DNA of 64,000 bases, from the NCBI GenBank assembly GCA_021371795.1, contig JAJFVK010000004.1, positions 62,001 through 126,000 of the forward strand, given 5' to 3'. Under the pieces are notes generated by a model that was not told where the DNA came from, did no database searches, and saw only the letters and a program-made list of their open reading frames with translations. This document shows positions 1 through 64,000 of the stretch, one piece after another (within the stretch, counting starts at the first letter, position 1; the number at the start of each line of letters is the position of its first letter). The DNA is from Planctomycetaceae bacterium (GTDB lineage Bacteria > Planctomycetota > Phycisphaerae > Sedimentisphaerales > UBA12454). The position numbers and the translations under genes were made by a program.

Positions 1-1
1 C

Positions 2-67
2 GACTGGAGCGTTGTCAGGATGCTTACTATTCTGCTTACCCTGCTGTGTTTCATAGTTTCTCTCTAA
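2..67 (+). CDS. possible 3' end of an upstream gene
   Basis: The second forward frame is open from the left edge to a TAA at 65-67. It encodes a short hydrophobic tail (Met-Leu-Thr-Ile-Leu-Leu-type composition) such as ends a membrane protein. Another forward frame is open to 135 but is less protein-like. With about 20 codons neither can be identified, so this is only a candidate. Confidence 0.2.
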   Translation, partial: DWSVVRMLTILLTLLCFIVSL

Positions 68-172
68 TGAAATTCGCGAGTTGTAAAGTATCCAATTTGC
101 AAACTACCAGAAACACAAATATTTTTCAACCTTGAATAATAAATATCTCTTTAACGTTTTCGATAAGATAGG

Positions 173-217
173 TATAATCCACCATTCGCGTATATTATTA
201 TTTTAATGGATTTGAGG
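173..217 (+). promoter_or_regulatory. promoter -10 and ribosome binding site of mltA
   Basis: TATAAT lies at 173-178 with a poor TTAACG -35 match 16 bases upstream (151-156). A GAGG at 214-217, six bases before ATG 224, decides the start of mltA over the upstream ATG at 206. Confidence 0.45.
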
Positions 218-223
218 TATATT

Positions 224-1414
224 ATGAAACGGACTTTACTGATTGTAGAACTAACACTTATAGCATTCTTTTCCGCAAGCTGCCACAAGGCAGTAAAAAT
301 TGAACCGGAAAGAGCTAAGCCGCAGTATGATAAGCCATTGCCGCCCGGCGAACTGGCTTTGCGGAAGATCACGAACCCTGCGGACATTCCAGATTTTACT
401 TTTGCCTGCTATGACCTGACAAATCTTGAAAAGGCAATCGATAAAAGTCTTAACTATTTAAAGAAACCGTCGGCACAGCAGTACTATCCTTACGGCGACA
501 TTCCGCGCGAACAGGCGATTGACAGTTTAAAAATGTTCAAGGATTTGATGAAGTCCGGCTTGAGAGGCGAAAAACTCAACACCGCGATTCGCGAGAAATT
601 TGATGTTTACATTTCCGTCGGCTGCGATGACAGAGGCACGGTATTATATACCGGTTATTACACGCCGATATTCGACGGCTCAATGACACGAACTGAAAAA
701 TTTCAGTATCCGCTTTACAAAATGCCAAAAGATCTTGTGAAAGGTAACAAGGGTGAAATCCTCGGCCGTAAAACAGAAGCGGGCGTTGTGCCGTATCCTC
801 CACGAGATGAAATTGAAAAATCAGGTATGCTAAAAGGTTCGGAGTTGATTTGGCTCGGCGACCCATTTGAAGTTTACATCGCGCACGTACAAGGCTCGGC
901 GAAAATTCGTTTGTCTAACGGCAAACTTACCGGCGTTGGCTATACCGCCAGCAACGGTCAGGAATATAAGAGTGTTTCCAAAGCGATGCTTGAAGCCGGC
1001 AAATTTAACGGCGAACACATGAGTTTGAAAGCGATGATTGAATATTTTAAACAGCATCCGGATGAAGTTGAAAGTTACACGAAGACGAATCCGCGTTTTG
1101 TATTTTTCCAGATTGAAAAAGGCGAACCGCGCGGCAGCATCAACGAAGAAGTAACGGCATATAGAACTATCGCTACGGACAAAACGATTTTCCCGCCGGG
1201 CTGCCTTGCTTTCCTTTCGACAGTATTACCTGTTGAAAAAGGCGGCGTGATTACTGACAGCCCATACGCAGGCTTCGCGCTCGACCAGGATACAGGCGGT
1301 GCAATTCGTGCTCCCGGCAGATGTGATGTCTATATGGGTCAGGGCGATAAAGCCGGCTCGCTTGCGGGCAGAACTTATCAGGAAGGTAAACTTTATTACC
1401 TGTTTGTAAAATAA
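224..1414 (+). CDS. mltA: membrane-bound lytic murein transglycosylase A
   Basis: Lytic transglycosylase of the MltA family, which cleaves peptidoglycan between MurNAc and GlcNAc and leaves 1,6-anhydro ends. From ATG 224 the product is 396 residues with a lipoprotein signal (basic start, hydrophobic run, Ser-Ala-Ser-Cys lipobox), so it should be membrane anchored in the periplasm. The MltA core contains the YTGYYTP segment. The C-terminal 3D domain shows the family Asp pattern in ALDQDTGGAIRAPGRCDVYMG. GAGG six bases upstream favours this ATG over the one at 206. The gene stands alone and is followed by two hairpins. Identification is firm; enzymatic specificity is family knowledge. Confidence 0.92.
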   Translation: MKRTLLIVELTLIAFFSASCHKAVKIEPERAKPQYDKPLPPGELALRKITNPADIPDFTFACYDLTNLEKAIDKSLNYLKKPSAQQYYPYGDIPREQAIDSLKMFKDLMKSGLRGEKLNTAIREKFDVYISVGCDDRGTVLYTGYYTPIFDGSMTRTEKFQYPLYKMPKDLVKGNKGEILGRKTEAGVVPYPPRDEIEKSGMLKGSELIWLGDPFEVYIAHVQGSAKIRLSNGKLTGVGYTASNGQEYKSVSKAMLEAGKFNGEHMSLKAMIEYFKQHPDEVESYTKTNPRFVFFQIEKGEPRGSINEEVTAYRTIATDKTIFPPGCLAFLSTVLPVEKGGVITDSPYAGFALDQDTGGAIRAPGRCDVYMGQGDKAGSLAGRTYQEGKLYYLFVK

Positions 1415-1423
1415 CCTACGTTT

Positions 1424-1469
1424 AACCCCGTCATCATTTTAATCCCCCCTGCGGGACTATGACGGGGTT
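1424..1469 (+). terminator. hairpin after mltA (TTAACCCC type)
   Basis: AACCCCGTCAT (1424-1434) pairs with ATGACGGGGTT (1459-1469), followed by a T-rich stretch. It resembles the TTAGC-headed hairpins found elsewhere in the window and may double as the mltA terminator. Confidence 0.6.
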
Positions 1470-1483
1470 TTATAATATAACAC

Positions 1484-1515
1484 AAAAAAGGCGAACGCGC
1501 GTGTTCGCCTTTTTT
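1484..1515 (+). terminator. rho-independent terminator
   Basis: AAAAAAGGCGAAC and GTTCGCCTTTTTT form a GC-rich stem flanked by A and T runs, so it can act on both strands. Confidence 0.85.
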
Positions 1516-1561
1516 TATGGAATGGTAAATGTGTTTTCTGAAATCTTAAATCCGAATCGTG

Positions 1562-1585
1562 TTTAGCCGCCTCCGGCACGGAGGC
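1562..1585. repeat. TTTAGC-headed palindromic repeat
   Basis: TTTAGCC is followed by GCCTCCG-gca-CGGAGGC, a perfect seven-base-pair stem. Relatives with different stems lie at 29867, 32096, 42451 and 48551 (inverted). Confidence 0.7.
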
Positions 1586-1607
1586 CTCTTAATTCAGTAA
1601 TTCCACA

Positions 1608-1644
1608 ATTTTGCATTTTGATATTTGATTTTTAATTTTATTTT
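1608..1644. repeat. A/T-rich TTTTGATATTTGATTTTT repeat
   Basis: The run CAATTTTGCATTTTGATATT and its continuation recur at 35925-35990 and, inverted, at 56755-56790. No coding potential. Confidence 0.6.
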
Positions 1645-2000
1645 ACGCTCTCCAGCAGCACGGATAATTTTTTACCATCACTTACAGATTCGATAACCTT
1701 TCCATCCGGCCCAATGTTGTGTTTATCTCACAAAACAAGGCGGCATACAACAATTAGCCCCCGCACCTGCCTGCACTCGCAGTCGAAGACAAGGGTGTGG
1801 CGGGGGATATAAAAACAGCAATTCCAATTCATTTGACCGATTGATAAATCCTCTGGCATTAATTCGATATACGCCAAATCAGCCTCGCTCTGCATTTTTG
1901 AAAATAAATAATTTTTTAATAGATCTGCAGGTGTAAGTTCCATACCTCTGGCATTCAACGTTTCAAATATTACAACCTCACGTTTACTATCTACTGACAA
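1638..2000 (-). pseudogene. relic of a DUF262 (GmrSD-like) protein
   Basis: The minus-strand frame contains FETLNARGMELTPADLLKNY, the hallmark stretch of DUF262 proteins, the GmrS/ParB-like NTPase half of type IV restriction systems. It lacks the N-terminal DUF262 region and any GmrD part. The frame then crosses a TTAGC-type repeat (about 1753-1806), meets a TGA at 1728-1730, and continues in the same frame with a plausible 27-codon C-terminus ending at 1638. I read this as a fragment of a former defence gene broken by truncation, a repeat insertion and a stop. The last part could come from another gene. The family call rests on one motif. Confidence 0.6.
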
Positions 2001-2589
2001 CTATTTTATCTGCCCTTTTTTTATTCTCAACAGGAAAATACTTCGTGTATCTTCTGTCCTTCGTGGTGAAAAAAACTTGTCTGCCGCAGGCGGATCTGCG
2101 TCTAAAAAATTTGTGTCGGTTCGTGGTTATTCGTGGTTAAAGTTTTGGAACAAAAATATCTCTGCGCCCTTCGCGATTCTGTGGTGAGAAAAAAATCAGC
2201 GTCATCAGCGTTTAAAACGGGTCTTGAATTGTAAAACCATTATTGTTGGTGTGTTAGCGATTTTGGAAAAAAAATGCGCAAGTGCCCTTTTCAACTTTTG
2301 CGTATTTTGTCGTTTTTGGTTGATTTTAATTCACTTTACTTACAATTCACTGCGAATTTGTTGAAAAAAGTATCATTTAGTAACCGTTTTTTCACGAACT
2401 TGCGCCGAACAATTTTAACGTGCGCGGAATTAAGCTAAATTCGCGCACAAAATCGAAAAATCAGCCATTTCTTTGGTTTTTAAGTGAAATTTCGAGCAAG
2501 TTTGATTTTTTGATATTGGTTTTTGAAATGAAAAACGTATCCACAATTTCAAAAAAACGCCGTAACCCTTTATTTTACGTTGTGAAATT
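2001..2589. other. gene-free region of degenerate repeats
   Basis: There is no convincing gene in these 590 bases. 2040-2220 is a run of degenerate repeats (CTTCGTGGTG, ATTCGTGGTTAAAG, ATCAGCGTCATCAGCG types) seen again near 9420, 32640, 43870 and 54220. 2240-2590 is A/T rich with GCGCAAGT at 2276-2283 and ACTTGCGC at 2398-2405. It shares TTTTCAACTTTT and AATTCACTGCG with the region upstream of the sigma factor at 44723. Confidence 0.6.
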
Positions 2590-3669
2590 TTAGACGGAAA
2601 ATAAGGACTTGTATTCGGTCTTTTCATTTACGATTTTCCAAACTCCCGAAGGTTTGCTGCGGTAAAGAAAATATGTAACTATCGCGAATCTGTCAAGCGT
2701 TTCGGCGTTGACTGTATGAGCAACCTCGCGTGTTTGCCCGATTAACTCTGTGATGGTATCTGTGTTTTCTATAATAAAATCGCCGAGGTCGGTTATATCA
2801 AAAACATCCATCACAAAAACAGCATACGTTTGTTTTTTAACTTTCGAATCCTGTGGTTTTACTTTAAATGATTTATCGATATGAATAATTTTTAATTTTT
2901 GTAAATCGCCTGTCCATCTATACGCCGGTTTTTTCAGCGTTATGAGTTTCTCAATTTTTTTCTTCAGCGCCGCTGCCTTTTCAAAAATTAATTCCTTTGC
3001 CGCGGTTTGCATTTGGTTTTGCAAATTATTTATAGCGATATCAGGTTCTGTGCCGGCAGCGAAAGCGTCCGCGATATTTTTTTTATATTCTTCGATGGTT
3101 ATTTTCCCGGCACATACTCCGCAGCAGACATCCATCTGCAAATAGGAACAGCTTTGCGGGTTATTTATAAATTCGTGTTTTCTGCAAAGCGCAAAAACAT
3201 CTTCGAGTGTTGTCTGAAAAGTCGCTGCTGATTTTTGCGAGGGAAACGGTCCTAATATTTTTTCGCCGGCCTTGAATGTCGGTTTGCGTGTTATATAAAA
3301 AAATGGAATCCTGTCATTTAAATTAACAACAAGAAACCATGGATACACCAGCGTAATATAATCTTTGTATTTCTCTGCGAATATTTTTCTGACGGTCGTG
3401 TAGTGATTGACTGCCAGTCTGAATTTGCAGGGAATAGCGGAATAATAAATTTTCGCGGTGATGCTTTTTAAATCAGCGCGTTTGGTGTTATCCTGCTGCT
3501 CGGCCAATTTGTTTTTAACGGTTCGCCTGATGTTTGCAGCGGTTAAAAGAGCGATTGGTGAATCTTGTGAATCTATAAAAAGAATAAGACCCGCCGATGT
3601 CGGCAGGTCTTTTATGTTATTTTCAACTGGAAAGCAATTTTCAAAAATTGTTTCTGGTTTGCAGTCCAT
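2590..3669 (-). CDS. UvrC-like protein without the nuclease half
   Basis: A 359-residue protein built like the N-terminal half of excinuclease subunit C. It has a GIY-YIG-type region at about 22-100, a Cys-containing segment CCGVCAGKITIEEY at about 182-195 that matches the UvrC region before the UVR motif, and a UVR-like helix pair (ELIFEKAAALKKKIE) at about 223-237. The C-terminal RNase-H-like nuclease and HhH domains of full UvrC (about 600 residues) are absent. The GIY and YIG motifs read GLI and ALL, so single-strand incision activity is doubtful. Its ATG overlaps the stop of the FabZ-like gene upstream (TAATG), indicating translational coupling. It may be a specialised repair protein or a binding-only paralogue. 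Confidence 0.7.
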   Translation of the reverse strand: MDCKPETIFENCFPVENNIKDLPTSAGLILFIDSQDSPIALLTAANIRRTVKNKLAEQQDNTKRADLKSITAKIYYSAIPCKFRLAVNHYTTVRKIFAEKYKDYITLVYPWFLVVNLNDRIPFFYITRKPTFKAGEKILGPFPSQKSAATFQTTLEDVFALCRKHEFINNPQSCSYLQMDVCCGVCAGKITIEEYKKNIADAFAAGTEPDIAINNLQNQMQTAAKELIFEKAAALKKKIEKLITLKKPAYRWTGDLQKLKIIHIDKSFKVKPQDSKVKKQTYAVFVMDVFDITDLGDFIIENTDTITELIGQTREVAHTVNAETLDRFAIVTYFLYRSKPSGVWKIVNEKTEYKSLFSV

Positions 3670-4142
3670 TACACATTCATACCGGAGATTACCGTATCAA
3701 AAACCATTTTGCCGTCAACAATGCCCTGAACGACAGCGGTGTATTTTCGGCTTTTGAATGTTGATATATAGCCAAGCAGATATAACCTGCTTCCCGGCCC
3801 GATTGGTCGTCTGAAGTTCGCAGATTCGATGCTTGAAAATCCGATGAAGCCTTTTAGTTCGTAAACTTTCTTAACAAAAACGCTCGAAAGCTGTGCCGCT
3901 GCTTCAATCATAATTACGCCCGGCATCAGTGGTCTGCCCGGAATATGGCCGCGAACCCAGAATTCTTTTTCTGTAACATCTTTGTAACCAAGAACGAGAA
4001 ATTTCTCTTTGTTGTACCAAATAATCCCGTCGAGATGCTGCATTTCATATCGCTGTGGATTAACTTCTTCGATGGCTGGTTTGTCAAAGACTATCTTGTT
4101 CAAATCTATTGTTGATAGATCAAAAAGTTGTACTGGCGGCAT
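3669..4142 (-). CDS. FabZ/FabA-like 3-hydroxyacyl-ACP dehydratase
   Basis: A 157-residue hotdog-fold protein. GHIPGRPLMPGVIMIEAAAQ carries the family active-site His and the following Glu helix of FabZ, which dehydrates 3-hydroxyacyl-ACP in fatty acid synthesis. The N-terminus before the hotdog core (LDGIIWYNKEKF) differs from housekeeping FabZ, so this could be a paralogue for lipid A, polyketide or other acyl chains. AAAGG sits five bases before ATG 4142. It overlaps the UvrC-like gene downstream by one base. Confidence 0.8.
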   Translation of the reverse strand: MPPVQLFDLSTIDLNKIVFDKPAIEEVNPQRYEMQHLDGIIWYNKEKFLVLGYKDVTEKEFWVRGHIPGRPLMPGVIMIEAAAQLSSVFVKKVYELKGFIGFSSIESANFRRPIGPGSRLYLLGYISTFKSRKYTAVVQGIVDGKMVFDTVISGMNV

Positions 4143-4322
4143 ATTTACCTTTCTTTTATATTATATATAATAATAAATGTACTAAAGCAATTCATAGCAA
4201 TGGATTCTTCAACTCAACAAGTCAACACGCCCCTGTCATCCTCTGAAGAAACAAGGATATGAGTGAAAGTCTTACCCGCACGGTGCAGAATTAATTTTGT
4301 TATGTGAATATACCTGTCGGTA

Positions 4323-4496
4323 TTATTCGACTACTCTCATTTCAAGAACCTTGTTCCTGACAGTTTGAGCGGCCTGTTTAATCGTCTGCATTTGTTTGCG
4401 AACTCTCGTGCCGGCTGCTTTATTTCCGCCTTCGGCCTTTTTGATGTCGCTGTCTGCTTCATCTACAAGTCTTTTGAGTTCTTCGTATTCCTGCAT
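4323..4496 (-). CDS. histone H1-like protein (Hc1 type)
   Basis: A 57-residue, Lys/Arg-rich helical protein. The stretch EGGNKAAGTRVRKQMQTIKQ matches the N-terminal domain of chlamydial Hc1 and its planctomycete relatives, which compact DNA. It lacks the long Lys/Ala-rich tail of full Hc1. GGAGG eight bases before ATG 4496 selects that start; the ATG at 4511 overlaps this GGAGG. It has its own leader between the FabZ-like gene and the flavodoxin gene. DNA binding is inferred from the family. Confidence 0.75.
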   Translation of the reverse strand: MQEYEELKRLVDEADSDIKKAEGGNKAAGTRVRKQMQTIKQAAQTVRNKVLEMRVVE

Positions 4497-4617
4497 AATC
4501 GTAGCCTCCATTCTAAATAATGGTTATTTCTATAAAACTTTATACGCAGATAAAACAATTGTCAAACCAAAATCCGCATTTTTACCGCAAAAAACCTATT
4601 ATTATAAAAGCTTTCGT

Positions 4618-5094
4618 CTATTTAAAGAGTTTTTTTGTCAATTCAGCGATTTTTTTACCTGCTTTAACACATTGTGATTCCACGCGTTGGTCCGGGCTGT
4701 TGATAGACACCGGCCCATAATGGTCGCCTAATGGTTCGCCGGGGACAACCATTCCGTGAATTAGCATTGCTTCGAGAATGCCGAGGATGGTGGTTTCATT
4801 TCCGCCGCCGATGTTGGCTGAACTTGCGAACGCCCCGCCGATTTTGCCGGCAAGTTGCCCATGTTTACTTACCGAATCAGTCAGAAGCTGCATTAACTGC
4901 GGTGCCATCTGGCCGTAATAAGTCGGTGAACCCATCACGATCGCGTTTGCAGCGGTCAAATCCTCAACTGAAGTCTTGTCCACAGATTTGCAGTCGGTTG
5001 GTAAACCATTGTCATTCATTGACTTGGCAATAATTTCCGCCATTTTTTTGGTATTGCCGCTTCTTGAATAATAAACAACAATTCCTTTTGCCAT
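4618..5094 (-). CDS. flavodoxin-family protein
   Basis: A 158-residue flavodoxin fold. The FMN phosphate loop YSRSGNTKKMA is at residues 9-19, a GSPTYYGQM loop near 55 and a GGGNETT loop near 98, as in WrbA and related NAD(P)H:quinone oxidoreductases. It probably binds FMN and transfers electrons in the cytosol; the substrate cannot be told from sequence. GGAGC lies seven bases before ATG 5094. It is shorter than WrbA (about 200 residues). Confidence 0.8.
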   Translation of the reverse strand: MAKGIVVYYSRSGNTKKMAEIIAKSMNDNGLPTDCKSVDKTSVEDLTAANAIVMGSPTYYGQMAPQLMQLLTDSVSKHGQLAGKIGGAFASSANIGGGNETTILGILEAMLIHGMVVPGEPLGDHYGPVSINSPDQRVESQCVKAGKKIAELTKKLFK

Positions 5095-5117
5095 ATTTTA
5101 GCTCCTTTAAGAATACC

Positions 5118-5145
5118 TTTGTCATTCCCGTGCAGGCGAGAATCC
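5118..5145. repeat. TCATTCCCG...CGAGAATCC repeat
   Basis: A GTCATTCCCG-head repeat of the kind common between genes in many bacteria. Related copies lie at 25901-25925 and 41217-41262. Confidence 0.5.
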
Positions 5146-5196
5146 ATTTTAAGATAATATACATATTTTGCACGAAATTTTCCTTTTTTAATGTTC

Positions 5197-5224
5197 TTGA
5201 CTGCAAATTTTCGATGATTATAAT
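5197..5224 (+). promoter_or_regulatory. sigma-70 type promoter of glnS
   Basis: TTGACT (5197-5202), a 16-base spacer and TATAAT (5219-5224), about 50 bases before ATG 5274. Confidence 0.65.
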
Positions 5225-5273
5225 CTTTTCTTGTTCGTAAGACTCTAAAAAACAAAGACTTAGGTATACAAAA

Positions 5274-6989
<1,716 letters not shown>

Positions 6990-6994
6990 TATTG

Positions 6995-7050
6995 TTAGCC
7001 CCCGTTGAAGTGTAACGGAAACCCTGCTAAGGGCACCTGTGTCGGGGGCG
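6995..7050. terminator. TTAGC-headed hairpin between convergent genes
   Basis: GCCCCCG (6998-7004) pairs with CGGGGGC (7043-7049) around a 38-base loop, followed by AAAAAA. It lies between glnS and the convergent pseudopilin-like gene and could terminate either. Confidence 0.55.
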
Positions 7051-7062
7051 TAAAAAACTAAT

Positions 7063-7815
7063 TTACTCCGGCTTCCAGCGAAGAGAATAATAATTTTCTT
7101 TATAAACAAATTCGACATGTCCGTCCGCAAACAAAATATTACAGCCTACATTGCCATGATTGCTGGTAGTATACAATTCTGGTCCTCCTGCAGGATTTGC
7201 TGCGGGTGTTGTCTCAAAGAGTAAGACGGTATCGTGTGGAATTTCAGACGTTTTTCTTCCCGCGACATTTATATTCAAGGCGTAACTTGTTTGCCCTTCA
7301 ACTTTACGAATTGATGGACAACGTAAATTTTCCGGCTTTACTTTATCTTTCAGTAAATCGCACCAGTTTCCAGCGGGTGGATATGTGTCGTTGTTTTCGG
7401 CTGTATAGGTCATCATCGCAAGACCTAAAGTCTTGAGATTTGTAGCACAAACCATTTTTGTTGCTACCTGTCTTGTGCGAACCAGTGCGGGCAGCAATAT
7501 CGCAAGCATCAGTGGCAGAATTATACTATAAGCCACAGGCACGACAATTCCCGTAATAGCGTAACCTTTGCCGCGAAGACGGCCATTGCTTTTAGAGATT
7601 TTCACAAGGCCGATGATTCCGCAGATAATCGCCGGCAGTGCTGTTACCATAAATGTAAATAATCCCATCAGCGAAAGCACAAACGACCATATCGCCAGCT
7701 TGCTTGTTTTGGCAATCTCCGGCGGCAAATCCGGTATTACCGGCAGCGGCTCTGAACAGGCTTTGCAAAATTTTTCGTCTTCCAGATTATCCAATCCACA
7801 TTTTGGGCAATACAT
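7063..7815 (-). CDS. zinc-ribbon, DUF4190, DGH-motif pseudopilin-like protein
   Basis: A 250-residue membrane protein. Residues 3-20 are a zinc ribbon (CPKCG...FCKAC). Two hydrophobic segments at about 40-110 look like DUF4190. The rest is the soluble head typical of planctomycete DUF1559-type pseudopilins, ending in NHGNVGCNILFADGHVEF. There is no classic prepilin FTLVELL leader, so the head is anchored by DUF4190 helices instead. AAGGAG nine bases upstream supports ATG 7815. Function unknown; a role with a type II secretion-like apparatus is inference. Confidence 0.7.
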   Translation of the reverse strand: MYCPKCGLDNLEDEKFCKACSEPLPVIPDLPPEIAKTSKLAIWSFVLSLMGLFTFMVTALPAIICGIIGLVKISKSNGRLRGKGYAITGIVVPVAYSIILPLMLAILLPALVRTRQVATKMVCATNLKTLGLAMMTYTAENNDTYPPAGNWCDLLKDKVKPENLRCPSIRKVEGQTSYALNINVAGRKTSEIPHDTVLLFETTPAANPAGGPELYTTSNHGNVGCNILFADGHVEFVYKENYYSLRWKPE

Positions 7816-7917
7816 TTTAGAGGTCTCCTTAAATCTGCACTGATTCTAATGATGGAGACTGGCGAAGTAAAGAATTAAGGATGTAGAAAATAGGAATTTT
7901 AATATTTTGTGATAATA

Positions 7918-7946
7918 TTCACATATATTTAATAAATATATGTGAA
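7918..7946. promoter_or_regulatory. 29-bp perfect palindrome in a divergent intergenic region
   Basis: TTCACATATATTTA and TAAATATATGTGAA are perfect 14-base arms around one central A. It lies between the divergent genes at 7815 and 8076, so an operator for a dimeric regulator is plausible. No regulator gene is adjacent. Confidence 0.5.
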
Positions 7947-8075
7947 ACATACCCGCGAAATAAAAATTTTAGGGAATTATATTTTTATATATTGAAATAT
8001 AAACAGCCTTATGGTAAGATTCTCGCTTGTTAAAAAAGACTTTACAATTACTGAAGTGAAGGAATATCAAAAACT

Positions 8076-9371
8076 ATGGAAATCAAGGGATTTAAAGCCT
8101 ATAGATTTAACTCCGAAGTTGTCGGCGATACCGGCAAATGTATCACGCCGCCTTATGATGTTATCAACGCGGCGCAGCAGAATAAACTTTATAAACAGAA
8201 TCCGTACAATATTGTCAGGGTAATACTCGGCAAGCAGGAAGCCGGCGACAATGACAAAAACAATCAGTACATTCGTGCTGGCAAACATATTAATGACTGG
8301 ATAGCCCACAAGGCTCTCAAGCAGGACGACAAAGAGACGATTTACGCCTACGTTCAGGAATTTGAAATCGGCGGTAAAAAAACCAAACGCAGCGGATTCA
8401 TCGCCCTGTCGAAGCTCGCACAATTCGGTTCTGGTGTTCAGCCGCACGAAAAAACTCTCGATGGCCCAAAGGCAGACAGACTGAAACTTACGCAGGCAAC
8501 AGCCGCGCAGTTCGAGCTTGTGTTTATGTTGTATGACGATGTCAAGCAGGTAGCTGACAAAATTATCGCAAAGGCTGCCAAGGGAAAAAGCCTGATAGAG
8601 TTTGTCGATGACGATGGCGTGAAGCATCAGATATTTGCAATTGATTCGCAGGATGAAGTTAAACAAATTGCGGATATGATGACGCAAAAAGAAGGGCTTA
8701 TCGCTGACGGCCATCACCGTTATGAAACCGCGCTGAATTATTACAATCTGACAAAAAATCCGAATGCTCAATGGCTGATGATTGCGTTTGTGAATATGCA
8801 CAACGAAGGACTTGTTGTTCTGCCGACGCATAGGCTTGTTGGAAATTTGAAAAATTATAACACTGATGAGTTGATAAAAAAATTGCAGGCTAATTTCAAA
8901 GTTACACAATTTGAATTTAAAGAAGCGAAAGAAAAAGCACAGGCTCTGATGCAGAAAAGAATGACCAGGGCATTTGAGCAGGGACAAAACGCTTTTGGAA
9001 TTTACGACGGCGAAGATTTCTATTATATAGTTTTGACCAACAAAGATGCGCTCAAGTCATTACAGATGAGCGATGCTTCAAAATCGCTTGATGTTGTTGT
9101 GCTGCACAAATTAATTCTCGAAGGCGTGCTCGGCATCGGCGATGAAGCGCTTGCCGGCGAATCGAATATTGAATACATCAAGGATATCGGCGAAGCTGTT
9201 GACGAAGCTATCGGTAAAGTTGACCAGAAACAAATGCAGGTTCTGTTCTTTATGAATCCTACGAAAGTCGAACAGGTACGTGCGGTCGCAGCGGAAAACG
9301 AAAAGATGCCGCAGAAGTCCACGTTCTTTTATCCGAAAATATTTTCAGGTTTAACAATAAATAAACTGTAA
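8076..9371 (+). CDS. DUF1015 family protein
   Basis: A 431-residue DUF1015 protein. Family marks are the N-terminal CITPPYDVI, GVQPHEKTLDGPKADRL near 127-143 and ADGHHRYETAL near 211. In many bacteria this family sits beside serine biosynthesis genes, and here it is followed by a SerC-like class V aminotransferase with a compatible orientation. The biochemical role is unresolved; a link to serine or phosphoserine metabolism is inferred from context only. GAAGGA lies about ten bases before ATG 8076. Confidence 0.85.
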   Translation: MEIKGFKAYRFNSEVVGDTGKCITPPYDVINAAQQNKLYKQNPYNIVRVILGKQEAGDNDKNNQYIRAGKHINDWIAHKALKQDDKETIYAYVQEFEIGGKKTKRSGFIALSKLAQFGSGVQPHEKTLDGPKADRLKLTQATAAQFELVFMLYDDVKQVADKIIAKAAKGKSLIEFVDDDGVKHQIFAIDSQDEVKQIADMMTQKEGLIADGHHRYETALNYYNLTKNPNAQWLMIAFVNMHNEGLVVLPTHRLVGNLKNYNTDELIKKLQANFKVTQFEFKEAKEKAQALMQKRMTRAFEQGQNAFGIYDGEDFYYIVLTNKDALKSLQMSDASKSLDVVVLHKLILEGVLGIGDEALAGESNIEYIKDIGEAVDEAIGKVDQKQMQVLFFMNPTKVEQVRAVAAENEKMPQKSTFFYPKIFSGLTINKL

Positions 9372-9373
9372 AC

Positions 9374-9478
9374 TTTAGCCACAGATGAACACTGATTTAT
9401 ATTTTTAAAATGTGTTTATTCGTGTTAATTCGTGGTTAAAGTAATTAAATAAATCCGTGAAATCAGTGGCTAAAAACA
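9374..9478. repeat. TTAGCCACAGATG...CAGTGGCTAA inverted repeat
   Basis: Starts TTAGCCACAGATGAACACTG and ends ATCAGTGGCTAA. The interior holds the TTCGTGGTTAAAG motif seen at 2120 and 32680. It separates DUF1015 from the aminotransferase gene. Confidence 0.6.
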
Positions 9479-9500
9479 ATTAATTTTTTGGAGGCAAACA

Positions 9501-10589
9501 ATGGTTGACTGGAAAAATCCGCCGAGACTGTTTATACCCGGGCCTGTGCATGTCCTGCCTGACGTATTGCAGCAAATGAGCAGATATACTCTTGGCCACA
9601 GGGGCAAAGAGTATGCACAACTGCACAAAGAAACTGTGGATATGCTGAAGAAGATTCTGTTCACTGAACAGCACGTCTATTTGAGTACATCATCCGCATC
9701 AGGCGTTTGGGAAGGCAGTATTCGAAATTGCGTTGACCACAACGAAACAGTTCTTTGCACAATGTGCGGCGCGTTCAGCGATAAATTCGCCGACGTTGCC
9801 AGAGCGTGCGGCAGAACCGTCGAAGAGCTTAAAGTTGACTGGGGCAAAGCGACAACTGTAGAAATGATTGACAAGAAACTGTCCGAGGGCAAATACTCGG
9901 CGATTACGATTGTGTATAATGAAACAAGTACCGGCCTTACAAATCCGGTTTACGAAATCAGTGAAATGTTGAAGAAAAAATATCCTGACGTTCTTGTGCT
10001 TGTCGATGCTGTCAGCGGTATGATAGGTCTTCCGCTGCATTTTGATAAACTCGGCTGGGATGTTGTTTTCGCTTCTGTTCAGAAGGCATTTGCGATTCCG
10101 CCGGGCATGGCTGTTTTCGCTGTCAGCAATCGTGCGCTGGAAAAGAGCAAGAAAGTTACCGGCCGCGGATACTATTTCGACTTCCAGGAATTCGAAAAGA
10201 GCGCTGTCAAAGACCAGACCCCGACAACGCCATCGATTCCGCACATTATGGCGATTAACTATCAGTGCAAAAAATTCCTCGCCGAAGGAATGGAAAATGT
10301 TTGGGCAAGACATAAAAAAATGGGCGATTTTGTTAGAAGCTGGGCAAAGGAAAAATTTGGTCTGTTCTGCGAAGAGAAATATGCTTCAAACACCCTGACA
10401 ACGGTTAAGAACACTCGCGGCATTGTTATCGGCGATGTGATTAAAGCGGTTCAGGCAAAGCATAATACCATTTTCGGTAATGGTTATAGCAAATTGAAAG
10501 ATCAGACTTTCAGAATCGCGCACATGGGCGACATTACACTGCAGGATGTAAAAGAAGTCTGTCAGTGGATTGACGATGAAGTAAAATAG
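9501..10589 (+). CDS. class V aminotransferase (SerC / alanine-glyoxylate type)
   Basis: A 362-residue PLP-dependent fold-type I enzyme. FIPGPVHVLPDV opens the protein as in the alanine-glyoxylate and archaeal/Thermotoga-type phosphoserine aminotransferases. LVDAVSGMIG holds the cofactor-binding Asp and FASVQKAFAIPPG the Schiff-base Lys (near 196). Adjacent DUF1015 points to phosphoserine aminotransferase in serine synthesis; glyoxylate or pyruvate as amino acceptor is the alternative. GGAGG six bases upstream of ATG 9501 is an ideal ribosome site. A terminator follows. Confidence 0.85.
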   Translation: MVDWKNPPRLFIPGPVHVLPDVLQQMSRYTLGHRGKEYAQLHKETVDMLKKILFTEQHVYLSTSSASGVWEGSIRNCVDHNETVLCTMCGAFSDKFADVARACGRTVEELKVDWGKATTVEMIDKKLSEGKYSAITIVYNETSTGLTNPVYEISEMLKKKYPDVLVLVDAVSGMIGLPLHFDKLGWDVVFASVQKAFAIPPGMAVFAVSNRALEKSKKVTGRGYYFDFQEFEKSAVKDQTPTTPSIPHIMAINYQCKKFLAEGMENVWARHKKMGDFVRSWAKEKFGLFCEEKYASNTLTTVKNTRGIVIGDVIKAVQAKHNTIFGNGYSKLKDQTFRIAHMGDITLQDVKEVCQWIDDEVK

Positions 10590-10612
10590 GCAAGTTAAGC
10601 AGGTAAATATTC

Positions 10613-10642
10613 AAAGGCCGGGTAAATTACTCGGCCTTTTTT
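10613..10642 (+). terminator. rho-independent terminator
   Basis: AAAGGCCG and CGGCCTTT form the stem, followed by TTTTT, just after the aminotransferase gene. Confidence 0.85.
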
Positions 10643-10729
10643 ATTGCAGAGTGACATACTGTTGTCACTGACATCAAAATCTTATAGAAGTTTTTCCAAA
10701 GATACCCGATGAATAATACGGATACTTTT

Positions 10730-10812
10730 TGCAGTCGCTTTTGGCGGAGTTTGCTCCACATAGAGCAAGTGGTGCTGTGACCGCGTCCGATTCTGCTTTG
10801 AGCGACTTTTTT
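10730..10812 (+). ncRNA. candidate structured RNA with intrinsic terminator
   Basis: AGTCGCT (about 10733) pairs with AGCGACT (about 10800), followed by seven T. Inside are GGAG-tttg-CTCC and a second hairpin (AGCA-agtgg-TGCT extended by CAC/GTG). This nested fold ending in a T run on the plus strand lies in a gap with no ORF. A regulatory RNA or repeat-derived hairpin are both possible; no known family is recognised. Confidence 0.35.
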
Positions 10813-10827
10813 TGCTATTATTGTATT

Positions 10828-11106
10828 CTATTCAAAGTTGTAATGTTTTTTTACAGCTTCGCTGACGTGCCATGTGCACTTTAGTCCGTTTGGGAAAATA
10901 ACTAAATCGCCGGGTCCGAAGGAGACGTTGCCGTTGCCCGGCCTGTCCTTGACAGTTACTTTGCCTTCCAGAATAAGGCAGGTTTCCTTTTGGGTATAAT
11001 CCCAATCGAAACTGCTCTTATCGCACGCCCATATCGGCCAGCTTTTACACTCTTTAGTCTCCGCTTCGGTTGGTTTTCTGACTATAACATCTTTTATAGT
11101 TGCCAT
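10828..11106 (-). CDS. small cupin-domain protein (DUF861 type)
   Basis: A 92-residue single cupin. WDYTQKETCLILEGKVTV and FGPGDLVIFPNGLKCTWHV match the two cupin motifs of the EutQ/(S)-ureidoglycine aminohydrolase-like group, in which metal ligands are often partly replaced. GGAG six bases before ATG 11106 sets the start; earlier in-frame ATGs lack a ribosome site. Substrate unknown. It stands alone, divergent from the HD gene. Confidence 0.75.
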   Translation of the reverse strand: MATIKDVIVRKPTEAETKECKSWPIWACDKSSFDWDYTQKETCLILEGKVTVKDRPGNGNVSFGPGDLVIFPNGLKCTWHVSEAVKKHYNFE

Positions 11107-11221
11107 TTTTGACTCCATTTCTAATTTTCCACATTTTAAGCTGTGAAGATTGATTTTCAAGAAAATATGGAACATTGAACCATTTTAGAGTAAATTATTA
11201 CCTTTCAGTTTTGGAGTAAAA

Positions 11222-12013
11222 ATGACAAAAGAGCAGCTTGAAGGCTTAAAAAAATGGTTTTTTGACTACGTTGCCGGGTATTATGGCGGCGATAAACAGG
11301 TAAATGATGATATAAAGCTCAAAGACGACCACACAAGAAGGATGCTGGAAGATACTCTGATTATTACAAAGGAGTTGGGATTTAGTGTCGAGCAGTCAAT
11401 GCTTGCCGAGGTGATATCGCTTTTGCACGACACCGGCAGATTCGAGCAGTACAGAAAATACAAGACTTACAGTGATGTCGGAACAGAAGACCACAGCCAG
11501 ATGGGTTTGGAAATTCTGGCGGATAACAAAGTCCTTGATTGTTTCGACAGCAAAGAAAAAGATATTATCACAACCGCAGTCAAACTCCACAGCGTAAAAG
11601 ATTTTCCGAAAAATTTGGATAAGGATATTGAGCCGTTCGCGAAATTGATTCGCGACATTGACAAGCTGGACATTTTTTATGTTATGCTAAGCAGAGTTGA
11701 CGAATTGCGTGCCGACCCGGAAAAATGCTTAGCGATTTTCGGTTACCCTGCCACAGACGAATGCTCGGTGCATATTATGCAGGCGGTGCTTGAAGGCAGA
11801 ACAATTTCATACAAAGAATTCAAAACACTCAACGATATGATATTCGGTCTGCTGGGATGGATATATGATATAAATTTTGTCGCGACGCTGAAAGAAATTA
11901 AAAAACGCGAACTTGCTGAAAAACTTATTTCATATTTGCCGAAGACGGATGAAGTCCAAAAAGTCTGCCGTCACATGCTTGAAGTGCTCGACAAACGAAT
12001 CGCTAATAATTAA
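11222..12013 (+). CDS. HD-domain phosphohydrolase
   Basis: A 263-residue HD-superfamily protein. A His precedes the helix at 37 (DDHTRRM), the HD doublet is in SLLHDTGRFEQY (near 68), a further His is in VKLHSVKDFP, and the distal Asp is in RDIDKLDIFY. These are the expected metal ligands for phosphomonoester or phosphodiester hydrolysis. Substrate is unknown. GGAG lies six bases before ATG 11222. Confidence 0.8.
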   Translation: MTKEQLEGLKKWFFDYVAGYYGGDKQVNDDIKLKDDHTRRMLEDTLIITKELGFSVEQSMLAEVISLLHDTGRFEQYRKYKTYSDVGTEDHSQMGLEILADNKVLDCFDSKEKDIITTAVKLHSVKDFPKNLDKDIEPFAKLIRDIDKLDIFYVMLSRVDELRADPEKCLAIFGYPATDECSVHIMQAVLEGRTISYKEFKTLNDMIFGLLGWIYDINFVATLKEIKKRELAEKLISYLPKTDEVQKVCRHMLEVLDKRIANN

Positions 12014-12055
12014 AGCTGCCCGAAAAATCGGATAATTTTTGTAGGGCGGGCTTTA

Positions 12056-12811
12056 TTAATATGCAATCGCCTCTATCAGCATATCTTTATAATCGCCCCA
12101 GAGCTGCGCTTCGGATGCTTTTGAATCTTCTTTCGCCATCTCGACGGTGATGATCGGCATATTAAGTTCCAGCCCGATATACGAGCCGAGTGAACCGGGA
12201 CGCGCACCAAGTTTTTCCAGGGGCAATTTACACTTGTCTGCCAGACGCTTTGCTATGTCTTCTGCAGGCCCGTCGTAATCAATACAATTCAGTGCTTCGT
12301 GAAACGCAAGAATCTTTGACGGCTTGTAAATGTTGATTATTTTGTAAAGCTCGTAACTTTCAATTTCACTCAACGCAAAACTTCCATTTGTTCTATTGTT
12401 CTCTCTATTGGCCGCGGGAAAATTCCTGTTAAGATCAATGTTGTTTGCGTTATGCCTTGTTTTCTTCGTGAAGCCGTCAGGATTTACAACCGGGATGATA
12501 ATCACGGTTTTGCCGTCGAGCAATTCACAATTTTCCATAAGATAATTTTTGAAATGATTAAGCAAAGGCGTTCCCGCCCTTTCGCTGCCGTGAATCGATG
12601 CGAATAATAATGTAACGTTGGAACCGCTGCCGAGTTTTGTGTAACTAATTGGTTTGCCCTTAACTGAACTGCCCGCCGAATAAACGTTGGCCGGCTCGGA
12701 ACATTTATTCACCAATTTTTCTTTTCCTGATTTAAAAGAAGAACAGCCGCCGACAAACAATGAAGCCGAAATTAAAACGATAAATAAAGCTGCTTGAGGT
12801 TTTATAATCAT
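12056..12811 (-). CDS. M14-family zinc peptidase, lipoprotein
   Basis: A 251-residue protein with a lipobox signal (LFVGGC at 18-23), so it is probably anchored in the periplasm. Metallocarboxypeptidase features are the HGSE zinc pair near 74, the NPDGF and NIDLNRNFP substrate-binding stretches, a third ligand in AFHEAL and the catalytic Glu in ITVEMAKED. It most resembles MpaA-type murein tripeptide amidases, which act on peptidoglycan peptides. Its ATG overlaps the stop of the oxidoreductase gene by four bases. Confidence 0.85.
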   Translation of the reverse strand: MIIKPQAALFIVLISASLFVGGCSSFKSGKEKLVNKCSEPANVYSAGSSVKGKPISYTKLGSGSNVTLLFASIHGSERAGTPLLNHFKNYLMENCELLDGKTVIIIPVVNPDGFTKKTRHNANNIDLNRNFPAANRENNRTNGSFALSEIESYELYKIINIYKPSKILAFHEALNCIDYDGPAEDIAKRLADKCKLPLEKLGARPGSLGSYIGLELNMPIITVEMAKEDSKASEAQLWGDYKDMLIEAIAY

Positions 12812-13881
12812 ACGAATGGAAATCTTTCTTTTTCAGAAATTTCAAAAAATCTGCCCGGCGATTCAGGCATACCGGTTTTTGTGCTCAAGTAAGCCGCTTC
12901 AATGAGTGCCATCGTTGCAAGGTCGAGCCTGGAACTGTTTCGCAATTTATATTTGTCAGGTTCCAGCAGTGCCCTGCCGAAATCGATAAACATTTCTGTA
13001 ATGCATTTGTCCGCCTTGAGCGGATATTTATTTTCAGAAAACAGATTGTCATTTTCATCATAGATAGCAAGACGATTCGGCGTAGCGATAATATTTTGTT
13101 TAGAGCCATAAATTCTTACCGGCGCAACATTGTTGTTGCCTGTTTGCCGTGCGGCCATAAATGTGCCGATAAGTCCTTCTTTGAAAACAAGCGACGCGGT
13201 AACGGTATCTTCGCCGAAATATTGTTTGGCTTTTTTGTCGGGGCTCTGATTTGTCAGCAGAGCGTAAACCTGATTCGGAAGAGAAAAATTTTCCACCAGC
13301 AGACTCAACAGCTCAAAACAATCATTAAGCAGCGCTCCCCCGCCAGATAATTTTTGTTCCGCTTTCGGATACGAAATGATTGGCTGAAAAAAATCGTCGC
13401 CGAAAGTTGCGCACATATTCACAAAATAAAAATCGCGGCGTTCAACGCTTCGCAAATAATCGCCAAGCCGTTCAAAGCCCGGCGAAAATCGAACCGGTGC
13501 CGCGGTAACATACTTTACATTATTTTTTTTCGCCAGCGTGATGAACTCCGACGCAAGCTCGAAATTCGGCGCAGTAGGAATGAGTTTAAGAATATGGCAT
13601 TTTTTATTTATCGCCATCTTTACAAATTCAGCGCACTTTGTTAACGGCTCGGCAACGATGAGAACATCCGGCTGATTCTGCAAAATAAACTGCCGATAAT
13701 CGTCGAACGCGGTACAGTTATAAACCTGCGCGGCTCGATTTGCGTTTGCAAGATTACCGTCTGCGATGGAAACCACTTCGTACAGACCCGTTGCGCAAGC
13801 CGACTCAAGCAGGCCGGCCGCCCTGACGTTAAGACCGAGCCAGGCGGTTTTCAATTTGCCTGTATTTATAAGCTGTTCCAT
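12808..13881 (-). CDS. Gfo/Idh/MocA-family oxidoreductase
   Basis: A 357-residue NAD(P)-dependent dehydrogenase-like protein. An N-terminal Rossmann fold (KTAWLGLNVRAAGLL; glycines are fewer than in the usual GxGxxG) is followed by the ILKLIPTAPN segment, where the family normally has EKP. The alpha/beta C-terminal domain follows. The weak dinucleotide motif and the altered EKP make catalysis uncertain. The start at 13881 is chosen because earlier in-frame ATGs lie inside glyA. It is probably co-transcribed with glyA and coupled to the M14 gene. Confidence 0.75.
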   Translation of the reverse strand: MEQLINTGKLKTAWLGLNVRAAGLLESACATGLYEVVSIADGNLANANRAAQVYNCTAFDDYRQFILQNQPDVLIVAEPLTKCAEFVKMAINKKCHILKLIPTAPNFELASEFITLAKKNNVKYVTAAPVRFSPGFERLGDYLRSVERRDFYFVNMCATFGDDFFQPIISYPKAEQKLSGGGALLNDCFELLSLLVENFSLPNQVYALLTNQSPDKKAKQYFGEDTVTASLVFKEGLIGTFMAARQTGNNNVAPVRIYGSKQNIIATPNRLAIYDENDNLFSENKYPLKADKCITEMFIDFGRALLEPDKYKLRNSSRLDLATMALIEAAYLSTKTGMPESPGRFFEISEKERFPFV

Positions 13882-13901
13882 CAGCGTCCGTGTTTTTATA
13901 G

Positions 13902-15164
13902 CTAACTTTTCGCCGGAATAATAAAATGATCCGGTACAGGGAACTGCGAACAAAGCATAAGCGATTCTCTGCTGACCTGTGCGATGACATCTTCATTATC
14001 AATATTGTCAGCGACTTTCGCAATTAGTGAAGCGACAATTTTCATCTGTTCTTCTTTCATGCCGCGAGTCGTAATCGCAGGCGTTCCAATGCGAAGACCG
14101 TTCGGATTAAACGGCTTGGCTGGGTCGCCGGGAATCGTATTGTAATTCGTTTCAATGCGTGCCCTGTCGAGCGCTTTGGCAAGTTTCTTGCCGGGAATAT
14201 TTTTACTTCTCAAATCGATAAGAATTAAATGATTGTCAGTTCCGCCAGTGAAAAGAGTAAATCCTTTTTCCATCAGTGACTCCGCAAGTACTTTTGCGTT
14301 TGCGACAACCTGTTTCGCGTAAGCGACAAACTCCGGCGTATCGGCTTCGTGGAGCGCAACAGCAAGAGCGCTTATTGTGTGCATATGCGGGCCGCCCTGC
14401 AATCCGGGGAACACAGCCTTGTCAATCGCTTCTGCCAGTGCAGCTTTACACATCAGCATTCCGCCTCGCGGGCCTCGCAAAGTTTTATGCGTTGTCGTCG
14501 AAACTATATCAGCGTAAGGAACAGGACTCGGATGAATTCCCGCAACAACAAGACCGCTGATGTGCGCGATATCGCTCAAATGAACAGCGCCAACTTTTTT
14601 CGCAATCTCACTGAAATTTTTAAAATTAATAATTCGCGGATATGCGCTTGCGCCGCTGATAATAACTTTTGGTTTGTGCTTTACAGCGAGCTCTTCAATT
14701 TTATTAAAATCAAACTGCCCTGTTGTTGGGTCGAGTTCATAACTTACAGAATTAAAAATTTTACTTGTGAAATTTACTTTCCAGCCATGACTCAAATGTC
14801 CGCCGTAAGGAAGAGCAAGTCCCATTATTGTATCGCCCGGTGCAGCAACTGCGCTGTATGCCGCAAGATTTGCAACCGCGCCGGAATGCGACTGAACATT
14901 CGCATGGTCAACTTTGAAAAGTTTTTTTGCGCGTTCGATTGCGATTGACTCGACAAGGTCGGTGATTTGCTGACCTTCATAATAACGTTTGCCCGGATAA
15001 CCTTCAGCATATTTATTTGTCAGACAACTTCCCGTTGCTGCCATCACTGCTTTCGATACATAATTTTCTGATGGTATCAGACGAATACAAGCGCTCTGAC
15101 GAGCACCCTCTTGGCGCAGAAGTTCATAAATTTGCGGATCATACTTTTCTAATGGCGTAATCAT
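13902..15164 (-). CDS. glyA: serine hydroxymethyltransferase
   Basis: A 420-residue PLP enzyme that converts serine and tetrahydrofolate to glycine and 5,10-methylene-THF. Full-length family features include LIPSENYVS, NKYAEGYPGKRYYEG, the Lys-bearing STTTHKTLRGPRGG loop and the C-terminal RIGTPAITTRGMKE. GGAG is six bases before ATG 15164. It heads a minus-strand unit with the Gfo/Idh/MocA and M14 genes. Its one-carbon product supplies ThyX and MetF encoded later in the window. Confidence 0.96.
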   Translation of the reverse strand: MITPLEKYDPQIYELLRQEGARQSACIRLIPSENYVSKAVMAATGSCLTNKYAEGYPGKRYYEGQQITDLVESIAIERAKKLFKVDHANVQSHSGAVANLAAYSAVAAPGDTIMGLALPYGGHLSHGWKVNFTSKIFNSVSYELDPTTGQFDFNKIEELAVKHKPKVIISGASAYPRIINFKNFSEIAKKVGAVHLSDIAHISGLVVAGIHPSPVPYADIVSTTTHKTLRGPRGGMLMCKAALAEAIDKAVFPGLQGGPHMHTISALAVALHEADTPEFVAYAKQVVANAKVLAESLMEKGFTLFTGGTDNHLILIDLRSKNIPGKKLAKALDRARIETNYNTIPGDPAKPFNPNGLRIGTPAITTRGMKEEQMKIVASLIAKVADNIDNEDVIAQVSRESLMLCSQFPVPDHFIIPAKS

Positions 15165-15649
15165 ATTTAGCTCCGATAAAAATTACTAATATAGTATTGA
15201 TACCAATGGTCTTAAAAACTGCGAATGTAATTCCGCCGGCGTCCCTTGGGGATTTGCCAAGTGATTTGTTAATCGCAAGCAAAAATACCTATGGTATTCA
15301 AGCGAGCAGTTTAACAAAAGTTTCCATTTGGGTCTAATAATTTTTAAGGATATGCTCCTTATAATTAGTCATTGCAGAATTTATTGCCCTTTACTTATGT
15401 CGCACTGCCGGTATCTATGTCAGATTTGCTATTTTACGTAATCATTACATTTTAAACCACATACTGTTAAATTAATCGCTTTATTTGTTTTTTGAATAAC
15501 TAATACAGATATAATACACGTAAAAAATATGTTTTCGTGTTTTGTGTCTATTGAACTATGATTATAGAGCCTTACCATCCTCATTGTTTGGGATTTTTCA
15601 AGTTTGTATCATGTATTATCTTGTTTTGTTCCTGCGGCTTTACTTTTTT

Positions 15650-15665
15650 TGTTTCACGTGAAACA
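15650..15665. promoter_or_regulatory. parS centromere site
   Basis: TGTTTCACGTGAAACA is an exact match to the 16-bp chromosomal parS consensus bound by ParB. It lies 345 bases upstream of parB. Confidence 0.93.
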
Positions 15666-15790
15666 ATACGAATTTAATATGTAAAACTTAATATTTAAAA
15701 TTGGAAACGACGTCCAAGTACTCCGTCCAAATCTTAAATCTTTGCCGAAGGCATCCCTTTGGGACAATCTTCAATCTTAAATCGTCAAAC

Positions 15791-15806
15791 TGTTTCACGT
15801 GGAACA
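15791..15806. promoter_or_regulatory. second parS site
   Basis: TGTTTCACGTGGAACA differs from the perfect palindrome at one base and matches commonly used parS variants. It is 141 bases from the first site. Confidence 0.85.
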
Positions 15807-16010
15807 CAGAACAGCCTTTTGGCCTCTGCTTTCTTTTCAAATTTCTTAAAATGCTCTATAAACACTAATTTTGTACAAAAAATTGCTCAAAAACGGTATT
15901 TTTTACGATTTTTTGTTGGAAATCCGTCCAAAATGATGTTAGAAAAGCCTTTCAGGCGTTAGCTAAATATTGACACTTGAGTACTAAAAACTCTATTCAA
16001 GGAACGAATA

Positions 16011-16952
16011 ATGATACCAAAAAACAAGGAAAAACCCAAACACCTCGGCAGGGGACTCGAATCACTTTTAGGCCCAATTATCAGCACAGTACAGGAAAAT
16101 ATGGATAATGTGGTTACACAGTCCGCACCTAACTTTAGTGCTGATAAAGAGTTACATAAATATGTGGTGGAATTGGAGTTTGAAACCATTGTTCCAAACC
16201 CATTCCAACCCCGTCATAACTGGAACGATGAACAGTTGCAGGATCTTGCCGGCTCTATAAAAGAGAACGGAGTACTGCAGCCTATTATAGTAAGACCCAA
16301 TAATGGTAAATACGAGATTGTGGCTGGAGAAAGACGATTTAGGGCATCGCAGTTAGCAGGCCTGAAAAAGATACCTGCGATGGTTCGCAAGACGGATGAC
16401 ACAGAAATGCTCGCGCTTGCTATCGTTGAAAATGTCCACCGAGCGGATTTGAATCCGATTGAAAAAGCAAAAGCGTATCAGAGTTTTATGGAGATGTTCA
16501 ATCTTACGCAGGAACAGGCTGCACAAAAACTCGGCCAGGACAGATCCGTGCTTGCCAATTATATTCGTCTGCTGAATCTTCCTGCTGAAGTAAAGCAGAT
16601 GCTTGTTGATGGCGCACTCGATATGGGACACGCTCGCGCGATACTTGCGCTGCCGACGGATGATTTGCGAAAGCGTTTAGCAAATCGTGCGCTGGCAGGG
16701 CGTTTGAGTGTTCGTGAAGTTGAACGGCTTGTTCGTCTTGCGATTGCCGCAGGCGATGAGAAAAAACAAAAACAGATAATTGAAAAGCCTGCGAACATAA
16801 AAGATCTCGAGGAAAAAATTCGCGCACGTCTCGGAACTCGTGTAGATATTAAAGCTAAAAAAAATGGACAGCGGGGGAAAATCATTATCGAGTTTTATTC
16901 GCTTGATGAATTTGACAGCATAACGCAAATGCTCGGCGTTACTAACGAGTAA
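16011..16952 (+). CDS. parB: chromosome-partitioning protein ParB
   Basis: A 313-residue ParB/Spo0J CTPase clamp loader. LGRGLESLLG opens the protein, the GERRFRASQLAG motif near 106 and ENVHRADLNPIEKA near 140 form the ParB nuclease-like/CTP-binding domain, and the HTH (TQEQAAQKLGQDRSVLANYIRL) recognises parS. A C-terminal dimer domain ends the protein. It nucleates on the two parS sites just upstream and spreads to guide origin segregation with ParA. No parA is adjacent, which departs from the usual parAB pair. AAGGA lies close before ATG 16011. Confidence 0.95.
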   Translation: MIPKNKEKPKHLGRGLESLLGPIISTVQENMDNVVTQSAPNFSADKELHKYVVELEFETIVPNPFQPRHNWNDEQLQDLAGSIKENGVLQPIIVRPNNGKYEIVAGERRFRASQLAGLKKIPAMVRKTDDTEMLALAIVENVHRADLNPIEKAKAYQSFMEMFNLTQEQAAQKLGQDRSVLANYIRLLNLPAEVKQMLVDGALDMGHARAILALPTDDLRKRLANRALAGRLSVREVERLVRLAIAAGDEKKQKQIIEKPANIKDLEEKIRARLGTRVDIKAKKNGQRGKIIIEFYSLDEFDSITQMLGVTNE

Positions 16953-16968
16953 TGCCAAATAAAAAAAT

Positions 16969-17000
16969 TAAAGCTGATTCTAAAAAAATCAGCTTTTTTT
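16969..17000 (+). terminator. rho-independent terminator of parB
   Basis: AAAGCTGATT and AATCAGCTTT form a stem followed by a T run. Confidence 0.85.
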
Positions 17001-17069
17001 ATAGACTAAATTAGAAACGTGTGTGTCTTATTATCAGCGATTCGCAATTTTAAGTTTTCCAGGATACGT

Positions 17070-17606
17070 ATGCTCGAAGATAAATGGCTGATTTGGAAAT
17101 TGAAGCGGGGCAGCAGTGATGCTCTTTGCTGCATATATAAAAAGTACAAAACAAATATGCTGGCACTGGCGGTTACTCTTTCAAATGATAAATTTCTTGC
17201 TGAAGATATTGTGCACGATTGTTTCGTCTCGTTTGCCGGCTGCTGTCGAAAACTCCAGTTGAAAACTTCGCTGAAAAGTTATCTTTTAACATCGGTTGCA
17301 AATCGTGTGCGGAATATTTGTAGGGACAAAATCAAATCAGCAGCGGACATTAATGAAATGGAAATCGCCGATTCGGATTTAAAGCAGCCGCTGCAGCAGG
17401 CGATGAATAATGAACGCGTTCGAAAAATTAATTTTGCTTTAGGACTGCTTCCGTATGAACAGCGAGAGATAATAATCCTGTATTTCCAAAGCAGATTGAC
17501 CTTCAAAGAAATAGCCGAATCGCAAAATGTGTCAATCAATACAATTCAAAGCAGATACCGGTATGGAATAGATAAACTGCGGTCATTGTTAGATGGTGAG
17601 GTATAA
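17070..17606 (+). CDS. ECF-like sigma-70 factor
   Basis: A 178-residue two-domain sigma factor. Region 2 spans about 8-80 (FLAEDIVHDCFVSFAG) and region 4 about 120-175 (LPYEQREIIILYF, then a TFKEIAESQNVSINTIQSRY HTH). It directs RNA polymerase to a dedicated promoter set. AGGA five bases before ATG 17070 selects this start; the ATG at 17019 has none. The next gene starts two bases after its stop and encodes a membrane protein, the usual place for an anti-sigma factor. Confidence 0.85.
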   Translation: MLEDKWLIWKLKRGSSDALCCIYKKYKTNMLALAVTLSNDKFLAEDIVHDCFVSFAGCCRKLQLKTSLKSYLLTSVANRVRNICRDKIKSAADINEMEIADSDLKQPLQQAMNNERVRKINFALGLLPYEQREIIILYFQSRLTFKEIAESQNVSINTIQSRYRYGIDKLRSLLDGEV

Positions 17607-17607
17607 A

Positions 17608-18843
17608 ATGAGTACTGCAGAAAAAATAGAAAAGCTAATTAAACAATTTTTTGAAACACAAAAATCATCCGCTGTTATGCCATTTGAAAAAGACGAACAA
17701 ATTATCAATGACGCATTGGCAGCATTTGAAAAACATAAAACACAATCGGCTCATTTGCAGCCGAGTGTATGGAGAATAATTATGAAAAGCAGAATCACAA
17801 AATTTGCAGTTGCCGCGATAATAATTGTTGCGGCAGTATTAAGCATTGGTATTTTTGATAGAACCGTACCAACAGCTTTAGGAATCGAACAGATAATTGA
17901 AGCTTATAATAATATCCACTACTTGCATGTGAAAGAATATAGGAAAGACCACCCTGATAGTAACGGAGAGCCTTGGGAGTTTTGGATTAAATCTAATGAA
18001 CAAGGCGGTATCGAAAAGGCAAGATATTACCTGCCAGAAACAGAAGATGGTCCAAAGCTCATTACCTGGACACCGGAAAAAGCAGAGATATGGTTCAAAA
18101 AGAAGAATAGCCATCTTATTTTCCAAAGTAAAAAAATTGAAAAATGGATGAAAACCCTAATAGAACAATCTCAGCCTAAATTGGTTATGGAAAACTTTCT
18201 CGAAAAACAAAAAATAGGCGTCATTGACATCAATACTACAACACCATCAAACAAGCAGGAACCAACTGTGATTGTTGTAACATACAGAAACATACAGAAG
18301 AAAGAAATTTACTATATAAATCAGGCAACGAATTTAATTACTTCTATTGAACTTTATGATGATGGAAACTCTGAACCATTTTCCACGAGGGAATTTTATG
18401 AATATAATGTGCGGATAGACGAAAAAATGTTCACACTTAAAGATGAAGTACCCAAAGATGTCACAGTAGTTGACCAACTCAGTCAGCTCATTGGCATTCC
18501 GCAGGGAAGTATGACTGATGAGCAGGCCGCAGCAGAAACAGTCCGTCAGTTTTTCCAGGCCTTAATTGATAAGAATTACAAAAAAGCGGGCTTGATATAT
18601 TCCGGCATTTCAGAAGAAAAAGCGAAAGAACGTTTTGGCCGATTAAATGTCATCGCTATTATTTCGGTTGACAATCCGGTATCATTTCCCCAATGCGGTG
18701 AACATAGCTTTAGTGTCGGTTGTCAAATTGAATTAGTTGACGAAAGCGGGAAAAACATTGTACATAAATTTGGTTCTGTCAAAGCACGATGTGGCGATGA
18801 TGAAATGCACCCTGACCGTTGGATTATTCATGGCGGTATTTAA
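17608..18843 (+). CDS. membrane protein, likely sigma-factor partner
   Basis: A 411-residue protein with about 58 cytosolic residues, one transmembrane helix (FAVAAIIIVAAVLSIGIF, near 66-83) and a large extracytoplasmic domain. There is no recognisable zinc anti-sigma motif. The topology and the two-base gap after the sigma gene suggest regulation of that factor. The exported part resembles outer-membrane lipoprotein-sorting-like beta folds in planctomycete sigma-linked proteins, but I cannot assign a domain. GAGG six bases before ATG 17608 sets the start. Confidence 0.65.
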   Translation: MSTAEKIEKLIKQFFETQKSSAVMPFEKDEQIINDALAAFEKHKTQSAHLQPSVWRIIMKSRITKFAVAAIIIVAAVLSIGIFDRTVPTALGIEQIIEAYNNIHYLHVKEYRKDHPDSNGEPWEFWIKSNEQGGIEKARYYLPETEDGPKLITWTPEKAEIWFKKKNSHLIFQSKKIEKWMKTLIEQSQPKLVMENFLEKQKIGVIDINTTTPSNKQEPTVIVVTYRNIQKKEIYYINQATNLITSIELYDDGNSEPFSTREFYEYNVRIDEKMFTLKDEVPKDVTVVDQLSQLIGIPQGSMTDEQAAAETVRQFFQALIDKNYKKAGLIYSGISEEKAKERFGRLNVIAIISVDNPVSFPQCGEHSFSVGCQIELVDESGKNIVHKFGSVKARCGDDEMHPDRWIIHGGI

Positions 18844-18863
18844 AAAGTGTAAAATATGAAATA

Positions 18864-18902
18864 AAAAAGGCCGGGCGAAGGATGCTTCACTCGGCCTTTT
18901 TA
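18864..18902 (+). terminator. rho-independent terminator
   Basis: AAAAAGGCCG and CGGCCTTTTT with a short loop, just after the sigma operon. Confidence 0.8.
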
Positions 18903-18907
18903 TGCGC

Positions 18908-18978
18908 TGACAGGAAAAACGGTGCCAGGAGTCATTTTTTTGGTTTTCCTGTGTTTTCAATACTGAAAACACGGTTTT
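18908..18978. repeat. REP-like repeat (CGGTGYCAGGAGTC type), copy 1
   Basis: AAAAACGGTGCCAGGAGTC is followed by GTTTTCAATACTGAAAAC, a near-perfect palindrome. The same two-part unit recurs at 21815-21885 with GTTTTCAGTACTGAAAAC. The CGGTGTCAGGAGTC core is typical of repeats moved by REP-associated (Y1) transposases; none is encoded here. Confidence 0.7.
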
Positions 18979-18982
18979 TGAT

Positions 18983-19840
18983 TTATTTTATTGATGGCCC
19001 GAAAGCATTCCAGATAAGGCCGGGTTTGTTCCAGTTGCCGCTGCGATAGTCTGGATCGCGTGAGTTGTCCGAGTTTGTAGTTGCGTAATCGTATTTGACT
19101 CTCGCCGCGTGTCCATCGCAAAATACCATATGGCCGCCGTTGAGATGTCTTCTGGCAAACCGTTTCCAGTCGCCGCGATGCCTGCCGAGTAACGGCCGTG
19201 TTTTGTAATAATCGTAATCTTTTTTATTAAGCTCTTCACTTGTCGTTCGCATTTCGAGCATTAGTACGGTCTGGCCGGATGATTTAATATTTACGAGTTT
19301 GACATTTTCGATATCATCTTTTGTACTCACCGTCGGGCCGTTATTTAATTCCGAATTCCAAACATAACAGAAGAACAGTTGATATTCATAATTTGCGCTG
19401 CTGTCATAAAAAATCACAGCGTCTTTTGTAAAGCCCTGTGGATATTTTGCGGCCGGGTCAACGAAAATAGAATCCTTATTTGGCGGCAGGGGGACGGTTG
19501 CTTTATTTGCTATCGCCGCTTCACTGATTTGTCGATATGATTGCTGGCCAAGCATTTTCGGAATTGAGTTTGCCCACCAGTCGTCGTTTTTAAAAACCGA
19601 ACCTAAGTTTTCATCCTTGTTTCCTTCCCACGGCAGAACTCCGTTATTTTGTTCAGCGAACGCAATCGCTCCTATTCCCCACTGCCGCATATTCGACATA
19701 CTTTTCAGCGCGGTTGCCAATGCTCTTGCTTTACTCATCGCCGGCATTATCACCGCCAGCAGAACCGCGATAATTGAAATTACCACAAGAAGTTCAACAA
19801 GTGTGAATGCGTGATGTGAAATATTTTTTTTATCTCTCAT
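18983..19840 (-). CDS. type II secretion-like pseudopilin with DGH motif
   Basis: A 285-residue prepilin. After a short basic leader, FTLVELLVVISIIAVLLAVI is the prepilin peptidase site plus hydrophobic N-terminal helix. The head ends with GGHMVFCDGHAARVKYD, the short His-x-Asp-Gly-His pattern of planctomycete pseudopilin-like proteins. It is the last gene of a minus-strand trio after an LTD-PEP-CTERM and an LTD-dockerin protein. AGGA six bases before ATG 19840 sets the start. Confidence 0.82.
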   Translation of the reverse strand: MRDKKNISHHAFTLVELLVVISIIAVLLAVIMPAMSKARALATALKSMSNMRQWGIGAIAFAEQNNGVLPWEGNKDENLGSVFKNDDWWANSIPKMLGQQSYRQISEAAIANKATVPLPPNKDSIFVDPAAKYPQGFTKDAVIFYDSSANYEYQLFFCYVWNSELNNGPTVSTKDDIENVKLVNIKSSGQTVLMLEMRTTSEELNKKDYDYYKTRPLLGRHRGDWKRFARRHLNGGHMVFCDGHAARVKYDYATTNSDNSRDPDYRSGNWNKPGLIWNAFGPSIK

Positions 19841-19932
19841 ATTAATCCTGTCATAGTTCATTTTAAAATAGACCTGTATGCCATTCCGAAGAGCAGCATA
19901 CAGGTTGCAAAATTAGAAAATTAAAGTATCGT

Positions 19933-21024
19933 TTATTGCAGCCAGGGCTTTGAACAGGATGAATCCGCAGGGTTGATGCAATCCATCCAGTTTTCAGCGA
20001 ATTGTGCAAAATCTTTAAAGTTCACATAACAATCATTATTTACATCGAAATAATTTTTGAATCCCATCGCAATCGCACCCGCACAATCGGCAGGCGGGTT
20101 GTACCATGCACGAATAACAGAAAAATCCTGTATGCTTTCGGAACTGTTCCATCTGTTCGGCAAACCAAATGAGCTTGTGTCTGCATCGACGAAGTTCGCA
20201 CCTGTTATCGCAGATGAAGGATTCGTTTCGATTCTTGCTGCTTCTTTTGAATTAACTCCGCCGCCTCCCCAGTATTCAGTTCCGAGGTTTTCGCCAACAG
20301 GCCCCCAAACAAGGTCGCCTTGTGCGTCGTTGATTTGTGCCTGCCATGCGTCATTTCCACAGCCCCAGTCACATTGAGAATGATTCAAAACATTGTGTAC
20401 GGACGTAATTAGCGGTGTTGATGAAGCGTCTTCTGTTTTTGTGCTGACGTTTATCCACCAGTCGTTTGCGTCCGGATCGAAACTTGTATCGGTGTTCAAA
20501 TTAATAATCGCATCGCCCGTGCTTGGTCCGACATTATACGTTCTGTTCTGATTATCTTTATCAACGTAGATATAAGATTCATCAACGATGGTGATAATCG
20601 TGCCTGCTCGCAGATTGCTCCATACTGAACTTTGCGAGAACTGTAAAATTCCCTGCTCGACATTTCCGTTGCCGTACCATATATCTGTTCCGTCTGCTTC
20701 ATCGGCTTCGAGTGTATCGGTTTCTGCCCAGCTAATTTGCCAGCCGCGAATATCAAGATGGTCCTGCGTTACAACGAATTCAAGCCAGTCTCCGCCGTTG
20801 CCCTGAATTCTGCCGTTGAGCAGTGTGCCGGTCATTTTGTCCGAGTGCAAACCATCGGCCATTTCCTGAAAGTACGCATCAACGTTTGTAGAATCTGCAT
20901 ATAAATCTGTTTTGAGATATTTTTCAGAACCGACCGCGTTGAATTCGTTCAGGACAAGTTCGCCCGCAGCAAAAACATTTACTGCTGCTGTAAGAATTAC
21001 GAGTGTAATCAAAACTTTTTTCAT
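19933..21024 (-). CDS. secreted lamin-tail-like protein with dockerin repeat
   Basis: A 363-residue exported protein with a signal peptide (LVILTAAVNVFAAG). LVLNEFNAVG starts a lamin-tail (LTD)-like beta domain. At the C-terminus DVNNDCYVNFKDFAQFAENW is a calcium-binding, dockerin type I-like repeat, followed by a short Cys-containing tail. Such single dockerin-like repeats are frequent in planctomycete surface proteins and need not imply a cellulosome. GAAAGG lies upstream of ATG 21024. It sits between the PEP-CTERM protein (28 bases away) and the pseudopilin gene. Confidence 0.75.
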   Translation of the reverse strand: MKKVLITLVILTAAVNVFAAGELVLNEFNAVGSEKYLKTDLYADSTNVDAYFQEMADGLHSDKMTGTLLNGRIQGNGGDWLEFVVTQDHLDIRGWQISWAETDTLEADEADGTDIWYGNGNVEQGILQFSQSSVWSNLRAGTIITIVDESYIYVDKDNQNRTYNVGPSTGDAIINLNTDTSFDPDANDWWINVSTKTEDASSTPLITSVHNVLNHSQCDWGCGNDAWQAQINDAQGDLVWGPVGENLGTEYWGGGGVNSKEAARIETNPSSAITGANFVDADTSSFGLPNRWNSSESIQDFSVIRAWYNPPADCAGAIAMGFKNYFDVNNDCYVNFKDFAQFAENWMDCINPADSSCSKPWLQ

Positions 21025-21051
21025 CTTACTGCCTTTCAATTCGCTGTATGA

Positions 21052-21681
21052 TTATCTTTTTCTGAATCTTAAAATCATGGTTGCGGCACTGAGGATGAAG
21101 ATTGTTGCAGGTTCCGGAATGGTGTAATTATTGTATCCCGGATTACCTATATCGCCGCTAGTACTTGCCCATGAACCATTATTACCGACTGAAGACAAAA
21201 CCCAACTGCTTGAAGCCGTTGTCGATGCGAAATCTGCCTGTGGTATTGTGCAGCTTTTGTTTTCTGTGCGGGGGCCTTTGCCAGCGGCATCACTAAAAAT
21301 AAGTAAATCGATTTCAGCTTCGGAGGCATCGTAAAGATGAATTTCATCAGCTCTGCCGAGATTGCTGTTAGTGTTGCTGCCGAGAATTTTCACGCTTGCC
21401 GACAGTCCCCATGCGGTTCTGAAGGCACTTGCATCGGCATCTGTCAATATTACCGATTCGCCCGGTGCGATTATTCCGAATATGCTCAAGTCAAGGTCGC
21501 CGGCGGCGGCATCGGAATCGCTATAACTCCAGCCGGTCATATCGATTGCTGTGCTGCCGAGATTTGTGAATTCCACAAACTCTCCATTTGTACCTTTGTA
21601 CATCCATTCGGTAATCTGAATTGTTGTTGCCATTGAGTTAACCGCCAGAACAAGAACTAACAAACTTACTAACTTCTTCAT
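21052..21681 (-). CDS. lamin-tail-domain protein with PEP-CTERM anchor
   Basis: A 209-residue exported protein with a signal peptide ending near SMA, then an LTD domain (IQITEWMYKGTNGEFVEFTN, GWSYSD, GESVILTDA). The C-terminus IPEPATIFILSAATMILRF followed by RKR is a complete PEP-CTERM sorting signal, recognised by an exosortase that is not in this window. GGAG nine bases before ATG 21681 sets the start. It is first in the trio with the dockerin and pseudopilin genes. Confidence 0.85.
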   Translation of the reverse strand: MKKLVSLLVLVLAVNSMATTIQITEWMYKGTNGEFVEFTNLGSTAIDMTGWSYSDSDAAAGDLDLSIFGIIAPGESVILTDADASAFRTAWGLSASVKILGSNTNSNLGRADEIHLYDASEAEIDLLIFSDAAGKGPRTENKSCTIPQADFASTTASSSWVLSSVGNNGSWASTSGDIGNPGYNNYTIPEPATIFILSAATMILRFRKR

Positions 21682-21814
21682 GTTTTCTTTCTCCAAAAAA
21701 TTGTTCATAAATCATTTCTTCAACATCTGGCTGGTATAATATAGATAGGATGTTAGGGTTTTATGGGAAGGTAGTTAAATATTGGTAAATTTAATGTAAT
21801 GTTTTTGTTAGGGG

Positions 21815-21885
21815 AAAAACGGTGTCAGGAGTCATTTCTTTAGTTTTCTGCGTTTTCAGTACTGAAAACAGGGTTTTTAACATAT
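21815..21885. repeat. REP-like repeat, copy 2
   Basis: AAAAACGGTGTCAGGAGTC plus the perfect palindrome GTTTTCAGTACTGAAAAC, in the same order and spacing as the copy at 18908. Confidence 0.7.
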
Positions 21886-21920
21886 TTGTCAGGTTTTCAT
21901 AAATTTTTTAAACTTTTCTA

Positions 21921-21957
21921 TTGACAAAATTCGATAAGTGTATTAGTTAAGTAATAC
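21921..21957 (+). promoter_or_regulatory. promoter and operator of the GntR-ABC operon
   Basis: TTGACA at 21921-21926 is a good -35. The inverted repeat GTATTA-gttaag-TAATAC (21940-21957) overlaps the expected -10 position, as in autoregulated YtrA-type operons. Binding by the adjacent GntR protein is inferred. Confidence 0.6.
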
Positions 21958-21981
21958 AGTAATACAAAAGGATTAAATTTC

Positions 21982-22386
21982 ATGTTATTGGAAATAGATC
22001 ATCATAGCGGCGTACCGATTTACCAGCAGGTAGTCCGCCAAATCCGTCAGCAGATTATGACTGGCGACCTGAAAGAGGGCGACCAACTCGAAACCGTCCG
22101 CGAACTTGCCACACGGCTGAAAGTCAATCCTATGACTATCAGCAAGGCTTACTCACTCCTCGAAACGCAGGGTCTCGTCGAAAGACGACGGGGCATCGGG
22201 CTTTTTGCAGCCAAAATTAAGGATGAGAACAGGGAACAAATCAAAGACCAGATGCTCGAGAGCATTATGAACAAAGCCGCAGTTACCGCTATCCAGCTTG
22301 GCTTGTCCGAAGAACAGGCCGCAGAATATTTCAAAAAACAATTCCGTCAGTTCAACTCCGCCAATGAAGGGGATAAAAATGAATAA
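21982..22386 (+). CDS. GntR-family regulator, YtrA type
   Basis: A 134-residue repressor. The winged HTH spans about 10-75 (PIYQQVVRQIRQQIMTGDL, then MTISKAYSLLETQGLVERRRG). The short C-terminal helical part is typical of the YtrA subfamily, which lacks a ligand domain and controls adjacent ABC transporters. It overlaps the ABC ATPase gene by eight bases. The inverted repeat at 21940 is the likely operator. Confidence 0.88.
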   Translation: MLLEIDHHSGVPIYQQVVRQIRQQIMTGDLKEGDQLETVRELATRLKVNPMTISKAYSLLETQGLVERRRGIGLFAAKIKDENREQIKDQMLESIMNKAAVTAIQLGLSEEQAAEYFKKQFRQFNSANEGDKNE

Positions 22387-23269
22387 CGAAAATATCATTG
22401 TTCAAATACGCAGCCTTTCCAAACGGTTCGGAAAAATTAATGCACTCGACAACATCAACCTCGATATTTCTCGCGGTCAAATCATCGGACTGCTCGGCGC
22501 AAACGGCTGTGGGAAAAGTACTCTGCTTCGACATATCATAGGTTTGTATCTTGCCGATGCAGGCACGTGCGAAACTTTTGGAACTGACGCCGCAAAACTT
22601 TCTCCCATTGAACTCGGAAAAATCGGATACGTCCATCAGGAAGGCGAGCTTCTCGGCTGGATGACTTCAGAACAATTGATTCGATATGTCAGCGCTTATT
22701 ACAAAAACTGGAATCATCAACTTGAAGAAAAATTCGTTGCCGACTTTGAAATTCCGCTGGATAAAAGAGTTGCTTCATTGTCGCCCGGCCAGCGTCAGCA
22801 GCTTGCGATATTACTCGCGATTGGTTTCGATCCTGAATTATTAATTCTCGATGAACCCGCATCCGCTCTCGACCCGCTGGCAAGAGGCCGGTTTCTTGAT
22901 TTGTTATTGCATTTGATTCAGGATGGAAACAGAACGATAATAATTTCCTCGCATATTTTAAGCGATGTCGAAAAAGTTATCGACCATACAATCATTATGC
23001 AGAAAGGGCAAATTATTCGTGATTGCAGTTTCGATAGTTTGCGCGAAGAGTTCCTGAAATTCACGCTTATATCTTTGAATGGTTCTCTGCCGAGCCAATT
23101 GCCTTTTAAAAATGTCATACAATGCGAACGAAACGGTAACAAAGCCGTAATAATTGTGCAGGATAATACGGAAGAACAACTGCGTAGTGCTGCAAAAAAT
23201 ATTAACTGTGAAATAGAAATCAAAACACTGCCTTTGGATGATTTATATAAAATCGTAGTTTGCGGATAA
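22379..23269 (+). CDS. ABC transporter ATP-binding protein
   Basis: A 296-residue ABC ATPase. Walker A is GANGCGKST near 39-47, the signature reads LSPGQRQQ instead of LSGGQ, and Walker B with the Glu is LLILDEPAS; the switch His is in IISSHIL. Start ATG 22379 has GGGG upstream and lies inside the end of the regulator gene. It pairs with the permease that follows, as in YtrB/BcrA-type systems that respond to envelope stress or antibiotics; the substrate is unknown. Confidence 0.88.
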   Translation: MNNENIIVQIRSLSKRFGKINALDNINLDISRGQIIGLLGANGCGKSTLLRHIIGLYLADAGTCETFGTDAAKLSPIELGKIGYVHQEGELLGWMTSEQLIRYVSAYYKNWNHQLEEKFVADFEIPLDKRVASLSPGQRQQLAILLAIGFDPELLILDEPASALDPLARGRFLDLLLHLIQDGNRTIIISSHILSDVEKVIDHTIIMQKGQIIRDCSFDSLREEFLKFTLISLNGSLPSQLPFKNVIQCERNGNKAVIIVQDNTEEQLRSAAKNINCEIEIKTLPLDDLYKIVVCG

Positions 23270-23283
23270 CGAAGGATTTTACT

Positions 23284-24669
23284 ATGTCGATTTTAGCGAT
23301 TAATTTGAAACATCTGTATCAACGGATACACGTTCGCCTGCTTTGGCTCGGCTTTATTGGTTCGCTTGTTCCAATTATTATATTTGCAATCAAGGGCGGC
23401 ACAGGCATATTTGAAGGCGTTCTCATCTGGTGTTATCTCTTCGGATTGTTTACAGCTTCAATACCGGTTGAGATAATTACAAAACCTTTCGCGTTTTGTC
23501 TACCCGGCCATCATAAAATTCCGGTGAAGTATTTGTTTTCCATTTGCTTTGCTGTGGAATTTTTGTTTCTGATAATTTTTCTGTTTTACCCCGCCCCCAA
23601 TTTTGCAGATATATTAACGACAGCGTTTTCTATGACTATGGCCGGTACAATGTTATATTGGCTCGGCGCATGGGTTGTATTCCGCTTTCCGAGTTGGACT
23701 GCTACAATTGGATTTATAGGTTTGTCCGGCTTGTCGCGAGAATTTAATATTCCGGAAATTATTAAGTATATTATTGTAAAAGAATGGCTGGCTATTATTT
23801 TTGCCGGCGTTTTCGTCAATGTTCTGGCGTATCTGCATTGGAATAAAAATGACATCGCAAGAAAATATTGCGGCAGATTCTGGCTTAGCTTCTTTGATGC
23901 GTGGAACAAGCAAAGAATAAAAATTTATACTGAAAGCAAAATTGCCGCAAAAAAAGATAACTGGAAAATCTCTCCTGCGTTGGAAGCATTTTTTATTAAA
24001 CGAATTACGAATGCCGGCCCTAACTTTGAACGATATATCTGGGGCAGTTTATATCAAGCCTTCGCTCTTTTTTTCTCGCAGAGAAAATGGGGTGCGATTT
24101 CTTTTGTTATTACCATGTCGATATGGTTGGGGATATGTTATATGTCTCGCGGCATAGGCAATATATTATTTGTAATACCGGGAATAATTATGATCCAAGC
24201 GTACCTGCCAATTCATTCGCCGATGCTTATTAATGGCGGCAGAAGAGAAAGGTTCTGGGCGTTATTTGTGGTAATAGTCGCCGATACAATACTTATTATG
24301 CTTTTAACTTCCGGTTTGGCTTTATTAACGAAATTGATTGCTCCGATTATGCCGGCACTTACCGTGTCAAATGAGGTGGTACGATTTAATCCATTGGATA
24401 TAAGGTTATTTTTTATTCCTCTGTTTATAATACCGCTTATGATGGCTCTCCGTTTACTATTGCACAAAATACCGGTGCTTATGATGTTTACGGCAATAAT
24501 TGTTTTCACGGCAGTTTGGGCAGCGACAATGGCCTTTTTCACGGCTACACGCAAAAATATTACGCTGCCGTATGTAAATCCTTTATCGATAATATGTTTG
24601 ATAGTTATCGCTTGGTTAATATTTGTAGTGGTATTACGCCGTGTTTGCTTAAAGCGAAATTTAATATAA
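23284..24669 (+). CDS. ABC-2-like membrane permease
   Basis: A 461-residue integral membrane protein with about ten to twelve predicted helices in two groups separated by a charged loop (about 195-255). No conserved motif identifies the substrate. AAGGA seven bases before ATG 23284 sets the start, 14 bases after the ATPase stop. Context makes it the membrane partner of the GntR-linked ATPase. Confidence 0.75.
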   Translation: MSILAINLKHLYQRIHVRLLWLGFIGSLVPIIIFAIKGGTGIFEGVLIWCYLFGLFTASIPVEIITKPFAFCLPGHHKIPVKYLFSICFAVEFLFLIIFLFYPAPNFADILTTAFSMTMAGTMLYWLGAWVVFRFPSWTATIGFIGLSGLSREFNIPEIIKYIIVKEWLAIIFAGVFVNVLAYLHWNKNDIARKYCGRFWLSFFDAWNKQRIKIYTESKIAAKKDNWKISPALEAFFIKRITNAGPNFERYIWGSLYQAFALFFSQRKWGAISFVITMSIWLGICYMSRGIGNILFVIPGIIMIQAYLPIHSPMLINGGRRERFWALFVVIVADTILIMLLTSGLALLTKLIAPIMPALTVSNEVVRFNPLDIRLFFIPLFIIPLMMALRLLLHKIPVLMMFTAIIVFTAVWAATMAFFTATRKNITLPYVNPLSIICLIVIAWLIFVVVLRRVCLKRNLI

Positions 24670-24738
24670 ATTTTATGTAACAAAATCAAGTTTATTGGAT
24701 ATATTATTATAGACAACTTTTTTATTAAGGAGCTAAAA

Positions 24739-25680
24739 ATGAAAAGAGTGATTTCGGTATTAAGTGTGGTGATTCTGCTGGCAACAGTTTGCTCTGCGGC
24801 AGATAAGGTGGACCTGAAACTTCGTCTAAAGGCAGGGGACTCCCACGAAATGAAGATAACCCAGGTACAGGACATGTCCCAGACAATGAACGGGTCGGAA
24901 TTCAAAATGAAGCAAACGCAGGAAATGGTTCTGGGCCTCGATTGCGTCGGTGTTGATGCCAACGGCAATATGAATGTCAAAATGTCATACAAATCTATGA
25001 AAATGAGTATGGAAGGCCCGATGGGCAAAATGGAGTTCGACTCGACAAAGCCTAAATCAGCCGACGCCAACACCCCGCCGCACGAAAAAATGATGGCTGA
25101 TATGTTCGCAGCTATGGTCGGCAGTGAATTCCAAATGAAAATCAAACCAACCGGCGAAACATCTGATATCCGTGGCCTGTCGGAGATGATGAAAAAAATA
25201 AAAGGCGATGCTAACTCGCAGCCGATGGGCGATATTATCAGCAAGATGTTCAATGAAGATCAGGTCAAGGAACTTACCGGCAATATGATGAATATGTATC
25301 CTGCCGAGCCGGTCGCGATTGGCGATAGCTGGTACGATACAAAGAGTATGAATTTTATGATGCCGATTGATATCGATACTACTTATATGCTCAAGGGCGT
25401 TAAGGACGGCATCGCGACGATTGATATGGTATCGAAAATGGATATGGGCGACTCTTCCAAGCCGATAGTGATTGACCCGAACAATAAGATGTCAATGCAG
25501 CTTGCCGGCACAATCAACGGTACAAGCGAAGTCGATGTAAAAACCGGTATGACAAAGAAAACTGATATGACGATGAACTTTTCAGGTATGATGAAAATGG
25601 AACCTAATCAGGATATGCCGCAGGGTATGACAATGCCGATGTCGATTAAAGCAACAGCGACTGTAGAATTGACAAAATGA
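24739..25680 (+). CDS. secreted Met-rich DUF6263-like protein
   Basis: A 313-residue protein with a signal peptide (VVILLATVCSAAD). The body has beta-rich segments of the DUF6263 kind: YPAEPVAIGDSWYDT near 200 and a C-terminal GTSEVDVKTGMTKKTDM stretch. Methionine is extreme, about 44 of 313 residues, spread over the whole chain. This could reflect copper or oxidant handling, but that is speculation. AAGGAG lies before ATG 24739. The gene is single and is followed by a terminator. Confidence 0.65.
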   Translation: MKRVISVLSVVILLATVCSAADKVDLKLRLKAGDSHEMKITQVQDMSQTMNGSEFKMKQTQEMVLGLDCVGVDANGNMNVKMSYKSMKMSMEGPMGKMEFDSTKPKSADANTPPHEKMMADMFAAMVGSEFQMKIKPTGETSDIRGLSEMMKKIKGDANSQPMGDIISKMFNEDQVKELTGNMMNMYPAEPVAIGDSWYDTKSMNFMMPIDIDTTYMLKGVKDGIATIDMVSKMDMGDSSKPIVIDPNNKMSMQLAGTINGTSEVDVKTGMTKKTDMTMNFSGMMKMEPNQDMPQGMTMPMSIKATATVELTK

Positions 25681-25683
25681 CAT

Positions 25684-25722
25684 TTTTGTCATTGCGAGCC
25701 TTTTGGCGAAGCAATCTCTTTT
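25684..25722. repeat. TCATTGCGAGCC...GCAATCTC repeat
   Basis: TCATTGCGAGCC, then GGCGAAGCAATCTC: a widespread type of intergenic repeat, here directly after the DUF6263 gene. Confidence 0.5.
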
Positions 25723-25732
25723 GCGCAAACAA

Positions 25733-25770
25733 AAACGGCCTTTGGAAATTCCTAAAGGCCGTTTCATTTT
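25733..25770. terminator. bidirectional terminator
   Basis: AAACGGCCTTT pairs with AAAGGCCGTTT, with A and T runs outside. It lies between convergent genes ending at 25680 and 25787. Confidence 0.8.
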
Positions 25771-25786
25771 TTAGAAAGCAAAGGTG

Positions 25787-25876
25787 TTATTTTTTCTTCT
25801 TTGCGACTTTTTTCTTTGCAACTTTCTTTTTAGCGACTTTCTTTTTTCCGCATCCGCAACTTCCGCATGCACACAT
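25787..25876 (-). CDS. 29-residue Cys-cluster/Lys-repeat protein
   Basis: A very short gene: Met, then CACGSCGCG, then four repeats of the KKKVA/KKKK type to the stop. AAAGGA seven bases before ATG 25876 is a good ribosome site, and an A-rich Lys array with no stop would be unlikely by chance. The basic tail resembles the Lys/Ala tails of histone-H1-like proteins, so nucleic acid binding is plausible. The CxCxxCxC head could hold a metal or be redox active. A terminator lies downstream. No function can be assigned. Confidence 0.7.
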   Translation of the reverse strand: MCACGSCGCGKKKVAKKKVAKKKVAKKKK

Positions 25877-25899
25877 AGTAAATCCTTTCATAAAAAAAT

Positions 25900-25930
25900 G
25901 TGTCATCCCCGCGAAAGCGGGGAACTATTT
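25900..25930. repeat. TCATCCCCGCGAAAGCGGGGA repeat
   Basis: CCCCGC-gaaa-GCGGGG hairpin with a TCAT head, of the same kind as 5118 and 41217. It lies just upstream of the 29-residue gene. Confidence 0.6.
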
Positions 25931-25979
25931 CTTTATTATCGGCCTTTATGCAAAAAATCTTTGAAAATTCTGGACATTT

Positions 25980-26831
25980 TTATAGTTCGAACTTATAGCT
26001 CAACAGTTTATAGATTAGTTTTGCGGTCAAAAAGTCAGAGCCTTTGTTGGTTGGATTCGGGCAAAGCTCGACGATATCGAACCCAACGACGTTTTTCTTT
26101 GTCATCAGCAGCCGCAGGAATTTCATAACCTGATACCATCCCAAACCGCCCGGCTCCGGCGTGCCTGTTGACGGCAGTATCGATGGGTCGAACGCATCGA
26201 GGTCGATAGTCAGATACACGTTTTTCGTCAGCATATTCAGACATTTGTTGAACCATTTGTCATTGTCATAAATATCCTGTGCGAGGAAAACGTTCTTTTG
26301 CTTCATCGCTTTTGCTTCTTCGACAGCACCGCTTCTGATTCCAACCTGAACTATAGGCGCGATTTCACGAGCGCGAGCCATTACGCATGCGTGATTGTAT
26401 TTTGTGCCGTGATACTCTTCGCGAAGGTCTGCGTGCGCATCGAACTGAATCACTGAAACATCTTTGAATGATTCGACGTGCGCCTGAATTGATGCTGCGC
26501 TGATTGAATGTTCGCCGCCGAGTGTTACGACATATTTTTTGTTTTGAATGTGCGTGAGCGTTCTTGCTTTCAGCTCGGCAACCATTTTGTCAGCGGATTT
26601 TTTTTCTTTGATTGGTTTGTCTGTGAAGATTCCCTGCTTGTAAACTTCCGAATCGGTTTCGATGTCGTAGGTTTCCATATTCGCCGATGCTTCGAGAATC
26701 GCGCCCGGCCCTTTGTCTGCGCCTTTAATCCACGTGCTTGTCGCGTCGAACGGTGCCGGCAGAACGACTATTTTCGCGTCTTTATAATTTGAGTATTCTT
26801 TTGGCAGGTCGCCGAAATTATATTTCTTCAT
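25980..26831 (-). CDS. speB: agmatinase
   Basis: A 283-residue ureohydrolase. The manganese ligands are in GGEHS (near 105), DAHADLREEYHGT (near 129) and LDAFDPSILPSTGTPEPGG (near 205), the last being characteristic of agmatinases over arginases. It hydrolyses agmatine to putrescine and urea. The neighbour upstream on the same strand is pdaD, which makes agmatine, so the pair forms a complete arginine-to-putrescine route. GGAG six bases before ATG 26831. Confidence 0.92.
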   Translation of the reverse strand: MKKYNFGDLPKEYSNYKDAKIVVLPAPFDATSTWIKGADKGPGAILEASANMETYDIETDSEVYKQGIFTDKPIKEKKSADKMVAELKARTLTHIQNKKYVVTLGGEHSISAASIQAHVESFKDVSVIQFDAHADLREEYHGTKYNHACVMARAREIAPIVQVGIRSGAVEEAKAMKQKNVFLAQDIYDNDKWFNKCLNMLTKNVYLTIDLDAFDPSILPSTGTPEPGGLGWYQVMKFLRLLMTKKNVVGFDIVELCPNPTNKGSDFLTAKLIYKLLSYKFEL

Positions 26832-26853
26832 TTATTTCTCCGAAATATTGTTG

Positions 26854-26998
26854 CCACTAAGACACAAAGGCACCAAGTCATTTAAAATTTAAGATTGAAG
26901 AATGAAGATTTAAGGAACGCCTTCGGCGAGATATTTACAACAATCTTCAATCTACAATATTCAATCTTCAATTTATTCGTGTCTTGGTGTCTTTGTGG
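26854..26998. repeat. composite inverted repeat between speB and pdaD
   Basis: Outer arms are GCCACTAAGACACAAAGGCA... and ...CTTGGTGTCTTTGTGGC. Inside are AAGATTGAAGAATGAAG and inverted CAATCTTCAATC repeats and a GCCTTCGGC hairpin. It separates the two polyamine genes. Confidence 0.6.
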
Positions 26999-27009
26999 CT
27001 ATTTGTTGA

Positions 27010-27573
27010 TTACTCAAATATGAACATAGCGATTGCTACTGTTGTTGTCCAAAGGCCTTTTTGTCCTCTGGCTGCCTGTGTGCAGTTCGATGTTCTGATG
27101 AACAGTCCGCTGGATTTGTATGCCTGTTCTTTTTCGCTCCAGGCTTTGTTTGGGTCAACTTCCATACCCAAAGTCGTACCGAGCATTTCGGCCGCCAAGT
27201 CTTCAGCCATATCGCCGGCCTGTTGTTCGTTCATACCGTGGCCGTGAACTTCGCTCAAGTAACCCCAGTTATTCTTATCTTTTGGAGCGGCTATACCAAT
27301 TGAGGTTGCGACTAATCTGCCGTGTTCGTTTGTATCGCATCTTGCCATAACGCAAAACGCGATTGAACCAGGCACAAGTTCTTTCAGGCCTGAATCCTTA
27401 CTGATAATTTTGCATTTTGGCGGCAGAATTGACGAAACCTGAACAAGGTTCTGGTTCGCAACGCCCGCATCTCGCAGCGCTTCCTCGAAGGATTTAAGTT
27501 GATATCTGTGTCGTCCGACACCTTTGGTTAAGAAAATTCGTTTCGCTACAAGAGCATTTACAATACTTGGCAT
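27010..27573 (-). CDS. pdaD: pyruvoyl-dependent arginine decarboxylase
   Basis: A 187-residue PdaD-family proenzyme. NLVQVSSILPPKC near 42-54 holds the Ser-Ser site where self-cleavage makes the pyruvoyl group, and GRLVATSIGIA follows as in the family. It decarboxylates arginine to agmatine. This type is best known from archaea and occurs in Chlamydiae and some Planctomycetota. It lies upstream of speB, separated by a 180-base repeat region. Confidence 0.92.
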   Translation of the reverse strand: MPSIVNALVAKRIFLTKGVGRHRYQLKSFEEALRDAGVANQNLVQVSSILPPKCKIISKDSGLKELVPGSIAFCVMARCDTNEHGRLVATSIGIAAPKDKNNWGYLSEVHGHGMNEQQAGDMAEDLAAEMLGTTLGMEVDPNKAWSEKEQAYKSSGLFIRTSNCTQAARGQKGLWTTTVAIAMFIFE

Positions 27574-27807
27574 CTCTTTCCGTTCCTTTCAAATAAAACT
27601 GACACGCCAAAAGAATTCAACTATTTCGCTTATATTATAAGGAAATGTAAAATATCAAAATAAAAAATCCTGATAAAGTACAAAAATGTTTTAATGAGCC
27701 TTTATCGACGCCTCTGGGCGTTCAGCATTACATTAACTGTAAACTCTGCGGCACATCTGCCAAAATGGCACTTGTATCTTAATTCGGCAAAATTTACAAG
27801 TCTTTAT

Positions 27808-27825
27808 TTTGTAATATGTTACAAA
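27808..27825. promoter_or_regulatory. TTTGTAA-tatg-TTACAAA inverted repeat
   Basis: Perfect seven-base arms, 13 bases upstream of the -24 element. It is too close to be a typical enhancer for a sigma-54 activator, so a repressor or accessory site is possible. Confidence 0.4.
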
Positions 27826-27837
27826 TTTTCCCAATGC

Positions 27838-27853
27838 TGGCACATAGTTTGCA
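27838..27853 (+). promoter_or_regulatory. sigma-54 (-24/-12) type promoter before dnaK
   Basis: TGGCAC-atagt-TTGCA matches the RpoN consensus with GG and GC elements exactly ten bases apart. It lies 55 bases before the dnaK ATG, leaving a leader of about 45 bases with an AAGGAG ribosome site. Confidence 0.7.
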
Positions 27854-27908
27854 CTTTATAGAGATGTAACATTAAATAGTCTAAAGGTAGTCTAAGGAGA
27901 CACAAACT

Positions 27909-29858
27909 ATGGCAAAGATAATAGGTATAGATTTAGGAACAACCAACTCGGTCGTATCCGTGATGGAAGGCACTTCACCGAAAGTGTTGATTAACTCCTC
28001 CGGCAGCAGGCTTACTCCGTCAGTTGTAGGTTTTACTGACAAGGGTGAACGCCTTGTTGGCCAGATAGCCAAGCATCAGCAGGTAACGAACCCTGAAAAT
28101 ACCGTTTTTTCTATAAAAAGGTTTATGGGCCGCCGTCATAATGAGGTTGCCGCTGAAGAAAAGACTGTTCCGTACAAAGTTGTCGGCGGGGCTGCCGAGC
28201 TGGTAAAAGTCAACGTCAGAGGTAAAGAATATACACCTCCTGAAGTTTCAGCGATGATTCTGCAGGATTTGAAGAAAACCGCTGAAGATTACCTCGGCGA
28301 AAAGGTTGACAGAGCGGTCATTACCGTTCCGGCCTATTTCAACGATGCCCAGCGTCAGGCTACCAAAGACGCCGGCACGATTGCAGGTTTGAAGGTCGAA
28401 AGAATTATTAATGAGCCGACAGCCGCTGCTTTGGCTTATGGCGTTGAGAAAAAGAAAAACGAAAAAGTCGCTGTGTTCGATTTCGGCGGCGGTACGTTCG
28501 ATATTTCAATTCTTGACATTGGCGACAACGTCTTTGAAGTATTGAGTACCAACGGCGACACGCACCTTGGCGGCGACGACCTTGACGAAGTGTTGATTAA
28601 TTATCTTGCCGATGAATTCAAGAAAACTGAAGGCATTGACCTTCGCAAAGACCCGATGGCTCATCAGCGTCTGAAAGAAGCTGCTGAAAAAGCGAAATGT
28701 GAACTTTCGAACCAGGTCGAATCGACTGTAAATCTGCCGTTCATCACAGCCGATGCTTCCGGCCCGAAACATTTACAGGTTACTATTACACGCAGCAAGT
28801 TCGAAGCGCTCGCCGAGCCGGTTTTCGAGAGATTGAAAAACCCGTGCATAAAAGCGATGAGCGATGCGAAGATGAATCCGTCTGACATTGCGGAAGTTCT
28901 GCTCGTCGGCGGTTCAACAAGAATTCCGAAAGTTGTAAATATAGTTCGCGATTTATTCAAGAAAGAGCCGAACAAGAGTCTGAATCCTGATGAAGTTGTT
29001 GCGATTGGCGCAGCGGTACAGGGCGCAGTACTTGCCGGCGACGCGGGCGTAAAAGATATTCTGCTTCTGGATGTTACTCCGCTTTCGTTAGGCGTTGAAA
29101 CACTCGGCGGCGTTATGACAAAATTGATTGAACGCAACACGACTATTCCGACAAGCAAGAAAGAAGTTTTCTCTACCGCTGCCGATAGTCAGACAACGGT
29201 TGATATTCACGTACTGCAGGGCGAACGAGAATTCGCACGCGATAACAGAACGCTCGGAAGATTCCAGCTTTCTGATATACCGCCTGCTCCTCGTGGAATG
29301 CCGCAGGTTGAAGTTGCTTTCGATATTGATGCAAACGGTATTTTGAATGTTTCAGCGAAAGATCTCGGCACTGGTAAACAGCAGTCGATACAAATTAAAT
29401 CAAGCTCCGGCTTGAGCGACGAAGAAGTTAAAAAGATGCAGCAGGACGCTGAAGCTCACGCTGCCGAAGACAAGAAACGCAGAGAAGTTGTTGACCTGAA
29501 AAATCAGGCCGACCAGTTGGTTTACTCAACTGAAAAAACTTTGAAAGAGCACGGCGAAAAGGTCTCTGGCGATGTCCGCGGCAAAATTGAGTCTGCCGTT
29601 AATAATTTGAAGGAAGTTGTTAAGGGCGAAGACGGCGATGCGATAAAGAAGGCTATGGAAAATTTAAACACCACAGCGCAGGAACTTGGCAAGATTCTTT
29701 ATGAAGAAGCCGCAAAGAAGCAGCAGGCCGCAGGCGGCGCACAACAGCAGCCGGCACCGGAAGGTCCTAAACCAACCGATGGCCAGCAGGAAAATGTCCA
29801 CCGCAAAGGCGGCGACGATGTCATCGACGCTGAATTTGAAGCAAAGGATCAGAAATAA
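27909..29858 (+). CDS. dnaK: chaperone DnaK (Hsp70)
   Basis: A 649-residue Hsp70. [16 protein letters not shown] opens the ATPase domain, [16 protein letters not shown] and [16 protein letters not shown] follow, then [10 protein letters not shown]. The linker [16 protein letters not shown] leads into the substrate domain, and the C-terminal lid ends in a Gln/Ala-rich tail with DDVIDAEFE. It folds and protects proteins with DnaJ and GrpE, neither of which is adjacent. Upstream is a sigma-54-type promoter instead of CIRCE or a plain sigma-70 promoter. Two TTTAGC-headed hairpins follow the stop, the second with a T run. Confidence 0.97.
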
Positions 29859-29866
29859 CAATGTTG

Positions 29867-29890
29867 TTTAGCCGTCGCCGGCACGGCGAT
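29867..29890. repeat. TTTAGC-headed palindromic repeat
   Basis: TTTAGCCG then TCGCCG-gca-CGGCGA. Confidence 0.65.
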
Positions 29891-29900
29891 GAATTAATAT

Positions 29901-29950
29901 TTAGCCCCCAGATTTACTACAGTCCTCGCAGGGGATTCTGGGGGTTTTTT
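29901..29950 (+). terminator. TTAGC-headed terminator of dnaK
   Basis: CCCCCAG (29905-29911) pairs with CTGGGGG (29938-29944), followed by TTTTTT. Confidence 0.75.
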
Positions 29951-30704
29951 ATTTTAAATAATTTTCCGCAAGCAACACAAAATCCTGAAAATTGACTTTG
30001 CTATCTTTGTTCACGTCCGCACGTTCGTAATAATCATTTTCTCTGCTGCCATTTTCTTCAAGCCAGTAGTAGCTGAACTCTGCGGCATCTTCCAAATCAA
30101 CTTTGCCGTCAATAACCAAATCGCCCGCGAGCGGGTCAGACCCGAAAGCAATACTAAAAGGTTCTGATGCTTCGTATTTGCCGAGTTCGTCATAGATAAT
30201 AAAAGTAATCCACTGCAATTCAGTTCCGCCCGTTGATGCCGGTGCGCGATATTGAAAATGAATATGCGTATCCGAAAGCACACTGTGATTAAATGAATCG
30301 CCGGCTTCGTCGAGTGTGATGCCGATTGTATCGGTATCAACTGCTTTGAATCCTGGTGTTATCGAAACGCATTCGACAATGATTCGATAATCGACATTTG
30401 CTGTTCCGGATAGTTGCCTGTTCGGGTCAGTTGCACCGATAACATCAAACCCCGGCTCGCCAATCTGATACCGGTCGTAACGTGAGTTATAATACAGCGG
30501 ATAATGCCAGTACAGCCATGTTGCTTCTCCATTGTTGTCCGGATCGCTGTGCCGATATTTTTGCGTGCAGTTGACAAACAATTTATTATCGTCGCTTGTG
30601 CCGTTGATACCATCTGGATTGCAGCCGATTAAAAAATGGTCGAGCGAACAATCAGCTGCGCATATACTGCACATCAAAGTTAAAATTATAATAATCATTT
30701 TCAT
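29949..30704 (-). CDS. secreted protein with two dockerin-like repeats
   Basis: A 251-residue exported protein with a signal peptide (IIILTLMCSICAAD), a beta-rich middle part of unknown fold, and two C-terminal calcium-binding dockerin-like repeats (GDLVIDGKVDLEDAAEFSYY and ADVNKDSKVNFQDFVLLAEN). It is third in a minus-strand trio after a PEP-CTERM protein and a pseudopilin, 12 bases behind the latter. AAGGA lies before ATG 30704. Confidence 0.75.
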   Translation of the reverse strand: MKMIIIILTLMCSICAADCSLDHFLIGCNPDGINGTSDDNKLFVNCTQKYRHSDPDNNGEATWLYWHYPLYYNSRYDRYQIGEPGFDVIGATDPNRQLSGTANVDYRIIVECVSITPGFKAVDTDTIGITLDEAGDSFNHSVLSDTHIHFQYRAPASTGGTELQWITFIIYDELGKYEASEPFSIAFGSDPLAGDLVIDGKVDLEDAAEFSYYWLEENGSRENDYYERADVNKDSKVNFQDFVLLAENYLK

Positions 30705-30716
30705 TTTAATCTTCCT

Positions 30717-31406
30717 TTATTCATCTTTCGGCCAGACAGGTGCGCATTCCGGAAACCAGAAACAATTCCCCGGCCAGCTATATGTATCTTCAAGTTTTAA
30801 TATCTCCGCGTGTCCATCAGCGAAAAGATAATTTGATTTCTTGCTGTGTCTGTCGTAAGCGATTTTGCCTTTTGCCTCTCGAATATCAGCCCACTGTTCC
30901 GGATGAATGTGGTCGTAGGATGTCCAGCTCGACGGACTTTCAGCGACGTAAATGCAATACTGCGGCTTTGGAATCATTCGTGTTCTGTTGTATTGACCTT
31001 TGTATCTGCTGCATTTTGAATCGAGCAGGCCGTTAAGTGCAAAGCTCGACCATCTTTTATTTCCCTGCGCGCCGAGCGGCTTGCTCCAGTCGATGAATTC
31101 TTTTGCTGTGTCGGAAGGGCACTTGAAAAGCAGATTTTGTTTGAGATATTTCGATAAAATTTTCAGCCAGTATTGATTTGGGTCTGTTATATGACACGAA
31201 CTATCCGGCAAACGTGTGTCGCTGTCCTGAAAATAACATTGCAGCGCAACACCCATCTGCCGCATATTACTCGAGCAGATAATTTTTTGCGCCTGTTGAC
31301 GGGCTTTCTTTAATGCCGGTATTAGAACTGCCAGCAGGATAGCGATTATCGATATCACCACCAGCAGTTCTACCAGTGTAAATGCTTTGAAATGCTTTCG
31401 CGTCAT
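30717..31406 (-). CDS. type II secretion-like pseudopilin with DGH motif
   Basis: A 229-residue prepilin. FTLVELLVVISIIAILLAVL follows a nine-residue basic leader. The head contains Cys pairs and ends in SNYLFADGHAEILKLED, the short Asp-Gly-His motif. Its ATG overlaps the stop of the PEP-CTERM gene (TAATG), so the two are translationally coupled. Confidence 0.85.
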   Translation of the reverse strand: MTRKHFKAFTLVELLVVISIIAILLAVLIPALKKARQQAQKIICSSNMRQMGVALQCYFQDSDTRLPDSSCHITDPNQYWLKILSKYLKQNLLFKCPSDTAKEFIDWSKPLGAQGNKRWSSFALNGLLDSKCSRYKGQYNRTRMIPKPQYCIYVAESPSSWTSYDHIHPEQWADIREAKGKIAYDRHSKKSNYLFADGHAEILKLEDTYSWPGNCFWFPECAPVWPKDE

Positions 31407-32020
31407 TATTTCTTTCGACGTTTCAAAACGGAAACCAAACCTGCGCCGAGCAATGTAAGCGTTGCCGGTTCAGGAATAGTTGTGAATGTCAGCGTATACT
31501 CTGCAGAATCAGCGAAATCAGTTGTTCCGTTGTCGAACAATTTAAATGTTGCGGTAAACGTCTCGCCCGCGCCGGATGCCAGAGCAAGAAACTCTGTATG
31601 ATTATGAAAATACCAGCCTTCTTCATCGTCCCATGCCGGAGCATCGAAATTGTAAGTTGAACCATTTGAAGTCAGAATCTCAAGTGTTGTGGATTCGTCT
31701 TCCATCCAGAAATTTATCGGGTCAGAATAACTGACTCGCTGAAGAGAAATCAGCCAACCCGGCGTTGTTGCTTTATCATTGTTATCAAGTCGATAATCTT
31801 CTTCCGCTGAATGCCAGCAGTCGAGTTCAGCGACATAAATTTGTTTATCGCCGATATAGTCGCCTGTCGGTATCAGTTCGATAACTGAAGGTACTTCATA
31901 AATTAAAAGCTGGTTATTATCAGCGCCGACAAAAATATGTTCATGGCAGTATGCCGCAGATGAAACAAACAGAATGGTTGCCAACGAAACTATGATTGCG
32001 CAAAAACTTCTTCTTAACAT
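31406..32020 (-). CDS. PEP-CTERM surface protein
   Basis: A 204-residue exported protein with a signal peptide (LATILFVSSAAYC) and a C-terminal IPEPATLTLLGAGLVSVLKR anchor with a basic end, the PEP-CTERM signal for exosortase. The middle part is unidentified. GGAG seven bases before ATG 32020. First gene of the second surface trio. Confidence 0.8.
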   Translation of the reverse strand: MLRRSFCAIIVSLATILFVSSAAYCHEHIFVGADNNQLLIYEVPSVIELIPTGDYIGDKQIYVAELDCWHSAEEDYRLDNNDKATTPGWLISLQRVSYSDPINFWMEDESTTLEILTSNGSTYNFDAPAWDDEEGWYFHNHTEFLALASGAGETFTATFKLFDNGTTDFADSAEYTLTFTTIPEPATLTLLGAGLVSVLKRRKK

Positions 32021-32095
32021 AAAATATCTCCATATAAATTTGGTTTTAATAAAATTTGGAACATAGCGGAAACCCTATAAGGGAAATCCACGTTG

Positions 32096-32120
32096 TTTAG
32101 CCGTTGTCGGTACGACAACG
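32096..32120. repeat. TTTAGC-headed palindromic repeat
   Basis: TTTAGCC then GTTGTCG-gta-CGACAAC, a perfect seven-base-pair stem; followed by an unrelated GCCTTTGGGC hairpin. Confidence 0.7.
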
Positions 32121-32167
32121 CGTCATCCCGCCTTTGGGCGGGATATTAAGTTATTGAATTGGATATT

Positions 32168-32473
32168 CTATGCTAAGCTCGGAGGTGCCCGAAGATATGG
32201 AATGCGAAAATCTGAATTTTGTATAAAAATTTCTGATTTGCAAAGATTTGTATGAACAATCGGCGGCAGTTCGAAGCTGACGGTGTCATTTAAGATGACC
32301 GCCTGTGGTTTATTTACTGCTGCCTGCTGACAGATAGGACAGTGATGTTCATCGTGTCCGCCTTCATCGTGTGAGTGTTCAGCAAGATGGATATACAGAA
32401 AAACATTGGCGGCGTTAAGCAAAAAGACCGCTAATGCGATAAAAACAACGATTTTTCGTGATAATTTCATCAT
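32168..32473 (-). CDS. small His-rich membrane-anchored protein
   Basis: A 101-residue protein with one N-terminal hydrophobic segment (IVVFIALAVFLLNAANVFLY), then HSHDEGGHDEHHCPIC, a dense His/Cys cluster able to bind zinc or copper, and a nonhydrophobic tail. The cluster recalls DUF2946-like and Zur-regulated small proteins. The start is placed at 32473 (or 32470) because earlier ATGs overlap the palindrome at 32482. Metal binding is inferred from composition. Confidence 0.6.
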   Translation of the reverse strand: MMKLSRKIVVFIALAVFLLNAANVFLYIHLAEHSHDEGGHDEHHCPICQQAAVNKPQAVILNDTVSFELPPIVHTNLCKSEIFIQNSDFRIPYLRAPPSLA

Positions 32474-32481
32474 ATTATTGT

Positions 32482-32496
32482 TGCAACAATGTTGCA
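32482..32496. promoter_or_regulatory. TGCAACA-a-TGTTGCA palindrome, candidate metal-regulator operator
   Basis: Perfect seven-base arms around one base, nine bases before the ATG of the His-rich gene. The size and shape suit a Fur/Zur-type dimer, but the regulator is not identified. Confidence 0.45.
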
Positions 32497-32534
32497 TTAT
32501 AACAAAAGCGGTTTTCATTACAAGAAAAAACTTT

Positions 32535-32606
32535 GCTGAAGCGAAGCGAAAGCCCCTGAATCTTCAGATTTTTTCCATCCTTGTAAGGGACAAAACAGAA
32601 GGGGTA
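32535..32606 (-). repeat. hairpin element H, copy 1 (divergent)
   Basis: Read on the minus strand: ACCCCTTCTG, a diverged inner hairpin, CTGAAGATTCAGGGG, then CTTTCGCTTCGCTTCAGC. The ends match the other copies; the inner loop (TTACAAGGA) is diverged. Confidence 0.65.
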
Positions 32607-32659
32607 ATTTATGTGGTTTAAAAAAACAGTGTCATCAGTGTAATCAGCGTTTAAATAAA

Positions 32660-32737
32660 TAGTGTTAATTCGTGGTTATTCGTGGTTAAAAAAATAAAAC
32701 AAAAACCTCTGTGTTCTCTGTGAGCTCTGTGGCCAAG
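32660..32737. repeat. GTGGTTA and CTCTGTG repeats
   Basis: TTCGTGGTTATTCGTGGTTA followed by CTCTGTGTTCTCTGTGAGC, the inverted form of the CACAGAG repeats at 51614. Confidence 0.6.
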
Positions 32738-34141
32738 TTACTTGCCTATGCAAAAACGTGAAAAAATATTATCGAGAATCGCCTCGTCGATATGTTCAGT
32801 TTCTAACTTTGATAAATTCTGTAAAGCCGCCCGCAAAACAGCCGCCGCGATTTCTTCGTTGCCGTTTTGAATTTCTGTGATTGCGTTTTCAATATTTTTT
32901 ACCGCATCGCTGACTGCTGCTTTATGTCTTTGCGTAAGAGCTGTTTTATCGTGCGATTCTGATGACGCCGCGGTTTGACTGATGATATTTTGCTCAATGG
33001 CATTCTTTAATTCATCAAGACCGGTTTTGTTTTTTACACTTGTCTGCAAAAATTTTTGTTTAAATATTGTTTCGAGTTTATTTTGGTTGCTTGGTAAATC
33101 GCATTTTGTCGCAAGGAATATTGTAGGGGCAGACCTATGTGCCTGCCCAGTGGGCGAACACGTAGGTTCGCCCCTACATACTATGTTTTTTATAATTTCC
33201 AAATCTTCCGCATACTCTTCTTTTGATGAATCAACACAGAAAATCAAAACATCGGAATTTTGTACAGCTCTTTTTGCCGCCTCATTTGCGAGATTTTGAA
33301 GCGTATCGTCTGATTTTGTAATAACGCCCGCGCAATCGACAAGCACGCAATCACACTTGTCAAGTTCAAGCCAGTGTTCGAGAACATCTCGTGTTGTTCC
33401 GCTCTGGTCGGAAACAATACTCCTGTTTTCGCCCAGCAGCGCATTTACAAGACTGCTCTTGCCCGCGTTTGCCGCGCCTGCGATTACGACAGTTGGTGCT
33501 TGTGAAATTTGTTCGAAAGTTATTGAGCCGCCGAGTAGTTCATTAAGGTCGGTTAGGATTTTTTCTGCGGATTCTTTTGCTTTATCTTTGCTGATGATTT
33601 CGATATCGTCTGCACTGAAATCCAAACCTGCTTCGATAAGGCTTAACAGTTCGAGAATATCTTTTCGTATTTGCGAAACTTTTTTTTCTATTGAGCCGCC
33701 GAAAAGTTTTTGTGCCGCTGCGAGCTGATATTGATTTGAGCTTTCGATGATTTCAGCGATTGCCTCGGCTCGTGACAAATCTATTTTGCCGTTGACGTAG
33801 GCTCTGTAAGTGAACTCGCCCGCAAGTGCCGCCCGACATCCGGAAGCGAGAAATTTCGCGAAGAGTTTTTCGATTATTTCATCGCATCCGCAGATGTGAA
33901 TTTCTGCGGTGTCTTCGCCAGTATATGAATGCGGAGAGACGAAAGAATAAATCAGGCATTCAACTCCCAACCCGTCGAAATCTATATGAACCGGCGTAAT
34001 GGTTTTTTGTTTTCTTAAATCACAGCCGGCCAATGACTTTAATAAATCAAAAGTTTTATCACCGCTGACGCGTATGATTTTCTTTATGGAAGGAGTCGCT
34101 CCGCTCGATACCGCGATAATTGTGTCATTTATGTCATACAT
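32738..34141 (-). CDS. mnmE: tRNA modification GTPase MnmE
   Basis: A 467-residue GTPase that with MnmG builds the 5-carboxymethylaminomethyl group on wobble uridine. The N-terminal folate-binding domain includes ALAGEFTYRAYVNGKIDLSR. G1 is GAANAGKSS (222-230), G3 is DCAG, G4 is TKCD near 345, and the C-terminal FSRFCIGK carries the family Cys. Between the G3 and G4 motifs, about 19 residues (CRGEPTCSPTGQAHRSAPT) are encoded by an intergenic-type inverted repeat. No strong ribosome site precedes ATG 34141. mnmG is not adjacent. Confidence 0.95.
   Translation of the reverse strand: MYDINDTIIAVSSGATPSIKKIIRVSGDKTFDLLKSLAGCDLRKQKTITPVHIDFDGLGVECLIYSFVSPHSYTGEDTAEIHICGCDEIIEKLFAKFLASGCRAALAGEFTYRAYVNGKIDLSRAEAIAEIIESSNQYQLAAAQKLFGGSIEKKVSQIRKDILELLSLIEAGLDFSADDIEIISKDKAKESAEKILTDLNELLGGSITFEQISQAPTVVIAGAANAGKSSLVNALLGENRSIVSDQSGTTRDVLEHWLELDKCDCVLVDCAGVITKSDDTLQNLANEAAKRAVQNSDVLIFCVDSSKEEYAEDLEIIKNIVCRGEPTCSPTGQAHRSAPTIFLATKCDLPSNQNKLETIFKQKFLQTSVKNKTGLDELKNAIEQNIISQTAASSESHDKTALTQRHKAAVSDAVKNIENAITEIQNGNEEIAAAVLRAALQNLSKLETEHIDEAILDNIFSRFCIGK
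33122..33179. repeat. in-frame inverted repeat inside mnmE
   Basis: TGTAGGGGCAGACC and GGTTCGCCCCTACA are the arms of a 58-bp repeat of the GTAGGGGCGAACC kind normally found between genes. It is read through in frame in mnmE. Confidence 0.8.
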
Positions 34142-34181
34142 AAGTAAAATTATACACAATTTTTAGAAAAATAAAAGTTGT

Positions 34182-35534
34182 TTAGCCCACAAATACGGTT
34201 TCTGCCGGATATTCATAGAGAACAGGTCTTTGTCTGCCAATCAGGAAAAAGCCTGCTGCCAAAGGTCCAATTCGTCCGATGAACATTGTTATCGTTAGTA
34301 TGACTTTCCCAACAGGACTTAGGCCTGAAGTTATGCCCATAGACAAACCGGTGTTGCCCAGAGCGGAAACAATTTCAAAAAGAGTATGCAGATAAGATGT
34401 TTTTTCAGTTGCGGATAATATAATCACATCAGCGGTAATGATAAGAATAAACCAGCTAAAAACGCTGAAGGCTCTGTAAATAAGTTCAGGCACAATTCTG
34501 CGTTCGAAAATACTAATATCTGTTTTTGTATTTCGCAGATGCGACCAGAGAAATACAATAATCAGACCAAGCGTAGAAGTTTTTATTCCTCCGCCCGTAC
34601 TGCCCGGCGACGCGCCGACAAACATAAGAAACATAATATACGTCAGACTCCTCGGATTCATTGCGCTGACATCAACAGAGTTAAATCCGTCAGTAGTGGA
34701 TGCGGATATCGACTGAAAACTCGATAGCATAAGTTTTTCTTTGAAACTCATATCGCTCGGCCACTCCTCGGCGAAAAGAATTATAATTGTTCCCAGCAGC
34801 ATTATTAAAGTTGAAACGATGATGATTAACTTTGAATGAATCGACAATCTTCGCGGCCGTTGATGTTTGACCATTTTTGAAATGTAGCTGCAAAAATCAT
34901 AAAGCACGATAAAGCCAATGCCGCCGATGATGGACAAAATATCAATGGTGATATTCATAGTGATGCTTGATTTGTATTTCATCAGGCTGTCAGAAAAGAG
35001 ACCGAATCCTGCCGTGCAGAAAGCGCTTATGGAATGAAAAATTCCAAGATAAATTGCGTGACTTGTTGGAAAATCTTTTTTCCAGAGCATCGCAAGAGCT
35101 ATCGCTCCTGCCAACTCGAAAAAAAACGTAAATGCCAGAACAGATATAAAAAATCTTCCAAGTGTTCTGAAATCAGGCCCGGATATGGATTCCTGCGCAA
35201 CAGCCTTTGCGATTATTGGCAGCCGCATTTTAAGCATGTATGCCAGCGATATGATGAATGTCATATAACCGATGCCGCCGATTTGAAATATGCACAGCAG
35301 CACGATTTGGCCGAACTTGCTGTAATAGGAGCCGATATCGACAGTTGTTAATCCTGAAGTGCTTATTCCAGACGCCGAAATAAATAATGCATCGAGAAAA
35401 GGCTGATGTTCTCCGGATGTGCTCGCAATCGGCAGCGACAGTAATATCGCGCCGATGATTGTAATCAGAGCGTACCCGGAAACGAGAATCTGAAACACGG
35501 TCAAATTCTTAAACCAGTTTTTTACAGTATTCAT
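34182..35534 (-). CDS. TrkH/KtrB potassium uptake channel subunit
   Basis: A 450-residue membrane protein of the Trk/Ktr superfamily with four pore-loop repeats: SGISTSGLTTVD, SAFCTAGFGLFSD, SASTTDGFNSVD and SALGNTGLSMGIT carry the filter glycines. It takes up K+ with a cytosolic TrkA/KtrA gating protein not found here. AAAGGA five bases before ATG 35534 selects the start. A ydaO-type riboswitch and an intrinsic terminator precede it, so cyclic-di-AMP should lower its expression, in keeping with that messenger's role in K+ control. Confidence 0.92.
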   Translation of the reverse strand: MNTVKNWFKNLTVFQILVSGYALITIIGAILLSLPIASTSGEHQPFLDALFISASGISTSGLTTVDIGSYYSKFGQIVLLCIFQIGGIGYMTFIISLAYMLKMRLPIIAKAVAQESISGPDFRTLGRFFISVLAFTFFFELAGAIALAMLWKKDFPTSHAIYLGIFHSISAFCTAGFGLFSDSLMKYKSSITMNITIDILSIIGGIGFIVLYDFCSYISKMVKHQRPRRLSIHSKLIIIVSTLIMLLGTIIILFAEEWPSDMSFKEKLMLSSFQSISASTTDGFNSVDVSAMNPRSLTYIMFLMFVGASPGSTGGGIKTSTLGLIIVFLWSHLRNTKTDISIFERRIVPELIYRAFSVFSWFILIITADVIILSATEKTSYLHTLFEIVSALGNTGLSMGITSGLSPVGKVILTITMFIGRIGPLAAGFFLIGRQRPVLYEYPAETVFVG

Positions 35535-35537
35535 TTT

Positions 35538-35562
35538 TCCTTTCACCTTTGGGCAAAAGGTG
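35538..35562 (-). promoter_or_regulatory. hairpin over the trkH ribosome site
   Basis: CACCTTT and AAAGGTG form a stem directly before the AAAGGA ribosome site and could affect translation start. Confidence 0.4.
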
Positions 35563-35566
35563 CGCA

Positions 35567-35591
35567 ACAAAAAACTGCCGGGTTGGCAGTT
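35567..35591 (-). terminator. intrinsic terminator downstream of the riboswitch
   Basis: On the minus strand AACTGCC-aaccc-GGCAGTT is followed by TTTT, between the riboswitch and the trkH start. This is the expected expression platform of an OFF switch. Confidence 0.8.
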
Positions 35592-35990
35592 CGTTTGTAA
35601 CGTTCGTGAAAGAACCTTTCAGTGAATCCGCGGATGAGCGCTTTAAAAATCACTGCTATTTCAATCGCGAAAATTACCACCCTAAAGGGTGCGCCATTGC
35701 CCTTTCAAATGCCTGCGAAGTTAGCTGACGGGCTCGGGTTTGAAAGTACCCTATCCTTTCGGAATACGCCCCAAAAAACTTGGGTCCTCCGCATTTGTGT
35801 AATTAGCACAAATCTCGGCTACAATAATATTTAATTATCTATATAATTATCTCTTGTGTTTTCGTTGTGTCAATAAAAAAACACAATTCTGATTGGCCAT
35901 AATTCTACAATTTTGTATACAATTAATTCTTCATCCCGATTTATCGGGATTCAGCAATTTTGATTTTTTATATTTGATATTTAATTTTTG
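35592..35990. other. trkH-yidC intergenic region
   Basis: Contains the riboswitch, an ATTTGTG/CACAAAT hairpin near 35798-35814 just upstream of it, and then at 35925-35990 a TCCCGATTTATCGGGA hairpin with the A/T-rich TTTTGATTTTT repeat. No gene. Confidence 0.6.
35690..35800 (-). ncRNA. ydaO-type cyclic-di-AMP riboswitch
   Basis: On the minus strand the leader has GCGGAGGACCCAAG, GGGGCGTATTCCGAAAGG, GGATAGGGTAC, CCCGTCAGCTAACTTCGCAG and GCATTTGAAAGG in the order and spacing of the ydaO/yuaA aptamer; CCGTCAGCTAAC is its most conserved block (35720-35731). The aptamer senses c-di-AMP and usually turns genes off. The gene behind it is a K+ transporter, a typical target. Confidence 0.88.
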
Positions 35991-37805
35991 TTATGAGAAT
36001 TTAATCGGTGGCTTTGGTTTTTTCTTTTTCAGTTTTCCGCCGAGTTTGCTTGTCGTCGCCACAAGTCCTGTCGCTTCGAGCGCTTCTTTTTCTTTAATAT
36101 GTTTGCGTATTACATATTGTTCGGCGACGCCTGCAGCCGTGCTTGCCATAATATAAAGATTCAATCCCGATGGTGCGCGATACAGGAACATCAGCATCAT
36201 AATCGGCATCATCCACAGCATCATTTTCTGCTGTTGAGCAGCCTGCGGATTTGCAGAAGGCGCCGTTGAAGGCGTAAGTTTTTGCTGCGCGAACATAGCG
36301 ACACCCAAAAGAATAGGCAGAAGGTTAAAGCTTGTTCCGATGAATGAGCCTATGAAAGGAATATTTTCTACGGCTGATGGGAAATAAAACAGCGCGTCAG
36401 ATTGCGAAAGGTCGGTAATCCAGAACGGCAGAAACGATGCGCCTCTGAATTCAATGCCGGTGTTGATTGCGCTGTAAAGCGCCACCCATATCGGCATTTG
36501 CAGGAACATCGGCAGACAGCCCAGCATTGGAGCCAGACCCTGTTCGCGATAAAGCGATGCCATCTGTTTTTGCATTTCAGCTTTGTTGTCGCCGTATTTC
36601 TTCTTAATCTCTTCGGCCATCGGCCCCAGCTTTGCCATTCTCATCATCGATACCTGGCTCTTCTTGGTAATTGGATGCAGTACCAGGCGAACTACAAGCA
36701 CAAAGAAAATGATGATAATGCCATAGTTCGGAACAAAATGTTTCATCCAATCCATCGCGTCGAGAATAAAAAAGCTCAACCAGCTAAAACCGATAACGCC
36801 GCAGCACGCCTGAAAATCAATTGTGTTAATGAATCCCAGTTTCGTGTAAAGCGGCACGGAGTTGAAAAGATTTTTATCTTTCGGTCCGATGTAGATTTGA
36901 TATTTATAAGTAACTTCTTTGCCTGCCTCGATTGATGCCGTTTGCGTTTCGAGTATTACGCCGATATTTTCATTGTCTTTGACATAAGCATCAGGGTCGA
37001 TACTGACAGCATAACTATTCGCGGCCCAGTCGCAGTAAAGATTGTTGTCTGTCGGTACGGGACGAATAATGGAAGTAAAATATTTGTCCGACACAGACGT
37101 CCACATAAATTTATAGTCGGCGTTTTTGTGAAAGACTTTTTCTTTTCCGCCGGCCTTTATAACATTTTTTGGGCTGTTTTTTGTTACCTCAACCAGACCG
37201 TAAGGATTGACAAACCCTGTTGTCACAGTTCGCATATCTATTCTCTGGTCTTCGCGTGTAATCCCTGCCGGCCCGAACATCTCGAGTCCCGCCTTGACTT
37301 CATCTTTGCCGAGATTTGTGATGGTAACATTGCAGTCTAAAAGATAATCTTCGCTTCGCAGTGTGTAAGTTTTCGTCAGTTTTATAAATTCGTAATCGTC
37401 CTGCAGAATCACAGCGTTGAAGCTTATCGTTTCGCTTCCGTCTTTGTTTTTATTTACGCCTTCGCTGACCCAGTTGAGTTTATCTAATGGAAATGATTTT
37501 CCAATTCCCGGCAGCAGCAGTCGTTTGTTCGCCAGTGAGTTGATATTGTCAATTGACGACAAAACCGAAAACGGCTGCGGATTTTTCCGGTCGCGGTTGC
37601 TGTAGTCGCGGAATTTTGCGACGCTTATTCCCGCACCTTTGGTAGTCAGTGAAAGTTCCAGTTTATAAGGATTTTGTTCTTTGGCCGCGGTTGAGCCGAG
37701 AGTAAATGTTTTGCTTTCGCCGTTGACCGCCGTGATCTCGGCATTAACAACTCCGCTGATTGCAAGGAAGATACAAAGTACTGAAACGCTAATTAATTTT
37801 TTCAT
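35991..37805 (-). CDS. yidC: membrane protein insertase YidC
   Basis: A 604-residue YidC/Oxa1 insertase of the Gram-negative form: an N-terminal membrane segment that looks like a signal, a large periplasmic beta domain (to about 340), then five helices. The hydrophilic-groove Arg is in VVRLVLHPITKKSQ and the cytosolic hairpin is MMRMAKLGPMAEEIKKKYGD; PSGLNLYIM is in the last helix. It ends in a basic Lys-rich tail. It inserts and folds inner-membrane proteins with SecYEG. It is separated from mnmE by trkH and other genes; rnpA and rpmH are not seen. Confidence 0.96.
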   Translation of the reverse strand: MKKLISVSVLCIFLAISGVVNAEITAVNGESKTFTLGSTAAKEQNPYKLELSLTTKGAGISVAKFRDYSNRDRKNPQPFSVLSSIDNINSLANKRLLLPGIGKSFPLDKLNWVSEGVNKNKDGSETISFNAVILQDDYEFIKLTKTYTLRSEDYLLDCNVTITNLGKDEVKAGLEMFGPAGITREDQRIDMRTVTTGFVNPYGLVEVTKNSPKNVIKAGGKEKVFHKNADYKFMWTSVSDKYFTSIIRPVPTDNNLYCDWAANSYAVSIDPDAYVKDNENIGVILETQTASIEAGKEVTYKYQIYIGPKDKNLFNSVPLYTKLGFINTIDFQACCGVIGFSWLSFFILDAMDWMKHFVPNYGIIIIFFVLVVRLVLHPITKKSQVSMMRMAKLGPMAEEIKKKYGDNKAEMQKQMASLYREQGLAPMLGCLPMFLQMPIWVALYSAINTGIEFRGASFLPFWITDLSQSDALFYFPSAVENIPFIGSFIGTSFNLLPILLGVAMFAQQKLTPSTAPSANPQAAQQQKMMLWMMPIMMLMFLYRAPSGLNLYIMASTAAGVAEQYVIRKHIKEKEALEATGLVATTSKLGGKLKKKKPKPPIKFS

Positions 37806-37856
37806 AAATCTTCAATCTTAAATCTTCAATCTTAAATTTTCAATCTTAAATTCGTT
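37803..37856. repeat. ATCTTCAATCTTAA tandem-like repeat
   Basis: Three imperfect units of AATCTTCAATCTTAA lie between yidC and the phosphoesterase gene. Related arrays are at 15765, 26890-26975 and 38804. Confidence 0.65.
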
Positions 37857-38633
37857 TTATCTTCCTTCGCCCAACCTGTCGGCCTCGAAGTTATCCAATT
37901 CAGGAATGTCGTAAATTTTTTTCTGTGTGGTTTTATAATCGTAATCGAGTCGAACGAAATGCACGTTGTTTTCTTCAATATAAACATAACAGGTGCGGCT
38001 GTCTTTATCTCTCGGCTGCCCGACCGAGCCGACATTTATAATTGCGCGTTCATCCGGCACAATTGGATAAACATAATCAAGCTCATCAGGCGCATAGAAA
38101 TCAGGGTCATCGAGAAAAACGCCCGGCAGATGAGTATGCCCGATAAAGCAGACATGTTTTACGCGGTCGAACTGCGCCGTGATTTTCGCCGGCGTGGTAT
38201 AAACATCGTCTGGGAAAAGATATTCATTGATAGGCCTTCTCGGCGAAGCGTGCACAAAATCCAGTGTTGCCGGCACACCGTCGAGATCTGCCGTCATAGT
38301 CCATCTCATTTGCTGTTTGCCCAGATAGTTCCAGCGATTATGTCTTTTTTTCACGGAATCTTCTGCCTCAAGCTGGCTTCTCGTCCAGAAGCTTGCGCGT
38401 TCTGCGCCGAGATTAAAATTCGCCGGCTCATACAGAATCGCGTAGTCGTGGTTGCCCATCACACAAGCCTGTGTCTTTTGGATAACCAAATCGAGACAAT
38501 CCTTGGGATTCGGCCCATAGCCGACGATATCGCCCAGGCAGTAAATCTTTTTGATACCGCGTTGTTCGATATCCGCAAGAACTGTCGTCAGTGCTTCGAG
38601 ATTCGAGTGTATATCGCTGATAATAGCAAACAT
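37857..38633 (-). CDS. metallophosphoesterase
   Basis: A 258-residue calcineurin-like phosphoesterase. Metal ligands are in SDIHSN (6-11), GDIVGYGPNP (near 34), GNHD (near 60), the FVHASPR His and GHTHLPG. This layout is that of the YfcE/bacterial diadenosine-tetraphosphatase-like group; the substrate is unknown. AGGA precedes ATG 38633. Confidence 0.88.
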   Translation of the reverse strand: MFAIISDIHSNLEALTTVLADIEQRGIKKIYCLGDIVGYGPNPKDCLDLVIQKTQACVMGNHDYAILYEPANFNLGAERASFWTRSQLEAEDSVKKRHNRWNYLGKQQMRWTMTADLDGVPATLDFVHASPRRPINEYLFPDDVYTTPAKITAQFDRVKHVCFIGHTHLPGVFLDDPDFYAPDELDYVYPIVPDERAIINVGSVGQPRDKDSRTCYVYIEENNVHFVRLDYDYKTTQKKIYDIPELDNFEADRLGEGR

Positions 38634-38803
38634 ATTTTATCCTGTTTTTTTTGACTATTTGAAGAATGGCAACTTATACCAGAAATGGACTTTAATTACC
38701 AGCCTCAATTTGTGATGGGGGAAACAGACGCTCATTGTCGTAAAAGCGTCGGGATTGGGGATACTATGCTTTCTGCAAAGCACAACGTTCAATGTGCAAA
38801 CAA

Positions 38804-38838
38804 ATCTTCAATCTTCTATCTTCAATTTTCAATCTAAA
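38804..38838. repeat. ATCTTCAATCTT repeat
   Basis: AAATCTTCAATCTTCTATCT and a diverged unit, directly after the dockerin gene stop. Confidence 0.55.
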
Positions 38839-38839
38839 A

Positions 38840-39703
38840 TCACTCTTCTTCTCGTATGCCGCAAAGCCAGTTGTCGGAAAAGATTCTTAAATCGTTGAAA
38901 TCTACCGGCCCGCTGCCGTCGATATCCGAGCCGAGCAGACAACTGCAGTTGGGGTCGTAGGTTGCGCTATTACAGTCATACTGCCAGTCGTTGGCCAATC
39001 GGTTAAAATCGCTGAAATCGACGGTGCCATCGCAGTTAAAATCGCCTTTTTCCGGCGGAGGATTTTCTTCGTTATATTTGCACAAAACAATACTGTCCAC
39101 AAGCAGATAAGATTCCAACTGCTTATCGTTCTTATCGCTGACGAACAGGACTAAATTATAATCGCCGGCCTCTGCCGCGCTGAAGGTATATTCGAATTTT
39201 GTCCATCCCTCAAAAGAGCCGTAATCGCCCAGCAGGGCAATATCTGCAAATGCCACCATTATAGTTGAAAGGTTTGAATCGTAGAGGGGAACTAATTTAA
39301 TTTCAGCCCAATCGTTATAATTCAGGTAATCGCACGCGCCGAAGAAATAGACGCCGATTAATTTATCGCCTTCGCTTATTGATATTTGCCGCCAGGCCTT
39401 ACTGTATTCAATGTCGGAATTACCGGAACTTAACACCAGAAGATTTTCGCCTTTAAATGCCCGAAAGTTTGAATCAAGATCTATCAGCCATCGGTTTTTG
39501 GTACCGGGGAAATTATCAGGCCAAAATCCGTTTACAACGGTTACAACATTTAAAGTACTCCAGTCGTTGGGGTCATTATAACCTGTGGATTCGTTGTGAA
39601 CGAATCGCTCGAAACTGCCGTTATTAGGCTCCCCTACAGCCTGACAAACCCACAGAGCACACAATACAACAACCATGTGCAAATATGTTGTTTTTATACA
39701 ATT
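38840..39703 (-). CDS. secreted protein with two dockerin-like repeats
   Basis: A 287-residue exported protein. The signal peptide is VVVLCALWVCQAVGE. The middle is a galactose-binding-like beta sandwich pattern (WRQISISEGDKLIGVYFFGA ... YTFSAAEAGDYNLVLFVSD). Two dockerin-like repeats end it (GDFNCDGTVDFSDFNRLAND and SDIDGSGPVDFNDLRIFSDN) with paired Cys between them. Start 39703 or an internal ATG; no clear ribosome site. Stand-alone, unlike the dockerin genes in the two trios. Confidence 0.72.
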   Translation of the reverse strand, partial: NCIKTTYLHMVVVLCALWVCQAVGEPNNGSFERFVHNESTGYNDPNDWSTLNVVTVVNGFWPDNFPGTKNRWLIDLDSNFRAFKGENLLVLSSGNSDIEYSKAWRQISISEGDKLIGVYFFGACDYLNYNDWAEIKLVPLYDSNLSTIMVAFADIALLGDYGSFEGWTKFEYTFSAAEAGDYNLVLFVSDKNDKQLESYLLVDSIVLCKYNEENPPPEKGDFNCDGTVDFSDFNRLANDWQYDCNSATYDPNCSCLLGSDIDGSGPVDFNDLRIFSDNWLCGIREEE

Positions 39704-39946
39704 CATATTTCTGAAACACGTATAAACTTTCAGGCTGCTCAATACTATTATATGGATTCAAACAAACAAAATCAAACAAATACTCCAAAAACCGCTAAAA
39801 CAAGATAAATAATAATCAGTTATATTGGTATTATCTTGCTTTTTCTGTTACTATAGTGATAGACGAATACTCACGGTAACAAATTGCGGATTTTTTTACT
39901 TTAAAATATTTGAATTTTTCCGCATTTTCGTATATTAAGGATGTTT

Positions 39947-41092
39947 ATGGTTGATAAAACTTACAAAATATTTTTCAGTGCAGCCGAGCCCAGCGGCGAC
40001 AGGCTCTGCGCAAAACTGATTACCGCTTTAAAGCAGACCGGCCATAGTTTTGAATTTTCCGGTTTCGGCGGCCACAATATGGCCGATGCCGGCTGTTCAA
40101 TCATACTTAATACAACCGAAAGAGCCGCGATGACATACAAAGCCTTCGGCCAGATTTTATTTTTCTACAAGGCCGTCAAAAAGGCTCAAAAATTTTTCAG
40201 CGATTCCAAACCGGATTTAGTCGTTGTTTGTGATTCGCCGAGCTTTAATTTTCACATCGCCAAAGCCGCCAAAGCGCAAGGCATAAAAACATTTTTCTAC
40301 GTTGCGCCGCAGCTTTGGGCATGGGCTGCCTGGCGAATCAAGAAATTGAAAAATCTTTGCACTGCCGGCATGGCTGCGATTCTGCCATTCGAGCCGGACT
40401 GGTTCGCAAAGCAGGGTATGGAATGTAAGTTCGTCGGCAATCCTCTGCTGGAGGATATTGATTCAAATTCCGTCGGCGTGAAAAGCTATAGTAATTTCGC
40501 AATCACCACCGCACGAATCGCATTAATGCCCGGCTCGCGCGAAGCGGAAATTAATTCGCTCTGGCCTGCGATGCAGCAAATCGCGCGAACATTAAAAGCT
40601 CGCCACCCCGCGATAAAAGTTACCGTCGTCGCCGCGAATGAAACGATTGCGAATCGTCTCCGCGCAACCGAAGTTCGTTCTCTCCGCTGCACATATTCAG
40701 TCGATAGCGTTTTTGATACGGCGAAAAAAGTTGATTTCACATTTGTCGCCAGCGGTTCTGCAACGCTTCAGGTCGCCGCCGCCGCGTGTCCTATGATTAT
40801 CATGTACCAGTCGAGCAAGCTGCTGTGGAATCTTGTCGGCAAGAGGTTGGTGAAAACAAAATATCTTTCGCTGGTAAATATTTTATCGCAGAAAGAATTG
40901 GTTCCGGAGTTTATGCCGTACTTTGAATCGCCCGCTCTGATTGCAAATACAGCAGATTCGCTTTTGAACAATCCGAAGAAACTTACGGATTTAAGTTTCG
41001 AACTTGCCGAACTTACAAAAACGCTCACCGGCCTGAACGCTTCGCAAAACGTCGCGCAAATGATTATCGAAAAATTAATCCCGCAAAGTTAA
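39947..41092 (+). CDS. lpxB: lipid-A-disaccharide synthase
   Basis: A 381-residue GT-B enzyme that joins UDP-diacylglucosamine and lipid X in lipid A synthesis on the inner face of the membrane. Family marks are AAEPSGDRLCA at the start, CDSPSFNFHIAKAAK, APQLWAWAAWRIKKL, and ALMPGSREAEI in the C-terminal half. It implies an LPS-bearing outer membrane. AAGGA is placed well for ATG 39947, not for ATG 39941. A TTAGC-type terminator hairpin follows. Confidence 0.93.
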   Translation: MVDKTYKIFFSAAEPSGDRLCAKLITALKQTGHSFEFSGFGGHNMADAGCSIILNTTERAAMTYKAFGQILFFYKAVKKAQKFFSDSKPDLVVVCDSPSFNFHIAKAAKAQGIKTFFYVAPQLWAWAAWRIKKLKNLCTAGMAAILPFEPDWFAKQGMECKFVGNPLLEDIDSNSVGVKSYSNFAITTARIALMPGSREAEINSLWPAMQQIARTLKARHPAIKVTVVAANETIANRLRATEVRSLRCTYSVDSVFDTAKKVDFTFVASGSATLQVAAAACPMIIMYQSSKLLWNLVGKRLVKTKYLSLVNILSQKELVPEFMPYFESPALIANTADSLLNNPKKLTDLSFELAELTKTLTGLNASQNVAQMIIEKLIPQS

Positions 41093-41108
41093 TACAAAAC
41101 TCCATCGC

Positions 41109-41145
41109 TTAGCCCCGTCAACACTTTGACGGGGTTCGTTTTAAT
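41109..41145 (+). terminator. TTAGC-headed hairpin after lpxB
   Basis: CCCCGTCA and TGACGGGG with a short loop, followed by a T-rich stretch. Confidence 0.65.
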
Positions 41146-41475
41146 CTAAATTGTCCAACACGTCTGAATCGTCCGCCCTGCCTGAAAAAAAATGTGCTGC
41201 CGCCGAAACTGTGATGCGTCATTCCCGTGAAAACGGTTACAACCCCTGTGGGGGAATCTATACCGTATTGCCGCCCAAATCATTCTCTGTCATTCTGAAC
41301 TAATTTTTTCTTTCACCACGAAGGCACGAAGTTACTTTGCTTTAAGACGTGTTCTAACGAACACTTTATAATTTTTAAAATAATCACTGTGTAAACAAGC
41401 TTCCTCCGTGCTTATCTTTTTGAAATTATATTGCTTCGCAATTTTGCCTTAAAGCAAACATAAGATTCGCCAGGT
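41146..41475. other. repeat-rich gap
   Basis: No gene. GTCCAACACGTCTGAATCGTC (41152 on) recurs at 42488 on the far side of the next gene. A TCATTCCCG-type repeat lies at 41217-41262, TTCACCACGAAGGCACGAAG near 41313, and TTAAAGCAAA inverted motifs near 41340 and 41450. Confidence 0.55.
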
Positions 41476-42432
41476 TTATTTTTCCAGCCCGATAAATTTG
41501 TAGAATGTGTTTAAATGCAATGTTGCATAAAGCCATTCAGCATAACAAGCCGCAACTATTGCTATGGGAATGGAAAGCGGAATAAGCATCAGCATCCCAT
41601 ATCGAATAAAATCTTTGTCGCCTTTGGTCATTCTTGAAAATCTGCGGCACATTACTATGAAATTCCCTGCCAAATGTCCACCGAATACGGAAAACGTAAA
41701 ATGAAAGCATTGTCCGCCATCCATTATCATTGAAGCGAGCAGCAGCAATACGAAGTCGATAATAATTCCTGTTATTACTGCTTCCCTCAAACTAATTGTT
41801 TTCTCGGATTTAGTATTGTTGCTTTCCTTGCCTTTAATTAAATCTGTAAAATCCCAGTTCTTTTTTGAAACATACTTGTCAAAACATTTTTCGCAAACAC
41901 ATTGTTCGTCTTTTGTTCTGATATAATATGCAGAAGAATGACATTCGTGATCACAAATAGTTTCCCAGCAGATGCCGCAATGTTCGTGATCCCATGCCCC
42001 TTTAACGATTTCCCATGACTTATCATTTGCTTCCGGTTTAAATGATGGATGACTGATTGTAAGCCGGCCTGTTTTTTTATCTCTCTGACCGTAGGCGTCT
42101 TGTGTTTTGAATTGCGTCTTAACCCATTCGCCGTCTTCAAGGACAAGTTTTGCCCTCTCGCCCCAATAGCTTTCAATACAGTCATATTCTTTGCCTGTCT
42201 CTAATGTCGAAGAATCGTCAGATTCGTCCGGCAAAAAAGTTCCTCTGTTTTTTTCTGCTTGATTATTGAATTCAAACTTACCATAAATTAATTCTTTAGG
42301 TGTGGTGAATATAAACGCATATCCATCAATACTGGATTCTGCCGAATTTAATTCAACGGCAAAAAGTTTCTTGTCATTATCAAGCACACTAACAATTTTG
42401 ACTTTCGGCAATTTTTTTAAATCTATTCCCAT
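41476..42432 (-). CDS. unknown Cys-rich membrane protein
   Basis: A 318-residue protein I do not recognise. Residues 1-140 are soluble and contain a WGERAKLVLEDGEWV segment. A Cys/His cluster at about 150-185 (HEHCGICWETICDHECHS, then CVCEKCF) should bind one or two zinc ions. Two or three transmembrane helices follow near 220-300. Repeats of the same kinds flank the gene on both sides, so it may be a mobile cassette gene. A binding or sensing role at the membrane is only a guess. Confidence 0.55.
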   Translation of the reverse strand: MGIDLKKLPKVKIVSVLDNDKKLFAVELNSAESSIDGYAFIFTTPKELIYGKFEFNNQAEKNRGTFLPDESDDSSTLETGKEYDCIESYWGERAKLVLEDGEWVKTQFKTQDAYGQRDKKTGRLTISHPSFKPEANDKSWEIVKGAWDHEHCGICWETICDHECHSSAYYIRTKDEQCVCEKCFDKYVSKKNWDFTDLIKGKESNNTKSEKTISLREAVITGIIIDFVLLLLASMIMDGGQCFHFTFSVFGGHLAGNFIVMCRRFSRMTKGDKDFIRYGMLMLIPLSIPIAIVAACYAEWLYATLHLNTFYKFIGLEK

Positions 42433-42450
42433 TTGATTTCACATACCTTG

Positions 42451-42475
42451 TTTAGCGGCCGCCGGCACGGCGGCC
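42451..42475. repeat. TTTAGC-headed palindromic repeat
   Basis: TTTAGC then GGCCGCCG-gca-CGGCGGCC, a perfect eight-base-pair stem. Confidence 0.7.
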
Positions 42476-42485
42476 AGTATCCGAA

Positions 42486-42526
42486 CCGTCCAACAAGTCA
42501 GAATCGTCAGACCTGTCCGAAAAAAA
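42486..42526. repeat. GTCCAACA...GAATCGTC repeat
   Basis: GTCCAACAAGTCAGAATCGT and a GTCCGAAAAAAA end; the partner copy is at 41152. Confidence 0.6.
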
Positions 42527-42558
42527 ACTTTCCCGCAGAAATATCGAATCCGCATCGC

Positions 42559-42590
42559 TTAGCCACGCCATCACTATGGCGTGGTTTGTA
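42559..42590 (-). terminator. TTAGC-headed hairpin after the SurA-like gene
   Basis: CCACGCCAT and ATGGCGTGG; shares the CATCGCTTAGCC head with the hairpin at 41103. Confidence 0.55.
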
Positions 42591-42599
42591 AAACAAGTT

Positions 42600-43688
42600 T
42601 TACTTTTTTATATTCGGCTTATTTACTTCTTTTTTATCCTGCAATCTATAATCATCCGCAGAATTTGTAAATTTTATATCTGCCTCGGTAATGAGTTTTT
42701 GATTATAATTATTTACCGCGATTTCTTGTAATTCATTAGATACATACTCCCGCAATCTATCTTTCACTTCATCATACTTTTGAGTATAGCCTTCTTTCTT
42801 ACTGATCAATTTAAAAATGGTAAAATATGTTTCCCCATCATAATCTTTACAGGTGATAACATTACTAACTTGGCCTGGTTTTAAGGATAAAAGAACATCC
42901 TTTGTTTCCGGACTTAATTCCACATCTCTCTTCGTTCTTACAAAATTCTTGCTGATTAATTGGTTTGGATCATGTGGTTTAATCCTATGCTTAGCCAGCA
43001 TCCTTCGTGCAATGGCCTCAGCTTCTGGAATGTACATTTCATTAAAGTCTGCTCCATTATGAATTTTTTCTAAAACGCTTTCAGCCCTCTCTTTGCACTT
43101 AAGTTTTGTAAAATTTGGGTCATTGCTTTCTTTGTCAGGCACAAAACATATTGGTATGTAACTGTATTTTGTTTCGATTTGGAAATTACGAATGTTATCC
43201 TCATAGTATTTTTTCATCTGTTCTTCTGTAGGATTAATATTTTTTGTACATTCTTTTGTAAGCAATTTTACATAAAGCATACCTGCTCGTGTATGTCTTT
43301 CGAGTTCTTCAAAATCACCTTTGTAGTCTTTATTTTTTTTAAGTTCTTCATACGGTCCTTCTTCTGATTTGCTGATCTGAAATTGAACCTCATCGTTATC
43401 GACCAACAAAAAGTTTTTTCTCCCTTTCTGAAGAACGACTTCCGTAAAAATCATGTCTGATATCACATCTTTTCTTATGTCCTGAAGGGCTGAAGATGAT
43501 TTTTGTTTTACTGCTTCTTCGTATCGGTGTTTTGCGATTTTGACTAATGTATCTTCATATATTTTCGCACCGTTTACGGTTGCAGCTACGGGGCGTGATT
43601 CTTTTTTTGTTTCTCCGAACAAAAATGCAAATGCACTGGTGTTGATAATGAGGATTGATAAGAAAACTATGTCGATGAATTTTCGCAT
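42600..43688 (-). CDS. SurA-like periplasmic chaperone/PPIase
   Basis: A 362-residue exported protein. A signal-like N-terminus is followed by VAATVNGAKIYEDTLVKIA, the SurA N-terminal motif, a helical chaperone part, and a region (about 175-300) where PpiC/parvulin would lie (LSLKPGQVSNVITCKDYDG matches its end). The parvulin active site is not clear, so isomerase activity is doubtful. It probably helps outer-membrane or secreted protein folding. AGGAG lies before ATG 43688. Confidence 0.75.
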   Translation of the reverse strand: MRKFIDIVFLSILIINTSAFAFLFGETKKESRPVAATVNGAKIYEDTLVKIAKHRYEEAVKQKSSSALQDIRKDVISDMIFTEVVLQKGRKNFLLVDNDEVQFQISKSEEGPYEELKKNKDYKGDFEELERHTRAGMLYVKLLTKECTKNINPTEEQMKKYYEDNIRNFQIETKYSYIPICFVPDKESNDPNFTKLKCKERAESVLEKIHNGADFNEMYIPEAEAIARRMLAKHRIKPHDPNQLISKNFVRTKRDVELSPETKDVLLSLKPGQVSNVITCKDYDGETYFTIFKLISKKEGYTQKYDEVKDRLREYVSNELQEIAVNNYNQKLITEADIKFTNSADDYRLQDKKEVNKPNIKK

Positions 43689-44605
43689 TGATAATCTCCT
43701 AAAGTCTATTTTTTGAAAGCTTTAAATTTCCACAACTATTAGTTATTCATCGAAGCGTAGCGGAGATCCCCGAACGGGGACGAATTAACTCTTCACTGAA
43801 TTTCGATTCTATCCTTTCTGTTTCCACATACAATAAAAATTTAAAATCAAATAGCCGTGCAAATCCTGTGTTAATCCGTGTCTTAAAAATAATTTAAAAT
43901 TTTAGTATCTCTGTGTCCTTCTTTTCGGAGCCTGCCCCCGCGCAGGCGGAGGTGATGAAAGTAAAATCCGCGAAATCCGCAGTTAAAAAAAGTGCAAGTT
44001 TTACGAGCACCGATTTTCAACTTTTACGATTTTTGATGATTTTACTTCATTTCATTACACATTTAGTTTAATTCACTGCGTTTTACTGTGATCTAATGAT
44101 TTTTTTTGTTTGCGAAACTTGTCGAAGCTTGCGAAGATCCCGCAAAGCGGGACAACTTGCGCGATCTTGCGACAGAAATGCGCAATTTCTATTGGCTGCT
44201 GGTTACTGACTACTATTAGTAGTATGTTTGAAATTTTGCGCAAGCGAAAACTTGCGCTGATTTTGTGGAAATTGGATTTTTGAATGTTTTTGAACGGATT
44301 TTGAGCCTAAATTTTGGAAAATGTCCCAAACGTGCGCATCTTTGATAGTGTTTTTGATGAAAAATGGAAAAATTGCAAAAAACGATAATCTCTTGTATGC
44401 CAGATAGTTAGAAAGATTTTAGATTAAAACTTGCGCATTCTTATTTTATGCTAAATCGGTCATAAGTGCTTATTTTATGTCAGGCTCGACACTTGGTTAC
44501 TTGCGAAATTTTGACGTGTTTGCTTGACTTTCGTATAGCATTAAGACTACAATAGTTTTTAGAAAAATTTCAGCGAAGCTTGTCCTCGCGAAGGCGGGGG
44601 ATCAG
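43689..44605. other. long gene-free region upstream of the sigma factor
   Basis: No gene in about 900 bases. 43750-43780 is an ATCCCCGAACGGGGA hairpin with a CGAAGCG prefix. 43850-43990 carries degenerate GTGTCTT and CCGCGAAATCCGC repeats. From 43990 it is A/T rich, with a GATCCCGCAAAGCGGGA hairpin near 44135 and ACTTGCGC at 44155, 44250 (as a GCGCAAG-cgaaaa-CTTGCGC hairpin, 44238-44257) and 44429. It resembles 2240-2590. Confidence 0.6.
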
Positions 44606-44611
44606 CGATAA

Positions 44612-44712
44612 AAAAAATCTCTATGATCTCTGCTGAAGCGAAGCGAAAGCCCCTGAATCTTCAGGATTTTGTTGCCTCGAAAATAAAATCAGAAGGGGTG
44701 AACTCTGTGGCT
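44612..44712 (-). repeat. composite repeat: CACAGAG unit filled by hairpin element H, copy 2
   Basis: Read on the minus strand: TTAGCCACAGAGTTCAC, then element H (44632-44699: CCCTTCTG, GATTTTATT-ttcgaggc-AACAAAATC, CTGAAGATTCAGGGG, CTTTCGCTTCGCTTCAGC), then AGAGATCATAGAGA. The outer parts equal the unfilled repeat at 51614. Confidence 0.8.
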
Positions 44713-44722
44713 AACATAAAAA

Positions 44723-46399
44723 ATGAGAAAAATTGAAAATCCTGTTTTGTCGCAACTCTTTATGGAGACGAGTTTTGTGCCGCGTGCCCAGCAGATAAAA
44801 CAGCTCGCTGCCGCTGAATCGCTCTATAAAATTCTTTCCCCGGAACAGGAATATCCTTACGAATTTATCTGTTTCAAAATCACAGGCTACCGGCCGAAAA
44901 ATTCCGCCTCTACGGTTCCAATTTCCGGCGGCGAATTATTAAAAAGCCTGCCGAAATACATTCATAAAGCAAGTGCCCGACTGCGGTTGCGCACTGACCA
45001 GGAAAGCGAAAAAATCTACACCCTCAAGGAATTGGCCGAGCATTTGAACGTTTCAATCAGAACGCTCGAACGCTGGCAGACCAAAGGTTTGATTGGCCGA
45101 AGGTATGTTTTTCCGGACAATGTTTTGAAAACGGGTTTTTCGCAAACCTTTGTGGATGAATTTGTTACGGCAAATAAATCGCTTGTTGAGTCAGCCGCCA
45201 GTTACAGTACGATTGATTTAAAACTCAAAGGCGAGATATTGAAATATGTCGCGCAACTGTCGGGTCAGCAGGAGCTTAGCAAGACTGCGATAATGAAAAA
45301 AGCCGCCGAGCAGTTTGGACGGGCAGTTGAAACGGTTCGGCTGTTGGTTGTTGAGTATGAAAAGCGTCAGAAGAAACCGATATTTTTAAACCGCCGAACG
45401 CAAATTGAGTCGGCCGATGCGGCGGAAATTTTCAAGCTGTATCAGGCGGGCGAAAACGTGGAAAAAATTGCCGCAAAGTACTGCCACAGCAGCAGTTCCA
45501 TTTATCGTGTTATTACGCAAAGACGGGTGCGGAAACTGCTTGGCACAAAGATAGATTACATTCCGAGCGATGAATTTGTGCAGGCGGACGCGGAGGAAAA
45601 AATCCTTTCTGATTTGCCGTCGATTCGCCGAACGCCGAGGAAAATTTTGCAGAATGCTTCGGCTAAAATCAGCCACAATGATTGGCAGCGGTTTATTGAG
45701 GCGGTAACGAAGATTCCTATGCTCAATCGTGAGCAGGAGTTACAACTTTTTCGGCGGTATAATTTTTTGAAGTATCTGGCGGCGGAAAAGATGAAAGGAA
45801 TAAACTTACATAGTTTTTGCGGCAAGGCGGCGTACCAGGCACAGGAATTTTTGGATGAGGCGAACCGGCTGAAGAATCTGATTATCGAAGCGAATTTGAA
45901 ACTTGTTGTTCGCATTGCCGGTCGGCACAGCGGTGCGAATTTGGGCGATTTGGTAAGCGAAGGCAATATCGCGATGATGCGTGCGGTTGAGAAATTCGAT
46001 TACACAAAAGGTTTCCGGTTCAGCACTTACGCATCGTGGGTTATCAGCAGGGCGTTCGCAAGATATTTGCCCGCCGAGCAGGCGATGATGGGGGCGGAAC
46101 TGCCGGAAGAGGAATTTCAAATCGCGGCTGTTGAAAACGCCGGCAGCGATGATATTGATAATGCGCATCGGAGTTTGATGCAGGCGATTGAACAGAATTT
46201 GAACGAGCGTGAGCAGCACGTAATTCGTTATCACTTCGGGCTTTCCGGCACGATGGTGAAAAAAGAATTTAAAACTTTGAAGCAAATCGGCGAGGATTTA
46301 AAAATTACAAAAGAGCGCGTCCGCCAAATTGAACTTGAGGCGCTAAGCAAATTGCGCCAAACTTTAAGCCCGGAAGAGTTTGAGCTTTTGACACGATAA
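44723..46399 (+). CDS. sigma-70 factor with three N-terminal HTH domains
   Basis: A 558-residue factor. The sigma part has region 1.2 near 332-352, region 2 at 388-450 (NLKLVVRIAGRHSGANLGDL, GFRFSTYASWVISRA) and region 4 at 490-547 (LNEREQHVIRYHFGL, TKERVRQIELEALSKLR). Region 3 is missing or very short. Ahead of it lie three putative DNA-binding units: a MerR/excisionase-like HTH (98-125, YTLKELAEHLNVSIRTLERW), a helical HTH-like segment (170-215) and a Hin/resolvase-like HTH (228-272, EKIAAKYCHSSSSIYRVITQ). No good ribosome site precedes ATG 44723; an in-frame stop lies two codons upstream. Targets unknown. Confidence 0.85.
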   Translation: MRKIENPVLSQLFMETSFVPRAQQIKQLAAAESLYKILSPEQEYPYEFICFKITGYRPKNSASTVPISGGELLKSLPKYIHKASARLRLRTDQESEKIYTLKELAEHLNVSIRTLERWQTKGLIGRRYVFPDNVLKTGFSQTFVDEFVTANKSLVESAASYSTIDLKLKGEILKYVAQLSGQQELSKTAIMKKAAEQFGRAVETVRLLVVEYEKRQKKPIFLNRRTQIESADAAEIFKLYQAGENVEKIAAKYCHSSSSIYRVITQRRVRKLLGTKIDYIPSDEFVQADAEEKILSDLPSIRRTPRKILQNASAKISHNDWQRFIEAVTKIPMLNREQELQLFRRYNFLKYLAAEKMKGINLHSFCGKAAYQAQEFLDEANRLKNLIIEANLKLVVRIAGRHSGANLGDLVSEGNIAMMRAVEKFDYTKGFRFSTYASWVISRAFARYLPAEQAMMGAELPEEEFQIAAVENAGSDDIDNAHRSLMQAIEQNLNEREQHVIRYHFGLSGTMVKKEFKTLKQIGEDLKITKERVRQIELEALSKLRQTLSPEEFELLTR

Positions 46400-46460
46400 T
46401 CGCAGATTTTAAAACCAACCAATGTTTGACAAGCAGAATCATTTCGCTAAACTGTCGCAG

Positions 46461-46700
46461 ATGAATAATGAAACAGAACGAAATTTGGGGCCGCAACCGA
46501 TTATTGAGTTGATGGCAAAACATAATTTGAAGCCGCACGACCTTGTCGTCGCCGCTCCGGAACAGCAGCTGACGCATAAAATGGTCTCCCGAGCCTGCAA
46601 AGGGCGGAAACTTACCGAAAAAACAAGAGTCAAGGTTCTACGCGCGATTAATCTTGCCGCAAAGCAAAACTACGCGATGAAAGAACTTTTTAATTATTAG
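46461..46700 (+). CDS. small HTH-like basic protein
   Basis: A 79-residue protein with a Cro-like helical pattern (LGPQPIIELMAKHNLKPHDL, then LTHKMVSRACKGRKLTEKTR) resembling small planctomycete proteins of unknown function. DNA binding is inferred. The start could also be ATG 46422; neither has a ribosome site. It follows the sigma gene by about 60 bases and is probably co-transcribed with it. A TTAGC-type terminator hairpin follows. Confidence 0.65.
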   Translation: MNNETERNLGPQPIIELMAKHNLKPHDLVVAAPEQQLTHKMVSRACKGRKLTEKTRVKVLRAINLAAKQNYAMKELFNY

Positions 46701-46716
46701 AATTTTTTATTTAGAA

Positions 46717-46745
46717 CCCCCAGAATGAATCTGGGGGCTAACGGT
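46717..46745. terminator. TTAGC-headed hairpin (inverted)
   Basis: CCCCCAG-aatgaat-CTGGGGG, then CTAAC, the inverted head. It lies between the small HTH gene and tmk. Confidence 0.6.
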
Positions 46746-46800
46746 TTTTCCCGGTTTGTAAATGTTTGACCGCCAGGGGGTTATCAGGTAAAGTGAGGGG

Positions 46801-47424
46801 ATGATTAAGAATCTAAAATCAAAGTTAATAGTGCTTGACGGGCCGGATGGATGCGGCAAAAGCTCGCAAAGGGATTTGCTTGCCCAATTCCTTGTCAATA
46901 ATAAGGTTAAAGTCGCCTGCTTTCGAGACCCAGGCTCCACGGCAACCGGCGAAAAAATCAGGAATATCCTCCTCGACCCTGCCAATCATATCTCCGACCG
47001 TACCGAGTTACTCCTATATATGGCAAGCAGGGCACAACTCTGGGATGAATGTATTGCGCCTGCCCTGAAAAAGAAAAACTGCGTGCTTTTAGACCGCTGG
47101 GTTTCCAGCACCTGCGCTTATCAGGGTTTTGCGGGTGGTGTCGGTATCCAAACCGTAATAGATATCGCTGAAAATTCGCTCGAACGAGTTTGGCCGGATT
47201 TGACAATCATTCTCGATGTTGACCTCAAAACATCCAAGCAGCGAATGAACCGCAGCCTTGACAGGATGGAACAGAAGAAACAAGACTATCAGAAAAAAGT
47301 TCGAAACGGATTTCTGAAATTAGCGAAAACGCACAAGAATATCGTTGTTGTCGATGCAACAAAAGATATTCAAACTGTTCATAAACAAATAGTTAAGACC
47401 ATTTCATCATTCTTTAAAATTTAA
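46801..47424 (+). CDS. tmk: thymidylate kinase
   Basis: A 207-residue kinase that phosphorylates dTMP to dTDP. The P-loop is LDGPDGCGKSS (12-22), followed by the FRDPGSTATGEKIR dTMP-binding loop and the DRWVSSTCAYQGFAGG segment. GAGGGG directly abuts ATG 46801, an unusually short spacing. It starts the tmk-holB-ricT-metG unit, an order close to that in Firmicutes, and its substrate comes from ThyX encoded at 53601. Confidence 0.94.
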   Translation: MIKNLKSKLIVLDGPDGCGKSSQRDLLAQFLVNNKVKVACFRDPGSTATGEKIRNILLDPANHISDRTELLLYMASRAQLWDECIAPALKKKNCVLLDRWVSSTCAYQGFAGGVGIQTVIDIAENSLERVWPDLTIILDVDLKTSKQRMNRSLDRMEQKKQDYQKKVRNGFLKLAKTHKNIVVVDATKDIQTVHKQIVKTISSFFKI

Positions 47425-48542
47425 TGAATCTTTCCGATATATTTTGCCAGGGTAAGGCGGTTAGCTCGTTACGACGGGCGTTTGAAACCGGCAGGCTGGC
47501 GCACGCATATATCTTCGACGGAAATGACGGTATCGGAAAATTCACAACTGCAAAAGCATTTGCGAAGTTATTATTATGCCAAAAGCCGGACAATACCCCC
47601 TGCACAGGTCAGGGGGCTAACGATATAGATTCGTGCGGGGAATGCGAATCGTGCAGAATGCTCGATGCGGACAATCATCCGGATTTCCATCATATATATA
47701 AGGAGCTGGTTCAGTTCAGCAGCGATGCGCAAAATCGAAAAAAACAACCGATTGATTTGCCGATAGATGTTATTCGTGAGTTTCTTATCGAAAAGATGCA
47801 GATTAAGCCAAGTTTATCGGCTTCCAAAGTGTACGTTATCAGCGAATCGGAAAAATTAAATATCGCAAGTCAAAACGCGCTTCTGAAAATTTTGGAAGAG
47901 CCGCCGAACAAAAGCTTCATCATTCTACTGTGCAGCAAACTTGATAATTTACTTCCAACAACGAAGTCGCGGAGTCAGATTGTGCATTTCGGGCCTTTGA
48001 GCGAAGAGAAAATCATCGAAAAACTGCCGGACATCAATAAAACCGAAGCGAAATATTTCGCACGGCTAACGAACGGCAGTATCGGTCAGGCGGCGGTTTT
48101 GACTAAACTTGAGCCTTCGTTTTACACATTGAAAAAAGAGTTCATCAATAAATTCAGTCGATTTCAGCTTGCCGATGCAGTGGATTTCGCGCAGTGGATA
48201 AATACGCAGGCTGGTGCGATTACCGAATCCTGGCTGAAGATGAAAGCCGGTTCGAGCAAGGCTGATTTGGGCAGGATGGCTAAAAAACTCTTCGTTTCAG
48301 TACTGATATCAGCGTTGACCGATGCGATGAAGGTTTCTTTGGGCGGCGAAGATAAGCTGACTAACTTCGACCAGCTTACGGATATAAAAGTCATAAATCA
48401 GAGGTTCGGGCAGGTGGGATGTGCGGATTTGGTTGAAATTTGCTATGAAAGCGTTCGGTTTATCGATGCTTCCGTTAATGAAAAACTGGTTTTTGAGCTT
48501 ATGTTGCTGAATTGCACAAATTATGATATAATAAAAGTTTAG
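47424..48542 (+). CDS. holB: DNA polymerase III delta' subunit
   Basis: A 372-residue clamp-loader subunit. LAHAYIFDGNDGIGKFTTAK holds the P-loop-like stretch (GNDGIGKFT, 33-41) and is followed by a zinc site ending in SCGECESC, then SEKLNIASQNALLKILEEPP and CSKLDNLLPTTKSRSQ. Within the zinc loop about ten residues (TPCTGQGAND) come from an inserted TTAGC-type hairpin read in frame. Its ATG overlaps the tmk stop (TAATG). Confidence 0.92.
   Translation: MNLSDIFCQGKAVSSLRRAFETGRLAHAYIFDGNDGIGKFTTAKAFAKLLLCQKPDNTPCTGQGANDIDSCGECESCRMLDADNHPDFHHIYKELVQFSSDAQNRKKQPIDLPIDVIREFLIEKMQIKPSLSASKVYVISESEKLNIASQNALLKILEEPPNKSFIILLCSKLDNLLPTTKSRSQIVHFGPLSEEKIIEKLPDINKTEAKYFARLTNGSIGQAAVLTKLEPSFYTLKKEFINKFSRFQLADAVDFAQWINTQAGAITESWLKMKAGSSKADLGRMAKKLFVSVLISALTDAMKVSLGGEDKLTNFDQLTDIKVINQRFGQVGCADLVEICYESVRFIDASVNEKLVFELMLLNCTNYDIIKV
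47596..47621. repeat. in-frame TTAGC-type hairpin inside holB
   Basis: CCCCCTG-cacaggt-CAGGGGG followed by CTAAC, the inverted TTAGC head. Same design as the intergenic hairpin at 46717. Confidence 0.75.
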
Positions 48543-48550
48543 ATTTTTTT

Positions 48551-48575
48551 GGCCGCCGTACCGGCGTCCGCTAAA
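48551..48575. repeat. TTTAGC-headed repeat, inverted
   Basis: GGCCGCCG-tac-CGGCGTCC then GCTAAA; one mismatch in the stem. It lies between holB and ricT. Confidence 0.6.
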
Positions 48576-48605
48576 CAAACAAAATTTATCCTTTTTAAGG
48601 TTATT

Positions 48606-49601
48606 ATGAGCGATACGATAGATCCTAAAAATAAACCGACACATCATCCGGTCGAGAAGAAAATGCTTGTTCGCTACGGCAAGATGGGCACAACTGGCTG
48701 GTTTACGCACGAGGAAAAAAATATGCTCAAGGCGTCCAGCAAGGTTATGATAAAAACCGAGCGCGGCCTTGAAATCGGTGAAGTTGTCGGGCGGTTCTGC
48801 TATAAATCATGCGCGTTTAAGAAAACCGAAGAAGCGGTTGTCGAATATTACGGCGTGCCGCAGGCTGAATGTCCGGTGACGACCGGCGGGAAATTCGTTC
48901 GCTACGCGACCGAGCAGGACTTGAGCGAAGAACATCACATCGCAATCGGCGCCAAAGAAGAGCTTAAGCGATGCAAGCAAATCATAGCCGAGCTGAATCT
49001 GCCGATGAAACTTGTGGATATCGAACATATCTTCGGCGGCGAAAGGATTATTTTCTATTTCACCTCGGAAACCAGAATCGATTTTCGCGAGCTTGTAAAA
49101 AGATTAGCGAAAGAATTTCAGACTCGAATCGAAATGCGGCAGGTCGGTTCGCGCGACGCGGCGAAAATCGCGGCGGATATCGAAGTTTGCGGACAGCCGT
49201 GCTGCTGTCAGAGATTTTTGAAAATTCTCAAGCCTGTAAATATGAAAATGGCGAAACTGCAAAAGGCAACGCTTGACCCATCGAAAATTTCCGGCTACTG
49301 CGGAAGATTGAAATGCTGTCTGCGATACGAAGACCATACATATCGGGACCTGTCAAAACGGCTGCCGAGAAGAAAAGCTCGCGTGAAAACTTCACAGGGC
49401 GAAGGAATCGTAATCGATGCGCAGGTTCTGACGCAGCTTATTTCCATCAGGGGTGATGACGGAACAATTTTTGCCGTGCCGGTTGAAGAGGTTCAAATCG
49501 TTCAGCAGCCGAGCGGCAGGCCGGAGCCGGAACACGATGATATCGAAGTCGATTCCGAAGAATCAAATGAACAATCTGACAATCAGGATGGAAAACAATA
49601 A
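48606..49601 (+). CDS. ricT: PSP1-domain protein RicT (YaaT)
   Basis: A 331-residue PSP1-family protein. The Cys positions CCQRF (CGQPCCCQRFLKIL) and SGYCGRLKCCLRYED are those that hold iron-sulfur clusters in the Bacillus RicA-RicF-RicT complex, which controls RNase Y action. The C-terminus is acidic and likely disordered. AAGG six bases before ATG 48606 sets the start. Its place after holB is conserved in distant bacteria. Confidence 0.9.
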   Translation: MSDTIDPKNKPTHHPVEKKMLVRYGKMGTTGWFTHEEKNMLKASSKVMIKTERGLEIGEVVGRFCYKSCAFKKTEEAVVEYYGVPQAECPVTTGGKFVRYATEQDLSEEHHIAIGAKEELKRCKQIIAELNLPMKLVDIEHIFGGERIIFYFTSETRIDFRELVKRLAKEFQTRIEMRQVGSRDAAKIAADIEVCGQPCCCQRFLKILKPVNMKMAKLQKATLDPSKISGYCGRLKCCLRYEDHTYRDLSKRLPRRKARVKTSQGEGIVIDAQVLTQLISIRGDDGTIFAVPVEEVQIVQQPSGRPEPEHDDIEVDSEESNEQSDNQDGKQ

Positions 49602-51617
49602 ATGAGCAGGAAAATTGTTGTTACTTCAGCGCTGCCTTATGCCAACGGGCCGATTCATATTGGGCACCTTGTTGAATATTTGCAGACGGATATCTGGGTG
49701 CGGTTTCAAAAAGAGAATGGGAATAAATGCCTTTACTTCTGCGCGGACGACACACACGGCACGCCGATAATGATTAGCGCACGCAAAGAAGGCATTGCGC
49801 CGGAGGAAATGATAAAAAGAATTTACGCCGAACACACACGCGACTTTGCGGGTTTTCATATTCAGTTCGATAATTATTATTCAACACATTCTGACGAGAA
49901 CAAACAGCTAAGCGCAGGAATATTTCAAAAGCTGTCTGAAAAAGGTTCGATTGTCAAAGGTGAAATTGAGCAGGCGTATTGCGAAAAGTGCAGTATGTTT
50001 TTGCCGGACAGATTCATTCGCGGTACATGTCCGAAATGCAAATCTGAAAATCAATACGGCGATTCGTGCGATAGCTGCGGAGCGACATATCAGCCGACAG
50101 ACTTGATTAATCCCGTCTGTTCGCAGTGCGGAACGAAACCGGTTATAAGAAAAAGCGTTCATTATTTCTTCAGGCTGGCGGATTATCAGAAGCAGCTTAA
50201 AGATTTAATGGCCGCCGGTTATACAGGCAAAAGCGTCGCAAACAAGCTCGATGAGTGGTTTTCGGCGGGTTTGAAAGATTGGGATATTTCACGCGACGGG
50301 CCGTATTTCGGTTTTAAAATTCCGGGCGAAGAAAATAAATTTTTCTACGTCTGGCTCGATGCGCCGATTGGTTATATGGCAAGCTGCAAAAATTACTGTA
50401 GTAAAAACGGTCTCGATTTCAACGAAGTATGGAATGGCAAAGACTGGGAGCTTTATCACTTCATCGGTAAAGACATTATGTATTTTCACGCGCTGTTCTG
50501 GCCGGCGATGCTGATGGGCAGCGGTTTCAAAGTTGCTAACAGGCTTTTCGTTCACGGATTCCTGACGGTCAACGGCGTAAAGATGAGCAAATCGAAAGGC
50601 ACGTTTATTAAGGCCGCTACTTACGCAAAACATCTTGACCCTGAATATCTGCGATACTATTACGCGAGTAAATTGACCGACGGCGTTGACGACATTGATT
50701 TGAATCTTGAGGATTTTGTCGCGAAGGTAAATTCCGACCTTGTTGGGAAACTGGCCAATCTTGCGAGCAGGTCTGTTCCGATGCTTGGTAAAATCGACGG
50801 AATGCTCGGCAGTGTTGACGCGACCGGCAAAGAATTAATTAATCAGCTTGTCACGGCAAAGCAGCAGATTATTGACTGCTATGAAAAATTAGATTACGCT
50901 TCGGTTATCAGACAAATCACGGCACTTGCCGATATCGCGAATAGATATGTCGAAGTAAATCAGCCGTGGGCGACGCTAAAGACAGACGCTGAAAAGACGC
51001 GCACAACGCTGACTGTGATTTTGAACGCAGTGAAAGTTTTGGCGATTTATCTCAAGCCTGTGCTGCCGGTGTTTGTTGAAAAGATTGAAAAAATTCTCGG
51101 CATTGAGGCGATGACGTTCGCTGATGTCGAGACATTGTTGGAAAATAAAAAGATTAACGAATACATCAGACTCGCAGAACGAGTCGAGAAACAGAAAGTT
51201 GACGCTATGATAGAAGAAAGCAAAAACGAGTCAGTACAGCAACCTGCTGCGCCTGCGGTTCCGGTAACAACTCTTGATGAACCATTGGAAGCGGAATGCA
51301 CGATTGACGATTTCAAGAAAATCGATTTGCGTGTAGCGAAAGTTGTCAAAGCAGAAAAGGTCGAAGGCGCGGATAAACTGCTGCATTTAGAACTTGATAT
51401 CGGCGGCATAACAAAAAATGTTTTCGCGGGTATCTCGAAGGCTTATGAGCCGGAAAAACTTGTCGGCAGATTAGTAATTTGCGTTGCGAATTTGCAGCCT
51501 CGCAAAATGAAGTTCGGCGTTTCCGAAGGTATGGTTTGTGCGGCAGGGCCGGGTGGCGCTGAAGTGTTTATGCTCGGCGTTGACAGCGGTGCAAAATCCG
51601 GACAGAGAGTCCATTAG
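49602..51617 (+). CDS. metG: methionyl-tRNA synthetase
   Basis: A 671-residue class I synthetase. HIGH lies in [15 protein letters not shown] (13-27), the zinc knuckles in [20 protein letters not shown] and CDSCGATYQ...CSQCG (four-Cys doubled type), and KMSKS in [11 protein letters not shown]. The anticodon domain follows, and the C-terminal 100 residues are an EMAP-II-like tRNA-binding domain ([20 protein letters not shown]). It starts directly after the ricT stop. Confidence 0.96.
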
Positions 51618-51690
51618 CCACAGAGCTCACAGAGACCACAGAGGTATTACTTTTTGGCCACAGAGAACACAGAGTTCACAGAGGTAAAAT
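51614..51690. repeat. TTAGCCACAGAG repeat pair, unfilled
   Basis: TTAGCCACAGAGCTCAC-AGAGACCACAGAGG and a second GGCCACAGAGAACACAGAG unit. This equals the outer parts of the filled copies at 60301 and 44612 without the hairpin element. Confidence 0.75.
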
Positions 51691-51694
51691 TGGC

Positions 51695-52060
51695 ATGAGT
51701 GATGAACTGACAGCAAAAATAATTGGTGCTGCAATTGAAGTGCACGAAATACTTGGGCCGGGATTGCTCGAATCCATTTATGAAGAAGCTTTGTGTCATG
51801 AGTTTACTCTGAATAACATCAAATTTCAACGGCAAGTTGATTGTGATATCGTCTATAAAGAGAAAACGATAAAAGGACAGAAACTTGATTTACTTGTTGA
51901 AAATGAAGTAGTGATAGAATTAAAATCTTTGTCAAAAATGCCGGAAGTTGCATTGGCTCAAACACTTTCTTATCTAAAAGCCACAAACTTGAAACGAGGC
52001 CTGATAATCAACTTTGGCGAAAAAAGATTAGTCAATGGAATTAAAAGGGTTTCTTTATGA
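51695..52060 (+). CDS. GxxExxY protein (PD-(D/E)XK fold)
   Basis: A 121-residue protein of the GxxExxY family: GPGLLESIYEEAL (30-42) holds the name-giving motif, LDLLVENEVVIELKSL is the D...ExK nuclease-like core, and the GLIINFGEKRL strand ends it. The fold suggests nuclease ancestry; the role is unknown. Its ribosome site (AGAGG) is supplied by the CACAGAGG repeat before it, and the next repeat follows the stop. Confidence 0.88.
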   Translation: MSDELTAKIIGAAIEVHEILGPGLLESIYEEALCHEFTLNNIKFQRQVDCDIVYKEKTIKGQKLDLLVENEVVIELKSLSKMPEVALAQTLSYLKATNLKRGLIINFGEKRLVNGIKRVSL

Positions 52061-52082
52061 TAGCCACCGAGACTAAAACTTT

Positions 52083-52118
52083 TTTAGCCACAGAGCTCAC
52101 AGAGAACACAGAGAGAAA
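52083..52118. repeat. TTAGCCACAGAG repeat
   Basis: TTAGCCACAGAGCTCACAGA then GAACACAGAGAGA, ending three bases before the next gene and providing a GAGAG ribosome site. Confidence 0.7.
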
Positions 52119-52120
52119 AA

Positions 52121-52930
52121 ATGGAATTGCGAAATGATCTAAAAATAAGTTATATTGAAGCAATTGAACAACATCGGCGATGGCTTCAGCATTTTGATAA
52201 ACAACGTTTGGGAAAATGGGAGAATTTGCTCAACGCCGATCCAGAAGCAGCTATTTGCGAAGCAGAGACTGTAGAGCTTCTGCTAAATTACGATGTTGAA
52301 GTGCAACCTTATGAAAATTTATCTAAGGGTGGCCCAGATTTTCTTTGTACGAAAAAAGGCAGAAATTTTTATGTTGAAGTTACTTGTATAACAATAGATA
52401 TCGCAACTAAAAAGAGTGCTTTACCCCCGTCATATCCTGCACAGCCCAGTCCTCAATATTATAGGTTTTTAACTAACCATATTCTTGGTGAACTCTGTAA
52501 TAAAACACGGCAGTGTTCTGAATTAGGACAACCATGTATAATTGCAATAGCAACTTTGCATCATAGAGCTGGAGCGTGTTGTTTTAGAAAATCTGCATGC
52601 GAGGATATTTTGACGGGGACTTCTCAAGCAACAGTGGATATCAATGTTAAAGAAGGCCGTGCGGAAGGCGAACCATATTTAACTACGGAACTGCGAGATT
52701 CGGCATTTATTCGTTTCGCAAAGACAGCAGATGGAACTATAGAATATGCTCGTAATCCTATTTCGGCATTATTACTATGTGCTTTTGGTCAGTATCCTAT
52801 TATGGTAAATGGGGTACTTCATCCTAATTCAAATTATCCATTTGATAGAGAAATGCTTCTTGGAATAGAATTTTGCATGTTAGAATCTGGTTGCGAAAAA
52901 AACAGGCATTTAAAAGTTAAATGGATTTAA
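52121..52930 (+). CDS. putative PD-(D/E)XK nuclease-like protein
   Basis: A 269-residue protein without a recognised family. GGPDFLCTKKGRNFYVEVTC (about 69-88) fits a PD-x(n)-ExT variant of the PD-(D/E)XK core, preceded by a helix with Glu (CEAETVELLLNY). The remainder is unfamiliar. Codon and base use look more A/T rich than the metG operon. CACAGAG repeats lie on both sides, so it may be an accessory cassette. A restriction-like or repair nuclease is possible but not shown. Confidence 0.5.
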   Translation: MELRNDLKISYIEAIEQHRRWLQHFDKQRLGKWENLLNADPEAAICEAETVELLLNYDVEVQPYENLSKGGPDFLCTKKGRNFYVEVTCITIDIATKKSALPPSYPAQPSPQYYRFLTNHILGELCNKTRQCSELGQPCIIAIATLHHRAGACCFRKSACEDILTGTSQATVDINVKEGRAEGEPYLTTELRDSAFIRFAKTADGTIEYARNPISALLLCAFGQYPIMVNGVLHPNSNYPFDREMLLGIEFCMLESGCEKNRHLKVKWI

Positions 52931-52961
52931 AACATATATATAATAATATAATAAATAAAAT

Positions 52962-53018
52962 CTCTGTGGTCTCTGTGTTCTCTGTGGCTAAAAATAAAAG
53001 TTAAAAACTCTGTGGCAG
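52962..53018. repeat. CTCTGTG repeat, inverted
   Basis: CTCTGTGGTCTCTGTGTTCT then CTCTGTGGCTAA and a second CTCTGTGG, the inverse of the 52083 repeat. Confidence 0.7.
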
Positions 53019-53025
53019 GAAAGAT

Positions 53026-53403
53026 ATGAAGAAAAGTATTCAGGAAATCGCAAAAATTGACGGGCGGTATTCGTTGCGGGCGTTTCAGTTCATACATGAA
53101 GGGCTGGAATACACGGTGAAGAAATTCCACGGCGTTGACAAACCCGATGATGAACTGCATCATATTTCCGGCAGGCAACTCTGCGAAGGGCTTGCGGATT
53201 TGGCGTCCGACAAATGGGGCAGGATGGCGAAAGTTACACTCAATCAGCTTGGTATCAAATCAACAAACGATTTTGGAAATATCGTTTACCTGATGGTCGA
53301 AAATAAATGGATGCACGCGCGGCCGGAAGATTCAATTGAAGAATTTCATTGCGTTTACGACTTCGAAGAAGTTTTTGAGAAGAATTATAGATTTAGAACG
53401 TAA
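53026..53403 (+). CDS. Minf_1886 family protein
   Basis: A 125-residue protein of the Minf_1886 family found in Planctomycetota, Verrucomicrobia and relatives. It shows the typical RYSLRAFQFIHEGLEYT opening, ISGRQLCEGLADLASDKWG in the middle, and FGNIVYLMVENKWM. Function unknown. AGGA lies before ATG 53026. The gene is followed by two copies of hairpin element H. Confidence 0.85.
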   Translation: MKKSIQEIAKIDGRYSLRAFQFIHEGLEYTVKKFHGVDKPDDELHHISGRQLCEGLADLASDKWGRMAKVTLNQLGIKSTNDFGNIVYLMVENKWMHARPEDSIEEFHCVYDFEEVFEKNYRFRT

Positions 53404-53409
53404 CTTTTA

Positions 53410-53479
53410 GCCCCCTCTGATTTTTGCTTTCAAGGTTGCAAAAATCCTGAAAATTCGGGGGTCTCCGCTTTGCTCCGAC
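53410..53479 (+). repeat. hairpin element H, copy 3
   Basis: CCCCCTCTG, inner hairpin GATTTTTGC-tttcaaggtt-GCAAAAATC, CTGAAAATTCGGGGG, TCTCCGCTTTGCTCC. The stem bases differ from other copies but still pair. Confidence 0.75.
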
Positions 53480-53490
53480 CACCAAGACAT

Positions 53491-53540
53491 CCCCTCTAAT
53501 TTTTCTTTTCAAGGTAGAAAAATTCAGAAGAATCGGGGAC
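53491..53540 (+). repeat. hairpin element H, copy 4
   Basis: CCCCTCT, inner hairpin AATTTTTCT-tttcaaggt-AGAAAAATT, CAGAAGAATCGGGG; the CTTCGCTTC tail is lost. Confidence 0.65.
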
Positions 53541-53600
53541 TACGCAAAAGGCACGAATAGTTTTTAGTCTTTAATTCATAATTTAAATTTGCGAAACGTT

Positions 53601-54215
53601 TTATTCGGCGGCGATGTTCTGATTGATTTCGATATCACAGAAACAATCCGGCGCGAGCTTTTTCAGAGTTCTCAAAATTTCTGTGCATGCGATTCTGATT
53701 TCCCATTGAGCTTTCTGGCTTGTTCTGATTTTTATGATGTGCCGCCATTCGCGGAAATTCGCGGTAACGACGATTTCACTTGTGCAGGCGTTCGGTAAAA
53801 CAAATCTTGCATCCTCCCGCTTCAAACCTTTATCACGCCATTTTTTGTACATCAGGCGGATTGTTTCCATATCGTTTTCAAATTCTTTGATATGTTCTTT
53901 CGGCAGAGTTTCGGGAATTACAAAATGAAAATTTTCCTCATCGACGTATCTTTGCGATTGCTGTGAGACGCTCATCAATCTATGACGGACGAGCTGGTGC
54001 GTCATCGCACGTGAACAATTTTCGATGCGGAAAGTTGCGCACGCGTGTTCCAGCGGTGAGTCGTGTCCCATTTTAATCAATCGCTGAATAAAATCGCTTG
54101 CGGAGTTTGCTCCGATTTTTTCAAAACTTAAATAACACGTTCTGCCCGCCTCCTCGATGAGCTTTTGAGGTTCAGGAGTAATTGAAAGCAATGTAACTTT
54201 TATTGGATTGTTCAT
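53601..54215 (-). CDS. thyX: flavin-dependent thymidylate synthase
   Basis: A 204-residue FAD enzyme that makes dTMP from dUMP with methylene-THF and NADPH. The ThyX motif is RHRLMSVSQQSQRY (78-91), HDSPLEHACATFRI precedes it and RTSQKAQWEIR follows. The start at 54215 has a weak ribosome site. It supplies substrate for Tmk. ThyA is not in the window. Confidence 0.94.
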   Translation of the reverse strand: MNNPIKVTLLSITPEPQKLIEEAGRTCYLSFEKIGANSASDFIQRLIKMGHDSPLEHACATFRIENCSRAMTHQLVRHRLMSVSQQSQRYVDEENFHFVIPETLPKEHIKEFENDMETIRLMYKKWRDKGLKREDARFVLPNACTSEIVVTANFREWRHIIKIRTSQKAQWEIRIACTEILRTLKKLAPDCFCDIEINQNIAAE

Positions 54216-54264
54216 AAAAATATTAACCACGAATTAAAACGAATAGACACAAATATTTTTAATT

Positions 54265-56133
54265 TTAAATTTTATCGATTTCGATTTTGCCGGCACAGGC
54301 AAGAGCCATATTCACATTTCCAAACGGTGCGCTAATCGCGTATCCGGCGACGACATCCTTAATCTTATCCATCAATTCCATCGCAATCTGCACGCCGGTG
54401 CGTTTGCCATCCTGCTGGTCTTTTGTTTTACTCATACGCTGCAAAATTTCAGGCGGTACGACAACGCCGGGCACTTCGTTGGCCATAAACTCTGCGTTCT
54501 TGTAACTTGTGAACGGCCAAATACCGGCGATTACTGGAATCTTACAATCTTTTGTAAGTTCAAGGAACTTAAATAAACTTTTTTCATCGAAGACCGGTTG
54601 CGTTATAGAAAATTCTGCGCCTGCCTCGACTTTCTTTTTGTAACGTTCTACTTCTCTATCCAAATCCGACGAGACGGGATTTGCGCCGACGCCGATAACG
54701 AGAGCTGTTTGTGTCGGCAAATTATTGCCCGCGATATCAACGCCGCGGTTCAACTGGCTCACGACTCTTGTCAGCGCAATCGAATCTAAATCGAAAACGG
54801 CTGTCGCGTCGGGATACTCGCCGAGTTTTGGCGGGTCGCCGGTGATTATCAAAACATTTTTCAAATCCACGGCCTGTATACCAAGCAAATCCGACTGCAT
54901 CGCGATAATATTTCGGTCGCGGCAGCAGAAATGCAGAATCGTTTCAATGTTCTCGCAAAGCTGGCGGACTTTTATCGCTGTAATCATCGCGCTCAATCTG
55001 GAGCTTGCTCGCGGGCCGTCAGGAATATTCACTGCATCAATTCCAAATTTTTCGCAGAGCTTTACCTTTTCGATAAGACTCGAAACGTCCGTGCCTTTCG
55101 GCGGCGAAATTTCCACCGAATAAACTTTTTGGCCGGCAGCGAGTTTTGCTCCGAATTTTGATTTGTCTTTCAGTTCGACAGGTTTTTGCAGGATAACCTG
55201 CTTTGTCTGCGGCTTTACCTCAATTACAGTTGAACTTAAATCTGCTTTTTGCAAAGGCCGAACGGTTTTTACCATTTCCTTGATATGTTCGGGTGTTGTA
55301 CCGCAACAACCGCCGATGATTCGGACGCCTTTTTCGTAAAATCGTTTGGCGTACTCGGCCATATACTCCGGCGTACACATATAAACGGTTCTGCCATCGA
55401 CATTTTGCGGCAGGCCGGCGTTGGGCTGGAGAGAAAGCGGTTTTGAAGTCGCTTTCTTTAGCAGCGGCAAAACCTCAAGCATCGCGGCTGGGCCAATCGA
55501 ACAATTCAGGCCGACAACGGCAACCTGCTCAAAGTCCGATGCTTTGGCAAGGGCATAATCGATTTTGTCGCCGTAAAGTGTTTCGTTGTGGTCGTTTATG
55601 ACCATTTGCGCGACAATCGGCAGTTTGCAAACCTTTGTTGCGCATTCGATTGCAGTCAGTAATTCCTTGAGACTGTGGAAAGTTTCAAAGAGCAGAAAAT
55701 CCGCGCCTGCGTCTGAAAGGGCGGTTATCTGGTTTGTATAAGCTGACGAGATATCCTTTTCGTTTATCAGGCCGGCCTGTGAAATTTTGATTCCGAGCGG
55801 ACCGATTGAGCCGGCAACGAGGACAGATGACCCTCTGGTTGCGGACGATTGTTTTGCGATTTTTACGGCGGCGGCGTTAATCTGGGCAGTTTTTTCTGCC
55901 AAGCCGAATCTTGCCAGGTGCAGTTCGTTTGCACCATAGGTGTTAGTTTCTATAAAGTCGCTGCCTGCCGAGACATACAAATCGTGGATTTGGCCGACGA
56001 GTTTAGGATTCGTCAGATTCAGCTCCTCAAAACATGTGTTTATGAACACGCCTTTGGTATAGAGCATTGTTCCCATAGCTCCATCGCCAAAAACGACTTG
56101 TTTTTTTAATAGTTCGGTTAGGTTTTCTGTCAT
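54265..56133 (-). CDS. homocysteine S-methyltransferase / methylene-THF reductase fusion
   Basis: A 622-residue two-domain protein. Residues about 1-285 are a homocysteine methyltransferase barrel (FGDGAMGTML, GLNCSIGP, and the zinc site GGCCGTTPEHI). Residues about 310-622 are a MetF-like reductase (YSVEISPPKGTD, LHFCCRDRN, LLGIQAVDLKNVLIITGDPP). It resembles YitJ: MetF makes methyl-THF while the other half methylates homocysteine. AGGA six bases before ATG 56133 sets the start. A promoter lies at 56161-56188. Confidence 0.92.
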   Translation of the reverse strand: MTENLTELLKKQVVFGDGAMGTMLYTKGVFINTCFEELNLTNPKLVGQIHDLYVSAGSDFIETNTYGANELHLARFGLAEKTAQINAAAVKIAKQSSATRGSSVLVAGSIGPLGIKISQAGLINEKDISSAYTNQITALSDAGADFLLFETFHSLKELLTAIECATKVCKLPIVAQMVINDHNETLYGDKIDYALAKASDFEQVAVVGLNCSIGPAAMLEVLPLLKKATSKPLSLQPNAGLPQNVDGRTVYMCTPEYMAEYAKRFYEKGVRIIGGCCGTTPEHIKEMVKTVRPLQKADLSSTVIEVKPQTKQVILQKPVELKDKSKFGAKLAAGQKVYSVEISPPKGTDVSSLIEKVKLCEKFGIDAVNIPDGPRASSRLSAMITAIKVRQLCENIETILHFCCRDRNIIAMQSDLLGIQAVDLKNVLIITGDPPKLGEYPDATAVFDLDSIALTRVVSQLNRGVDIAGNNLPTQTALVIGVGANPVSSDLDREVERYKKKVEAGAEFSITQPVFDEKSLFKFLELTKDCKIPVIAGIWPFTSYKNAEFMANEVPGVVVPPEILQRMSKTKDQQDGKRTGVQIAMELMDKIKDVVAGYAISAPFGNVNMALACAGKIEIDKI

Positions 56134-56160
56134 TATCTTCCTGAAAAGTGTAATTTTTTG

Positions 56161-56188
56161 ATTATACACATCCCTTACGAAAGTGCAA
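56161..56188 (-). promoter_or_regulatory. promoter of the methyltransferase/reductase gene
   Basis: On the minus strand TTGCAC (56188-56183), 16 bases, TATAAT (56166-56161). Confidence 0.6.
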
Positions 56189-56212
56189 ACGCCAAGGTGT
56201 TTTAATTTTCCG

Positions 56213-56240
56213 TTGCAAAAATAACGATTTTTACTATACT
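56213..56240 (+). promoter_or_regulatory. promoter of accB
   Basis: TTGCAA, 16 bases, TATACT; 35 bases before ATG 56275. Divergent from the promoter at 56161. Confidence 0.6.
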
Positions 56241-56274
56241 ACCCCAGTTAAATTAACCTTAAAAGGACTCGAGA

Positions 56275-56748
56275 ATGAGTGACGAAAAAAAGAACGATTT
56301 GAAAAAAGTTAAGGAATTGATTGAACTTATGGTTGAAAAAGACCTTGTGGAGGTGGAAATAGTCGACGGCGACAGCAAAATCCATCTCAAAAGGCCTAAT
56401 TCATCAATGTCAATCGCGGCTCCGGCTCCCATGCAGATGATGATGCCTGCTTCAGCTCCGGCTGTTGCGGCTCCTGCTCCTTCTGCAGGCACTCCGGCAG
56501 ACGATAAACTGGCCGGCATTAAATCGCCAATCATCGGTACGTTCTATTCATCGCCAAGTCCAGATTCACCTGCTTATGTCAAAGTCGGCGACCACGTAAC
56601 TGCCGATACCGTCGTTTGTATCATCGAAGCGATGAAGGTAATGAACGAAATCAAAGCGGAACTTGCCGGTACAGTCGAAAAAGTGATGATTACCAACGGC
56701 CAAACAGTTGAGTATGGTCAGGTATTGTTCAAAGTCAGACCAGATTAG
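56275..56748 (+). CDS. accB: biotin carboxyl carrier protein of acetyl-CoA carboxylase
   Basis: A 157-residue carrier. An N-terminal helical part is followed by a Pro/Ala-rich hinge (about 45-75) and the biotinyl domain, with the biotinylated Lys in CIIEAMKVMNEI (near 123). It carries CO2 from AccC to the carboxyltransferase in malonyl-CoA synthesis. AAGGA precedes ATG 56275. accC follows after a 110-base repeat gap; accA and accD are elsewhere. Confidence 0.95.
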   Translation: MSDEKKNDLKKVKELIELMVEKDLVEVEIVDGDSKIHLKRPNSSMSIAAPAPMQMMMPASAPAVAAPAPSAGTPADDKLAGIKSPIIGTFYSSPSPDSPAYVKVGDHVTADTVVCIIEAMKVMNEIKAELAGTVEKVMITNGQTVEYGQVLFKVRPD

Positions 56749-56754
56749 TTGAAA

Positions 56755-56818
56755 ATAAAAAATCAAAGATTAAAAATCAAAATTGCGGATTCGGCCTGAA
56801 GGCCGAGACTGTTTTATA
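56755..56818. repeat. A/T-rich repeat and GGCCTGAAGGCC hairpin between accB and accC
   Basis: AAAAATCAAAGATTAAAAAT is the inverse of the repeat at 1608. It is followed by TTCGGCCTGAAGGCCGA, a hairpin. Both lie inside the accBC unit. Confidence 0.6.
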
Positions 56819-56857
56819 AAAAAACTTTTTTTAATAATCTTTTGTTCCATAAAAATT

Positions 56858-58198
56858 ATGTTTTCAAGAATACTCATAGCCAATAGAGGCGAAATAGCGT
56901 TAAGAATAATTCGCGCGTGCAAAGAACTCGGCGTCGAATCGGTAGTTGTTTATTCCGAGGCCGACAGAGGCGCATCATATATAGAACTCGCAGACCAGGC
57001 GATTTGTATCGGGCCTGCCAGTCCCGCGCAGAGCTATCTTAATATCCCGGCAATCATCAGCGCCGCTGAAGTCGCGGACGTTGACGCGATTCATCCGGGT
57101 TACGGATTTTTGGCAGAGAACGCGCACTTTGCACAGATTTGTGCAGATTGCAACATCGCGTTCATCGGGCCAAGACCTGAATCGATGCAAATGCTCGGCG
57201 ATAAAGTCGCGGCAAGAGACATTGCTAAAAAAGCGAAAGTTCCTGTTGTGCCCGGTTCTGAAGGTCAAATCAAAGACGAAAACGAAGCAATCAAACTTGC
57301 GAATAAAATAGGTTATCCAGTTATTGTAAAAGCGGCAGCCGGCGGCGGCGGACGCGGAATGCGCGTCGCACATAATGATATAAGTTTGCGAAACGCTATT
57401 TCAACCGCAAAGGCTGAAGCGGAAATCGCATTTAAAAACAGCACAGTTTATCTTGAAAAATATATCATCGAGCCGAGGCACGTCGAAGTGCAGGTAATGG
57501 CTGATAAATCCGGCAACACTTTACATTTCTTCGAACGCGATTGTTCTATTCAGCGACGTCATCAGAAATTAATCGAAGAATCGCCATGTCCGGTGCTCGA
57601 TAATCATACTCGTGAAGAGCTGTGCAAATCGGCGTTGCGGGTTATCAAAGAAGCTAATTATGAAAACGCAGGGACGGTGGAATTTCTGCTCGACCGCGAC
57701 AAGAAATTTTATTTCATCGAAGTTAATACGCGAATTCAGGTTGAGCATCCCGTTACGGAAATGGTAACAGGCGTTGACCTGATTAAATGGCAGTTGAAAA
57801 TTGCGGCAGGGCAAAATTTAACTCTCAAGCAGAAAGATATCGAACATAGAGGCGTTGCTATCGAGTGCAGAATTAATGCCGAAGACCCGGATAGAAATTT
57901 TGCGCCGTGTCCCGGAAAAGTTGACAGATTTATTCTGCCCGGCGGTATGGGCGTTCGTGTTGATACGCATCTGTTCCAGGGCGCGATGGTTTCGCCACAT
58001 TACGATTCAATGGTTGCAAAGCTGATTGTTCACAGGCCGACAAGAGAAGAAGCGATAATAACGATGAAACGCGCTTTGAACGAATTCAGAATTGGGCCGA
58101 TTAAAACGACAATCCCAGCGTGTTTGAAAATTCTTTCACATAACCGTTATCTGCAAAACAAAGTCGATACCAGCTTTGTTGAACAGCATTTAGCATAA
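56858..58198 (+). CDS. accC: biotin carboxylase
   Basis: A 446-residue ATP-grasp enzyme. It opens with [20 protein letters not shown]; the Gly-rich ATP loop is [14 protein letters not shown] (near 159), [12 protein letters not shown] follows, and [18 protein letters not shown] holds the catalytic residues. It carboxylates biotin on AccB. Start 56858 is at the conserved N-terminus; the ATG at 56783 would add an atypical extension encoded by the hairpin repeat. Confidence 0.95.
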
Positions 58199-58202
58199 AG
58201 TG

Positions 58203-59396
58203 TTATTTTGGCAAAGGCGGGGGCTGCTGTTTTTCAAAAAGTTTGCCCCAGTCAACCCGGCCGGTAAATTGCATTACAATAAATAATGTACAAATACACA
58301 GAATCGTTATCATAAGGCCGGTGTAGCCTTTGAAGAAAAAGCTATACGAGAAGAAAATCAGATAAACCAATTGCGTTATCGCGATTTCAACAAATGCGAA
58401 TTTCAAGCCGACAACGAGCCTCATATATGAAATAACCAGAAATACCGCAACCGCCGAGCTTATCCAGAACGCACAGAGAATTGATATATGGTCAATCAAA
58501 TATGCCAGCAGAAGATGAAAACTGAAAAATGCAGTACCGATAAAGAAATAATTCATTGGGTGAATGGTTATTTTTTTGACGGTGGTGAGAACAAAGAGAA
58601 CAAAGAAATACAGGAACAATGAAATTGGCGCGGCAGTTGTAACTTTCGCGACCCACGGGCCGGGATTTAATTTCTCCGGCATTGTCAAACCGATTTTTAC
58701 ATCCGTCAGCGTCTTGTCATATTTCCATACGAGTTTCCAGCCGTTGTCAGTCGGCTCTTTAATTTCTGGTGCCATTGTGTCATCTGGAAAGTCGATGTTC
58801 TTGAAATCCGTATTTAAGGCCAAAGTAAAATTATTAATCTGTGTAACATTGTTTCCGAAATCGTAATACCATTTATCAAGTCCCTGCGATTCATAAGATA
58901 TTTCAACTTCCTTTGCCTGATGTGATTCGATTTTAATTTCTTTTGTCAGACTGTTGTTGTTAAATGAAATTTCCTTTAGTTCATCACCGCCGATTGCGAA
59001 TTTGAAATTGTCATAAACAGCGTTTTGTGCCGGAAGCGGGAAATCAAAATATAATGTTTTGGTCTGGTCGGCATCATTTGTAATTTTGTATTTACCTGTG
59101 AATTTGACTTTATATGTGGAATACCACAGCAATCCCTTTTGGCGGTGTTCGAGATTGAGGTTTACATTAATATCGCTGGATTCAATGGGTAGTTTGTTGG
59201 CGGAAGATGACGCAGGATTATCATTATAAAGCACAGGGGCAGACTGCAAATGCTGCGAGCCCCAAATCTTACTGATGGATTCTCGCAGTTTTCTGTCCTG
59301 CGTATGTGTTCTGTCCAATACGGTAATCGAGAGAATTATCCACGCGATAGAAGTGCAAATGAAAATGAACGTGATCGCCGCAATCCGCTTGAACAT
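58203..59396 (-). CDS. CreD-like inner membrane protein
   Basis: A 397-residue protein. One N-terminal helix, an extracytoplasmic beta domain (about 30-255), then five or six helices containing ITIHPMNYFFIGTAFFSFHL, the strongest CreD-family match. CreD is tied to envelope stress in proteobacteria, but no CreBC-like two-component genes are near. AAGGA precedes ATG 59396. It is shorter than typical CreD (about 450). Confidence 0.75.
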   Translation of the reverse strand: MFKRIAAITFIFICTSIAWIILSITVLDRTHTQDRKLRESISKIWGSQHLQSAPVLYNDNPASSSANKLPIESSDINVNLNLEHRQKGLLWYSTYKVKFTGKYKITNDADQTKTLYFDFPLPAQNAVYDNFKFAIGGDELKEISFNNNSLTKEIKIESHQAKEVEISYESQGLDKWYYDFGNNVTQINNFTLALNTDFKNIDFPDDTMAPEIKEPTDNGWKLVWKYDKTLTDVKIGLTMPEKLNPGPWVAKVTTAAPISLFLYFFVLFVLTTVKKITIHPMNYFFIGTAFFSFHLLLAYLIDHISILCAFWISSAVAVFLVISYMRLVVGLKFAFVEIAITQLVYLIFFSYSFFFKGYTGLMITILCICTLFIVMQFTGRVDWGKLFEKQQPPPLPK

Positions 59397-59473
59397 ATCA
59401 ATATCCTTAAAGATAGGAATAATCCACTAACAGGAGCATTATACGGCGGCAAGTTTGGGTTGTTCAAGAAAAT

Positions 59474-60265
59474 TTATGACAGAGCTGCTTTTACCTCTTT
59501 GATAAATTTCATAACTTCTTTTGCGATAACGGCTTTATCGCTCAAATTGTCTTCGATAATTTTTACGATTCTTGAGCCGATAATTACGCCGTCAGCGCCG
59601 GCTTTTGCCAACTCAACTGCGTGCTGCGGTGTGCTTACGCCAAAACCCACGCAAACCGGCACATCAGTAATAGATTTTAATCTGCTAATCAACGGCTTAA
59701 TCATGTCTGATAATGTATCTCTGCCGCCGGTAACGCCGAGCAGCGAAACGGTGTAAATAAAGCCCGTGCATTTTTCAGCGATTTTTTTCGCGCGTTCGAT
59801 TTCAGTATTTGGTGTTACCATGAAAACCGTATCGAGTCCCGCTTTGCGAGAAGGTTCATAAATTTCATCAACATCGTCAATACTCAAATCTGCAATCAGC
59901 ACACTGTTTGTTCCGGCTTTCGCGAAATCGGCGAAAAACTTTTCTGTGCCGTATTGGAAAATCAAATTGTAGTACATCAGCAAACCAATCGGAATATCCT
60001 TGTACGCTTTTACCTTCGCGATGAACTCTTTTGCTCTTTCGACTGTAATGCCGGCGGATAGTGCGCGAATGTTCGCTTTCTGGATTGTCGGGCCGTCGGC
60101 AATTGGGTCTGAAAACGCGATGCCAAGCTCAAGCACATCTGCACCTGCGTCAATGGCCGCTTTTACAATTTCCAAACTTGTATCAAAATCCGGATCACCA
60201 ATAACAAAAAATGGTATCAAGGCCGGATGTTTTAATTCAGTAAAAACCTGTTTGTACGTTCTCAT
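59474..60265 (-). CDS. trpA: tryptophan synthase alpha subunit
   Basis: A 263-residue TIM barrel that cleaves indole-3-glycerol phosphate to indole. Catalytic Glu is in LELGIAFSDPIADGPTIQ (near 46) and Asp in LIADLSIDD (near 57-60 of the family site); the YTVSLLGVTGGR loop 6 and VGFGVSTPQHA phosphate site are present. AAGGA before ATG 60265. It is the last gene of the trp operon, parted from trpB by a 135-base repeat region. Confidence 0.95.
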   Translation of the reverse strand: MRTYKQVFTELKHPALIPFFVIGDPDFDTSLEIVKAAIDAGADVLELGIAFSDPIADGPTIQKANIRALSAGITVERAKEFIAKVKAYKDIPIGLLMYYNLIFQYGTEKFFADFAKAGTNSVLIADLSIDDVDEIYEPSRKAGLDTVFMVTPNTEIERAKKIAEKCTGFIYTVSLLGVTGGRDTLSDMIKPLISRLKSITDVPVCVGFGVSTPQHAVELAKAGADGVIIGSRIVKIIEDNLSDKAVIAKEVMKFIKEVKAALS

Positions 60266-60300
60266 AACAAATCCTTGCCACAGAGTTTTAATTTTTATTT

Positions 60301-60398
60301 TTAGCCACAAAGCTCACCCCTTCTGATTTTGTTTTCAAGGTAACAAAATCCTGAAGATACAGGGGCTTCCGCTCCGCTTCAGCAGAGACCACAGAGAA
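60301..60398 (+). repeat. composite repeat: CACAGAG unit filled by hairpin element H, copy 5
   Basis: TTAGCCACAAAGCTCAC, element H (60316-60383: CCCCTTCTG, GATTTTGTT-ttcaaggt-AACAAAATC, CTGAAGATACAGGGG, CTTCCGCTCCGCTTCAGC), then AGAGACCACAGAGA. It lies between trpB and trpA and is oriented against the operon. Confidence 0.8.
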
Positions 60399-60399
60399 T

Positions 60400-61572
60400 T
60401 TATTTAATTTTATTTCTTTCTACTATGTCAACGTCTTTGTCGCCGCGACCGGAAAGATTTACGACGACAGTTGTGTCTTTCGGCAGTTTGCCTTTCTGAT
60501 TATAAACCCACGCTAATGAATGTGAGCTTTCTAATGCCGGCAAAATTCCTTCACACTTTGTGAAAATATCAAAAATTTTCAAAACATCTTCATCTTTCAT
60601 AGCGACATAATTTGCTCTGCCGGTATCTTTCAAGTAACAATGTTCGGGACCTACGCCGGGGTAATCCAATCCCGCGGAAACCGATTCGGTGTCGAGAATC
60701 TGGCCTTCCTTGTTTTGCATCAGATACATTTTCGTTCCGTGCAGAATGCCGACATTGCCTGCGTTGAGCGGTGCGGCGTGTTTGCCGGTTTCGATGCCTT
60801 TGCCTGCGGGTTCGACGCCGACGAGTTTTACTTTTTTATCTTCAAGAAACGCGCTGAAGATTCCAATCGCATTGCTTCCGCCGCCGACACATGCGGTAAC
60901 GATATCCGGCAGTTTGCCGATTTTCTCAAGGCACTGCTGACGCGATTCTGTTCCGATGCACGACTGAAAATGTCTGACAATGACCGGATACGGATGCGGC
61001 CCGCAGGCTGTTCCGAACAGGTAAAATGTATCAGCAACGTTCGCTGTCCAGTAGCGGAGCGCTTCGTTGATTGCGTCTTTTAAAGTTTCCGTGCCGCCTT
61101 TGACGGAGATGACTTCCGCGCCGCAGAGTCTCATCTTGTGTACGTTTACGCTTTGGCGTTCAATATCAATCGCGCCCATAAAAATTTTTGTATTCATTCC
61201 GAACAGTGCGCCAATCATTGATGTCGCAAGACCGTGCTGGCCTGCTCCTGTTTCGGCAATCAGTTTTGTCTTGCCCATATATTTGGCGAGCAAGCCCTGA
61301 CCGAGACAGTTATTGACTTTGTGTGCGCCACCGTGCAGCAGGTCTTCACGTTTGATGTAAACCTTGAAGCCGACAAGCTCACTGAACCGCGTCGCGTAAT
61401 AAAGCGGCGTCGGCCTGCCTGCGTAATCCTTATATAATGTGTCAAGCTCTTTGACGAATTTTTCATTTTTGTAAAATTTATAAAAGGCCGTTTCCATTTC
61501 CTCAAGTGCGGGTATCAAAACTTCAGGAACGTAAAAACCGCCGAATTGCCCGAATCGTCCGTTTTGTTTCAT
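60400..61572 (-). CDS. trpB: tryptophan synthase beta subunit
   Basis: A 390-residue PLP enzyme that joins indole and serine. The Schiff-base Lys is in [12 protein letters not shown] (near 87), the catalytic Glu in [10 protein letters not shown], the phosphate loop in [10 protein letters not shown] and the C-terminal Ser in [11 protein letters not shown]. TrpB1 type, about the usual 395 residues. Its ATG overlaps the stop of trpF by four bases. Confidence 0.96.
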
Positions 61573-62219
61573 TGTACACCTATGCCTGTAATAATGGCTC
61601 TGATTTTATTGAAAAGCTCTGTCATTTTTTTATGATCTTTTTTGCCTGGCTCGCTTTCGATTCCGCTGCAGATGTCGATGCCGTAGAAGCCCTGTCCGAT
61701 TGCCTCGATGACATTTTCGGGTGTGATTCCGCCTGCGAGAAACGTTCTGCCGAATTTATGACCTGTAAGCTGCGGCAGCAGTTTCCAGTCGAAGCGTTCG
61801 CCAGTTCCGCCATAAAGCGTCGGATGATACGCATCGAGCAGCAGGGCGTCGGTCGCGAAATTTCTGGCATATTCGATGTCATTGCCGTCTTTTATTCGAA
61901 TGGCTTTTATGACCATCGCGGACATATTATCAAGCGAAGCGCAAAAGCCCGGACTTTCATCGCCGTGAAGCTGAACCCACGTGAGCATCAAATCGCTTGC
62001 CGTATTGCGGATGTAATCTGTGCTTTCATTGATAAACAAACCGACAGTATCAACATACGCAGGCAGTTTTTTTATGATTTTCGCAGCGGCTTTTGGCTCG
62101 ATGTAGCGCGGGCTTTGGGGATAAAAATTGAAGCCGAGCAAATCTGCGCCGAGCTGGACGGCCAATAAAGAATCTTCAAAGTTTGTGAGTCCGCAAATTT
62201 TTACTTTTGGAACCATCAT
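61569..62219 (-). CDS. trpF: phosphoribosylanthranilate isomerase
   Basis: A 216-residue TIM barrel. KICGLT holds the catalytic Cys (near 8) and LLDAY the catalytic Asp (near 130); [11 protein letters not shown] and GIDICSGIE form the phosphate site. It converts phosphoribosylanthranilate to CdRP. It overlaps trpD upstream and trpB downstream. The next enzyme, TrpC, is not encoded here. Confidence 0.94.
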
Positions 62220-63241
62220 AGCTTTTTCCCATTCGAAATTTCAATTAGGTCTTCCAGACACTTTGCCGCTGCACCGTTGTCAACGGACAGCGCGGCTATT
62301 TTGAAACCCTGATGCAAATCGGCGGCAAGGTCTGCCACCATTATAGCGGCTGCGGCGTTTAAAAGCACCATATCTCTTGCCGGTCCGCGATTTTTTCCCA
62401 AAAGAATATCTTTTATCATTCCGGCGTTGTATTCTGCGTTACTGCCGACAAGCTCGGCCATTTTCGGCGACTGAATTCCGAATTCATCCGGCACAATTTT
62501 ATATGATATCCTTTTTTTGTCCTTAATTTCCACAACTTTAGTCGGAGCCGATACGCTGATTTCGTCCAGACCGTGGCTGTGGACAATCATCGCACGTTTT
62601 ACGCCGAGGATTTCAAATGTTTCGGCGATTCTTTCCAATAGCGATTCATCCGGCACGCCCATAACCTGCGCCTGTGCACCGGCGGGATTTGCCAGCGGAC
62701 CTAAAATGTTAAACGCAGTTCTGAAGTCCAGACTTTTTCTAATCGGCTGTACGAATTTCATCGCAGGATGGTGCATCGGCGCGAACATGAAACCGATATG
62801 TGCATGTTCGATACATTCGGTGATGACTTCCGGTGTGCAATCTATTTTTACACCCAGCGCTTCAAGCACATCGGCCGAACCTGATTTGCTCGTGATGCTG
62901 CGGTTGCCGTGCTTTGCTACATACGCGCCGGCACCTGCGGCAACCAGCGCAGCGGCAGTCGAGACATTGAAAGTCTTGAGTGGTGCGCCACCTGTTCCGC
63001 ACGTGTCGATTAAATTTGGAATTTTTGTTGTAACTTTTACCGCGTGGTTTCGCAGCGATTGAGCAAGGCCGGCGAATTCGCCTGCTGTTGCTTTTTTCAT
63101 TCTCATCGCGGCAAGAAATGCGGCAATCTGAACCTCGGCGACGTCGCCTTTGAAAATCGTGTCGAGCAGGTCTTTTGCCTGATTGTATTTTAAGTCGCCG
63201 CCTTCGAGGAGTATTTCAAGATATTCAGTAATTTTTGTCAT
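62216..63241 (-). CDS. trpD: anthranilate phosphoribosyltransferase
   Basis: A 341-residue transferase that adds phosphoribose to anthranilate. DTCGTGGAPLKTFNVSTAA (near 80) is the PRPP loop, KHGNRSITSKSGSADVLEALG follows, and MHHPAMKFVQPIRKSL and GPLANPAGAQ are family blocks. It overlaps trpG upstream and trpF downstream by four bases each. Confidence 0.95.
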   Translation of the reverse strand: MTKITEYLEILLEGGDLKYNQAKDLLDTIFKGDVAEVQIAAFLAAMRMKKATAGEFAGLAQSLRNHAVKVTTKIPNLIDTCGTGGAPLKTFNVSTAAALVAAGAGAYVAKHGNRSITSKSGSADVLEALGVKIDCTPEVITECIEHAHIGFMFAPMHHPAMKFVQPIRKSLDFRTAFNILGPLANPAGAQAQVMGVPDESLLERIAETFEILGVKRAMIVHSHGLDEISVSAPTKVVEIKDKKRISYKIVPDEFGIQSPKMAELVGSNAEYNAGMIKDILLGKNRGPARDMVLLNAAAAIMVADLAADLHQGFKIAALSVDNGAAAKCLEDLIEISNGKKL

Positions 63242-63837
63242 AACGCAGTTCTCCTTGTCTTTAACGCAATGTTCAAAAGGTTTTGTATGATTTTGCCGCC
63301 GGCCGGCGTGAGAATACTTTCAGGATGAAACTGAACGCCGAAAATTGGTTTGTCTTTGTGCTGAAGACCCATCACGATGTTCTCATATTCAGCGGTAACT
63401 TGCAGGCAATCCGGCATTTTAGTTGCGCAAAGACTGTGATACCTGCCGGCCTGCAAAGGATTTTCAACGCCTTCGAAGATTCCCTTTTCGTTGTGCGTAA
63501 CGCGCGACGATTTGCCGTGCATAACTTCCGGTGCGTGGCCGACAATGCCGCCGAAATACTGCACGATTGCCTGATGGCCGAGGCATACTCCGAAAATCGG
63601 AAGGCGGTCTTTGAAATAATCAATCGCTTCGAGCGTAACGCCTGCGCTGGACGGATTACCGGGGCCTGGCGAGATGATGAGCAAATCGGGTTCAAATTCC
63701 TGTTCGATTTTTTTGAGCTTTTCCAGCGGCGTATCTGCGCGGTATACTTTCGCGACGCAGTCTCTTTTGCAGAAGTCATCAACAAGGTTGTATGTGAACG
63801 AATCGAAATTATCAATAAATAATACTTTGGGATTCAT
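63238..63837 (-). CDS. trpG: anthranilate/aminodeoxychorismate synthase glutaminase
   Basis: A 199-residue class I glutamine amidotransferase. FIDNFDSFTYNLV at the start, PGPGNPSSAG, the nucleophile Cys in FGVCLGHQAI (near 84) and the His-Glu in FGVQFHPESI. Placed between trpE and trpD, it supplies ammonia to TrpE and may also serve folate synthesis as PabA. Confidence 0.95.
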   Translation of the reverse strand: MNPKVLFIDNFDSFTYNLVDDFCKRDCVAKVYRADTPLEKLKKIEQEFEPDLLIISPGPGNPSSAGVTLEAIDYFKDRLPIFGVCLGHQAIVQYFGGIVGHAPEVMHGKSSRVTHNEKGIFEGVENPLQAGRYHSLCATKMPDCLQVTAEYENIVMGLQHKDKPIFGVQFHPESILTPAGGKIIQNLLNIALKTRRTAL

Positions 63838-63839
63838 AA

Positions 63840-64000
63840 TTAATTACCTCGCACTGCACGGAGGCAGGAATTTGCTTTGTGCTGCGTTTCTTCGAATTCT
63901 GTTTTCGGGACGCTGTCGTAAACGACTCCGCCGCCGGCTCTGATATAAGCGGTGTGATTTTTTATCTGCATTGAACGAATAGTTATGCAGCTATCGAATT
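63840..64000 (-). CDS. trpE: anthranilate synthase component I, C-terminal end
   Basis: The last 52 codons of trpE run off the right edge. DSCITIRSMQIKN and IRAGGGVVYDSVPKTEFEET are the conserved end of chorismate-utilising enzymes. The stop is two bases from the trpG ATG. PabB is a possible alternative, but operon context favours TrpE. Confidence 0.9.
   Translation of the reverse strand, partial: FDSCITIRSMQIKNHTAYIRAGGGVVYDSVPKTEFEETQHKANSCLRAVRGN

Follow-up and report, generated by a model that had tools for sequence, protein, structure and literature searches.

A short DNA hairpin at a fixed base step of CACNNAG tandem arrays in a planctomycete genus: a probable case of mobile DNA

Introduction

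How does a hairpin of 66 bp come to lie at the same step of a short tandem repeat at separate places in a bacterial genome, while other copies of the repeat in the same stretch stand empty? Many bacterial genomes contain small palindromic repeats, and the case for their mobility usually rests on copy number only. The window analysed here, a stretch of 64,000 nucleotides from a draft planctomycete genome (G000; its congeners are labelled G001, G002 and so on), was the subject of an earlier note made from the letters alone. It described filled repeats at 60301 and 44612-44712 beside an unfilled one at 51614, all quoted correctly as re-reading confirmed, and proposed either site-specific insertion of the element, called H, or spread of a composite. 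Several questions follow. Does H insert into arrays, or do arrays and H travel together? Does its fold serve as DNA or as RNA? Which enzyme might move it? We lean towards reading H as a non-autonomous, single-strand (IS200/IS605/REP-like) mobile DNA hairpin, and we are fairly confident that H itself inserts into existing arrays.

The arrays and the element

The usual form of the repeat is a three-unit array, TTTTTAGC CACAGAG nn CACAGAG nn CACAGAG, often with one extra GCCACAGAG about 20 bp upstream. The window holds 17 CACAGAGnnCACAGAG-like sites against 1.57 expected, a count reached by none of 100 shuffles. Genome-wide there are 91 matches to CACAGAGnnCACAGAG (83 exact and 8 with one mismatch), 37 of them exact three-unit arrays, and a reversed-pattern control gave 0. 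Beyond the window, the genome was read in the stretches surrounding matches. Across the phylum sample, three-unit CACAGAG arrays occur very patchily (e.g., in G228, G239 and G062), in 42 of 294 genomes with up to 124 matches per genome; sometimes they form extended tandem arrays, or inverted pairs separated by about 100-200 bp. A search of 14 array-rich genomes outside the genus for a gap of mini-hairpin size found no mini-hairpin-filled arrays, just longer tandem arrays. In G001 (L238, G001:C128:10700-11900), a CACTAAG-type array with an inverted partner, together palindromic, stands where G000 has a CACAGAG array.

In both window arrays first noted, H consists of a 49-nt hairpin followed by a 17-nt tail, for example CTTTCGCTTCGCTTCAG (Table 1). 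The hairpin is made up of a 5-bp outer stem, an internal loop, an inner stem of about 9 bp and the loop TTTTCAAGG. The two copies are 91% identical across 68 bp, and the earlier note had taken H as the 68 bases between TTCAC and AGAGAT. The junctions are indeed the same at both places, but the extent needed correction: copies that start with T (L005, L006, L008) place the break at CA^C, so that the insert is 66 bp and the C before AGAG belongs to the target DNA.

A covariance model built from 15 copies of H revealed three further copies in the window (Table 1) and 58 in this genome (E ≤ 0.1). At E ≤ 0.01 it found 53 copies in G001, 26 in G004, 5 in G002 and 0 or 1 in the other relatives, with two weak matches in the wider family and order. 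In a class sample of 198 genomes searched at E 1e-5, H was found in this genome only, the three genus members of that sample including G003 and G006 and not the H-rich congeners. Among GTDB contigs, only those of Planctomycetes bacterium GWF2_41_51 and GWF2_42_9 show the exact junction pattern of array and H.

H also lies in the loops of REP-like hairpins (e.g., CCCTGCCATAG..TGGCAGGG and GCGTCGCCG..CGGCGAC-GGCTAAAC), where it carries a different short tail, and the same kinds of repeat can be seen nearby in empty form (L147, L151, L153). The loops of H in turn hold mini-hairpins (TCCCC-GCAA-GGGGATTGTAAG) at L003, L104 and L107, and TCCCC-nnnn-GGGGATTGTAAG mini-hairpins and their relatives occupy a loop or arm of H at these loci and at L111, L113, L116 and L119. 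Nesting of hairpins in hairpins, at several levels, is a general habit in these genomes. In G004 (L252, G004:C138), a quite different hairpin (ACCCCCACTTCTCGAGGGGCAGGCTCCGAT) lies in the array that carries H as L004 in G000.

Table 1. Copies of H, arrays and trp genes in the window
Feature	Position	Strand	Remarks
H	32535..32604	-	tail CT..AG
Empty 3-unit CACAGAG array	32707..32731	-	
Array, right part	44619..44632	-	CAGAGATCATAGAG
H, second copy	44633..44698	-	tail 44633-44649; in leader of sigma-factor-like gene 44723-46399
Array, left part	44699..44711	-	GCCACAGAGTTCA
Empty 3-unit CACAGAG array	51619..51643	+	
Empty 3-unit CACAGAG array	51659..51683	+	
Empty 3-unit CACAGAG array	52089..52113	+	
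Empty 3-unit CACAGAG array	52962..52986	-	
H	53411..53479	+	tail TC..GA; directly 5′ of CACCAAG array
H	53490..53545	+	degenerate tail; at CA^C of unit 2 inside CACCAAG array
trpA	59474..60265	-	own ATG; AAGGA upstream, inside the putative inserted block
Array, left part	60304..60316	+	GCCACAAAGCTCA; unit 1 and CA of unit 2
H, trpB-trpA copy	60317..60382	+	hairpin 60317-60365, tail 60366-60382 (CT-TCCGCTCCGCTTC-AG)
Array, right part	60383..60396	+	CAGAG of unit 2, and unit 3
trpB	60400..61572	-	

Junction and orientation

By flank rules, 28 copies of H in G000, G001 and G004 were classed as lying within CACNNAG arrays. Most of the array copies split the unit at CA^C, in unit 2 mostly in G000 and in unit 1 mostly in G001; an exception in register is L241 of G000, a mini-hairpin with a related tail at CCACCGA^GACC, and since the flank patterns that define the array class favour the CA^C register, the number of exceptions may be underestimated. 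The base to the left of H is A in 25 of the 26 tail-bearing array copies, and the base to its right is C in 60 of all 66 tail-bearing copies, including most of those outside arrays, so that the target may be described more generally as a step before C, most often A^C. Array and H point the same way in 27 cases and opposite ways in 0. The register is the same in CACAGAG, CACCAAG, CACTAAG and CACGAAG arrays (L063, L080 and L055 for the types other than CACAGAG). Thus, the proposal that H sits at one point of a CACAGAG repeat holds for the register and fails for the sequence: other units, both unit 1 and unit 2, other repeats and the loops of REP-like hairpins are occupied as well.

Filled and empty sites in congeners

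The coding flanks of 16 loci were searched across the genus, and the matching places were fetched and aligned. L008 is filled in G000 (GCCACAGAGAACA-H-CAGAGGCCACAGAG) and empty in G001 (L256; GCCACAGAGTTCACAGAGAACACAGAG), the empty ..TTCA^CAGAG.. corresponding to the filled ..AACA^TCCTC...CCAG^CAGAG..; G004 and G005 have no array at this place. At L005, G000 is filled in unit 2, and G001 (L247) has the same array empty with an adjoining second array filled in unit 1; there is no array in G004 and, in a stretch of G005 that reaches only slightly beyond the site, none was seen. L006 is filled in G000, an empty CACAGAG array in G005 (L239), a CACTAAG-type array in G001 and without an array in G004. 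L013, which in G000 is filled by a mini-hairpin with the same kind of tail, is empty in both G001 (L235) and G004 (L236), with no array in G005. L004 is filled in G000, is a degenerate array without an insert in G005 and has a different hairpin at the same place in G004. Relatives lack both array and H at L064, L092, L080 and L136.

Empty alleles in relatives, which the earlier note had considered worth looking for, therefore exist for several arrays filled in G000 (L008, L005, L006 and, with a mini-hairpin, L013), and its question about target duplication can also be answered: no target bases are duplicated at the filled/empty pairs. H may have been lost from relatives at single loci; L013 has two empty relatives. 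These orthologous comparisons are the decisive evidence for insertion of H. Classical MITEs, which are moved by a DDE transposase, have terminal inverted repeats at both ends and a target site duplication. H was rejected as such an element, because its filled/empty pairs show no duplication and its 5′ end is a stem and its 3′ end a different tail.

The two copies from which insertion was initially proposed tell another part of the story. One of them lies between trpB and trpA, as had been noted. In G001, G003, G004 and G006 the start of trpA overlaps or abuts the stop of trpB, with no repeat; the junction of the two genes has a few extra bases in G002 and about 80 bp of unrelated sequence in G005. 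At the 44.6-kb site, G004 has neither array nor H. Array and H therefore appear as one new block at both places, and since the relatives have no array there, these two copies do not demonstrate insertion into a pre-existing array. Site-specific insertion is supported by the CA^C register, the 27:0 orientation, the duplication-free junctions and the empty orthologues; the two window copies, offered in its support, do not prove it. With the block, trpA acquired a start codon (ATG) of its own, preceded by AAGGA.

Tail ends and type of target

Sixty-six copies have a CGCT-N-CGCT tail. Its first two bases after the hairpin and its last two are CT..AG in 30 copies, TT..AA in 16 and TC..GA in 14, and the end dinucleotides are fully complementary in 60 of the 66 (mean 24 and maximum 39 in 10,000 shuffles). 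Among array copies having one of these three main types, all 25 are CT..AG; outside arrays, 5 of 33 are (Fisher p = 8e-12), and one of these five (L086) actually adjoins an array. Non-array tails are mostly TT..AA or TC..GA, and a further array copy, L125, has TT..AG. The trend is alike in each of the three genomes and across several stem types: five or more stem types, besides a mini-hairpin, are found in arrays, all with the same tail type. A tree of the 50 usable core columns, with one or two supported pairs, is too poorly resolved to demonstrate repeated independent changes of tail and context. Because there are only three main haplotypes and the core tree is so poorly resolved, the relation between tail and target is to be read as an association and not as proof of a code. 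We regard it as improbable, though worth stating, that the dinucleotide pair is a two-letter target code, by which CT..AG would lead to CACNNAG arrays and TT..AA or TC..GA to other repeats, whatever the hairpin. A single-strand transposition system would then carry H as non-coding cargo, its guide lying across the hairpin from the position in IS200/IS605 and REPs and tandem arrays serving as dedicated landing sites.

Insertion or copying between arrays

The main rival explanation takes the constant junction as inheritance instead of target choice: H would have entered a few arrays once and spread from array to array by gene conversion or recombination, or array and H would move as a unit. The congeners without an array at trpB-trpA and at 44.6 kb speak for it, since they imply a block of array and H or two events in quick succession; so do the CT..AG tail of nearly all array copies and the preference for unit 2 in G000 and for unit 1 in G001, which founder effects would produce. 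However, the differing units (CACAGAG, CACCAAG, CACTAAG, CACGAAG) and spacers reach the junction on both sides, leaving few shared bases at the break, the various stem types and the mini-hairpin in arrays share one tail type, and outside arrays, too, the right-hand base of tail-bearing copies is mostly C. On balance, copying between arrays, conversion in particular, is the strongest of the alternatives and still an unlikely one, and insertion of H itself into existing arrays is preferred.

DNA or RNA

In an alignment of 107 copies, 96.8% of the pair cells are standard, a value biased upward because the alignment was fitted to the structure; two-sided Watson-Crick changes amount to 254 cells against 10 wobble cells, and this scarcity of wobble pairs is not explained by the fitting. 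Shuffled alignments gave 71 two-sided cells and a covariation score of 0.161 (observed, 0.463). In the initial alignment, which was built without the structure, there were 29 two-sided and 0 wobble cells. The near-absence of wobble pairs fits a structure that acts as DNA.

Could H instead be a transcribed RNA element, such as a terminator, an mRNA stabilizer or a regulatory hairpin, kept by selection at these sites? The hairpin between trpB and trpA and that in the leader of the sigma-factor-like gene would suit such a role. However, no Rfam model matched any of ten H loci at E up to 1, no T-run follows the hairpin on its 3′ side, wobble pairs are nearly absent, and the orthologous places in congeners lack H at the two window sites and at several others. 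We consider this explanation very improbable, and an RNA function was set aside because of the missing wobble pairs and the absence of H at orthologous sites.

A possible mechanism

The lack of duplication, the strand specificity, the short fixed target and the pairing of the ends lead us to liken the movement of H to that of IS200/IS605 and REP elements. H would insert as single-stranded DNA, strand-specifically and with no target duplication, at CA^C within CACNNAG units and also into other repeats. To mark the cut, the two bases at the hairpin foot would pair with the 3′-terminal dinucleotide of H, like the guide/cleavage pair of IS200/IS605 and REPs, and the reaction would be catalysed in trans by a Y1 (HUH) transposase. 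A single-strand, Y1-driven route is the most likely reading, although it is unproven, and Y1 as the enzyme class is a tentative suggestion by analogy.

RAYT-type Y1 genes, for which a search had been suggested, are present in six of the seven congeners, but no Y1 lineage follows H: none is common to the genomes rich in H and absent from those poor in it. For its 53 copies of H, G001 has a single weak Y1 gene (C102:18673); five Y1 genes occur in each of G005 and G006, which have no H, and G002 has H and no Y1 gene. The Y1 genes of G000 lie at C8:90063, C2:50274, C5:257, C6:86371, C19:67704 and C20:53745. Four Y1 genes (in G000, G001 and G004) have an H on one side at a distance of no more than about 800 bp, and none was seen with H on both sides; the presence of H in REP arrays around Y1 genes can explain these four. 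At L287 (G000:C19:66104-69591), dense GTTTAGC-tagged REP-like hairpins, one with H in its loop, surround a Y1 gene that encodes about 190 aa. A RAYT as the demonstrated mover was set aside, as Y1 counts do not follow H and the three H-rich genomes share no Y1 lineage. REP/RAYT systems are recognized by a GTAG or CGTC tag at the hairpin end and by a cognate Y1 gene flanked by the repeat. No such tag occurs in the aligned H copies or their flanks, and membership was rejected because both the tag and a tracking Y1 gene were looked for and not found.

Might H be an integron-type element, an attC-like folded site put between A and C by a tyrosine recombinase? The folded hairpin, the strand-specific insertion and the A/C break would agree with this. 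The defining core sites of attC are RYYYAAC and GTTRRRY, and these are absent from the conserved ends of H (..CAGC, ..CAAC, ..CGAC), which makes the explanation about as remote as an RNA role, if not slightly more so. Chance similarity or an assembly artefact, for which one might cite the draft state of the genome (28 contigs), is practically negligible given that H recurs in three genomes assembled separately, with strong covariation and with flanks that are unique and syntenic.

Relation to known hairpin elements

Mobile hairpins, insertions of REPs into palindromes and duplication-free hairpin elements are already known. In IS200/IS605, a guide sequence at the foot of the hairpin pairs with terminal bases, guide and terminus being tetranucleotides (PMC6006769). 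With this group and its palindromic derivatives H shares a hairpin at the end, strand-specific insertion in a single orientation, no target duplication, a short target with a fixed base step and, putatively, pairing between foot and end (PMC6006769). H differs in that its pair is a dinucleotide, its putative guide stands 3′ of the hairpin (the guide of IS200/IS605 and REPs stands 5′), it carries no gene, and no transposase could be assigned to it. Like REP/RAYT (TnpA-REP) repeats, H is a short imperfect hairpin with many intergenic copies, and Y1 genes exist in most congeners, but its foot has no GTAG/CGTC tag and its insertion in tandem arrays is sequence- and orientation-specific.

Parallels in placement, and a precedent for the nesting of hairpins, are GTAG-23 of T. 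roseum and GTAG-15 of A. variabilis, REPs inserted at a set place in another repeat family, with hundreds of free targets reported for GTAG-23 (PMC3733652). Their targets are palindromes; the units of CACNNAG arrays repeat directly, and no GTAG tag is present in H. The mitochondrial double-hairpin elements of Allomyces are free of flanking duplications and, together with the GC clusters of yeast mitochondria, are short hairpins that, like H, spread between close species (PMC2800124). Unlike H, these are mitochondrial, and a fixed register in tandem repeats is not among the features reported for them (PMC2800124). As far as the papers searched go, it is new that a hairpin targets tandem arrays at a fixed base step, that empty orthologous sites provide evidence for this, and that complementary tail ends go along with the type of target.

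Array-flanked genes between metG and a Minf_1886-family gene

Window positions 51617-53025 (1.4 kb, from metG to a Minf_1886-family gene) contain a GxxExxY (PDDEXK_3) gene and an ORF of 269 aa that matches no family, separated and bounded by CACAGAG arrays. The same interval measures only about 36-104 bp in G003, G004 and G005; in G002 it is about 1.08 kb long, its ORF is unrelated and its arrays are decayed. The interval resembles a hotspot for the integration of small array-flanked genes. A literature search on the repeat sequence or GxxExxY gave no relevant paper.

Concluding remarks

Orthologous sites with and without H, together with its single orientation and single base step, give it a defined target. 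At the trp locus, the block of array and H would mean that an operon was rebuilt by insertion, the trpB/trpA overlap of most congeners having given way to a spacer with its own ribosome-binding site. The three copy-rich genomes form a natural series for asking whether two bases of H choose its target.
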